Origin: a virus
IMG/VR virus record: IMGVR_UViG_3300031688_000066
Location: 1 to 33,789 of that record
Direction: 5' to 3' (one strand)
Length of the DNA stretch: 33,789 nucleotides
Shown: one piece after another, positions 1 to 33,789 of the stretch
How the letters are laid out: the number at the start of each line of letters is the position of its first letter
Numbering within the stretch: position 1 is the first letter of the stretch
Position numbers and translations under genes: made by a program
Notes under the pieces: model-generated
Seen by the model: only the letters and a program-made list of their open reading frames with translations
Databases searched by the model: none
What the model was told of the DNA's origin: nothing

Positions 1-302
1 CGCATGATTATTACACAATCTTTAGTTGATGGCGTTTGGGTTACTCAAGAGCCAACAGACGGACAAGCGTACAGAAAGTTATTAGATGGCTTTGCGTTTG
101 AAACAAGTACATATTTTAGCGTACCTGCCGAGGACGAAGCTCGTATGTGGCGCGACGATGAACTAGACGCTACAGACAAAGCCGCACAAACTCCTGACTG
201 GCCTAATCGCGACAAAATCCTAGCATACAGGATTGCATTGCGTGATTGGCCTAGCACTGAATCGTTCCCAGACACTCGCCCAGAATTAGGAGAATAAAAT
301 GG
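1..302 (+). repeat. Long direct repeat, copy 1
   Basis: Bases 1-302 match 32142-32443 with seven mismatches (97.7% identity), from CGC through the entire chaperone gene to the ATGG of the following gene. The mismatches lie in the second half (near 128, 174, 192, 216 and a cluster at 262-264). The repeat may extend left beyond the window. Confidence 0.95.
4..297 (+). CDS. Tail fibre assembly chaperone, copy 1 (Phage_tail_APC-like)
   Basis: A 97-residue soluble protein. Its C-terminal half (WRDDELDATD, then DWPNRDKILAYRIALRDWP, then FPDTRPEL) has the tryptophan/arginine pattern of the small phage tail assembly chaperone family (Phage_tail_APC, PF16778), usually encoded just after a tail fibre and thought to help fibres fold or attach. 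It is 97.7% identical at DNA level to the gene at 32145-32438; the proteins differ at three positions (A/V, K/N, S/D). The start codon follows CGC, exactly as in the other copy, where it overlaps the stop of a fibre gene, so a fibre or spike gene probably lies just left of the window. The family call is by pattern memory; the duplication is seen directly. Confidence 0.8.
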   Translation: MIITQSLVDGVWVTQEPTDGQAYRKLLDGFAFETSTYFSVPAEDEARMWRDDELDATDKAAQTPDWPNRDKILAYRIALRDWPSTESFPDTRPELGE

Positions 303-496
303 ATAAGCTCAAGCAGTTCTGGCGTAGTCGTAGTAACAGATGGCAAGTGTTTGGCATAACCTTAGCGGCTTTACAGGTGTACGTCTTACAGCTTAACCTA
401 TCTGCTGAGACTATTATGTTAGCCAGTGCACTATTTGGCATGGGTGGAATCTTTTTCCGCTACCAAACTACGCAGTCTATGGCCGAAAAGCTATGA
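299..496 (+). CDS. Small membrane protein, holin-like
   Basis: A 65-residue protein with a basic N-terminus (KQFWRSRSNRW) and two hydrophobic stretches, about residues 16-33 and 35-53, ending in a polar tail with YQTTQS. The start lies one base after the upstream stop. Size, two predicted membrane segments and position at the head of the lysis cassette fit a small class II holin or holin-like protein, but no holin family is definitely recognised. The next gene overlaps its end by four bases, so the two are probably translated together. Confidence 0.6.
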   Translation: MDKLKQFWRSRSNRWQVFGITLAALQVYVLQLNLSAETIMLASALFGMGGIFFRYQTTQSMAEKL

Positions 497-786
497 GTGA
501 ATTAAAGATACCGTCAACTTTATTACCACTAGGCGCGGCTATCGTAGCGATGGCTGTTGCTTGGGGAGTGCTTCAGGCTGAGACTTCCTTTGCATATGAA
601 GAACGTGAAAGAATTGACAAGATTGCAAGAGAGTCCTTAAAGAAAGCGCAAGAGAATGGACAAGCACAAGCGGTTACTGAAACCAAACTGTCGGCTATTG
701 TGGCTAGTCTAGAGCGATCTGAAAAAACTCAACAGCAAACAAACGAACAAATACAGGCTCTCGTTCAGGCGTTGTTAGCTAAATGA
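493..786 (+). CDS. N-anchored coiled-coil protein, possible i-spanin-like
   Basis: A 97-residue protein with one N-terminal transmembrane segment (about residues 9-28) followed by a charged, glutamine-rich region (about 32-95) with heptad character, probably a coiled coil. This topology, a membrane anchor with a helical rod outside, is what inner-membrane spanins look like, and the gene sits in the lysis cassette. No partner lipoprotein with a lipobox cysteine is seen nearby, so the spanin call is tentative. It overlaps both neighbours by four bases (ATGA junctions). It could equally be a holin accessory protein. Confidence 0.6.
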   Translation: MSELKIPSTLLPLGAAIVAMAVAWGVLQAETSFAYEERERIDKIARESLKKAQENGQAQAVTETKLSAIVASLERSEKTQQQTNEQIQALVQALLAK

Positions 787-977
787 TGAAGCTAGTAGTG
801 GCATTATTGTTTATTTTTGATGGTCAAATAGATCACGAAAAGACTATGTATTTTAAAAATTTAAACGCTTGTAGATACTACGCCCAAAATTACAACAGGG
901 AAAGAAGTTACTATGAGCCTACCAAATGCGTTTGTAAGTTAGCTTGGGTGGATGGAAAGACTAGAGTAATACGATGA
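783..977 (+). CDS. Small cysteine-containing protein, paralogue A
   Basis: A 64-residue protein with a short hydrophobic N-terminus (KLVVALLFIF) that could be a weak signal or anchor. Cysteines occur at NAC, KCVC and a conserved C-terminal WVD follows. It aligns by eye with the next gene: both have FK-x-(L/V), a central cysteine followed by Y and A, a proline then C, and WVD near the end. The two are therefore paired paralogues. Function unknown; secretion to the periplasm during lysis or superinfection exclusion are possible but not shown. The start overlaps the previous stop. Confidence 0.6.
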   Translation: MMKLVVALLFIFDGQIDHEKTMYFKNLNACRYYAQNYNRERSYYEPTKCVCKLAWVDGKTRVIR

Positions 978-1204
978 CACTTGCTTTTGTTTTGATGCTT
1001 GAGGCGTTAGTTAATCAGCAAGTAGAAAGCATTGAAGAGTTTGGAATTTTTAAAGATGTAGATCACTGCATTTATTTTGCTAACGTAATTACTCGACAAG
1101 GACTTTCAAGAAGCGCATCAAAGTTAGATTACACAGTTCCTTATAGAGCGTACTGCCTTCCTAAATGGGTAGACCCAGAGACTACTGAGATTTTTAAGAG
1201 GTAA
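974..1204 (+). CDS. Small cysteine-containing protein, paralogue B
   Basis: A 76-residue protein with hydrophobic N-terminus (LAFVLMLEALV). It shares with the preceding gene the pattern IFK, then C-x-Y-F-A, then P-Y-R-A-Y-C and KWVD. The start ATG overlaps the previous stop by four bases. Function is not recognised. The two adjacent diverged copies suggest an old tandem duplication kept for a purpose, such as a heteromeric or antagonistic pair. Confidence 0.6.
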   Translation: MTLAFVLMLEALVNQQVESIEEFGIFKDVDHCIYFANVITRQGLSRSASKLDYTVPYRAYCLPKWVDPETTEIFKR

Positions 1205-1206
1205 TT

Positions 1207-1308
1207 GTGGGCGAAGATTACAAAGACTCAAACGTTTTAGTTGGTCTTACATTAGCGGTTATCTGTTTAATAATAACGATAATCATAATCATATCAGAAA
1301 GATTTTAG
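1207..1308 (+). CDS. 33-aa single-TM miniprotein with GTG start
   Basis: Reads GTG GGC GAA GAT then a hydrophobic run (VLVGLTLAVICLIITIIIII) ending SERF and TAG. An AGAGG ribosome site lies five bases before the GTG, at 1197-1201, and the gene fills the space between its neighbours with the stop eight bases before the next ATG. The product would be a short acidic N-tail plus one membrane helix. Such tiny membrane proteins can be holins or antiholins, but the function here is unknown. Confidence rests on ribosome site, spacing and hydrophobic composition. Confidence 0.55.
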   Translation: MGEDYKDSNVLVGLTLAVICLIITIIIIISERF

Positions 1309-1316
1309 GAATTAAT

Positions 1317-1499
1317 ATGGCAACGGTAAAGGAAGCATTGCTAAAATTAGAAGCTCATGAGCGTGAATGTGCAGTAAGGATGCAAAACATTGATAAACGT
1401 TTAGAAGAAGGCTCAGTTAGATTTAAAAAGTCAGAAACAATGCTATGGGGAATGTATCCTCTTATTATTGGCCTGTTCTTGATTGAGCGTCTTGTGTAA
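1317..1499 (+). CDS. XhlA-like hemolysin/holin accessory protein
   Basis: A 60-residue protein: N-terminal amphipathic, charged helix with heptads (about residues 3-38) and a single C-terminal membrane segment (about 43-58) ending in a short basic tail. This is the layout of the XhlA family (PF10779), which in Bacillus PBSX works with a holin. Its stop TAA overlaps the ATG of the holin gene by one base (TAATG), supporting joint expression. Family assignment is from topology and size, not from a diagnostic motif. Confidence 0.6.
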   Translation: MATVKEALLKLEAHERECAVRMQNIDKRLEEGSVRFKKSETMLWGMYPLIIGLFLIERLV

Positions 1500-1873
1500 T
1501 GATAGAGTCTTTGATTGCGCCTGTTACTAACCTACTGGAGCGTTTCATACCTGATGCCGACACTAAACAAAAACTCGCGCATGAGATTGCAACGCTTTCA
1601 GACCGCCACGCGCAGGAACTCGCAGTCGCTCAGATTAAGCTCAACACCGCAGAAGCCAAAGGAAACTGGTTTCAAAGCTCTTGGCGACCTGCAACAGGAT
1701 GGGTCTGCGTTCTCGCCCTTGGTGTCAACTATTTAGTCTCCCCAATAGCCGCAGGTTTTGGCGTAGAGATACCGCAAGCAGACGGTGGTACATTAATGCC
1801 TATACTCATGGGACTCTTAGGTATTGGCGGCATGAGATCATTTGAGAAAACCAAACAAATAGAAGGTAAATAA
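1499..1873 (+). CDS. Holin of the three-TM GTA type
   Basis: A 124-residue protein. An N-terminal amphipathic region (residues 1-55) with charged helices leads into the signature FQSSWRPATGW at 58-68, then hydrophobic segments at about 67-88 and 97-112, and a short basic tail. The WRP-x-x-GW motif and overall layout match the Holin_3TM family (PF11351) first described in gene transfer agents. It would make the inner-membrane lesion that releases the endolysin encoded immediately downstream. It is translationally coupled to the XhlA-like gene. Confidence 0.85.
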   Translation: MIESLIAPVTNLLERFIPDADTKQKLAHEIATLSDRHAQELAVAQIKLNTAEAKGNWFQSSWRPATGWVCVLALGVNYLVSPIAAGFGVEIPQADGGTLMPILMGLLGIGGMRSFEKTKQIEGK

Positions 1874-1875
1874 TC

Positions 1876-2274
1876 ATGGCAAAGTCACCTAAAAAAGAAG
1901 AAGCACCAAAGAATTACTTTAAGCCTAAAGAATTACAGTGCAAATTTACAGGTGAAGAAGGCTTCGACCCTGACTTCTTAGTAAAGCTAAATGTTATCCG
2001 TGAAGAGTGTGGATTTTCGTTTCCCTTGTCTAGTGCTTACAGATCACCCCAACACCCCATAGAAGCGCGTAAAGAACGTCTAGGAGCGCATACCTACGGA
2101 AAGGCGGTAGATATATTGGCTAACGGAGAAAACGCCTTAGAAATCATTAGAGTGGCCTTAAAGCACGACATAAAAAGAATAGGCATACAGCAGAAAGGTG
2201 GTGGTCGGTTCATTCATTTAGATGATTGCACAGAAGAAGAGGGTTTCCCCTCCCCTGCTATCTGGTCATACTAG
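1876..2274 (+). CDS. Endolysin, M15 family peptidase
   Basis: A 132-residue protein without a signal peptide, so it probably needs the holin to reach the murein. Motifs: SSAYRS at 52-57, GAHTYGKAVDI at 70-80 carrying His72 and Asp79, and FIHLD at 112-116 carrying His114. These are the expected zinc ligands of the Peptidase_M15 (VanY/D-Ala-D-Ala carboxypeptidase-like) endolysins, and the length is normal for the single-domain phage form. It likely cleaves peptide cross-bridges of peptidoglycan. Its stop overlaps the stop of the convergent HTH gene by four bases. Confidence 0.9.
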   Translation: MAKSPKKEEAPKNYFKPKELQCKFTGEEGFDPDFLVKLNVIREECGFSFPLSSAYRSPQHPIEARKERLGAHTYGKAVDILANGENALEIIRVALKHDIKRIGIQQKGGGRFIHLDDCTEEEGFPSPAIWSY

Positions 2275-2468
2275 CTAATCAAATCTATTAGCGTAACACC
2301 TAGAACGCTTGCTAGTGCTTGCATGGTGTGCAGTTTCATATTCTGATTTCTGCGCCACCTAATTACTTGTTGTGGTGATGTTTCTGCTAGTCGGGCGAAT
2401 TCAGCATTAGACAAACCTTGCTCTTGTTGAGCGGCACGAATGCATTTTCCTGCGTCAATTAATTCCAT
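2271..2468 (-). CDS. Small Cro/CI-family HTH regulator
   Basis: A 65-residue protein that is essentially one helix-turn-helix domain: LSNAEFARLAETSPQQVIRW covers the HTH at about 19-38, followed by helices 45-63. This is the HTH_3/XRE fold, without oligomerisation or peptidase domain, so a Cro-like repressor is the simplest reading. An AGGA ribosome site is eight bases upstream. Its promoter overlaps an inverted repeat at 2498-2516, suggesting self-regulation. It is convergent with the endolysin gene and lies under plus-strand late transcription. It is the only Cro/CI-type regulator seen in the window. Confidence 0.8.
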   Translation of the reverse strand: MELIDAGKCIRAAQQEQGLSNAEFARLAETSPQQVIRWRRNQNMKLHTMQALASVLGVTLIDLIS

Positions 2469-2488
2469 CGTTTTAGTCCTTGTGATAT

Positions 2489-2518
2489 ATTATGTGGGTC
2501 AGTTTCCCCGACTGACAA
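2489..2518 (-). promoter_or_regulatory. Putative promoter of the HTH gene with overlapping operator
   Basis: On the minus strand, TTGTCA (2518-2513) and CATAAT (2494-2489) are separated by 18 bp, about 20 bp before the ATG at 2468. A perfect 6-bp inverted repeat, GTCAGT / ACTGAC with a 7-base spacer (2498-2516), covers part of the -35 and the spacer. That placement is typical of a repressor site; the nearest candidate protein is the HTH regulator itself. Seen by eye, not scored. Confidence 0.5.
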
Positions 2519-2531
2519 ATCCTATGGTTTT

Positions 2532-2556
2532 CCCCCCTCGAAAGGGGGGGGTTTTT
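2532..2556 (+). terminator. Rho-independent terminator (plus strand)
   Basis: A 7-bp GC stem (C6T / AG6, at 2532-2538 and 2543-2549) with CGAA loop is followed by GG and five T residues at 2552-2556. The U tract is only on the plus strand, so it probably ends lysis-operon transcripts after they have run antisense through the HTH gene. The stop of the SSB-like gene (2555-2557) lies inside the T tract; on the minus strand the hairpin lacks a U run. Confidence 0.7.
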
Positions 2557-2857
2557 AGAACGGTATATCATCGTCCAGATCGCCTATACTCATATCAGCA
2601 ACAGCAGGTTTTTCAATTCCTGTTTGACTACCATCTGTATAAAACACTTTTACATTACCCAGAATTGGCGTCTGCACTTTTGCTTCTCGCTCTTCTTTAG
2701 TTAGCGATTGATTGATACGGCCATTATTGTCATATTCATCTGTAACCATAGTGTCAACAAAGGTAGTCAAGTCTAAATAAGTCCCCTTTGCGCCTTTGTA
2801 TAATCGTGATTTGTCGATCTTGGTTACATCAATTCTTAAAGATATTCCTACTTTCAT
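2555..2857 (-). CDS. Single-stranded DNA-binding-like protein
   Basis: A 100-residue protein beginning MKVGISLRIDVTKIDKSRLY, a pattern seen in small phage proteins annotated near recombination genes. The last residues, DLDDDIPF, are an acidic tail ending in D-I-P-F exactly as in bacterial SSB, where it docks repair partners. The middle (KGAKGTYLDLTTFV, then PILGNVKVFY) could be OB-fold strands. It is the last gene of the minus operon, overlapping the exonuclease stop by four bases. Role inferred: coat ssDNA during Erf/YqaJ recombination and replication. The SSB call depends mainly on tail and context. Confidence 0.7.
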   Translation of the reverse strand: MKVGISLRIDVTKIDKSRLYKGAKGTYLDLTTFVDTMVTDEYDNNGRINQSLTKEEREAKVQTPILGNVKVFYTDGSQTGIEKPAVADMSIGDLDDDIPF

Positions 2858-3453
2858 GTTAATTTCTCCATTTGGTTTTTTATTTCAATGACAGCGGCTT
2901 CTACTTCAACCGCCAGTTTGTTTATAAACTCTTCATTACGTTCTACCCTCACAAGTACATGGGGCATTTCAGGGTGATAGGCGAACGCATCCCACCACTG
3001 GCTATCGGTAATCCAAAGGCAACCTTGTATCTGTTGGTAATAAGCCTTAACCAACGCTTGAGGGTCGCGTAAATACTTAACCATCGTTGTTGCGGCAGGA
3101 CATTTAATCTCTAGCCCACCATCCGTCTCTACGAGGCCATCGGGTGAACAGCCAAACTCTTTACTGTCATCCAGAATAAATCCATATTCTGTAACAGGCT
3201 TACCAGTAATAAACTCGTATGCTTCCCGCGCTTCAGGCTCTAGCTCAGTACCTCTTGCCATGTGGTCGTTGACATAAAACGGCTCAGATTTCCCTGTTAG
3301 ACGTTCCGCTATTAATTGATTGATATACCCATCGGCAGAGCTAGACGGCTTGCCAGTAGCAGTAATCAGCTTTCCAAAGTTACTTGCAGAAGGCTTGCCC
3401 AATCGTGCGGCAAACCATTCCTCAGTGCCTTGTTCGTGATTTAGGATAATCAT
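2854..3453 (-). CDS. YqaJ-family viral recombinase exonuclease
   Basis: A 199-residue nuclease. Motifs: WFAARLGKPSAS at 13-24, RGTELEPEAREAYE at 67-80, GCSPDGL at 101-107 with Asp105, and GLEIKCP at 113-119 with Glu115 and Lys117. Together these make the PD-(D/E)XK active site of the YqaJ/lambda-exonuclease family (PF09588). The enzyme would resect one strand of double-stranded ends so that the Erf protein of the same operon can anneal the exposed strand. It is coupled to the small basic protein upstream by TAATG and to the SSB-like gene by ATGA. Length is normal. Confidence 0.92.
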   Translation of the reverse strand: MIILNHEQGTEEWFAARLGKPSASNFGKLITATGKPSSSADGYINQLIAERLTGKSEPFYVNDHMARGTELEPEAREAYEFITGKPVTEYGFILDDSKEFGCSPDGLVETDGGLEIKCPAATTMVKYLRDPQALVKAYYQQIQGCLWITDSQWWDAFAYHPEMPHVLVRVERNEEFINKLAVEVEAAVIEIKNQMEKLT

Positions 3454-3602
3454 TATTCTTCCATCTCTTTTCTTTTGGCTAATTTGATTGCAGAATAAGG
3501 ATTGCGAGATTGTTTATAATCATCTCGTGAAGCCCTATAACTTAATAACTTTTTACTTTTTTTGCTCTTATTTTTATTGCCTTTTCCTTTGCTATTTTGC
3601 AT
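3453..3602 (-). CDS. 49-aa lysine-rich protein between Erf and YqaJ
   Basis: Reading the minus strand from ATG at 3602 gives 49 codons and TAA, starting MQNSKGKGNKNKSKKSKK and ending IKLAKRKEMEE. It is strongly basic in its first 18 residues and fills the whole gap between erf and yqaJ. The start lies four bases after the erf stop; the TAA shares its last A with the yqaJ ATG. A GGGGAAA run upstream could serve as ribosome site. Function unknown; its position and charge suggest a nucleic-acid-binding accessory of the recombination pair. Confidence 0.6.
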   Translation of the reverse strand: MQNSKGKGNKNKSKKSKKLLSYRASRDDYKQSRNPYSAIKLAKRKEMEE

Positions 3603-3605
3603 TAA

Positions 3606-4223
3606 TTATTTCCCCGCTATTTTTTTGCCTACAGCGGCAAGTTGATCGTCAGTCATAGGCTTTTTCTTAGCCTCCAAAGCGGCAACAACTTTATCGTATT
3701 TGCTTGCTAGTATTTCGCTAAGTGATTTAACCTTTACCCATTCTAAGAACGCAGTTTGATCTACCTTAGTTTCATCAAGTAATTTCTTGATGGAGATTAC
3801 CTGATCTTCATTAACTTTCTTCTTATCGTCCCCGCGCAACATTGCCGACTCAGCATCATCATCCGCTGTTGGTATTCCCGCGATTGATTGCAAAGCGTAC
3901 CGTCTTGCGTACGTTATTGCAGAGCCAGATGCTTGCGGGTCTTTCTTAACCGTTGGTAAGGTGTATTCCATCTCTAGCCACTGACCAGAAACGTGCATCA
4001 ACCTAGTAGATACCCCAACCCCATGTTCGTTGCTAACTGGGAACTGGGTGTAGCTTAATCCGTTATCAGCAAACGGCTGTTTAATCGCCTTAATAACAGA
4101 CGTAAGATCAGCATAGCTTGATTTAAAGAAAGGGTTAGATGAATCCTTAACAGCACCCCCCATTTGGCCTTGTGCATTACATAGCGCATTAGCCAATTCA
4201 TTTATTAACTCACTTGATTTCAT
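3606..4223 (-). CDS. erf: Erf-family single-strand annealing recombinase
   Basis: A 205-residue protein with the ERF family (PF04404) signatures: NPFFKSSYADL at 30-40, PFADNGLSYTQ at 50-60, the core DPQASGSAITYARRYAL at 95-111 and the acidic ADDDAE at 120-125. A lysine-rich C-terminal part follows. Erf of phage P22 forms rings on ssDNA and promotes annealing, circularising the genome. It pairs here with the YqaJ exonuclease and an SSB-like protein. Its start overlaps the upstream stop (ATGA). Confidence 0.93.
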   Translation of the reverse strand: MKSSELINELANALCNAQGQMGGAVKDSSNPFFKSSYADLTSVIKAIKQPFADNGLSYTQFPVSNEHGVGVSTRLMHVSGQWLEMEYTLPTVKKDPQASGSAITYARRYALQSIAGIPTADDDAESAMLRGDDKKKVNEDQVISIKKLLDETKVDQTAFLEWVKVKSLSEILASKYDKVVAALEAKKKPMTDDQLAAVGKKIAGK

Positions 4224-4615
4224 TGCTCTTTACTCCCTTGGTTTTGTTCTTTTGCATACTGCTCGTTATAACCGTTATCATAATCAACAGACTGACCCAC
4301 TAATGCGGGATAGCCTGTTACACAGTCACGCTCTCCGCGCTCTTTATCGCTTAGTTCAAAATCATTGATGTGTTGATACCATTGTTTAGCGTCTTTTTTG
4401 GCAATAGATATGCAACCTTCAACTAAATAGCATTCTTTAGCCTCCGCTCCGTCAACATCAATTATTAAGTCGTTCCCTATTCTAAATCCTAAACCGTCAA
4501 AATCCCCAAAAATTAAATGTTTACCTGTTCCGCATTCAACAGAAACATCTAACTCTTTTCCTGCTTGCAAACCAAATAACAAAATCTCGAGTTTTTCTAA
4601 TGTATCAATTCTCAT
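4220..4615 (-). CDS. Unknown protein, first gene of the recombination operon
   Basis: A 131-residue, acidic soluble protein; no family recognised. The first 75 residues look like alternating beta strands (KHLIFGDFDGLGFRIGNDLI, then IDVDGAEAKECYLV), and the C-terminal 30 residues are polar and probably flexible. It is the leader gene of the minus operon, directly behind a strong phage promoter at 4647-4675 with leader and AAAGG ribosome site. Being made first and in an operon with erf suggests an early DNA-metabolism or host-takeover role, but nothing in the sequence fixes this. Confidence 0.75.
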   Translation of the reverse strand: MRIDTLEKLEILLFGLQAGKELDVSVECGTGKHLIFGDFDGLGFRIGNDLIIDVDGAEAKECYLVEGCISIAKKDAKQWYQHINDFELSDKERGERDCVTGYPALVGQSVDYDNGYNEQYAKEQNQGSKEQ

Positions 4616-4646
4616 GTTATTGCCTTTTTTTATTGAGTAAGGTTAC

Positions 4647-4675
4647 ATTTTAGTTTATTTAAATAGTAATGTAAA
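4647..4675 (-). promoter_or_regulatory. Phage promoter, member 1 of a conserved family
   Basis: Minus strand TTTACA (4675-4670), 17 bp, TAAAAT (4652-4647). The flanks form an imperfect dyad: GGTTTACATT at the -35 side and AATGTAACC just after the -10. The transcribed leader continues GTAACCTTACTCAAT, then an A-rich stretch with AAAGG before the ATG at 4615. Closely matches the promoters at 5534, 9180 and 16170. Confidence 0.8.
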
Positions 4676-4928
4676 CCTTTCCGTAAATAAATAAATAATA
4701 GTTTTACTTTTTGGTTAAAATAATATTTAATGATAAAAGTATTCGGGCTAGAGCAGTTGTGAATTGACACAACCCTTAACAGGTGGCGAAATCCTTAAAT
4801 AATGCCATAGTCGCGGTTGACCCTCCGCACATAGCCTCACAGTTAAATCGGTTTTTATCTGTGAATAGTTTGGAAATACGATACGAATACTTATTAACCG
4901 CGGAGCTGTTTATCCCTTCGATCTTAAA

Positions 4929-4957
4929 TTTACTATCCGTAGTAAAAGGGTTATAAC
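4929..4957 (+). promoter_or_regulatory. Putative early promoter for the nuclease gene at 5063
   Basis: TTTACT at 4929-4934, 17 bp spacer, TATAAC at 4952-4957. The -35 is the left arm of a perfect dyad, TTTACT-atccgt-AGTAAA (4929-4946), and the promoter at 9180 has the same dyad arms with a 4-base spacer. The gene start is about 105 bases downstream. It lacks the AATCAA leader element of the main family. Confidence 0.5.
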
Positions 4958-5062
4958 ATCTATTAAAAAGTTTCATTAAGTAAACAAAGAAAATAATAAG
5001 AAACATAATAAATAACCATTCAATAAAACAGGCGAGGTTTACCGAGCCATAGGAGCAACAAA

Positions 5063-5524
5063 ATGATTGCAATGAGAGAAACATCTAGTGATCGCTCACA
5101 TGAACAAAGACTTTTGGTAGCAATGGCTAGACGATTAAAGTGTCAATATAAACAATCACCTAACTTAAAAAAGTATAGGCTAGACGGTTGGTTTCATGAC
5201 GGTAAGGAACCCGACAGTCGCGGTAACATGATTGGTTGGGCTGAATGCAAATGGTATGGGGACGGTAAAAAAGCATTTTGTGCATTAAATGTTCCTAAAT
5301 ATATGGAAATGGTTCATTTGAGTCAAACCACAATGCTACCTTCTTATTTTATATTTAGAGAAGAAAAACGGGTTGGTTATATTGTTGTCCATGACGGCAT
5401 AATGCATAGGGCAAAGTTTAAAGTAGTGCAAACAGGTGGGACGGCTAAAGGGAGAACCCCAAACCCAGACGACATTGAACCTTTAATTATGTTTGAAAAA
5501 CAAGAAATTCAATGGGCTATATAA
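5063..5524 (+). CDS. PD-(D/E)XK-like nuclease
   Basis: A 153-residue protein with an AGGAG ribosome site seven bases before ATG. Candidate active-site residues are Glu14 in SHEQRL, Asp41 in RLDGW and Glu61-x-Lys63 in GWAECKWY, followed by strands; this spacing is what small PD-(D/E)XK nucleases and resolvases show. The end (IMFEKQEIQWAI) gives no further clue. It is the first plus-strand early gene, followed by its own 66-base gap with a promoter. A role in host DNA degradation, restriction-like attack or branch resolution is possible; only the nuclease-like motif is supported. Confidence 0.6.
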   Translation: MIAMRETSSDRSHEQRLLVAMARRLKCQYKQSPNLKKYRLDGWFHDGKEPDSRGNMIGWAECKWYGDGKKAFCALNVPKYMEMVHLSQTTMLPSYFIFREEKRVGYIVVHDGIMHRAKFKVVQTGGTAKGRTPNPDDIEPLIMFEKQEIQWAI

Positions 5525-5533
5525 ACGCAAAGG

Positions 5534-5562
5534 TTTACAGTCAATATTATATAAACTAGAAT
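5534..5562 (+). promoter_or_regulatory. Phage promoter, member 2 of the conserved family
   Basis: TTTACA (5534-5539), 17 bp, TAGAAT (5557-5562). Upstream AAAGG and downstream GTAACCTTAATCAA match the promoter at 4647 nearly base for base; AGGTTTACA and TGTAACCTT form the flanking dyad. The leader ends AAAAAAGGGTATTAAA before the ATG at 5591, so the AAAGGG ribosome site is part of the repeated unit. Confidence 0.85.
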
Positions 5563-5590
5563 GTAACCTTAATCAAAAAAGGGTATTAAA

Positions 5591-5980
5591 ATGCAATTAG
5601 TAACTGGCGACACATATCAAACCGTAGAAAGCGATGTTATAGCATGGCAACGCGCCTACCCCGCAGTTAATGTCCACCAAGAATTAGCCGCAATGGAATC
5701 TTGGCTTGACGCTAATCCATCTAGACGCAAAACCAAGGGCGGCATTAAACGCTTTATTAACTCTTGGTTATCACGCGCACAGAATCAAGGTGGCTCACCA
5801 ATGGCTAAGAGCTACAAAAAACCCGATAGCTTGCGTTCTAAGACGATAGAGATGCAGATGGGTGATGTTAGTTGGTTGCAGGGTGAAGAGCTTGAAATGA
5901 TGAAGAGCTATTATCTAATAAATCTTGGCTACTATTATGACGGTCAATTAAAAAACGCGCAGGGGGTGATTAATGGATAA
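5591..5980 (+). CDS. Orphan replication-protein C-terminal-type domain
   Basis: A 129-residue protein. The segment WQRAYPAVNVHQELAAMESW (about 19-38), followed by LDANPSRRKTKGGIKRFINS and WLSRAQ, is the element usually found at the C-terminus of phage O-like or primosomal replication proteins, where it is thought to contact the helicase-loading machinery. Here it is almost alone: there is no N-terminal DNA-binding winged helix. It follows a strong promoter. It may recruit host replicative helicase or primase; the window shows no helicase, primase or polymerase of its own. Domain memory is good, function is inferred. Confidence 0.65.
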   Translation: MQLVTGDTYQTVESDVIAWQRAYPAVNVHQELAAMESWLDANPSRRKTKGGIKRFINSWLSRAQNQGGSPMAKSYKKPDSLRSKTIEMQMGDVSWLQGEELEMMKSYYLINLGYYYDGQLKNAQGVING

Positions 5981-6470
5981 GGAAATACAAGCGCTTTGGG
6001 ATAAAACCATGATTATAAATTATGGTTACAAGCGCAAAATGGGTTATGTGGTCTGCCAGTTTGTAAAAGAAATCCGACCTGATTTGATTAATGAAAATGA
6101 CCGTCTTACGCAAGAAGGTTTTGATTATTTTGACAGTCTTGAGTTGAGGCGGTGCAGGGACAGGGAACGTAATGGCGAATTAAAATTTAGAAAATACAAG
6201 CAAACAGTTGATGATTTTATTGGATCACATTGTTTACCTTTAATGCTGGCTTTGGCTGATCGTAAAATTGATAATATGCAGGTTTTGGCAAATATTAGAC
6301 TGTATAAATGGGTAAGACATAACCAAAAAACAAGAGCAAAAAACACAGCTCATCAAAAAAAGAAAGGGTTGCAACTGTACCGAGATCAATATAAAGGGGA
6401 AAAAGGAATTAGGATGGAACTGCATTTTAGGGAAAGAGACAAGCGGACAGATTGGGGGACGGTAAAATGA
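5973..6470 (+). CDS. Unknown basic early protein
   Basis: A 165-residue protein rich in Lys and Arg, particularly residues 56-75 and the C-terminal 50. No family is recognised. It overlaps the replication-like gene by eight bases and the next gene by four, so it is part of one translationally coupled early series. The charge and position suggest nucleic-acid binding, perhaps completing the activity of the preceding truncated-looking replication protein; this is a guess from context. Confidence 0.7.
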   Translation: MDKEIQALWDKTMIINYGYKRKMGYVVCQFVKEIRPDLINENDRLTQEGFDYFDSLELRRCRDRERNGELKFRKYKQTVDDFIGSHCLPLMLALADRKIDNMQVLANIRLYKWVRHNQKTRAKNTAHQKKKGLQLYRDQYKGEKGIRMELHFRERDKRTDWGTVK

Positions 6471-6721
6471 GCAATGTAACAGTCGCAAGAAAAATAACAT
6501 TTCTAGGAAATCATTCTAAACTAAAAGATGGTGCGCAATACACAATAAAAGAATTGTCGGAATTAACAGGAATGAGTGACCCATCAATAAGGTCAAGAAT
6601 TAGTCAAAGATCAAGTTGTACTTCATACGATTTTAGAAAAGCAAGCAGAGGCAAGCGGAATATCGTATTTGACGAACCGCAATCACTTTCTTACCAATGG
6701 TTAAAGAGGGCGATAATATGA
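6467..6721 (+). CDS. Small HTH-like protein
   Basis: The ATG at 6467 overlaps the previous stop (ATGA) and follows a GGGGGACGG ribosome region; an in-frame TTG at 6452 is less likely. The product has 84 residues. YTIKELSELTGMSDPSIRSR looks like a helix-turn-helix with the 'ELSELTGMS' turn seen in excisionase/MerR-type or phage regulator domains; a basic C-terminal tail follows. It may regulate early genes or act in replication. Only the HTH-like pattern is supported. Confidence 0.65.
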   Translation: MSNVTVARKITFLGNHSKLKDGAQYTIKELSELTGMSDPSIRSRISQRSSCTSYDFRKASRGKRNIVFDEPQSLSYQWLKRAII

Positions 6722-7167
6722 GTCAAGGTGATAACAACAAAATCAATAACCTTGAACACGCTGAGAAGCAAATTCCGTACATTATTAAGCGAATAAAGGA
6801 GTGGGACTATTCAGCCCCGCTTTGCTTTAAATTAAGGCCTTATAAAAACCCTAGAACCACAAGCCAAAACGCATTGTTCCATGCGTGGTGCGGCCAAATG
6901 TCTGATTTGTTTATCACAAAAAACCCAACTTGCACTCTTGAGAATATGAAATTGATGCTAAAACATCGCTTTTTAGGTGTCGAAACTGTTAAGATTGGAA
7001 AGGAATATCAGGTAGACCATCAAGTCCGCAAAACTTCAGAGTTGGATGTAGGAGAAATGGTTCATTTTATGGATGAAGTTTATCATTGGGCAATAGAGCA
7101 CAAAGTCCCTTTGTTAATACCTAGAGAAAGCGAGTACCAAAAACTAAAAACCAAGCAGGTGACATGA
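6718..7167 (+). CDS. NinB-like recombination protein
   Basis: A 149-residue protein from the ATG at 6718, chosen because it overlaps the upstream TGA (ATGA) and has GAGGG before it; an in-frame ATG at 6697 would add seven residues. RTTSQNALFHAWCGQMSD in the first half and EMVHFMDEVYHWAIEHKVPL near the end fit the NinB family (PF05772), whose lambda member Orf works with recombination mediators and SSB. This fits the Erf/YqaJ/SSB set on the other strand. Assignment by pattern recall. Confidence 0.75.
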   Translation: MSQGDNNKINNLEHAEKQIPYIIKRIKEWDYSAPLCFKLRPYKNPRTTSQNALFHAWCGQMSDLFITKNPTCTLENMKLMLKHRFLGVETVKIGKEYQVDHQVRKTSELDVGEMVHFMDEVYHWAIEHKVPLLIPRESEYQKLKTKQVT

Positions 7168-8342
7168 TGTTTAATCAAAAGGTTGACCCACGGATTTTAA
7201 AAGAGTTTGCAGAAAGCGACAGACAGCACGAAATAATTGACGCAGTAATTGCCGAAGGTTCTGCGAGTAAAGCGGCAAAGGTGCTAGGCATTAATCGACG
7301 TTCAGTGGATAAGACCGTAACACGACTGGAAGGAAAAGCCGCCAGTAAAGGTGTTGCACCGCATAGGGATTTAACCCACCAGACAGCCGCAGGATTTGAA
7401 ACTAAGCGAGTGTCTACCGCCTACAAAGAAGATGGGTCTGTTGCTTTACAATGGCACATCCAAGAGCCGCAAAAGCAGAGTCTAAAAGAGCGTTTAGGCT
7501 TAATGATTGATGGTATCAAAGATGATTTAAGCGGCTTTAAAACAGCAGTAAAAGCTCCAGAAAAGGTAAACTCTGACTACCTTGCCATGTATGTTCTGGG
7601 CGACCACCATTTCGGGATGCTTGCCGACAGCGAGACTAAATTTGATGACGAAGATTGGGATGTTAAAATCGCTAGTCAGGTTCTTTTAGATTCAACGGAG
7701 CGGCTTGCTAACAGGGTAGGAGATGCAGAGGTAGGGGTTTTACTGAATGTTGGTGACTTTTTTCATGCTGACTCCAGTAAGAACGAAACCACAGCAGGAA
7801 CTAGGGTAGATGTTGATACCCGAATTGGAAAGACATTTAAGTTAGGTGGTCGGCTGTTTCAGATACTTATAGATAAGATGCTTAAAACTCATAAAAGGGT
7901 GATAGTAATTAACGTCAGGGGCAACCACGACAGTGATATGGCTTGTCACTTGTCTAGCTGTTTAGAGCTCCTGTATGACAAAGAGCCAAGGGTTGAAGTG
8001 TTAGCAAACTACTCAAAGTTTATCCACCTGCAATGGCACAACAACCTTTTCGTGTTCCATCATGGAGACAGAATAAAGCACGAACAGATTTTACAGACTG
8101 TCATTAAGAATCTGGATAACGAGTGGAGTCAAAGCAAGAATCGATATTGCCACCTTGGTCATATTCACCACCACACAGCAAGAGAAGTGGGATCAATGCA
8201 TTTTGAGCATTTTGGATCGCTCACTTCTACAGACCAGTGGCACTCAGATTCGGGCTACGGAGCAGAACGATCAATGACGGCAATCGTATACCACAAAGAT
8301 AGCGGTGAAGATTCGCGGGTTAAAATCAAGGTAAGTCAGTGA
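7164..8342 (+). CDS. HTH-metallophosphoesterase (SbcD-like nuclease family)
   Basis: A 392-residue two-part protein. Residues 20-56 (GSASKAAKVLGINRRSVDKT) form a helix-turn-helix of the type in recombinases or sigma-like domains. Residues 140-385 carry the calcineurin-like metallophosphoesterase motifs in order: GDHHFG with Asp147 and His149, NVGDFFH with Asp198, RGNHD with Asn254-His255, FHHGD with His300, and GHIHHH with His333 and His335. All metal ligands appear present. Phage members are usually annotated as DNA repair exonuclease or phosphoesterase; the substrate is probably DNA but is unproven. The gene is coupled to its neighbours (ATGA, GTGA). Confidence 0.88.
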   Translation: MMFNQKVDPRILKEFAESDRQHEIIDAVIAEGSASKAAKVLGINRRSVDKTVTRLEGKAASKGVAPHRDLTHQTAAGFETKRVSTAYKEDGSVALQWHIQEPQKQSLKERLGLMIDGIKDDLSGFKTAVKAPEKVNSDYLAMYVLGDHHFGMLADSETKFDDEDWDVKIASQVLLDSTERLANRVGDAEVGVLLNVGDFFHADSSKNETTAGTRVDVDTRIGKTFKLGGRLFQILIDKMLKTHKRVIVINVRGNHDSDMACHLSSCLELLYDKEPRVEVLANYSKFIHLQWHNNLFVFHHGDRIKHEQILQTVIKNLDNEWSQSKNRYCHLGHIHHHTAREVGSMHFEHFGSLTSTDQWHSDSGYGAERSMTAIVYHKDSGEDSRVKIKVSQ

Positions 8343-8521
8343 GCAATGTTATCGACCTACCTACTCGCGCAAGCACTATCAAAAAGCTGTTCTGTGATTG
8401 CGGCCACACTCTCGAATACTGGTTGGGCGATGATAATTGCGCTTATGGGATTTGCCCTGTTTGTGATTTGGAAAATGCTCATGAAATAATTTTAAAAGGA
8501 GAACGGGAATGGACGCATTAA
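8339..8521 (+). CDS. Small zinc-ribbon protein
   Basis: A 60-residue protein starting with GTG at 8339, which overlaps the previous TGA. CDCGHT (Cys19, Cys21) and GICPVC (Cys39, Cys42), 18 residues apart, form a plausible four-cysteine zinc site. Function unknown; small zinc-ribbon proteins are common in phage early regions. Its end overlaps the next gene by 13 bases. Confidence 0.65.
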   Translation: MSNVIDLPTRASTIKKLFCDCGHTLEYWLGDDNCAYGICPVCDLENAHEIILKGEREWTH

Positions 8522-8742
8522 AAAACCAAGTGGGTGGAAATCATTATAAATCAATGAGCATACAGCCCATCGAATTTATATATAAAAACTCTATTCCATA
8601 CCATGAAGCCAACGTAATTAAATACGTTTGTAGGCATAAGAATAAAAATGGCAAGCAGGATTTGCTGAAAGCCAAGCACTACATTAATTTGCTACTAGCG
8701 GCAGAATATCCAGAGAAGGCAGAAAAAAATGGCGGCTCGTAA
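8509..8742 (+). CDS. DUF3310 family protein
   Basis: A 77-residue protein matching the DUF3310 (PF11753) pattern: VGGNHYKSMSIQPIEFIYKN, then NVIKYVCRHKNKNG and a helix HYINLL. This family is widespread in tailed phages and is sometimes annotated 'nucleotide kinase' because of fusions, but its activity is unknown. A GGAG ribosome site (AAAAGGAGAACGGG) precedes the ATG. It overlaps the ninG-like gene by 14 bases. Confidence 0.88.
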   Translation: MDALKNQVGGNHYKSMSIQPIEFIYKNSIPYHEANVIKYVCRHKNKNGKQDLLKAKHYINLLLAAEYPEKAEKNGGS

Positions 8743-9160
8743 GAAGTCAACGGTTGCCCAAGAAGTAGAGAAAGCGGCCAAGCTCCTACAACGCTATGTA
8801 AGGCTAAAGGCATCTGATGATGATGGATATTGTCAGTGTGTTACTTGCGGCAAGGTAGATCACTATACAGCAATGCAGGGAGGCCACTTTTATAGCAGAC
8901 GGCACACTGTGTTTAAGCTCTTTGAAGAGAACATTTCGGTACAGTGTCCCGCCTGTAACCAGTGGGGTATGAAAACTACGAAGATTCAGGAAGCCTATCG
9001 TATTTATATGGAAGATATGTATGGAGCAAGACGCATTCGAGCAATGCAGCGATTAGCGTGGAGGGCTTCACCTAAGTTTAATCGAGATGAGGTAATCCAG
9101 TTTCAGCGGGAACTCAAAGAAAAGATTGGTCAAGAACTGTACAGAATAGGAGATATGTAA
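8729..9160 (+). CDS. ninG: NinG-like recombination protein
   Basis: A 143-residue protein. YCQCVTCGK (Cys35, 37, 40), GGHFYSRRHT with His53, and VQCPACNQWG (Cys73, 76) match the cysteine/histidine core of NinG/Rap (PF05766), a structure-specific recombination nuclease (Holliday-junction endonuclease in lambda). The C-terminal helices (KFNRDEVIQFQRELKEKI) are also usual. The common 'GN' after the CN motif is replaced by WGMK. With NinB-like, Erf and YqaJ genes it completes a lambda-style recombination set. It ends the coupled early series. Confidence 0.85.
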   Translation: MAARKKSTVAQEVEKAAKLLQRYVRLKASDDDGYCQCVTCGKVDHYTAMQGGHFYSRRHTVFKLFEENISVQCPACNQWGMKTTKIQEAYRIYMEDMYGARRIRAMQRLAWRASPKFNRDEVIQFQRELKEKIGQELYRIGDM

Positions 9161-9179
9161 ACTATTTTGTGAGGAGGGG

Positions 9180-9208
9180 TTTACTTTTTAGTAAATAAGG
9201 TTTAAGAT
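9180..9208 (+). promoter_or_regulatory. Phage promoter, member 3 of the conserved family
   Basis: TTTACT (9180-9185), 17 bp, TAAGAT (9203-9208). The -35 is one arm of TTTACT-tttt-AGTAAA. The leader ATTTCAATCAATAAACAAAGGG and TATTAAA to the ATG at 9241 matches those of the promoters at 5534 and 16170. Restarts transcription after the ninG-like gene. Confidence 0.8.
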
Positions 9209-9240
9209 TACATTTCAATCAATAAACAAAGGGTATTAAA

Positions 9241-9468
9241 ATGAAAGAATACAACGGACATAGAAGTTACAACGCTTGGAACGTTTCATTATGGTTAAAC
9301 AACGATGAAGACCTTTACGCAGATTGGTATTGGATGCCTAAACACTTTTCATTAAAAAAAACTGTAAGCACATTGTTAGCTGTTTTACCTTCAAAAACCC
9401 CAGATGGTGCAGTTTACAACCGCCTTTCTGTTAAGTTAGCCATTGAAGATATGTGGGGTGACGCATGA
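9241..9468 (+). CDS. Small WNVSLW-type phage protein
   Basis: A 75-residue protein: YNGHRSYNAWNVSLWLNNDE at 4-23, then a tryptophan-rich stretch and a C-terminal helix. The 'W-N-V-x-L-W-x-x-N-D' motif occurs in a widespread family of short phage and plasmid proteins (I recall DUF7249) of unknown function. It has its own early-type promoter and AAAGGG ribosome site, so it is probably strongly made. Its stop overlaps the next ATG. Confidence 0.7.
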   Translation: MKEYNGHRSYNAWNVSLWLNNDEDLYADWYWMPKHFSLKKTVSTLLAVLPSKTPDGAVYNRLSVKLAIEDMWGDA

Positions 9469-9623
9469 ACAAATATTCTATGAGTTACAGTCAGATCAAT
9501 CAAACATCTAATGCAAAAAGTGAAAACCGCCTTGGCTTTGCCTTGGCAGTAGTGGCTTTTACCTTGTACTGTTTAGCGTCCAACATGGCGTTTAATGACT
9601 GTATTAATCTGGGGGTGTGCTAA
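9465..9623 (+). CDS. 52-aa single-TM protein
   Basis: ATG at 9465 overlaps the previous TGA (ATGA), with GGGGTG before it; the frame runs 52 codons to TAA at 9621-9623, which shares a base with the next ATG. The product starts MNKYSMSYSQINQ, has one hydrophobic segment (LGFALAVVAFTLYCLA, about 23-38) and ends NDCINLGVC. Perfect coupling at both ends supports translation. Function unknown. Confidence 0.6.
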   Translation: MNKYSMSYSQINQTSNAKSENRLGFALAVVAFTLYCLASNMAFNDCINLGVC

Positions 9624-9991
9624 TGAAACATTCTGAAACTGAATTTAAACAATGGTTGTCTGATAATCTCCCAACATATGCTCGCGATTACCGACATTTT
9701 GACGGCAATATTATTGAATTTTCAGATGAGCACAAAGATGAGATTTGCCATGCTTTTCTTAAATGTTTTCCTTCTTGGTGGGATGATGTTTTGCCGCCTT
9801 GTTTGATAAAGCCAGAAGTTTTCCTGCATTATCTCTACGAGGAAACGGAAGACGAAGACCTGTCTTGTATAATTCGCGGGGACATTTACCTTTTATTAGA
9901 ACTTCATTTAAGCGACCTTGTTGGTGAGGTTTACAACGAAGTCTTTAACATTAAACCAGAGCCTTTCGCAGGCTATGAAAGAGGGCAATAA
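9623..9991 (+). CDS. Unknown acidic protein
   Basis: A 122-residue protein from the ATG at 9623 (TAATG junction); an upstream in-frame GTG at 9617 is less likely. Rich in acidic and aromatic residues: FPSWWDDVLPP, YLYEETEDEDLS. No family recognised. The net negative charge and early position recall small anti-host or anti-restriction proteins that mimic DNA, but there is no specific evidence. Confidence 0.65.
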   Translation: MKHSETEFKQWLSDNLPTYARDYRHFDGNIIEFSDEHKDEICHAFLKCFPSWWDDVLPPCLIKPEVFLHYLYEETEDEDLSCIIRGDIYLLLELHLSDLVGEVYNEVFNIKPEPFAGYERGQ

Positions 9992-9992
9992 G

Positions 9993-10106
9993 ATGATTGA
10001 AGTATTGGGAACGATTACAGCAACATTTATTCTAGCCATTTTAATGCGGGGTTCATATTTAATGGTGAGGGACGCACAAGACAGATACAATGAGAGGAAC
10101 AAATAG
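9993..10106 (+). CDS. 37-aa single-TM miniprotein
   Basis: ATG at 9993, one base after the previous stop, with AGAGGG about eight bases upstream; 37 codons then TAG. Residues 4-17 (VLGTITATFILAIL) are hydrophobic, followed by a charged tail (MVRDAQDRYNERNK). A longer in-frame version beginning upstream at 9918 would lie wholly inside the previous gene and is less likely. Function unknown. Confidence 0.5.
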   Translation: MIEVLGTITATFILAILMRGSYLMVRDAQDRYNERNK

Positions 10107-10258
10107 ACCGAGGTTCCCCGACCTTTTGAGCAAGCCTTGTCCACTTGTGGTCGCAACGGACTATTACTTTTTGATATAAAGCCCATCCATAATCATCATT
10201 ATTAATTATATATACTAGAATATACAATGCCGCTCCATTCATTCAAAGAGAGGCAGTC

Positions 10259-10324
10259 GTGATCCTTTACATGCTTATATTCGTAGTATTATCGCTTTGT
10301 GCGGTAGCCAAAGAAGACCTATAG
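10259..10324 (+). CDS. Possible 21-aa hydrophobic leader peptide
   Basis: GTG at 10259 with AGAGAGG six bases or so upstream, then 20 more codons to TAG: mostly hydrophobic (LYMLIFVVLSLCAVA) with KEDL at the end. The good ribosome site is the only support. It could be a tiny membrane protein or a leader peptide whose translation affects the downstream promoter and hairpin, or it may be chance. Confidence 0.3.
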   Translation: MILYMLIFVVLSLCAVAKEDL

Positions 10325-10325
10325 T
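10296..10325 (+). promoter_or_regulatory. Degenerate member of the phage promoter family
   Basis: TATAGT at 10320-10325 is followed by TTACATTTCCATTAATCAAC, which resembles the leader after the promoter at 9180 (TTACATTTCAATCAATAAAC). The -35 is poor (TTTGTG, 10296-10301, 18-bp spacer). An alternative -10, TACAAT at 10355-10360, has a weak TTTCCA 18 bp upstream. Either could drive the gene at 10390. Confidence 0.35.
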
Positions 10326-10360
10326 TTACATTTCCATTAATCAACAAAATCACTTACAAT

Positions 10361-10389
10361 ACAGTCACCGAACTTTTTATGGTGGCTGT
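10361..10389 (+). promoter_or_regulatory. Hairpin covering the ribosome site of the next gene
   Basis: ACAGTCACC (10361-10369) and GGTGGCTGT (10381-10389) pair over nine positions with one G-U, leaving an 11-base loop, and the right arm contains the only ribosome-site-like bases (GGTGG) and ends directly before the ATG at 10390. Folded, it would hide the start; it may be a translational operator or a DNA dyad. Confidence 0.5.
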
Positions 10390-10653
10390 ATGAACAACTT
10401 TAATATTACAAGGCGGGTTGATAAGTGCTGCGAAAATGGCTTTGATAACCTGCTTGATATGTTCAATGGCATTATGCTTTCGATCATTGAAACTGAAGTG
10501 CCGCAATACCAAGTAAAAGCAGAGCTGATCCACTGGTGTCATCATGTAGACAATAGCCTTGATGCACTAAAGGAACATAGGGTAACATCAACACAATTAA
10601 CAGCCGATAATCTTCTAGCTCAGACCAGTGAAGTGTTCGGAACAGAGGTATAG
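10390..10653 (+). CDS. Unknown 87-aa helical protein
   Basis: The product from ATG 10390 starts MNNFNITRRVDKCCENGF and is mostly helical, with no recognised domain. A longer frame begins at a TTG at 10297, but that start would cover the promoter-like and hairpin sequences, so the shorter one is preferred. The stop TAG is immediately followed by the ATG of the ParB-like gene, so the hairpin before this gene could control the following modification cassette too. Function unknown. Confidence 0.6.
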   Translation: MNNFNITRRVDKCCENGFDNLLDMFNGIMLSIIETEVPQYQVKAELIHWCHHVDNSLDALKEHRVTSTQLTADNLLAQTSEVFGTEV

Positions 10654-11178
10654 ATGCTATCAATAAAATATAAATCCACAGGGGAACTTATCCCTTATAT
10701 TAACAATTCTCGAACCCATAGTGAGCAACAAGTACAACAAGTAGCCGCAAGCATTAAAGAATTTGGTTTTACAAACCCTATACTCATTGACGATGAAAGC
10801 GGTATTATAGCGGGACACGGTCGCTTACAGGCCGCGCAGTTGCTAAATCTTAATGAAGTGCCTACCATTACGTTAGAAGGGCTAACAGATGCGCAAAAAA
10901 AAGCGTACGTAATAGCTGACAACCAACTGGCATTAAATGCGGGGTGGGATATAGATTCCTTAAAGTTAGAGATTGAAAACCTGTCCGAACTTGATTTCGA
11001 TATTAGCCTGTTAGGGTTTGATGATGATTTGTTGCAATCAATATTAGATGCTAATTTTGAGCCTAACTTTGACCCAGCAACAGAGGAAGAACAAGGGCAG
11101 TTGGATGAGTTAGACCCTAAATGGGTTGATTGCCCTAAATGCGGCCATGAATTTGATCTAAGAGGCATAATAAAATGA
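10654..11178 (+). CDS. ParB/Srx-fold protein with C-terminal zinc knuckle
   Basis: A 174-residue protein. Residues 10-95 are a ParB-like nuclease/Srx domain: ELIPYINNSRTHSEQQVQQV, PILIDDESGIIAGHGRLQAA (with GHGR at 54-57) and an ADNQLALNAGW segment at 88-98. Residues 110-135 (LDFDISLLGFDDDLLQSIL) match the linker that in many phage proteins leads into an adenine methyltransferase domain. Here that domain is missing; the protein ends instead with DCPKCGHEFDLRG (Cys160, Cys163). The neighbours, an unknown 69-aa protein and a Mom-like protein, suggest a role in DNA modification. ParB-like domains often accompany base-modification genes; the exact activity (nuclease, NTPase or CTP binding) is unknown. 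Confidence 0.85.
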   Translation: MLSIKYKSTGELIPYINNSRTHSEQQVQQVAASIKEFGFTNPILIDDESGIIAGHGRLQAAQLLNLNEVPTITLEGLTDAQKKAYVIADNQLALNAGWDIDSLKLEIENLSELDFDISLLGFDDDLLQSILDANFEPNFDPATEEEQGQLDELDPKWVDCPKCGHEFDLRGIIK

Positions 11179-11384
11179 GCTTATCTTTCGAAGAAAAAAA
11201 TAAAAATATATTAAATAGGTTTGAATCAAATATCACAGGAACAAAGGTTAGAAAGTTTTCCTTCAAACTGGATGGTAGGCCTGTAACTATGATTGATGTC
11301 AACAATGCAAGCCTTGCAGATGCTAAAAGCTCATTATATTCACGATTTGGCCTTACTAGGGTAAGTGATATACATGCCCACTAA
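11175..11384 (+). CDS. Unknown 69-aa protein between ParB-like and Mom-like genes
   Basis: A small basic protein with a likely beta-hairpin core (KVRKFSFKLDGRPVTMIDV) and a helix (LADAKSSLYSRFG). No family recognised. It overlaps the ParB-like gene by four bases and the Mom-like gene by about 11, so it is embedded in that cassette and is probably made in proportion with both. A specificity or assembly factor for the modification is a reasonable guess only. Confidence 0.7.
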   Translation: MSLSFEEKNKNILNRFESNITGTKVRKFSFKLDGRPVTMIDVNNASLADAKSSLYSRFGLTRVSDIHAH

Positions 11385-12063
11385 CCTTAAACTTGATTGG
11401 GCCAGCTATGATGCCGCAAAATATGCTGTTGAGAACTGGCATTATAGTAAGTGCTTGCCTATGGGTAAGCTGGTAAAGGTTGGGGTTTGGGAGGATGATG
11501 TGTACATAGGCTGTGTAATCTACTCTAGGGGCACAGCAAAGGATTTAGGGACAAAGTACGGCCTTACACAGACAGAGTGTGTAGAGCTAACTAGGGTTGC
11601 TTTAAAGAGCCACAAAACGCCTGTTAGCAAAATACTTGCAATCAGCTTTAAGTTTTTAAAAAAATCAAACACTAAAATAAGGCTGATCGTTTCTTTTGCG
11701 GCAAGGTCTGAGAACCATCATGGTGGCATTTATCAAGCTACAAACTGGATTTATGCTGGTGAGTCAAATCCAAATGAGGATGCAATCTATAAGGGTAGGC
11801 GTATCCCAAATAGGACTCTTGGGGCAGTCAAGCAAAAATACAAGATGAGTACCAGTGAGCTACTTTCTAAGGGTATACTTTCAGATGTAAGAAGAATGAC
11901 TAAGCATAGATATTTGATGGCACTAGACAAGGAGATAAAAAAGCGCATACTGCCATTGTCAAAACCTTATCCAAAGCGTGCAAAAGAGCAGGAGCCAGAG
12001 AACCCCTCTGGTCTGGGCGGTGCAACTCCGACCTGTACGCTCCAATCAAGCAATGAGCTATGA
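11374..12063 (+). CDS. Mom-like DNA modification protein (GNAT-fold)
   Basis: A 229-residue protein from ATG 11374; a GTG at 11365 would add three residues and is closer to the AGGG. Features: NWHYSKCLPMGKLVKVGVWE near the N-terminus, YSRGTAKDLG, ECVELTRVAL, then the pair IRLIVSFAA and GGIYQATNWIYAG, followed by a helical and proline-rich tail. This order is that of phage Mu Mom, a GNAT-superfamily enzyme that converts adenine to N6-carbamoylmethyladenine and protects DNA from restriction. Located between ParB-like and terminase genes, so modification could be completed just before packaging. Homology is by motif recall; the modified base is not known. Confidence 0.75.
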   Translation: MPTNLKLDWASYDAAKYAVENWHYSKCLPMGKLVKVGVWEDDVYIGCVIYSRGTAKDLGTKYGLTQTECVELTRVALKSHKTPVSKILAISFKFLKKSNTKIRLIVSFAARSENHHGGIYQATNWIYAGESNPNEDAIYKGRRIPNRTLGAVKQKYKMSTSELLSKGILSDVRRMTKHRYLMALDKEIKKRILPLSKPYPKRAKEQEPENPSGLGGATPTCTLQSSNEL

Positions 12064-12440
12064 AGATAGGCAATCAGGGCGATGGTGGGGGTAGACCGAT
12101 AATTGAGTTTACGCCAGAGCAAATAACACAGCTTGAAGCATTAGCGGCTGTACTTACTAAAGGCCAGATCGCTGATTACTTTAGCATTTCCGAAACAACC
12201 TTGAGGGCTATCGAAGAAAGGCAGCCTGAAGTTTCTGACGCTTATAAAAAAGGAAGAGTTAGACAATGCGCTAGTATGGGGTCGAACCTTATACAATTAG
12301 CCAAAGCAGGCAATGTAGCGGCCAACATCTTCTATCTTAAAACGCAGGCTGGATGGCGAGAAGCAGAGCCGCCACCGCAAGAGATACCTGCCTTCAACAT
12401 CATAGTGGACAGTCGTGCAACTAACGCTCCCACAGAGTGA
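12060..12440 (+). CDS. terS: Terminase small subunit
   Basis: A 126-residue protein: a glycine-rich start, then EFTPEQITQLEALAAVLTKG and IADYFSISETTLRAIEER (HTH, about 38-55), a middle helix and FYLKTQAGWREAE at about 92-104. This is the pattern of HTH-type small terminases that recognise the packaging site and bring in the large subunit. It starts inside the Mom-like stop (ATGA) and its end overlaps the large-subunit GTG by 26 bases. Confidence 0.85.
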   Translation: MKIGNQGDGGGRPIIEFTPEQITQLEALAAVLTKGQIADYFSISETTLRAIEERQPEVSDAYKKGRVRQCASMGSNLIQLAKAGNVAANIFYLKTQAGWREAEPPPQEIPAFNIIVDSRATNAPTE

Positions 12441-13629
12441 AATACTCTTAAACCATTCACGTTTTAAAACGGTGGTTGCTGGGCGCAGGTTCGGCAAGAC
12501 TTTCCTATCCGTTAATATGATTTTAAAAGAAGCCGTTACAGGGGTAAACAAGAACTGTTGGTATGTTGCTCCTACTTACGGCTCTGCCAAAGAGATTGCT
12601 TGGGATATGCTAATACACACTATCCCGCCTGAATACGTTTCTAAGACCAATGAAAGCAGCCTAACGTTACGCCTTATCAATGGGTCTGTTATATCCTTAA
12701 AGGGCGCAGAGAAGCCGAATAACCTTAGAGGCAGAGCGTTAGACTTTTGCGTACTAGATGAATTTGCAGATATGAGGCCAGAGGCATGGTACGAGGTAAT
12801 TAGGCCAAGTTTAAGTGATCGTCAAGGCTCTGCCGTCTTTATTGGGACACCAAAAGGAAGGAATCACTTTTACGATTTGTGGGCTAAAGGAATTGATGGG
12901 GCTTATAATTGGTCTAGCTTTCAATACACGACAATACAAGGCGAGAACGTACCCGCAGAAGAAATAGATGCGGCTAAACAAGATTTAGACGAAAGGACAT
13001 TCAAGCAAGAGTATGAAGCGGCATTCGTAACCTATCAAGGGCTAATCTACTACGGGTTTAATAGAGAAGAGTCTGTATTGGCCTGTGACGATGATAATGG
13101 TACACTTCACATAGGGATGGATTTTAATTTAGATCCCATGTCAGCCGTTATCTGCATACGTAAAAGCGGGAAGCTGTATGCGGTAGACGAGATTGTCATG
13201 TATGGGTCTAACACTGACGAGATGGTTGCGGAAATAATAAGCCGCTATCCTCGACGCAGTATCATTATTTATCCAGACCCTGCATCAAGACAGCGTAAAA
13301 CAAGCGCAGGTGGTCGTACAGATTTGTCGATCTTACAAAACGCAGGATTTAGCGTTAAGGCGAAAAACTCACACGCATTGATCAGGGATAGAGTCAACGC
13401 AGTGAACAGTCGGTTGCTGTCTGGAGATGGTGAGCGGCATTTGTTTGTCAGCCCGAAATGCAAGCAAACTATTAAGAGTTTGGAACGACAAACGTACAAA
13501 GAGGGAACTAGCATTCCAAACAAAGATGATGGCTACGATCATATGAACGATGCGCTCGGCTATCTCGTGGAATATCTATTTCCTGTTCGCACTGAATACA
13601 CTACGCCACAACCACAAAGGTGGACTTGA
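12415..13629 (+). CDS. terL: Terminase large subunit
   Basis: A 404-residue packaging ATPase-nuclease starting with GTG. Walker A AGRRFGKT at 22-29, Walker B FCVLDEF at 111-117, coupling motif IGTPKG at 143-148. The C-terminal nuclease domain has MDFNLDP (Asp236), YPDPAS (Asp288) and DGYDHMNDALGY (Asp375, Asp379), the RNase-H-like metal site. The N-terminus starts with LTLPQSEIL, the usual adenine-binding Q motif region. Complete in length for the short siphovirus form. It pumps DNA into the prohead through the portal encoded next. Confidence 0.95.
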   Translation: MQLTLPQSEILLNHSRFKTVVAGRRFGKTFLSVNMILKEAVTGVNKNCWYVAPTYGSAKEIAWDMLIHTIPPEYVSKTNESSLTLRLINGSVISLKGAEKPNNLRGRALDFCVLDEFADMRPEAWYEVIRPSLSDRQGSAVFIGTPKGRNHFYDLWAKGIDGAYNWSSFQYTTIQGENVPAEEIDAAKQDLDERTFKQEYEAAFVTYQGLIYYGFNREESVLACDDDNGTLHIGMDFNLDPMSAVICIRKSGKLYAVDEIVMYGSNTDEMVAEIISRYPRRSIIIYPDPASRQRKTSAGGRTDLSILQNAGFSVKAKNSHALIRDRVNAVNSRLLSGDGERHLFVSPKCKQTIKSLERQTYKEGTSIPNKDDGYDHMNDALGYLVEYLFPVRTEYTTPQPQRWT

Positions 13630-15011
13630 TGAGATTGAACGCAGATACAACACACCCTGATTATGACAAATACGAAAGCCGATGGGAGTTTTATGTCAGA
13701 AGCTATCTGGGTGGGGCAGATTATTTTAATGGCGCATATCTAACGCGCTATATTTCAGAAACAAATGATGACTATGATCGAAGATTAGACCTTACGCCAG
13801 TGGATAACCACTGCAAAAACATAGTGCATATTTACTCTAGCTTCCTATGGCGTGTACCCCCGACTAGAGCGTATAACAGCGCGGCTAACAACGTTGCCCT
13901 TGAACCTTTTCTTGATGACTGTGACTTAGAAGGTCGTAGCTTTAATGCGTTTATGCGTGAGTGTCAGATATGGGCGAGCGTCTATGGTCATGTTTGGGTC
14001 ATGCTTGATAAGCCTAAATCTACAGCAGGAACAAAGGCAGAAGAGTTGGCGCAGGATATTCGACCTTATGTCACCATGTTCACCCCTGAGAATGTTCTGG
14101 ATTGGAATTGGGTTAGAACCCCTAGCGGGCGTTTTGAGCTTGATTACTTAAAGGTTAGGGAAAGCGTTATACGTGTTGACGAAACGACTACAGAGACGTA
14201 TTACAGGGTCTGGTACAAAGACAGAGTTGAGCTATGGCATTCGGTTAATGATTTAGACAAGCAAGTCGAAGTTGATGATAACGTGCTTGGTCGTATCCCT
14301 GCTGTATTTTTACCTGCTAATCGCAGTATAACAAGAGGCATTGGGCTTAGTGACATATCTGATGCTTCCTATATGCAAAGGGCTATCTACCAAGAGTTAT
14401 CAGAGATAGAACAGCTTATACGGATATCCAACCATCCCACGTTGGTTAAGTCGTTCGGCACAGACGCTTCAGCAGGAGCGGGTGCAATCATTAACCTGCC
14501 TGATGATATGGATGCTCAGTTAAAGCCTTACCAGTTACAGCCTAGCGGACAGAACTTAGATGCTGTCCGCGCATCGATAAGCGATAAGATTTCAGCTATT
14601 AACCGCATGAGTCACATGGGTGCTGTTAGAGGCACAGAAGCGATGACTATGAGCGGTGTGGCTATGCAGACTGAGTTCCAGATGCTTAATGCTAAACTTG
14701 CTGAGAAGGCTGATTTGCTAGAATTGGCTGAAGAACAAATATGGTTGTTGTTCTGTGATTGGCAAGATGTCACCCCAGACGTAGAAATATATTACCCAGA
14801 CGCGTTCGACCTTAGGGATTACGACAAAGAACTTATGTTCCTTCAGCAGTTAAGGGCTACAGGTGTTAAATCTGTAACTCTGGCGCAAGAGATTGACAAG
14901 AAGATTGCCGACTTACTGCTTGATGATGAAGACCTAGCCAAAGCCCACGTTGAAATAACGTCTGGTACTCAGGTGTTAGGCCAGTTTAATGATCAGGTAA
15001 TTGAAGAATAA
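13629..15011 (+). CDS. Portal protein (DUF4055-type)
   Basis: 460 residues from ATG 13629, which overlaps the terminase TGA by one base and has AAAGGTGG five bases upstream; an in-frame GTG at 13620 is less likely. Features include FLWRVPPTRAYNS, then VYGHVWVMLDKP, FTPENVLDWNW and PLSH-type region replaced by GIGLSDISDASYMQRAIYQE, all placed as in the DUF4055 group of phage portals. The dodecameric ring at the capsid vertex is the expected role. Order terS-terL-portal-minor head protein is standard. Confidence 0.85.
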   Translation: MRLNADTTHPDYDKYESRWEFYVRSYLGGADYFNGAYLTRYISETNDDYDRRLDLTPVDNHCKNIVHIYSSFLWRVPPTRAYNSAANNVALEPFLDDCDLEGRSFNAFMRECQIWASVYGHVWVMLDKPKSTAGTKAEELAQDIRPYVTMFTPENVLDWNWVRTPSGRFELDYLKVRESVIRVDETTTETYYRVWYKDRVELWHSVNDLDKQVEVDDNVLGRIPAVFLPANRSITRGIGLSDISDASYMQRAIYQELSEIEQLIRISNHPTLVKSFGTDASAGAGAIINLPDDMDAQLKPYQLQPSGQNLDAVRASISDKISAINRMSHMGAVRGTEAMTMSGVAMQTEFQMLNAKLAEKADLLELAEEQIWLLFCDWQDVTPDVEIYYPDAFDLRDYDKELMFLQQLRATGVKSVTLAQEIDKKIADLLLDDEDLAKAHVEITSGTQVLGQFNDQVIEE

Positions 15012-15013
15012 TA

Positions 15014-15763
15014 ATGGCAGTTGATACTGACCAACTAAAGGATGTCATTGCTAGGGCTGAAGCACACCAAGCCAAGCTCGTTTTGGCGCTTGCAAAGCTA
15101 GAGAGAAGGATAGTTGATTACCTAGCCACGGCACCCCTTAAAGACGGCATCTTGTTTGATTTAGAATGGGCTATCCAAGCTAGATCGGAACTACGGAAAC
15201 TGATCGAAGAAGAGTACTTAACAACCATTGATGGCTTTGTACGCGAATACAAGGCCGTTGCAGGTGAGGTTGCGACAATGCTTGCTACCTATGGGGACTT
15301 TGCAAAGCTCGACCCTAATGTGGTTGCTCAATTGCAAAACCTTAGCTTTAGAGGCTTTGAGAACTTAGGTCAAGAGTATCTGGATATTATTGCCAAGCAG
15401 GTGTATGAGAGCACCCTAACTGGTCAGACATTCGCAGTTGGTGTTGCAAGCATACAGCAAGCCGTTAGCGGTGATATGGCTAGGTACGCAAGCCAACAAC
15501 TACACGATTCTCTTTTGCAGTTCGATAGGTCAATCAACACCCGAATAGCTCTGGATAGTGGTGCAACCAAGTTTACATACCGTGGCCCAGATGACAGCGC
15601 AACGAGAGAGTTCTGTGCTAGGCACGTAAACAAGACGTATACGATAGATGAGATCGAAGAGATATGGCAAGGCAGTTGGGGCGGTAAGATAGACTCCAAT
15701 GCTTTTGTTTCAGCGGGCGGCTACAATTGCCGTCATAGATGGCGACCAATAATAGAGGACTAG
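15014..15763 (+). CDS. Minor head protein (SPP1 gp7/Mu F-like)
   Basis: A 249-residue protein. N-terminal 150 residues are helical (KLVLALAKLERRIVDYLATA onward), and the C-terminal 80 carry the head-morphogenesis signature: FTYRGPDDSATREFCARHVN, then a cysteine/arginine end GGYNCRHRWRPI. This is the Phage_Mu_F/SPP1 gp7 domain (PF04233), usually a few copies inside the head, bound to portal. It begins two bases after the portal stop. Confidence 0.85.
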   Translation: MAVDTDQLKDVIARAEAHQAKLVLALAKLERRIVDYLATAPLKDGILFDLEWAIQARSELRKLIEEEYLTTIDGFVREYKAVAGEVATMLATYGDFAKLDPNVVAQLQNLSFRGFENLGQEYLDIIAKQVYESTLTGQTFAVGVASIQQAVSGDMARYASQQLHDSLLQFDRSINTRIALDSGATKFTYRGPDDSATREFCARHVNKTYTIDEIEEIWQGSWGGKIDSNAFVSAGGYNCRHRWRPIIED

Positions 15764-15766
15764 ATC

Positions 15767-15835
15767 ATGCCAAAAGGCAAAGGAACATACGGTAGTAAAG
15801 TAGGCCGACCCAAGAAGAAAAAACCAAAGAAGTAG
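15767..15835 (+). CDS. 22-aa basic MPKGKGTYG peptide
   Basis: ATG at 15767 with AGAGGA eight bases upstream; encodes MPKGKGTYGSKVGRPKKKKP plus KK, then TAG. I recognise very similar short basic peptides (MP-x-KGTYG-x-x-x-GRPKK) encoded beside head genes in many phages; their function is unknown, possibly a DNA-binding or capsid peptide. It ends immediately before a hairpin. Confidence 0.65.
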   Translation: MPKGKGTYGSKVGRPKKKKPKK

Positions 15836-15848
15836 CCCCCGAAGGGGC
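15835..15848. terminator. GC hairpin between convergent genes, likely bidirectional terminator
   Basis: GCCCC-CGAA-GGGGC on the plus strand, which reads GCCCC-UUCG-GGGGC on the minus strand, a very stable UUCG tetraloop. It lies just after the 22-aa gene (plus) and ten bases after the stop of the minus gene at 15858. Neither side has an immediate long U run; a T6 follows further on in the minus direction. Confidence 0.6.
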
Positions 15849-15857
15849 GGTTGGTTA

Positions 15858-16136
15858 TTAATCGTTACAGCCGTACAATGGGTGGTCAGTAGGTAGCCAA
15901 AGGGTATATATTAAGTGTCCACCGTCAACCTCTTCCTCGTAAAATCTGCATTCATCATTAGTCAATAAACTACCTATAGTTCCCTCTGCACTTTTAACGT
16001 CCCATCCATTATTTGCAAGCATCGTTATCATTTCTGCCATAGAAAAGTAATCGTGATCTCCAAAGTCTGAGTGAGCTTCTATGGAGCTATTGAATACTGA
16101 TAAAGCCGCTAATTGATTATTAGTTAAGTTAGACAT
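15858..16136 (-). CDS. Minus-strand moron-like gene, winged-helix-like
   Basis: A 92-residue protein encoded opposite to all surrounding head genes. FSMAEMITMLANNGWDVKS then AEGTIGSLLTNDECRFYEEE and HLIYTLWLP look like a winged helix: helix, recognition helix and beta wing. It has its own early-type promoter (16170-16198) and leader with AAAGG, and a hairpin after its stop, so it is a self-contained unit of the kind called a moron. Function unknown; a regulator acting on late genes, or host-directed, are possibilities. Confidence 0.7.
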   Translation of the reverse strand: MSNLTNNQLAALSVFNSSIEAHSDFGDHDYFSMAEMITMLANNGWDVKSAEGTIGSLLTNDECRFYEEEVDGGHLIYTLWLPTDHPLYGCND

Positions 16137-16169
16137 AATTTATTACCTTTATTTATTGATTGAGATTAC

Positions 16170-16198
16170 ATCTTACACCCTATAAACATAAATGTAAA
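16170..16198 (-). promoter_or_regulatory. Phage promoter, member 4 of the conserved family
   Basis: Minus strand TTTACA (16198-16193), 17 bp, TAAGAT (16175-16170), then GTAATCTCAATCAATAAA, AAAGG and the ATG at 16136. Same leader as the early promoters at 4647, 5534 and 9180, with TTTACAT upstream and ATGTAAT downstream of the spacer as half-sites. Confidence 0.8.
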
Positions 16199-16223
16199 CA
16201 CTTATGAGGTAAATAATTACGGT

Positions 16224-16252
16224 TTTTGTAAATTAATTTAATGTGCTACAAT
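16224..16252 (+). promoter_or_regulatory. Putative promoter of the capsid/tail operon
   Basis: TACAAT at 16247-16252 preceded directly by TGC, an extended -10, with a weak TTTTGT 17 bp upstream (16224-16229). The scaffold ATG is 35 bases further on. It lacks the early-family leader, so it may be a separate late class. It is back to back with the minus promoter at 16170-16198. Confidence 0.5.
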
Positions 16253-16286
16253 CCAGACTCACCAACACTCTTTAAGAGGCCGCGAC

Positions 16287-16940
16287 ATGAGCGAAGAAAA
16301 CATGGAATCTGAAATTGAAGCTAATGCAGTTGAGAATCAGGTAGCAAAGACATTTACACAAGATGAATTAGATCGAATCGTAGCTGACCGCATATCTAGA
16401 GAACAGCGCAAGTTTGACAAGAAACTGTCAGGCATTGACCTGAATGAAGCAAGAGATTTGTTGGCTGAAAAACAAGCCGCAGATATTGAGCGACAGAAAG
16501 AGCGCGGAGAGTTTGATTCAATTCTAAAACAGACTGTCGAAAAGAAAGACATGGAGATACAGAGTTATAAAAGCAAGTTACAACAGACGCTAGTAGACGG
16601 AGCGATTCTGGGTGCGGCTTCTAACAATAACGCTGTTAATCCAACTCAAGTATCACAGTTGCTGAAAGACCAGACCAGACTGTCGGAAGATGGAACGGTT
16701 GAAGTTCTGGACGCTAACAAAGTACCGCGCTACAATGACAGCGGTGAATTGTTATCCGTTAATGAAATGGTAGCTGAATTCTTGACAGTAAACCCACATA
16801 TGGTCAAAGCCTCACAAGGCGGTATTGGCTCGATGGGTAACACTGGTGGCTCTACACAGAAGCCTCAATCTGTGGCAGATATGGTTGCAAACTGGAATGA
16901 TGGTGGCAAAGAAGCATTTGCCGCATCTAAGAAAAAGTAA
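16287..16940 (+). CDS. Capsid scaffold protein
   Basis: A 217-residue, highly charged and helical protein: acidic start, FTQDELDRIVADRISREQRK, then long coiled-coil stretch to about residue 110, a GAASNNNAVNP turn and a Gly/Ser-rich end. This is the GP20/DUF4355-like scaffold pattern and it sits directly before the major capsid gene, as expected. It would be removed or excluded from mature capsids. AAGAGG ribosome site eight bases upstream. Confidence 0.8.
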   Translation: MSEENMESEIEANAVENQVAKTFTQDELDRIVADRISREQRKFDKKLSGIDLNEARDLLAEKQAADIERQKERGEFDSILKQTVEKKDMEIQSYKSKLQQTLVDGAILGAASNNNAVNPTQVSQLLKDQTRLSEDGTVEVLDANKVPRYNDSGELLSVNEMVAEFLTVNPHMVKASQGGIGSMGNTGGSTQKPQSVADMVANWNDGGKEAFAASKKK

Positions 16941-16979
16941 CCACTAACCACAAACTAATTTTAATTTAAGGTATTTATC

Positions 16980-17813
16980 ATGGCGGCAACAACTTCAACA
17001 ACTCTCGACGACCTGTTCGTCAATATCGTAGCTCAAGCACGTTTCACTGCTGAAGAGCAATCACTCATGCTTGGCCTAGTTACTATGTACAACATTCAGG
17101 CTCAAGCGGGCAAGACAATTCAGGTTCCTAAGTACCCTGCTATTTCAGCGGCTAACTTGACTGAAGGCACTGACATGTCTAGCACCACTGTTTCTACTTC
17201 TTCAGTTTCTGTAACTGTTGGCGAAGTAGGCGCACAGGTTCTATTAACTGACATGGCTACTTACGGTGACGGCAACCCTGCTGTTGAGTTAGGTACTGTT
17301 CTAGGTAACGCTATCGCTACCAAGATCGACACTGACTTAATCGCTTTGTTTGACGGCTTCTCTGGTTCTATCGGAGCCGCAGGTGCTGAGATCACTGTAG
17401 CTGACTTATTTAAAGCGGCCGCAACTCTACGCGCTAACAAGGTTACTGGCGTTATTAACGCTGTTGTACACCCTTTCCAAGCGTACCAGTTGAAAGCTAA
17501 CCTAACTAACACCTTCGCTAACCCGAACGGTGGCGATTCGCAGAACGAAGCGATGCGTACTGGTTATGTTGGAACTATTGCGGGCATCAATGTCTACGAG
17601 TCAGCTAACGTAGCTATTGACGGTTCTGGAGATGCTAAGGGCGCTGTATTCGCTCCTGAAGCTATTATGATCGCTATGAAGCGTGACTTTAACATTGCGC
17701 CACAACGTGATGAGTCTCTCCGAGCATTCGAGCTTAACGCCACTGCTGTATATGGTGTTGCAGAGCTTGATGATTCGTTCGGAATTGAGCTTCTTTCTGA
17801 CGCGGTACTGTAA
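16980..17813 (+). CDS. Major capsid protein (HK97-fold expected)
   Basis: A 277-residue protein: N-arm with TTSTTLDDLFVNIVAQARFT, then TIQVPKYPAISAANLTEGTD, a spine helix VELGTVLGNAIATKIDTDLI, the domain ITVADLFKAAATLRANKVTG and near the end the FNIAPQRDESLRAFELNATA stretch followed by the C-terminal strand. These are the hallmarks of small HK97-type coat proteins. No protease gene is near and no long N-terminal delta domain is present; a separate scaffold protein is used instead. Followed at once by a strong terminator, consistent with very high expression. Confidence 0.88.
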   Translation: MAATTSTTLDDLFVNIVAQARFTAEEQSLMLGLVTMYNIQAQAGKTIQVPKYPAISAANLTEGTDMSSTTVSTSSVSVTVGEVGAQVLLTDMATYGDGNPAVELGTVLGNAIATKIDTDLIALFDGFSGSIGAAGAEITVADLFKAAATLRANKVTGVINAVVHPFQAYQLKANLTNTFANPNGGDSQNEAMRTGYVGTIAGINVYESANVAIDGSGDAKGAVFAPEAIMIAMKRDFNIAPQRDESLRAFELNATAVYGVAELDDSFGIELLSDAVL

Positions 17814-17820
17814 GACTATA

Positions 17821-17848
17821 CCCACCTCTTTCGGGGGGTGGGTTTTTT
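17821..17848 (+). terminator. Terminator after the major capsid gene
   Basis: CCCACC (17821-17826) pairs with GGTGGG (17837-17842), extended by weaker inner pairs, and six T follow (17843-17848). No promoter is seen before the next gene at 17862, so it probably acts partially, reducing tail and connector gene transcription relative to capsid. Confidence 0.75.
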
Positions 17849-17861
17849 ACTGAGGTAAGTA

Positions 17862-18272
17862 ATGGCATATTCTAGCGATGCAGATTTATTAAAACTGATT
17901 CCCGATATTCTCGATCTAGGTATCGATTCTTTTTTATTGGAGCATTCAAAAGCAGAAACTGATATTCAGCGCGAGTTGCGTATTAAATGGTGGCCTAGAA
18001 AGAACATATCAGGCGAGATGGATAACACCAAGCTAACCGCTACCCAGTTCACGACTGTCAGTGCTTACTTAGTGCTGTGGCGTTATGCTTTACCCCAGTT
18101 GACTAACTGGACAGAGGGCGATAGGTTCGGCAATATGATCGAATTTTACAAGGCTCGTTATGGCGAAGAGCTTGAATCAGTGTTAGCTGATGGCGTTGAT
18201 TATGATGCTGATGGTGATGGGAACGTAAAAGAAGATGAGAAGCAACCTGTAGGACTGAGGTTAGACAGGTAA
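17862..18272 (+). CDS. Head-tail connector (gp6-like)
   Basis: A 136-residue helical protein directly after the capsid gene, in the usual connector position. YSSDADLLKLIPDILDLGID at the start, a middle TQFTTVSAYLVLWRYALPQL and a late KARYGEELESVL are typical of head completion/adaptor proteins. The C-terminal region is acidic (DYDADGDGNVKEDE). Overlaps the next gene by one base (TAATG). GAGGT ribosome site. Confidence 0.65.
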   Translation: MAYSSDADLLKLIPDILDLGIDSFLLEHSKAETDIQRELRIKWWPRKNISGEMDNTKLTATQFTTVSAYLVLWRYALPQLTNWTEGDRFGNMIEFYKARYGEELESVLADGVDYDADGDGNVKEDEKQPVGLRLDR

Positions 18273-18691
18273 TGGAAGTAGAGTTAGGCCACGATGCGAT
18301 AGATGTTTCCAAAAGAATTGGAAAGAAAGGCATAGAGCTTAAAGCAAGCGTCAAAAAGGCTTTGTTGAAGACTGCTTTGCAAGGCATCAACATCATTGAA
18401 GATAGGACTAAAAAAGGTAGAGGGCTTAAAGGCTTTTTCCCTAGATACAGCCCAAAGTATCTTGCCTTTCGTGCAAGCAAGGGTCGTGGAAAAAATGTGG
18501 ATTTGCAATTCACTGGCCTGATGTTAGGTAGTATTACTGCTGTGGCAACAAGTAACTATGCGGAGATTTACTTTTCGCGTGGTGAAGAAGCTAAGAAGGC
18601 GGCAATGGTAAGTAAGAAAAGACCGTTTTTTGGTTTCAGCAGACGAGAGAAAAAGCAATTAGGCGAGATATTCTTTAAGGCACTAAAATGA
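18272..18691 (+). CDS. Tail completion/neck protein (gp10-like)
   Basis: A 139-residue basic protein. Order (connector, this protein, tail terminator, major tail protein), length and the pattern of a long N-terminal helix, a central segment GFFPRYSPKYLAFRASKGRG and LQFTGLMLGSITAV near residues 78-91 fit HK97 gp10/head closure or virion morphogenesis proteins. It would join connector to tail. The tail motif FTGLMLGSI matches the 'L-x-x-TG-x-L-x-x-S' of that family. Overlaps its neighbours. Confidence 0.65.
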   Translation: MEVELGHDAIDVSKRIGKKGIELKASVKKALLKTALQGINIIEDRTKKGRGLKGFFPRYSPKYLAFRASKGRGKNVDLQFTGLMLGSITAVATSNYAEIYFSRGEEAKKAAMVSKKRPFFGFSRREKKQLGEIFFKALK

Positions 18692-19122
18692 GCGTAAGAG
18701 AAAGCATTGCAAACAACTTAGTCGATACACTACAAGCGGTGATAACGCCAGTAGACATAAAATATGTTACTCGCGAGCCGTTCGATTTTGCCAAGTTATC
18801 AAGCGCACAATTTCCTGCTATCCTTGTGCGTAGTGCAGGAGAGGATAGAGCAGACAGTAGCATAGGCGGGTCAATCACTCAGCGTATGGCTACAATAAAT
18901 TATGAGCTTATCTGCTATGTTAAAGGGTCGGTAATCGATTCGGCTAGGAACAACATAATAGAGGCTATAGAAGAGGGTCTTGATGTAGATCGTTTGCGTG
19001 GGGGTTTTGCCCTAGATACGCAGATGACTCAGATCGAGATCGATGAAGGTTCTATTGATCCCATTGGTGGGGTCATTATTACAGTACGCGTTTTGTATCA
19101 ATACACTCGCGGCACAACTTAA
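18688..19122 (+). CDS. Tail terminator protein
   Basis: A 144-residue protein with mixed strands: MSVRESIANNLVDTLQAV, FPAILVRSAGE, MATINYELICYVKG, and a C-terminal IIITVRVLYQYTRGT-like strand. The fold and position, just before the major tail protein, are those of gpU-like tail terminators that cap the tube at the head end. Recognition is by context and strand pattern. Starts in the stop of its neighbour (ATGA). Confidence 0.65.
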   Translation: MSVRESIANNLVDTLQAVITPVDIKYVTREPFDFAKLSSAQFPAILVRSAGEDRADSSIGGSITQRMATINYELICYVKGSVIDSARNNIIEAIEEGLDVDRLRGGFALDTQMTQIEIDEGSIDPIGGVIITVRVLYQYTRGTT

Positions 19123-19143
19123 CTTAAATTAGAGGTAAATATC

Positions 19144-19545
19144 ATGGCGACTAAAACAGGCGCATCTGGAGTGGTAAAAGTACAAGTCTCAGGCACGACT
19201 GTTGCCGTGGTAGGCGAAGTACGTTCTTTCACTTTTGACGGTTCAGCGGACACTATTGAAAACTCAGTGATGGGTGACGTTGCACGATCGTACAAAGAAG
19301 GCTTAAAAACTAACACCGTATCAATCGAGTGCTACTGGGATGAAGCGGATGCACAGCAACTAATCCTTGATGAGCGAGCTTCTGTTGATTTTGAAATCTA
19401 TCCCACTGGTACTGGCACTGGCGAAACTTTCTTTTCTGGTGGCGGCATTGTAACTTCACGTTCAATCAGTGGCGCATTTGATGGAATGGTCGAAGCCAGT
19501 TTCTCTATTCAGTGCAGTGGCGCTGTAACTGAAGCACAAGTATAA
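19144..19545 (+). CDS. Major tail (tube) protein
   Basis: A 133-residue, beta-rich protein. KTGASGVVKVQVSGTTVAVV, RSFTFDGSADTIENSVMGD, SIECYWDEADAQQLILDERA and a final SGAFDGMVEASFSIQCSGAV follow the tail-tube proteins of the lambda gpV/TP901-1 type. It is immediately before the gpG/gpGT chaperone genes and has an AGAGGT ribosome site. Polymerises into the tube through which DNA passes. Confidence 0.82.
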   Translation: MATKTGASGVVKVQVSGTTVAVVGEVRSFTFDGSADTIENSVMGDVARSYKEGLKTNTVSIECYWDEADAQQLILDERASVDFEIYPTGTGTGETFFSGGGIVTSRSISGAFDGMVEASFSIQCSGAVTEAQV

Positions 19546-19558
19546 AGGGGATTAAACC

Positions 19559-19906
19559 ATGGGATTAGCTAAAGAGTTACGAGGAAGGAGAAAGGTAGAA
19601 GCAAGAGAAGTTCTTGTTCCTGCATGGGGTGACGATTCTGGAGCGTTTAAGTTGTATTGTAGGCCAATAACCTGCTATGACCTAGACCAGTTGCAGAAGA
19701 AGCACCCTAACTTTTTAAACAACACTACAATCGGTGCTATGGTTGACTTGATTTGCATGAAGGCAGTAGATGAAAGCGGTGATAAACTGTTTACATCTGG
19801 CGAAGATCGTATTGATTTGATGGGTGAAGAGACCAATGTGATTTCTGAAATAGCAAATCAAATGTTTGCAGACATTGAAACAGCAGAGGCGCTTGAGGGA
19901 AACTAA
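19559..19906 (+). CDS. Tail assembly chaperone gpG-like (unshifted product)
   Basis: A 115-residue protein ending GDKLFTSGEDRIDLMGEE and EALEGN. Size, position between tube protein and tape measure, and the slippery sequence immediately before its stop make it the gpG-like chaperone that coats the tape measure during tail assembly. A fraction of ribosomes shift -1 to make the longer gpGT-like protein. Nearly the whole reading frame before the stop is shared. Confidence 0.82.
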   Translation: MGLAKELRGRRKVEAREVLVPAWGDDSGAFKLYCRPITCYDLDQLQKKHPNFLNNTTIGAMVDLICMKAVDESGDKLFTSGEDRIDLMGEETNVISEIANQMFADIETAEALEGN

Positions 19907-20046
19907 AAAGCGATCAGTCAAGGATGAACCTGCTTTCCTTGGCTGACCGCCTTCACATTACAATAGAAGAAGCAGAAGATATGCCGTTAAACCATTTTCA
20001 CGAATGGATGGCCTACTTTAGAATAAAGAGCGAATCTAATGGCTGA
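19559..20046 (+). CDS. Tail assembly chaperone gpGT-like, made by -1 frameshift
   Basis: From 19559 to the slippery GGGAAAC at 19897-19903, then -1 through CTA AAA AGC GAT to a TGA at 20044-20046; about 162 residues. The added part (LKSDQSRMNLLSLADRLHIT, then EEAEDMPLNHFHEWMAYFRIK) has the EW-x-AY ending typical of gpT domains. In lambda the GT fusion links chaperone to tape measure and tube protein. No credible separate start is needed for the second part, though an ATG at 19924 is in frame. It overlaps the tape measure start by eight bases. Confidence 0.85.
19897..19943 (+). other. -1 frameshift signal: slippery site and stem
   Basis: G GGA AAC in the zero frame at 19897-19903, directly followed by TAA. 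Both A-site and P-site tRNAs can re-pair as GGG AAA. A stem GTCAAGGA (19917-19924) with TCCTTGGC (19936-19943), one G-U pair and 11-base loop, begins 13 bases after the heptamer and could slow ribosomes. Lambda uses the related GGGAAAG at the same gene pair. Confidence 0.85.
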
Positions 20047-21886
20047 AAATGTAAATATTGTAATTAAGGCTTTTGACAAATTTGAAGGTGTCTTTGCGGG
20101 CGCTAGAAAAGGTCTTGCTAAAATAGGCATGGCCGCTGAAAAAGTTAAAAAGCGATTTCCTGCATTGACCAAAGCCATTGGCGGCATGGCAACATTAGCA
20201 AAGAAAGCATTTAAAGCTGTTGCGATTGTAGTGACTGCGGTTGCTACTGCAATGACTGCCCTTACCATATCGTCCCTTAGATCGGGCGACCAATTAGCTA
20301 AAACAGCCGATAAAATCGGTATAACTACCGAAGCCTTGGCAGGATTGCGTCACGCGGCAGAGCTTACAGGCGTATCTGCGGGTACGATGGATATGGCAAT
20401 GCAACGGCTCACAAGGCGAGTTAGTGAAGCGGCAAACGGCACAGGTGAGGCTGTAGGCGCATTGCATGAACTTGGCATTAACGCCTCAGAGTTAGAGCAG
20501 TTGCCCTTAGACGAACAGATGAATGTCATTGCTGACTCTATGGCTAAAGTAAAAAGTCAATCAGACAAAGTTCGTTTGGCTATGAAATTGTTCGACTCAG
20601 AAGGTGTCGCGCTAGTAAACACATTAGCAGGTGGCTCTGAGGGTCTGGCTAAGATGACGGCAGAAGCTAACGTGCTTGGTCTTGCTTTAAGTCGTGCCGA
20701 CACTGCCCAGATAGAAGCGGCTAATGATTCTATCACTAGGGCTAAAGCTGTATTCACTGGTCTAGGCAATCAATTAGCTGTTGCTTTTGCTCCTATTATT
20801 GAAACCGTAGCAAACCTATTTAGGCAATCCGCTGTAGATTCTGCTGAGTTTGGCAATGTTGGTCAGCGTGTAGCTGATGGTTTAGTTACTGCTTTTGCTA
20901 AAGTGCAGGGCGCATTGCATTCAATGTCTATATTTGCAAAGCAAGTTCACTTAGTGTTTTATCAACTTGCTGTTTTTATTGGCAAAGAATTAGTTGATGC
21001 TGTTCGCCCTTTTATTGAGCTGTACGATATTCTTGCTAAGAAAATAGGCAAGCCACTAATTGGTGACGGAATAAAAAGTTTTTTTGATGAAGCGATGTTG
21101 GGTGTTAAAGAGCTTCAATCTGAAATAGAATTAATGCGACAAAGTAACCCTGCGGAAGGAATTCTTGCGGCTTATGAAGAGATTAAATTAGCTTCTAGGG
21201 AAACCGCTGAAATAGTGGCCGCAAATTCACCTGCCGTTATTTTAGCTTCTGAAGGCGCAAAAGTTATAAAGCAGGAAAGCTTTCAAGATAAAATCAAAAA
21301 GAAAGCCGCTATTGACTTGGCTAAATTTAATGCTTTAACTCAAGTAGAACAAACACAACAAATAGTTGGAGAACTTGGGAAACAATTTTCTGCATCTTCT
21401 AGGCACAGTAAAAAACTATTTGCTGTAAATAAAGCATTTCAGATAGGACAAGCAATAATGAATACCTATGCTGGAGCTTCTAAAGCTTTAGCGGCATACC
21501 CACCACCAATTAACTTTTTAATGGCGGCAGGTGTTGTTACTGCGGGACTTGCTCAGGTAGCACAAATAAGGTCGCAGTCTTTTGAAGGAGGTGGTTTTAC
21601 AGGTGGAGGTTCAAGAACTGGAGGTGTAGACGGCAAAGGCGGTTTTCCTGCAATACTTCACCCTAATGAAACTGTTATTGACCACACTAAAAGCGGTGGC
21701 GTTAGCGGTGGCGTTAGCGGTGGCGTTACAATAAACCAAACAATCAATGTCACAACAGGCATACAATCTACTGTTCGCGCTGAGATAGTTCAGCTAATGC
21801 CTCAGATCGCACAGGCCGCTAAAGGTGCTGTTGCAGATGCACGATTGCGCGGTGGCAACTTCTCGAAAGCAATGGGGGGCGCATAA
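20039..21886 (+). CDS. Tape measure protein
   Basis: A 615-residue protein with N-terminal amphipathic helices, a hydrophobic helix at about 60-79 (AVAIVVTAVATAMTALTIS), a conserved LAKTADKIGITTEALAGLRH block at about 85-104 seen in many tape measures, a long alpha-helical middle, another hydrophobic/alanine-rich zone near 480-510 and a glycine-rich end. Length and position identify it. At about 0.15 nm per residue the tail would be about 90 nm, a textbook relation. A small 12-bp triplicate repeat is near its end. Confidence 0.9.
   Translation: MAENVNIVIKAFDKFEGVFAGARKGLAKIGMAAEKVKKRFPALTKAIGGMATLAKKAFKAVAIVVTAVATAMTALTISSLRSGDQLAKTADKIGITTEALAGLRHAAELTGVSAGTMDMAMQRLTRRVSEAANGTGEAVGALHELGINASELEQLPLDEQMNVIADSMAKVKSQSDKVRLAMKLFDSEGVALVNTLAGGSEGLAKMTAEANVLGLALSRADTAQIEAANDSITRAKAVFTGLGNQLAVAFAPIIETVANLFRQSAVDSAEFGNVGQRVADGLVTAFAKVQGALHSMSIFAKQVHLVFYQLAVFIGKELVDAVRPFIELYDILAKKIGKPLIGDGIKSFFDEAMLGVKELQSEIELMRQSNPAEGILAAYEEIKLASRETAEIVAANSPAVILASEGAKVIKQESFQDKIKKKAAIDLAKFNALTQVEQTQQIVGELGKQFSASSRHSKKLFAVNKAFQIGQAIMNTYAGASKALAAYPPPINFLMAAGVVTAGLAQVAQIRSQSFEGGGFTGGGSRTGGVDGKGGFPAILHPNETVIDHTKSGGVSGGVSGGVTINQTINVTTGIQSTVRAEIVQLMPQIAQAAKGAVADARLRGGNFSKAMGGA
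21692..21727 (+). repeat. Three tandem 12-bp repeats in the tape measure gene
   Basis: The unit AGCGGTGGCGTT occurs three times in a row, encoding Ser-Gly-Gly-Val each time, in a glycine-rich linker before the C-terminal helical domain. It is in frame, so copy number changes would only lengthen the linker. Confidence 0.85.
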
Positions 21887-22446
21887 TGCCTTTAGCTTTT
21901 CCAAGTGTTGGAATAAAGAATATGTCTATGCGATTGCGTCGAGTTGTCGCAGTTTCTGAATCTCCTTTTACTTTAGACACTCAGGTATATACTCATCAAG
22001 GCGCTAGATGGGAAGCAGAGATCAGTCTGCCGCCATTAAGCCATGCAGAGGCACGATCTGTTGAAGGTTTTATTGTTGGCTTAAAGGGGCGGGAAGGCAC
22101 GTTTACGTTTGGCAATCCATTGCACACAAGCACAGCATATGTGGCTCTTTCAACATCAGCAACAATTCGATCTGAAACCTTGACCACTACATCAGGAAGC
22201 TCTGCTGTTAGTGCAGGAACTTACTTTCAGTTAGGGTCTTATCTGTACTTGATTACATCTGACAAATCTAGTGGAGCAGGAACTTTAAACTTTCAGCCAC
22301 CATTGCGAGAGGCTATCGCGGCTTTTCAGGTTTGTGACTTTACGCTACCTAAAAGCCTTTGGCGCATGTCTGCTAACGATGTCGGTTGGTCTATTAACGA
22401 GGCTAGTATTTACGGCTTCTCGTTTGCTTGCGAGGAGGCATTATGA
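21886..22446 (+). CDS. Distal tail protein-like
   Basis: A 186-residue beta-rich protein. It follows the tape measure with one-base overlap and precedes the hub. GARWEAEISLPPLSHAEARS and GFIVGLKGREGTFTFGNPLH are typical of a family of small tail-tip proteins in siphoviruses, likely the distal tail adaptor. The C-terminal part ASIYGFSFACEEAL includes the ribosome site of the next gene. Function by position. Confidence 0.65.
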   Translation: MPLAFPSVGIKNMSMRLRRVVAVSESPFTLDTQVYTHQGARWEAEISLPPLSHAEARSVEGFIVGLKGREGTFTFGNPLHTSTAYVALSTSATIRSETLTTTSGSSAVSAGTYFQLGSYLYLITSDKSSGAGTLNFQPPLREAIAAFQVCDFTLPKSLWRMSANDVGWSINEASIYGFSFACEEAL

Positions 22447-23234
22447 GCAGAACCCTAACCAGTGGGATGACAGCAGTAACTACCGCTGATGTGGTTCGGC
22501 CTGTTTATTTTGTTCGCATGACATTCGACGTTAATATTACAGCGGGTAATTTTATAATAGGACACTTTTACCGCATAGCTAGTATTGGCGGTACTAATTT
22601 TACAGCTATCGGAGCAAGTGCAAATACAGTTGGGTTGGATTTTACGGCAACGGGCACAGGTGCTAATAATGGAAATGGCACTGCTAGTGAAAGCCCTAGT
22701 CAATTAAATATCTGGAACGGTATCGGTGATCTTGCTTTTGGCGGCAACACCTATACAGGGACAGGCGACCTTCTCTCCATAAGCCAAATAACAGAAACCT
22801 CAGACATTTCGGCCACTGGTATCAATGTCAGTTTAACAGGCATTAAAACGTCCTTTATTGCCATTGCTAAAGATCACGAATATCAAGGCAGACCATTGAC
22901 CGTTTCTCTTGGTGCGTTTGATGCGTCTGGTGATCTTATCGCTGACCCTGTAATCGTATTCTCTGGGTTCATGGATACCATGACAATCTCTGAGTCTGGT
23001 GCTTACTCAAGCATAGGCATTTCAGTTGAAAACAAATTAGTGTCGTTTGAGCGCACTAAGGTTAGACGCTACACCGCAGAAGATCAAAAGATAGACCACC
23101 CGACAGACAAAGGCTTTGAATACGTGACTGCTATTGTTCAGAAGGAAATTATCTGGGGAAGGCCATCAAACACAGCAGGCGGTGGCGGTGGTAATTCTGG
23201 AAATCAAGGTGGCGCTCCAAGAAACTATCATTAG
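22443..23234 (+). CDS. Tail hub protein (DUF2163-like) with inserted domain
   Basis: 263 residues from ATG 22443, which has a perfect AGGAGG six bases before it and overlaps the upstream TGA. RPVYFVRMTFD at 19-29 resumes at LNIWNGIGDLAFGGNTYTGT (about 88-107) after an inserted stretch (about 31-87) containing IGHFYRIASIGGTNFTAIGA and FTATGTGANNGNGT. Without it, this is the DUF2163/BR0599-like hub of many siphoviruses. The insert matches a small module I know from phage tail fibre proteins (GNFxxGxxYxIxxxGxTxFTxIGA). C-terminus is Gly/Asn-rich. Confidence 0.75.
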   Translation: MSRTLTSGMTAVTTADVVRPVYFVRMTFDVNITAGNFIIGHFYRIASIGGTNFTAIGASANTVGLDFTATGTGANNGNGTASESPSQLNIWNGIGDLAFGGNTYTGTGDLLSISQITETSDISATGINVSLTGIKTSFIAIAKDHEYQGRPLTVSLGAFDASGDLIADPVIVFSGFMDTMTISESGAYSSIGISVENKLVSFERTKVRRYTAEDQKIDHPTDKGFEYVTAIVQKEIIWGRPSNTAGGGGGNSGNQGGAPRNYH

Positions 23235-23242
23235 GGGAAAAA

Positions 23243-23695
23243 ATGAAGATCGCGCACGAATGTTTGGCATCCGTCAAAGAAGACATTAAACCGTTAATTG
23301 AAAAGCATTGGGAATTGGTTGCTTTAAATCAAGGTGCTATAAAACTAAACCCTGATTGGGAACAATACGCCAAGCTAGACGCGGCAGGAATATTGAGAGT
23401 CTTTACCGCCAGAGAAGATGGTGAGTTAGTAGGCTATTGTGTCTTAGTAGTGAGTAGATCAATGCACTATAAAGACCATGTTTTTGCCAATAACGATGTT
23501 GTTTTCGTATTACCTGACAGCAGGGCGGGCGCAACAGGATATAAGCTGTTAAACTATGCTCAAGAACATTGCGCGGAAAATGGCATTTCTTGCTTGAATA
23601 TAAATACTAAAGTTCACATTCCTTTCGATAGCCTCTTGATTGGAATGGGTTTTACTTTAATTGAACGCATTTACTCTAAATGTTTTAAGGATTAA
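23243..23695 (+). CDS. GNAT-family acetyltransferase-like protein in the tail operon
   Basis: A 150-residue protein. REDGELVGYCVLVVSR (about 56-71), NDVVFVLPDSRAGATGYKLL with R-A-G-A-T-G as the acetyl-CoA-binding loop, and the C-terminal LLIGMGFTLIERIYSKCF fit the GNAT fold. It stands between hub and J-like genes, where lambda-like phages and gene transfer agents usually encode an NlpC/P60 peptidase. Whether it modifies virion or host proteins is unknown. GGGGA ribosome site is close to the ATG. Confidence 0.7.
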   Translation: MKIAHECLASVKEDIKPLIEKHWELVALNQGAIKLNPDWEQYAKLDAAGILRVFTAREDGELVGYCVLVVSRSMHYKDHVFANNDVVFVLPDSRAGATGYKLLNYAQEHCAENGISCLNINTKVHIPFDSLLIGMGFTLIERIYSKCFKD

Positions 23696-23697
23696 AA

Positions 23698-26600
23698 ATG
23701 GCTTTTGCATTATTAGCAGGATTAGCATCAGCAGCAGGTCATGCGTTAGCAATAAGTGCTTTTACTTTTTCATGGGCTGCATTTGCTATTGGTGCAGGTT
23801 TATCGCTAGTCTCTCGCGCATTAATGCCAAAGCCCGATATTGGCACTCAGATGGGCGGTCAATCCGTTACCACAAGAGAGGCCGCGCAGAGTAGAAAGAT
23901 TGTCTATGGTCGCGCCCGTATTGGTGGCAACATTGTTTACCTTGAATCAACTGGTTCAGATAACAAATACCTATGGTTGGTAATAGCTGTTGCAGGGCAT
24001 GAGATTGATGCCTATGAAAGCGTCTGGTTTAACGATGACAAGATATGGGACGGCACTAACTACCTAAATAACTGGGATAATGTTGTTAATATATCTTTTT
24101 ATAAAGGCGATCAAACAGCGGCAGATTCTGCATTAGTCAGCGCGTCAAACTCCAAGTGGACGGCTGATCACAAGCTACTTGATACAGCTTACATGGTTGT
24201 CAAGCTAACGCATGACCCAGAGAAGTTTTCTAGTGGACTGCCTAACATATCAACCATTATTCGCGGCAAGAAAGTACTAGACCCAAGCAACAATTCAACC
24301 GCATGGTCACAAAACCCTGCTTTATGTATTTACGATTATCTGCGTGACACTAAATATGGGTTAAGCGAAACCGTTGCCAACATTCTTACTTCTTCTGTAA
24401 CCACAGCGAAGGGCGTTTGTGATGAAGCAATTACCTTGTCAGCGGGTGGGACTCAGCCCCGATACACTATCGACGGTGTGGTAGATACATCTAACTCTAT
24501 CAAGGCAAACATCGAAACAATGATTGGCTCTATGGCGGGTCGGTTAGTCTACTCTGGCGGCAAGTTTGAAGTCCACGCGGGAGAGTACATAGCCCCATCA
24601 ATTACCGTGGATGAATCACAAGTTATTGGCGAGATTACCGTACAGACTAAACAGTCAAGACGCAATGCGTTTAATGGCGTGAAAGGCGTATTTCTCTCTG
24701 AAGAAGATAACTACATCCTAGCTGATTACCCTGCGCAAATTTCATCGGCTTATGCGGTGCAAGATGGCGACCCTATTTATCTTGATATGGCGCTTCCATA
24801 TACCTCAAACAATATCCGCGCTCAGAGGCTTGCTAAACTGGCTCTGTTCCGTTCTAGGCAGCAAGAAGCCATAACCATACCCTGCAATCTAAGTGCGCTT
24901 AGATTTAAAATAGGGGACAACATTAGCGTCACCAATACGCGTCTTGGATACAGCGGGAAGGTGTTTGAGGTGGTTGGTTATGCGATGGACTTTAGTTCAG
25001 ATGGCCGAATTGTTGTTAATGTTGATGCTATTGAGACAGCCTCATCTATCTGGGATTGGCAAGCATCTGATGAAGAAGTATTCTTAGGTGCAGGAGAAGT
25101 TGAGCTTTATAACGGCTCAGTTGCTATTGCTCCGACAAGCATAAACGTTACAAGCGATTCTTTTTTGAGTGAAGATGGCACATTTAATTCACAGTTCAAC
25201 GTAACGTGGACTGATGCAGACGATGCGTTTACCGATCATTATGTGGTTGAATGGAAGCTATCAAGCGCCTCTGATTATTTTTCTCAACAAACAAAAAACT
25301 CACCGTTTATCGTTGTAAATTTGCAAAGCAGTCAGACATATAATGTACGAGTAAAGGCTGTAAATGAGTTAGGCGTTTCAAGCACGTATATAACATCAGC
25401 GCCAACAGCGGCGATTGATACAACTGCTCCATCATTGCCTACATCGATAACAGCGACAGCAGGGCTTAAGTCTATCAGTTTGTCTTATACTAACCCTGCC
25501 GAAAAAGACTTTAACAACGTCGAAATCTTCCGCTCTTTATCATCTGGCGGGACATATGCAGAAGTGTCCAATGTCGCGGGAGGCTTTGGCGCAAAGGCTG
25601 AACATCTTGACGGTGGGCTTGACGATGAAACAGAGTATTTTTATAAATTAAAATCTGTTGACTTAACAGGCAATAAAACCTCAGACGCAGACTTTAACGC
25701 ACAGACAGCAGTTTCAGCTACGACCTTAGCAGTAGGCGCAGGAGACGTAGTAACAACCACTAGAATCACTAGCAGTTCAAGCACTGCCGCACCATCAGAT
25801 ACAGTGTTTTCTGACTTTGTTGGCAGAGACCCTATTGATGGGGATATTGTTTACATCACTAATACATCAGTTACGCCAAACGCACAAAAGGCGTATGAGC
25901 GAATTAGCGGTGCTTGGGTCGAGCAAACCAACCTAATATCTGGCGATGTTATTGAAGATCAGTCAATCAGCAGTGACAACCTTTCTAGCAACTCTGTTTC
26001 ACCGTCGAAGATAATTGCTCACGCTACCTCTCTGGTAAACCCAGTATCCGCATCTGGCAATGTTTATAGATACGGTGGATATGATGACGCAGGTAATATT
26101 GTTAATGCTATTCCATCAGGAATTGCAGTCTCGTTTAATAGTTCAGAGAAAGCATTATCTATTGCTAACGCACAAAACAGTTCGGTGAGAACAGACAGTT
26201 TTCCTATTGATAGTAATTCAGTCTATAAAATAAAACTACAGATTAAAAAAACCACAACTGGTGGCGCATGGTTTGTCGGAGCAAATCAATATACATCGTT
26301 CACAAATGGCGCAACCTCTGGAAGCAATGGATCAACTTCTCAGATTTTTGGGCGATGGGATATTAACAGAAACACTCAGCAAGGCGCGGCCAATGTGTAT
26401 TTTGCTTGGAAATCAAGCGTTACAGATACTAATTACGATGAGATAGTTTGTTTCTTTCTAGGCTCAGATGTTGATATAAATGAAGTGCCAAATCATTTAA
26501 TTCCCTCAGACGTAAACGCAGGGCCATATATCCAATTTCATAGCGGGTCTACTCATGGCGGCCTACGAATATTGAACTGGGAAAATGGTTCAACTAACAG

Positions 26601-27480
26601 AACGTTAATTGTAAAAAACATTACTGTTCAAAGAATGACAGCAAATTCTATTGTTGCTGAGAACATTGAAACCACTAACCTTGCGGCTATTACAGCCGAC
26701 TTGGGTGCAGTAACAGCGGGTTCATTGAGTAATTCGACAAACTCACCCACGGCAGGGTCTGCTCCTACAGGGGCACAATCTGGTACTGCTATAAACTTAG
26801 CGTCGGGGTCTTTTACGTTTGGTAATGCTAGTTCGTTTCTGTATTTCAACACAAACGACGGACTAATTCAGGGCGGCCTGACACCATTTAATGATACTGT
26901 TGAAATATACTATCAAGGTTCGTCTGCTCCGTCATCGCCCAGTGATTCTTCAATGACTTACTCAACGACAGGCGCGTATTCTTTTGCTACAAACCCGCCA
27001 ACTGGATGGACGTTAGGAATACCAAGCACTACTGACAATATATATGTTGTGCAAGCAGACATTGCTAGAATCGGTGCAGGGGCTGTTACTGCTTCTTGGG
27101 GGCCAGTTAGTTTACTAAGGGCCGCAACTGTTACAGGTACATCATTGGCAACCTCTCCGTCATCAATAACTTTTTTCTATGCTAACAGCAACTCAACTAG
27201 TCCGAACAGTTACACCAACACCTATACGGTAACTGCGTCAGGGGCTTACAGTCATGCGATGGTTATTAATGCAGGGCCAGAGTCTGGTACATGGAGTTCC
27301 CTTAATTCTGGTTCTGTTACTCCAAACGAACAAAGCGGAGATACAGGTCAATTTACAATAGGGTCTGTAACTTACCAAGTTACTCCGTTTAACAAAATAT
27401 GGTCTTGGACTGTTACGCACACTTCATCTGGTGCAATAGTTAGTCAATCTACAAGATCACTAAACCCATCAAATTTATAA
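23698..27480 (+). CDS. Central tail/host specificity protein, J-like
   Basis: A 1260-residue protein, the largest in the window. N-terminal hydrophobic segment (residues 1-40) and SVTTREAAQSRKIVYGRARI mark the start of the J-like tail-tip domain; IYDYLRDTKYGLSE and IETMIGSMAGRLVYSGGKFE are conserved blocks. Two fibronectin type III domains lie about 475-570 and 575-670. Beyond residue 700 the protein becomes beta-rich, low complexity and Ser/Thr/Asn-rich, with a coiled-coil-like AENIETTNLAAITADLGAVT stretch near 1000, likely the receptor-reaching part. Related tail-tip proteins bind host receptors. Confidence 0.85.
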   Translation: MAFALLAGLASAAGHALAISAFTFSWAAFAIGAGLSLVSRALMPKPDIGTQMGGQSVTTREAAQSRKIVYGRARIGGNIVYLESTGSDNKYLWLVIAVAGHEIDAYESVWFNDDKIWDGTNYLNNWDNVVNISFYKGDQTAADSALVSASNSKWTADHKLLDTAYMVVKLTHDPEKFSSGLPNISTIIRGKKVLDPSNNSTAWSQNPALCIYDYLRDTKYGLSETVANILTSSVTTAKGVCDEAITLSAGGTQPRYTIDGVVDTSNSIKANIETMIGSMAGRLVYSGGKFEVHAGEYIAPSITVDESQVIGEITVQTKQSRRNAFNGVKGVFLSEEDNYILADYPAQISSAYAVQDGDPIYLDMALPYTSNNIRAQRLAKLALFRSRQQEAITIPCNLSALRFKIGDNISVTNTRLGYSGKVFEVVGYAMDFSSDGRIVVNVDAIETASSIWDWQASDEEVFLGAGEVELYNGSVAIAPTSINVTSDSFLSEDGTFNSQFNVTWTDADDAFTDHYVVEWKLSSASDYFSQQTKNSPFIVVNLQSSQTYNVRVKAVNELGVSSTYITSAPTAAIDTTAPSLPTSITATAGLKSISLSYTNPAEKDFNNVEIFRSLSSGGTYAEVSNVAGGFGAKAEHLDGGLDDETEYFYKLKSVDLTGNKTSDADFNAQTAVSATTLAVGAGDVVTTTRITSSSSTAAPSDTVFSDFVGRDPIDGDIVYITNTSVTPNAQKAYERISGAWVEQTNLISGDVIEDQSISSDNLSSNSVSPSKIIAHATSLVNPVSASGNVYRYGGYDDAGNIVNAIPSGIAVSFNSSEKALSIANAQNSSVRTDSFPIDSNSVYKIKLQIKKTTTGGAWFVGANQYTSFTNGATSGSNGSTSQIFGRWDINRNTQQGAANVYFAWKSSVTDTNYDEIVCFFLGSDVDINEVPNHLIPSDVNAGPYIQFHSGSTHGGLRILNWENGSTNRTLIVKNITVQRMTANSIVAENIETTNLAAITADLGAVTAGSLSNSTNSPTAGSAPTGAQSGTAINLASGSFTFGNASSFLYFNTNDGLIQGGLTPFNDTVEIYYQGSSAPSSPSDSSMTYSTTGAYSFATNPPTGWTLGIPSTTDNIYVVQADIARIGAGAVTASWGPVSLLRAATVTGTSLATSPSSITFFYANSNSTSPNSYTNTYTVTASGAYSHAMVINAGPESGTWSSLNSGSVTPNEQSGDTGQFTIGSVTYQVTPFNKIWSWTVTHTSSGAIVSQSTRSLNPSNL

Positions 27481-27536
27481 ACTATTAGCCAAGCAAACTA
27501 TAACTGCTTATTACTTTTTATACACAGAGGTTTAAA

Positions 27537-27866
27537 ATGATATTTGAGATTGTAAAAAAAGATACTGCTCCACAAGTTCAAGCGACAATAACCAAGTCAC
27601 ATGATGGTTCTGTTGTTGATCTTACAGGCGCAACTGTAATGCTTAAATTCAGGGCAAAAGGCTCCACTACCACGCTGTTCACTCTAAATGGATTTAATGT
27701 TCCAACAACTAACTTTGCTAAGGGCATTGTTTTGTTTTTGTTTGGTTCTAATAATCTCGATATTGATGCAGGTTATTACGAAGGCGAAGTGGAAATAACC
27801 TATGACAACGGCACTATTGACACAGTTTATGAAGTTTTAAATTTTAAATTAAGGGCAGATTTTTAA
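27537..27866 (+). CDS. BppU N-terminal-domain-like tail protein
   Basis: A 109-residue beta protein. SHDGSVVDLTGATVMLKFRA, FAKGIVLFLFG and GYYEGEVEITYDNGTIDTVY are the pattern of the BppU_N/DUF2479 immunoglobulin-like domain used to attach receptor-binding proteins to the tail tip. The domain is alone here, so it may be an adaptor for the fibre proteins that follow. Ribosome site AGAGG; its stop is immediately followed by the next ATG. Confidence 0.7.
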   Translation: MIFEIVKKDTAPQVQATITKSHDGSVVDLTGATVMLKFRAKGSTTTLFTLNGFNVPTTNFAKGIVLFLFGSNNLDIDAGYYEGEVEITYDNGTIDTVYEVLNFKLRADF

Positions 27867-28868
27867 ATGGCAAAAGGTAAAGTAATTTTTCAAAAAGCAA
27901 TGATGAAAGTTCGGCTCGGTGTTTTTATAATTGTTGCTTTCTATCAAAAAGTTTTTACAGATTCCTCATTAGTTACTGACCTTGCTTCTAAATTATTATC
28001 GACACTTAAATATGATCAATCAGCCGTTCAAGATCAGTTAAATATTGGTACAGAAAAGCAATTATCTGATGCGGGTGACATTTCTGATAATGCAGTTTTT
28101 CAAACGATAAAAGAGTTAAGCAATTTCGGTGATGTTAGTGAACTGCACTCTTTAGTTATTGGTCTTTCAAAGGAAGAATTACCCCTAATTAATGAGTTTC
28201 TTTCTTTTGCCTTAAACGCTGTACAAGAAGATAGCTCCAATTTTACAGATGCATTGCAGATTGCTTTTAACTTTGGTCGCTTTTTGGCTGACAGCGGGCA
28301 AGTGTCTGACTCACAACTTTTGACACTCAATAAACTTTTGCAAGATGCGTCAAGCGCGGTGGATGTCTTTAACTATGTAGCCGTATTTTTACGATCTTTG
28401 TCCGATAATGCACTCGTTCAAGATGTTTCACAGATTCAATACCAAACAACTAAAAATGATCTTGCTAGTTTTGTTGACTCTGTTGTTATTTTGCTTTTTC
28501 AAGGTATTTATTTATCAGATAGTGCGCAAATAATTGATGTGTTACAATGTCAAACAAGCATTGACAAAAATGAAATTGCAACTTTATTAGATCAAATTAA
28601 TAATAAAGATATAAGCAAGATAATTTCTGAACAGCTATACGGCACTGATGACTTTGATGGTGCGTCTTCTGTTGACGACGATCAAAACATGGAGTTTATT
28701 AAATCCAAAACAGATCTTGGATTTATTAATGAATCCATTGTAAACTTAGTCGTTAAAGCGGCAACGGACACGACTTCTGCAAATGATTCTGGGTTTTTGA
28801 CAACGCAGAATTATGCTTCAGAAGATTATTTTTTAGAAGAATACTGCGGCTTTGTCCGTAATTTTTAA
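27867..28868 (+). CDS. Repetitive acidic tail-tip protein
   Basis: A 333-residue protein, mostly composed of degenerate repeats of about 25-35 residues in which a D-S or S-D/A-x-x-x-D segment (FTDSSLVTD, LSDAGDISD, LADSGQVSD, LSDSAQIID) is followed by hydrophobic helix-like segments. It ends EDYFLEEYCGFVRNF, a Y-x-x-x-Y-x-G-x-x-R-x-F ending that I recall in other phage fibre-region proteins with the same repeats. The role is probably structural in the tail tip; no enzyme motif is seen. Confidence 0.6.
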   Translation: MAKGKVIFQKAMMKVRLGVFIIVAFYQKVFTDSSLVTDLASKLLSTLKYDQSAVQDQLNIGTEKQLSDAGDISDNAVFQTIKELSNFGDVSELHSLVIGLSKEELPLINEFLSFALNAVQEDSSNFTDALQIAFNFGRFLADSGQVSDSQLLTLNKLLQDASSAVDVFNYVAVFLRSLSDNALVQDVSQIQYQTTKNDLASFVDSVVILLFQGIYLSDSAQIIDVLQCQTSIDKNEIATLLDQINNKDISKIISEQLYGTDDFDGASSVDDDQNMEFIKSKTDLGFINESIVNLVVKAATDTTSANDSGFLTTQNYASEDYFLEEYCGFVRNF

Positions 28869-28886
28869 CTTTTTAAAGAGGCTATT

Positions 28887-29336
28887 ATGATTAAAGATAA
28901 ATTAAAACTACGCGGTGATGTTTCTATCGTTTTGAAATCTTCCGACGGTAGCGTGAGAGATTCACGCGCGATTAAAAACCTAGTTGTTAATGATGGATTA
29001 AATTTCATTGTCAGCAGAATGAAAGATACCACCCAAGGCGCGATGTCTCACATGGCAGTCGGCTCAAGCACAACTGCCGCGGCCGCAGGACAGACTGACT
29101 TAGTATCTATTCTAGGTTCTAGAGAAGCGTTAGACAGCACTAGCGTTTCAACGAACACTGTTACTTACGTTTCCTCGTTTGAGGCGGGAGAAGGCACAGG
29201 AGGAGTTACAGAGGCAGGAATATTTAATGCGTCTACTTCTGGCGATATGTTGTGCCGTACCGTTTTTGATGTGGTCAATAAGCAGGCCACGGATTCAATG
29301 ACTATCACTTGGACCATTACACTTACCGCATCTTAA
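28887..29336 (+). CDS. Virion tail-region protein of a common phage family
   Basis: A 149-residue beta-rich protein. MSHMAVGSSTTAAAAGQTDL, then EAGEGTGGVTEAGIFNA and DVVNKQATDSMTITWTITLT are a recurring combination in many tailed phages near fibre genes (VG-x-G-T-x-A at the middle, TEAGIFNA, W-x-ITL end). It is thought to be a structural tail-fibre component; its exact role is not established. AAAGAGG ribosome site. Confidence 0.65.
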   Translation: MIKDKLKLRGDVSIVLKSSDGSVRDSRAIKNLVVNDGLNFIVSRMKDTTQGAMSHMAVGSSTTAAAAGQTDLVSILGSREALDSTSVSTNTVTYVSSFEAGEGTGGVTEAGIFNASTSGDMLCRTVFDVVNKQATDSMTITWTITLTAS

Positions 29337-29352
29337 TTAGAAGGGGCTACCG

Positions 29353-30147
29353 ATGTCTACTATCGTAACAAGGGCAGGCAAAGGCTCGCCCCTTACTAAC
29401 AACGAAATTGACAGTAATTTCAGCAATTTGAACACAGATAAGGCCGAGCTATCTGGTGCGGCTTTCACTGGCGCTATAACTACAAACTCAACCGTTGATG
29501 GTCGTGATATTGCTACTGACGGCACTAAACTTGACGACATAGAGGCTAGTGCAGACGTAACAGATACTGATAACGTGACAAGTTCTGGAGCTTTGATGGA
29601 CAGTGAGGTTGCTAACCTTGCTCAAGTAAAAGCATTTGATTCCTCAGACTATGCAACAGCCGCACAAGGCACAACTGCTGACGCGGCACTTCCTAAATCT
29701 GGCGGGACGATGACAGGTGCGCTAGTGTTAAACAACAATGGCTCTGTCAAAGTGTCAGCAGGGACTACAGCACAGCGTGAATCTTCACCGTCAGCAGGTA
29801 TGTTTAGATTTAATTCTACTGAAGGGAAGTTTGAAGGTTATTCAACCGAGTGGGGAGAGCTTGGCGGCGGTGGCGCGTTTAACGACTTTGCAGTCAAGAC
29901 TGCTGACTACACAGCTGTTAGCAAAGATCAAATCATTGTGAACTCTGGAAGTGCAGTCACTATTACATTGCCTGCAAGTCCAAGCGCAGGAAACATAGTA
30001 TTTATAGAAAACGCTGGAGCAGGCACAGTGACTGTTGCTCGAAACGGATCAAATATTAATTCAACAGCGGATAATGGTGAACTGGCAACTGATGCAGGTG
30101 CAACTCTTGTGTACGTTGATTCAACAATAGGATGGAGGGAGTTATAA
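29353..30147 (+). CDS. Tail fibre protein with collagen-free repeat shaft
   Basis: A 264-residue protein. N-terminal SPLTNNEIDSNFSNLNTDKA is a widespread phage fibre attachment segment, AELSGAAFTGAITTNSTVDG and LPKSGGTMTGALVLN are fibre repeats, and the C-terminal third (ITLPASPSAGNIVFIENAGA to WREL) is a small beta domain often found in phage fibres. It likely forms a trimeric spike or a fibre-anchoring piece. GAAGGGG is the ribosome site; next gene's ATG follows the stop directly. Confidence 0.75.
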   Translation: MSTIVTRAGKGSPLTNNEIDSNFSNLNTDKAELSGAAFTGAITTNSTVDGRDIATDGTKLDDIEASADVTDTDNVTSSGALMDSEVANLAQVKAFDSSDYATAAQGTTADAALPKSGGTMTGALVLNNNGSVKVSAGTTAQRESSPSAGMFRFNSTEGKFEGYSTEWGELGGGGAFNDFAVKTADYTAVSKDQIIVNSGSAVTITLPASPSAGNIVFIENAGAGTVTVARNGSNINSTADNGELATDAGATLVYVDSTIGWREL

Positions 30148-32148
30148 ATGGCTATTAAATTAGGCGGAGGCGGGGGCGGAGCTAACATCCCGTATAAAGG
30201 TTCAACAGCAGAGGTAGCTTATTCACCAGTAATTGAAGGCTCATATTACAAACTCAATACAAGCGGAAAATTAATTGCTGATACGCCTGTAATAGCTAAG
30301 ACTTCACAAATAGACCAAAATGTTTTGAGTCAAACAAATAATGGCACTACAGGTAGTAAGGATGCTATCCCTTTTGATAATGGTGCTAAATTTGAAGGGC
30401 TAATGCCGAATGGAAATATTTTATACCTATTTAGTAGATATCAAAATAACACCTATCAGTCCATTGATTATGTTGTTGTTGACTCAGGAGGGTCTCAACT
30501 GTCTTATGTGGTGGGTATTCCTGCAGATAATACGTATATGGTTTCACCTAAATACCGACTAGAGTATCAAGGTGAAGATAGTACTTATTACATATTTACC
30601 GCGTTTACATATGGCTCTAACTCGAACATTTCCTACGGGACATCGAGAGGGTACACTGTAAAGGTAAGAAAATCTGATAATGCTATAACAAGAACTGCCA
30701 ACAGCGATTTAGTTTACACCTTTAACAGTACAACCAAAAATTATGCTGTCCGCGTATATGGTGGCGAATTAACTTTTGCGCGAGACAAGTCGATATATTG
30801 TGCGGTTGCAATAAATACAGTAGCGTCTTCTTCAAGTATGACTTTAGAACTAACAACAGGGACAGTCAACAGCGCATACGCCCAATCAAATGTAGGCACA
30901 ACTGCTATTGCTAGTGTTTATAAGAGTACGAATATTCAATTAATAAAATATGATGATTCAAGTGCTAATTTCTTGTTGGCTTATCAAACTGCTACAGGCA
31001 ATAGCACTACAGGATATGTAGTTAAAAAGGTTTTAGTTGCCGCTGATGGCACACATACAGTCACAGATATTACACCTTCTGGGTTCTCGCAAGGCACTGG
31101 AGCTTCTCAGATACGTAGCGACTATGTTCGGTTTTTAAAGTCTGAACAGACTGGTAAATATCTTTTGTCAGCGATTACAGGTTACACCGAAGCAAGATAC
31201 TACAAAGTATCGTATGACGGTTCGTCTTTAACATTAGGCTCTTTGCAAAAATATAATACAACTGGAGATTATTTATTTAGAGGTACTGCTGTTAACTTTC
31301 ATAATGGCAACTATAGCAATTCGTTTCTTTACAGATATGCAGAAGATAAACTGTACGTAGGTTCTCGCGCTACTCGCAGTGAGTGGTCGAACTATCAAAA
31401 AGGAGCAGTCTGGACTTTAGGCTCTGGAAATGTTCAGGGAACAGCCGTAAAAACAGACGCTTTTGATTCGTTCTCAACCGAAAGCTCTACTACTGGCAGT
31501 ATAATATCTATAAACTCTGACGGGCTTATTACTGAAAGAATCAGCCTCGCTGACTCCTACGTAGTGGGCCTGACCAGTCAGGTTTGGGATGTTTCTTCTA
31601 AAACGCAAGATAAAATAGCTTATGTGCGTCAGTCTGGAGCAGTGGGCGCTACAGTAAATATTTCCTTAATTGAAGGCGTAACATCAAGCGAAACATTGCC
31701 TTCGGAATATTGGTTCAACAAAGAAGATATGTATTATGAGTATAGTAATGCAGTAGTTAATCCTCCTGCCTTTAGCTATTTCAAACCAGTAGCTTATTTA
31801 TTTTCTACAATTACTCACGGTACAATAAATGCCGTAGTTTTAGGACAAGATGCGTTCACCGTAACTGCCCCAGCAGGCCAGTATTTAAAGATAGAATCTT
31901 ATTATGGAAGTAGTGCACGGAAAGTGGGACTCAAAATTGATGGGACTATTTTTGCTGAATACACTGGTGCGTCTAATACTGTAGGCGCTATTTCTACTCA
32001 GAAAACTATTCTGAATGGCAATTCTTCAGGAGGGCCATCAATGTCCGCACCAATAGTTTGCAAAGAATTTAGTATTTATAGAACTGATCAAAACTCTACA
32101 TCATCAGCCTCTTTTTATATTAGCTATTCGATAGGAGAACCCGCATGA
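30148..32148 (+). CDS. Tail fibre / receptor-binding protein
   Basis: A 666-residue protein with a Gly-rich N-terminus (KLGGGGGGANIPYKGSTAEV), then about 500 residues of beta-rich sequence dominated by Tyr, Ser, Asn and Thr, with a possible beta-propeller-like periodicity (FSRYQNN, FTAFTYGSN, LLAYQTATG) and a C-terminal domain. The upstream GGAGGGAG serves as ribosome site. Its TGA overlaps the ATG of chaperone copy 2. The last genes and their variability in phages make it the best candidate to bind the host surface; no catalytic motif seen. Confidence 0.7.
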   Translation: MAIKLGGGGGGANIPYKGSTAEVAYSPVIEGSYYKLNTSGKLIADTPVIAKTSQIDQNVLSQTNNGTTGSKDAIPFDNGAKFEGLMPNGNILYLFSRYQNNTYQSIDYVVVDSGGSQLSYVVGIPADNTYMVSPKYRLEYQGEDSTYYIFTAFTYGSNSNISYGTSRGYTVKVRKSDNAITRTANSDLVYTFNSTTKNYAVRVYGGELTFARDKSIYCAVAINTVASSSSMTLELTTGTVNSAYAQSNVGTTAIASVYKSTNIQLIKYDDSSANFLLAYQTATGNSTTGYVVKKVLVAADGTHTVTDITPSGFSQGTGASQIRSDYVRFLKSEQTGKYLLSAITGYTEARYYKVSYDGSSLTLGSLQKYNTTGDYLFRGTAVNFHNGNYSNSFLYRYAEDKLYVGSRATRSEWSNYQKGAVWTLGSGNVQGTAVKTDAFDSFSTESSTTGSIISINSDGLITERISLADSYVVGLTSQVWDVSSKTQDKIAYVRQSGAVGATVNISLIEGVTSSETLPSEYWFNKEDMYYEYSNAVVNPPAFSYFKPVAYLFSTITHGTINAVVLGQDAFTVTAPAGQYLKIESYYGSSARKVGLKIDGTIFAEYTGASNTVGAISTQKTILNGNSSGGPSMSAPIVCKEFSIYRTDQNSTSSASFYISYSIGEPA

Positions 32149-32443
32149 TTATTACACAATCTTTAGTTGATGGCGTTTGGGTTACTCAAGAGCCAACAGA
32201 CGGACAAGCGTACAGAAAGTTATTAGATGGCTTTGCGTTTGAAACAAGTACATATTTTAGCGTACCTGTCGAGGACGAAGCTCGTATGTGGCGCGACGAT
32301 GAACTAGACGCTACTGACAAAGCCGCACAAACGCCTGACTGGCCTAATCGCGACAACATCCTAGCATACAGGATTGCATTGCGTGATTGGCCTAGCACTG
32401 AAGACTTCCCAGACACTCGCCCAGAATTAGGAGAATAAAATGG
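32142..32443 (+). repeat. Long direct repeat, copy 2
   Basis: Counterpart of bases 1-302. Identity stops right after the ATGG of the next gene, where copy 2 leads into the tailspike and copy 1 into the lysis cassette. It stands between the fibre and the tailspike and would let homologous recombination exchange or delete what lies between copies in a circular or concatemeric genome. Confidence 0.95.
32145..32438 (+). CDS. Tail fibre assembly chaperone, copy 2
   Basis: Same 97-residue family as the first gene of the window, with the same W-R-D-D-E-L and YRIALRDWP motifs. Relative to copy 1 it has V for A at residue 42, N for K at 72 and D for S at 87. It begins inside the stop of the fibre gene (ATGA), a common fibre-chaperone pairing, and is followed after one A by the tailspike ATG. 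It probably helps either the fibre before it or the spike after it. Confidence 0.8.
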   Translation: MIITQSLVDGVWVTQEPTDGQAYRKLLDGFAFETSTYFSVPVEDEARMWRDDELDATDKAAQTPDWPNRDNILAYRIALRDWPSTEDFPDTRPELGE

Positions 32444-33789
32444 CTTTAACAAAAGCAAGAAATAGAATGATTGAAGGCGCAAGCATTAATGTACTGGACT
32501 ATGGTGCAGTAGGTGATGGCGTGACTGATGATACTGTAGCAGTTCAAGCGGCTATTACTGCAAGCAATGGAACACCTGTTGTCTTTAATGCAGGTAAAAC
32601 TTTCTTGTGTGACACTCTGACTGTTAGTTCAGATGATCATCTTATAATCAACGGAACTATCAAAGCATCTCTTAGCGTTACTGCTACGCCTCTGATTACT
32701 GGAGCAAACGTAAGCAATGTAATCATTGGAGGTACTGGGCGTTTAGAGGGGCAATACAATATTGCTGTTGGCTATCAAGGCCGTAGTGCTACAGAGCCTA
32801 CAACTAGAACTGATAGCTCTGCTTTACAGGTTGGCGATACGTTTTATGATACTGCTGTCGGTCAATTCAAACAATACTCTGGTTCATCATGGTCTATTAT
32901 AACGGCTTACAGAGCAGGCATTAAGTTAGACAAGTCTGTAGATTGTAGAGTAGAAAATCTTACTATCGAGAACTTTATCTTAACAGCGGAGCCCGGAAAT
33001 TGGGGCGCTGGCGTTTGGTTTGAGGGTGACCCAGATGGTACTTTAGCTACTGATTCATTAAGGAATGTCTGCATTAATGTTAAGGCTAATTACAACATTG
33101 GCTGTGGTATTGCTGTACGTGCTAACGTTGGCTCGTCTACTGAAAGATGCTTTACCAAAGGAAATGTTTGGGGTTCGGGGATTGCTTCTACAAGAGGCTT
33201 ACAGTTTTCGTCAATCAATGACACTTTAGAGAGCAACGAGTTCACTAACCTTACTGTGAACTGTGAGGAATCGCAAATATTCTACCCAACCTCTAGGCTG
33301 TCTGGGTACGCTGGAATCAATATTGGGCATGATAACGCTGACGGTAGTGATAACTCGAATGCCTCTCGCACACTTATGGTAGGAGGTGTTAGTGAAAACA
33401 ATAACTTTGAAGGCGTATCAAGTGCAGGGTCAGATGATGTAACAATCATAGGGACTTTAATATCTGGTAATGGGGAAAACGTAGCTTTTTCAGGGTCTAG
33501 ATATGGTTTATCAGTTTTATCAGATGGAAACAGACTCCACCTAATTGGTTTAAAAATTACAGGTTCTTTTAACGCTGGTATTTTCTTAGGAAGCGGAGTA
33601 GGCCACAGGATAGAATCTTGCAAGATATACAAAAATAAAGGCGTAGGTCTATTCGCAGATGTCCCAGACATCCATGTTTCTGATTGTGAGATTTATGACA
33701 ACAATGTTGACGGCATAACTCAAAGGGCTGGGATACAGCTAAGAGAAGGCAACAGCGTCATTACAGACACTAAGATATATGACACTACT
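32440..33789 (+). CDS. Tailspike, pectate-lyase-like beta-helix (3' end outside window)
   Basis: An open frame of 450 codons without stop runs to the right edge, so it is partial. It starts ALTKARNRMIEGASINVLDY, then GAVGDGVTDDTVAVQAAI at about 23-40, the signature of Pectate_lyase_3 (PF12708) single-strand right-handed beta-helices that degrade or bind surface polysaccharide. The long region after residue 80 has repeated short strands with I-x-G or N-x-F-x-G (GCGIAVRAN, FEGVSSAG, NAGIFLGSG) like beta-helix rungs. Depolymerase activity on capsule or LPS is plausible. The start is set by the stop one base upstream. Confidence 0.85.
   Translation, partial: MALTKARNRMIEGASINVLDYGAVGDGVTDDTVAVQAAITASNGTPVVFNAGKTFLCDTLTVSSDDHLIINGTIKASLSVTATPLITGANVSNVIIGGTGRLEGQYNIAVGYQGRSATEPTTRTDSSALQVGDTFYDTAVGQFKQYSGSSWSIITAYRAGIKLDKSVDCRVENLTIENFILTAEPGNWGAGVWFEGDPDGTLATDSLRNVCINVKANYNIGCGIAVRANVGSSTERCFTKGNVWGSGIASTRGLQFSSINDTLESNEFTNLTVNCEESQIFYPTSRLSGYAGINIGHDNADGSDNSNASRTLMVGGVSENNNFEGVSSAGSDDVTIIGTLISGNGENVAFSGSRYGLSVLSDGNRLHLIGLKITGSFNAGIFLGSGVGHRIESCKIYKNKGVGLFADVPDIHVSDCEIYDNNVDGITQRAGIQLREGNSVITDTKIYDTT

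Follow-up and report, generated by a model that had tools for sequence, protein, structure and literature searches.

The closest described counterparts of the locus reported here are the PeSLs of T4-like myoviruses (Arbiol 2010; Comeau 2014), promoter/stem-loop motifs that were proposed, in the accessible portions of the relevant reports (PMC4503421, PMC3950731), to be mediators of shuffling. One of these sources, in the part dealing with the haloarchaeal myovirus HGTV-1, also describes a promoter-like motif and an inverted repeat before many small ORFs and suggests that they aid shuffling (PMC3950731). Two further kinds of element are relevant, again according to the accessible portions of the accounts: the morons of lambdoid phages, which are ORFs with their own promoter and terminator (PMC1524935), and the ESAS/SAS repeats of cluster K mycobacteriophages, an intergenic promoter motif of ~46-50 bp (PMC3203893, PMC11373665). 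Relaxed recombination by Rad52-like phage recombinases is the subject, in its accessible part, of a separate report (PMC3945230). How phages acquire and trade small early genes that may act on their hosts is poorly understood, and a search of the literature on PeSLs and on promoter/stem-loop shuffling in pelagiphages, with subscription journals mostly uncovered, found no account of the system described below. The stretch of DNA analyzed here (the window) is the 33,789-base virus record IMGVR_UViG_3300031688_000066, from a small marine phage, and it contains a minus-strand transcription unit opposite its head genes. We propose that this unit is probably an exchangeable early-gene cassette that occupies, in antisense orientation, an accessory slot within the head operon; it looks like a swappable cargo bay, not like a switch controlling the shell genes.

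The existence of a complete unit (promoter, leader, gene and hairpin with a UUCG loop) had been put forward in an earlier note on this DNA, and the ORF, a recurring promoter element and the hairpin could all be located. The cargo gene, denoted here as wh92, is a 92-aa ORF (15858-16136, minus strand) encoding a predicted acidic winged helix. It is preceded by a promoter and leader element (16203-16138, minus strand) composed of TTTACA (16198-16193), a 17-nt spacer, TAAGAT (16175-16170) and then GTAATCTCAATCAATAAATAAAGG, the leader ending in AAAGG. The cassette ends with a GCCCC-UUCG-GGGGC hairpin (15848-15835, minus strand), and it does so, as had been noticed, against a 22-aa gene: a basic micro-ORF (MPKGKGTYGSKVGRPKKKKPKK) located after the minor head gene (15767-15835, plus strand), the last base of whose TAG stop is overlapped by the hairpin. 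Of 81 distinct slot sequences, 70 contain a micro-ORF of this type. The divergent plus-strand promoter that had been placed close to the early one is also present: the spacer and the late-type promoter of the scaffold gene span 16204-16252 (plus strand), with TTGTAA at 16226-16231, TG at 16244-16245 and TACAAT at 16247-16252, and 27 bp separate its -35 box from the early -35. Rfam and tRNA scans of the window gave no match. A 300-nt duplication, 98% identical and with a 97-aa ORF in each copy, occupies 1-300 and 32142-32441, and no exact terminal redundancy was found in the window record.

Hexamer consensus alone returned six promoter-like sites in the window, compared to 7.9 +/- 3.1 in shuffled sequences; a promoter call on this basis, not being above chance, was rejected, and a repeat-based element was used instead. 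A first IUPAC pattern for the element, with mismatches allowed, gave no match. The repeat search showed that the ~60-nt promoter and leader preceding the 92-aa ORF recurs ahead of three other genes in the window. A profile search of the window yielded exactly four copies (E from 1.3e-14 to 4e-8, the next best being 5.3), and a model made from 26 elements, with the window sequence excluded, gave four matches clearly separated from the next (0.1). With nhmmer, the head-slot element scored E 1.3e-14 (1.2e-15 with the window-free model). The remaining copies are found at 4680-4617 (minus strand; E 1e-9, window-free 7e-8), before a 131-aa ORF and the ERF/YqaJ operon (the pL slot); at 9176-9242 (plus strand; E 1.2e-8, window-free 3e-7), before a DUF7249 ORF (9241-9468) and after a gene that we take, by eye, to be HNH-like (the post-HNH slot); and at 5529-5586 (plus strand; E 4.1e-8, window-free 3.5e-7), before an ORF at 5591-5980. 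It is on account of this repetition and conservation, and not of the hexamer consensus, that the promoter was taken as real. Likewise, since the same promoter stands ahead of the recombination operon, where Pfam identifies ERF (5.8e-25) and YqaJ (4e-26) downstream of the 4617-4680 element, the promoter family would be of the early type, in agreement with the earlier note. Across 202 sequences, 78 element matches were obtained at E<1e-3, and the element is common to six occupied head slots; three isolate genomes with related portals showed none (best E 1.5, with 31251 of the 32480 bases of HTVC026P covered). The elements, for example that at 4617-4680, also hold an imperfect inverted repeat, GGTTTACAT ... 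ATGTAACC, around the -35 and the -10, which the Cro/C1-type HTH protein encoded at 2271-2468 might use as an operator.

Relatives were fetched by MCP (80 kept of 458 confirmed loci), minor head protein (70 loci), L173-type scaffold protein (80 kept of 245) and promoter pattern (38 stretches). The slot survey comprised 284 sequences, of which 213 hold both neighbours in the same orientation and represent 102 distinct slot sequences; loci without either neighbour (71 of 284) or with oppositely oriented neighbours were left out of the counts. The interval between the minor head and scaffold genes was short (<260 nt) and devoid of the element in 81 of the 102 distinct sequences, while seven contained an antisense cassette with the element. 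The other 14 were longer slots without the element, mostly with plus-strand genes after the minor head gene, and include those of L194, L095 (whose scaffold match is probably truncated) and the isolate HTVC026P. The promoter-pattern search favours occupied slots, and, among loci coming from the three protein searches only, a cassette was present in four of 96 distinct slots, each time with a different cargo. As judged from these loci, the head-operon site is an accessory slot that is empty in most relatives and that elsewhere holds unrelated genes between the same promoter flank and hairpin. L194, whose capsid protein is 79% identical, carries in its head slot an antisense winged-helix gene 47% identical to that of the window, with a different promoter (no element match) and closer, by eye, to the versions found in the post-HNH slot; this implies either two or more acquisitions of a winged-helix gene by the slot or a replacement of the promoter. 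Two additional observations concern the neighbouring minor head gene. The protein (window 15014-15763) is often only 36-64% identical among relatives, while the portal is ~80-95% and the capsid 93-100% identical, and it looks as if this gene were exchanged as a block. In addition, several loci (L021-L024, L058, L074, L082 and L170) have extra plus-strand ORFs after it with HEYGHHxD or HEFGHxxH sequences, metallopeptidase-like by eye.

The first cargo in the seven occupied head slots is one of five different genes, namely wh92 (92 aa; the window and two near-identical contigs), MAGTGK (79 aa; L010), MKTYIG (65 aa; L155), MNYLKW (82 aa; L173) and MEYKVG (52 aa; L174, and also L170 and L172), and yet the upstream flank, the start of the promoter and the hairpin are common to these slots. 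Three more genes follow MEYKVG in L170 and L172, with hairpins between some of them, and in L170 the promoter is found only before the first. The comparison with individual relatives delimits the replaced segment: L010 matches the window with 98.5% identity over 15464-15852 and 97.7% from 16156 onward, an unrelated 79-aa gene filling the interval; with L177 (contig 3300031601_000093), the two flanks are 97.9% and 94.8% identical; and with L029, identity is 95.5% up to 15834 and 96.8% from 16259, with no gene in between. In the opposite sense, L174 and L170 share a cargo 98.1% identical, whereas their portal, minor head gene and a 72-nt piece of the scaffold gene are 70.6-75.0% identical. Nine pairs were compared for this contrast between cargo and backbone, and it was seen in two (L174/L170 and L163/L181, described below). 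Controls, pairs from the same slot and distant homologues make up the remaining seven, which either lack the contrast or have no core genes in common. Away from the head operon, the window has an extra DUF7249 gene (9241-9468) between the post-HNH element and a 52-aa MNKYS gene when compared with L175 and L029, which align with it up to 9251 and again from 9465.

The cargo genes are not confined to one site. A total of 49 distinct element units were collected, 47 of them with a closed ORF, and these ORFs fell into 21 cargo families, four of which occur in more than one slot. The clustering (blastp, E<=1e-3, single linkage) may have joined genes that are not related, MSNLDNK with NTWLIN and MTNLEQ with MTDFNY; for these two families, the presence in several slots is argued from MTDFNY in L163/L181 and from NTWLIN in L156/L185/L183, the starts of which match by eye. 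From their sequences, the same gene families are present in the other two early-promoter slots of the phage. The winged-helix family was found in all three: in the head slot of the window, in the pL slot of L004, ahead of the ERF operon, and in the post-HNH slot of L074, L189, L190, L195 and L198. The MTDFNY gene, which occupies the pL slot in L163 and the post-HNH slot in L181, is 92.5% identical between both, whereas the exonuclease reaches 67.9% and YqaJ 71.9%. Identity is also high (91.4%) over a 162-nt piece of ERF, so that exchange in this case may be broader than the cargo alone. Among the tested cargo proteins, that of ORF 9241 gave the sole significant family match (DUF7249/phrog_871), and family searches with six others returned nothing significant.

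A slot-identity test was carried out on the elements themselves, keeping 33 distinct ones of the 49 and dropping those without a TTTAC[AT]-17-hexamer match or an assignable slot. The 25 nt upstream of the -35 proved to be slot-specific (similarity 0.60 within and 0.47 between slots; 0 of 500 label shuffles), and this was not the case for the spacer (155/500 shuffles), the -10 (80/500) or the leader (475/500). The between-slot similarity of the leader is inflated, because the loci fetched by pattern were selected for a conserved leader, whereas the spacer was free. A flank that is specific to the slot followed by a sequence that, from the spacer onward, is not, is the pattern to be expected if crossovers take place at the promoter or inside it. 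The idea that particular right halves of the promoter are tied to particular cargoes was dropped, as the MEYKVG cargo has, by eye, two different ones.

These observations could be integrated in a model in which each cassette would consist of the promoter and leader, one or a few small ORFs and a UUCG-type hairpin, and would be exchanged by recombination between co-infecting phages at the promoter/leader and hairpin stretches, which offer ~15-60 nt of near-identity. We infer recombination from the identity contrasts described above; the annealing protein (ERF) and the exonuclease (YqaJ) that the phage itself encodes would probably assist it. The cargo would then be made early, together with the replication and recombination genes and independently of the surrounding late genes, and the cargo proteins, including the acidic winged helix, would contact host or defence proteins instead of regulating the head promoter. 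This action by protein-protein contact is the least certain part of the proposal. The hairpin may terminate transcription, protect the transcript or merely mark an end. It lacks a U-tract directly after it, the T-rich stretch beyond being the antisense of the Lys codons of the 22-aa gene, and it folds moderately better than shuffled sequences (z -1.9; 13 of 200 shuffles fold equally well). All six distinct head-slot units have this hairpin core after their first cargo gene. Considering all slots, a hairpin lies <=70 nt from the stop codon in 25 of the 47 cargo units and is absent, by the pattern used, from 22; for this reason, the two-ended exchange model suits the head slot better than the others.

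The rival that survives best, although we regard it as improbable, is that the unit is an ordinary moron, a self-contained transcription unit inserted once, by an illegitimate event, without any underlying exchange system. This would account for a promoter and a hairpin of its own between conserved genes, for its being missing in relatives and for the GC content of the gene (38.4%, versus 41.9% for the window). However, the same promoter and leader stand at three other sites in the genome, both ends persist when the cargo is replaced, and the same genes appear in other slots; all this weakens the notion of a one-off insertion, which does not predict it.

The possibility that the 92-aa protein is an early DNA-binding regulator of the 16137-16286 region, timing or repressing the scaffold/capsid promoter, is in our opinion quite unlikely. 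It derives from the earlier suggestion that the gene may influence the divergent late promoter, and it is favoured by the short distance between the two -35 boxes, by the conservation of the divergent spacer in six occupied slots and by the winged-helix prediction itself. Indeed, the winged-helix look attributed to the protein was borne out by modelling. An AF2 model based on 13 sequences (mean pLDDT 70.7, pTM 0.62) predicts helices at 6-22, 33-42 and 47-58 and strands at 64-70 and 74-80, the H-H-H-E-E order of a winged helix. Foldseek gave no PDB or BFVD match at E<=1e-3 with this model, and structural realignment gave neighbours that are largely winged helices, all with Z<8 (best 7.7, middling by the tool's own notes); those at Z 6.5-7.7 include the winged-helix domains of MukF, KAT6A, ORC2, SarX, MecI and BlaI, as well as YceH, and the structural neighbours thus comprise regulators such as MecI, BlaI, Fur and SlyA, a further point in favour of a regulatory role. 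We consider the predicted fold likely. However, the protein contains two K/R versus 15 D/E residues (net charge -13), and the 13 family members examined are all acidic (net -5 to -14). This strong acidity argues against DNA binding, which appears unlikely on the basis of whole-protein charge, as distinct from a computed surface; by the same measure, the basic surface or recognition helix expected of a regulator was not found.

Sequence searches did not assign the protein to a family. Pfam gave no match up to E 5, PHROG a single weak one (E 0.25, to one PHROG of unknown function), and no usable family emerged from Pfam, PHROG and PDB sequence searches taken together. Using the protein and two homologues, tblastn against 50,697 phage records found no match; a genome contig scan with a two-sequence alignment returned 26 pattern stretches, none of them confirmed, and megablast of window positions 11000-20000 against phages also gave no match. 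The head region of an unrelated phage (L005) contains two tandem distant homologues of ~30% identity (4711-4983 and 5041-5352), located between a minor-head-like ORF and a protease/capsid-like pair (labels by eye).

The behaviour of the scaffold promoter in relatives also counts against a regulatory role. Full-length upstream regions with a recognised start were considered (52 distinct), and a TGnTAnAnT extended -10 precedes the scaffold gene in 43 of them, with or without a cassette, compared to a mean of 0.6 and a maximum of 3 in shuffles; among the nine regions that lack it, several come close to the motif (TATGATAAAAT, for example). A divergent spacer of the same kind stands in six occupied slots ahead of five different first cargo genes, and the promoter type is retained even though most slots carry no cassette. 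Furthermore, the winged-helix gene of L004, L074 and other relatives is distant from all late promoters. What the earlier note had named as grounds for giving up the idea, a gene absent or variable in relatives with late control unchanged, is what was found: in close relatives the gene is missing or replaced by unrelated genes and the extended -10 is kept. The 92-aa gene is thus not a conserved regulator of late genes.

An assembly artefact was also contemplated, in which metagenome assemblers, misled by the 60-nt repeats, would have attached a wrong gene to the slot. The phages bearing the element are, in fact, IMG/VR contigs, mostly metagenomic, and the element is lacking in the three isolate genomes mentioned above. 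Nevertheless, the arrangement of the window is reproduced by IMGVR_UViG_3300031589_000169 on both flanks and by 3300031628_000601 on the minor-head side, the hairpin-side flank falls outside the repeated element, and the swapped cargo ORFs are intact, so we give this explanation very little credit. Finally, it is hardly credible that the function resides in an antisense transcript over the junction of the 22-aa and minor head genes and not in a protein, as the antisense position and the hairpin overlapping a stop codon might suggest, given that the 92-aa ORF is under purifying selection (dN/dS 0.10 versus the 76% identical L004 homologue; dS 1.52, dN 0.153), the other cargoes are also intact ORFs and the same gene is sense-oriented in other slots.

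Returning to the exchangeable cassette, a wider and more tentative notion, to which we give somewhat less than even weight, is that a group of small marine phages runs a dedicated exchange system for small early genes, probably directed against the host or its defences. Each genome would have three to four promoter-ended slots fed from one pool, one slot would be maintained in antisense orientation within the head operon, a place in which the loss or swap of cargo would be harmless to the early operons, and crossovers at or within the promoter would keep the upstream flank and bring core, leader and gene from the donor. Near-identical phages that differ at defined slots put both the ends and the cargo pool in hand. 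They also provide a mining route, since scanning for the promoter element and taking the next ORF would produce a list of candidate host-acting proteins. The proposal would add small marine phages to the T4-like phages and the archaeal virus for which promoter/stem-loop shuffling has been suggested.

When set against the accessible portions of the reports on known systems, the cassette resembles a moron in being a self-contained ORF with a promoter and a terminator-like hairpin between genes that adjoin in relatives, as the empty site of L029 illustrates; the hairpin of the cassette has no direct U-tract. It differs in that its promoter is shared with the phage's own early operon, in that the cargo is exchanged in place and in that homologues occupy the early slots of related phages behind the same promoter. 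With ESAS it has in common a promoter motif repeated several times per genome ahead of small genes, but ESAS stays with given gene phamilies across genomes, whereas here genes move between elements. HGTV-1 offers an example of PeSL-like motifs outside the T4-like phages, although in an archaeal virus whose genome was then the largest described among archaeal viruses (PMC3950731). The likeness to PeSLs lies in repeated motifs, an early promoter and a stem-loop, flanking small variable ORFs for which shuffling between related phages has been proposed: there are several ectopic copies of an early-type promoter in the genome, four in this case, and variable ORFs appear to be exchanged between related phages at the motif. 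In contrast, the composite PeSL motif has stem-loop and promoter together between ORFs, whereas in the window the cargo stands between the two, and one of the slots of the four elements is antisense inside the head operon. Moreover, PeSLs belong to T4-like myovirus genomes, and the window is a 33.8-kb record with a pelagiphage-like portal (~51% identical to that of Pelagibacter phage HTVC026P). For this last reason, the cassette can be considered to work like a PeSL without being filed as one.
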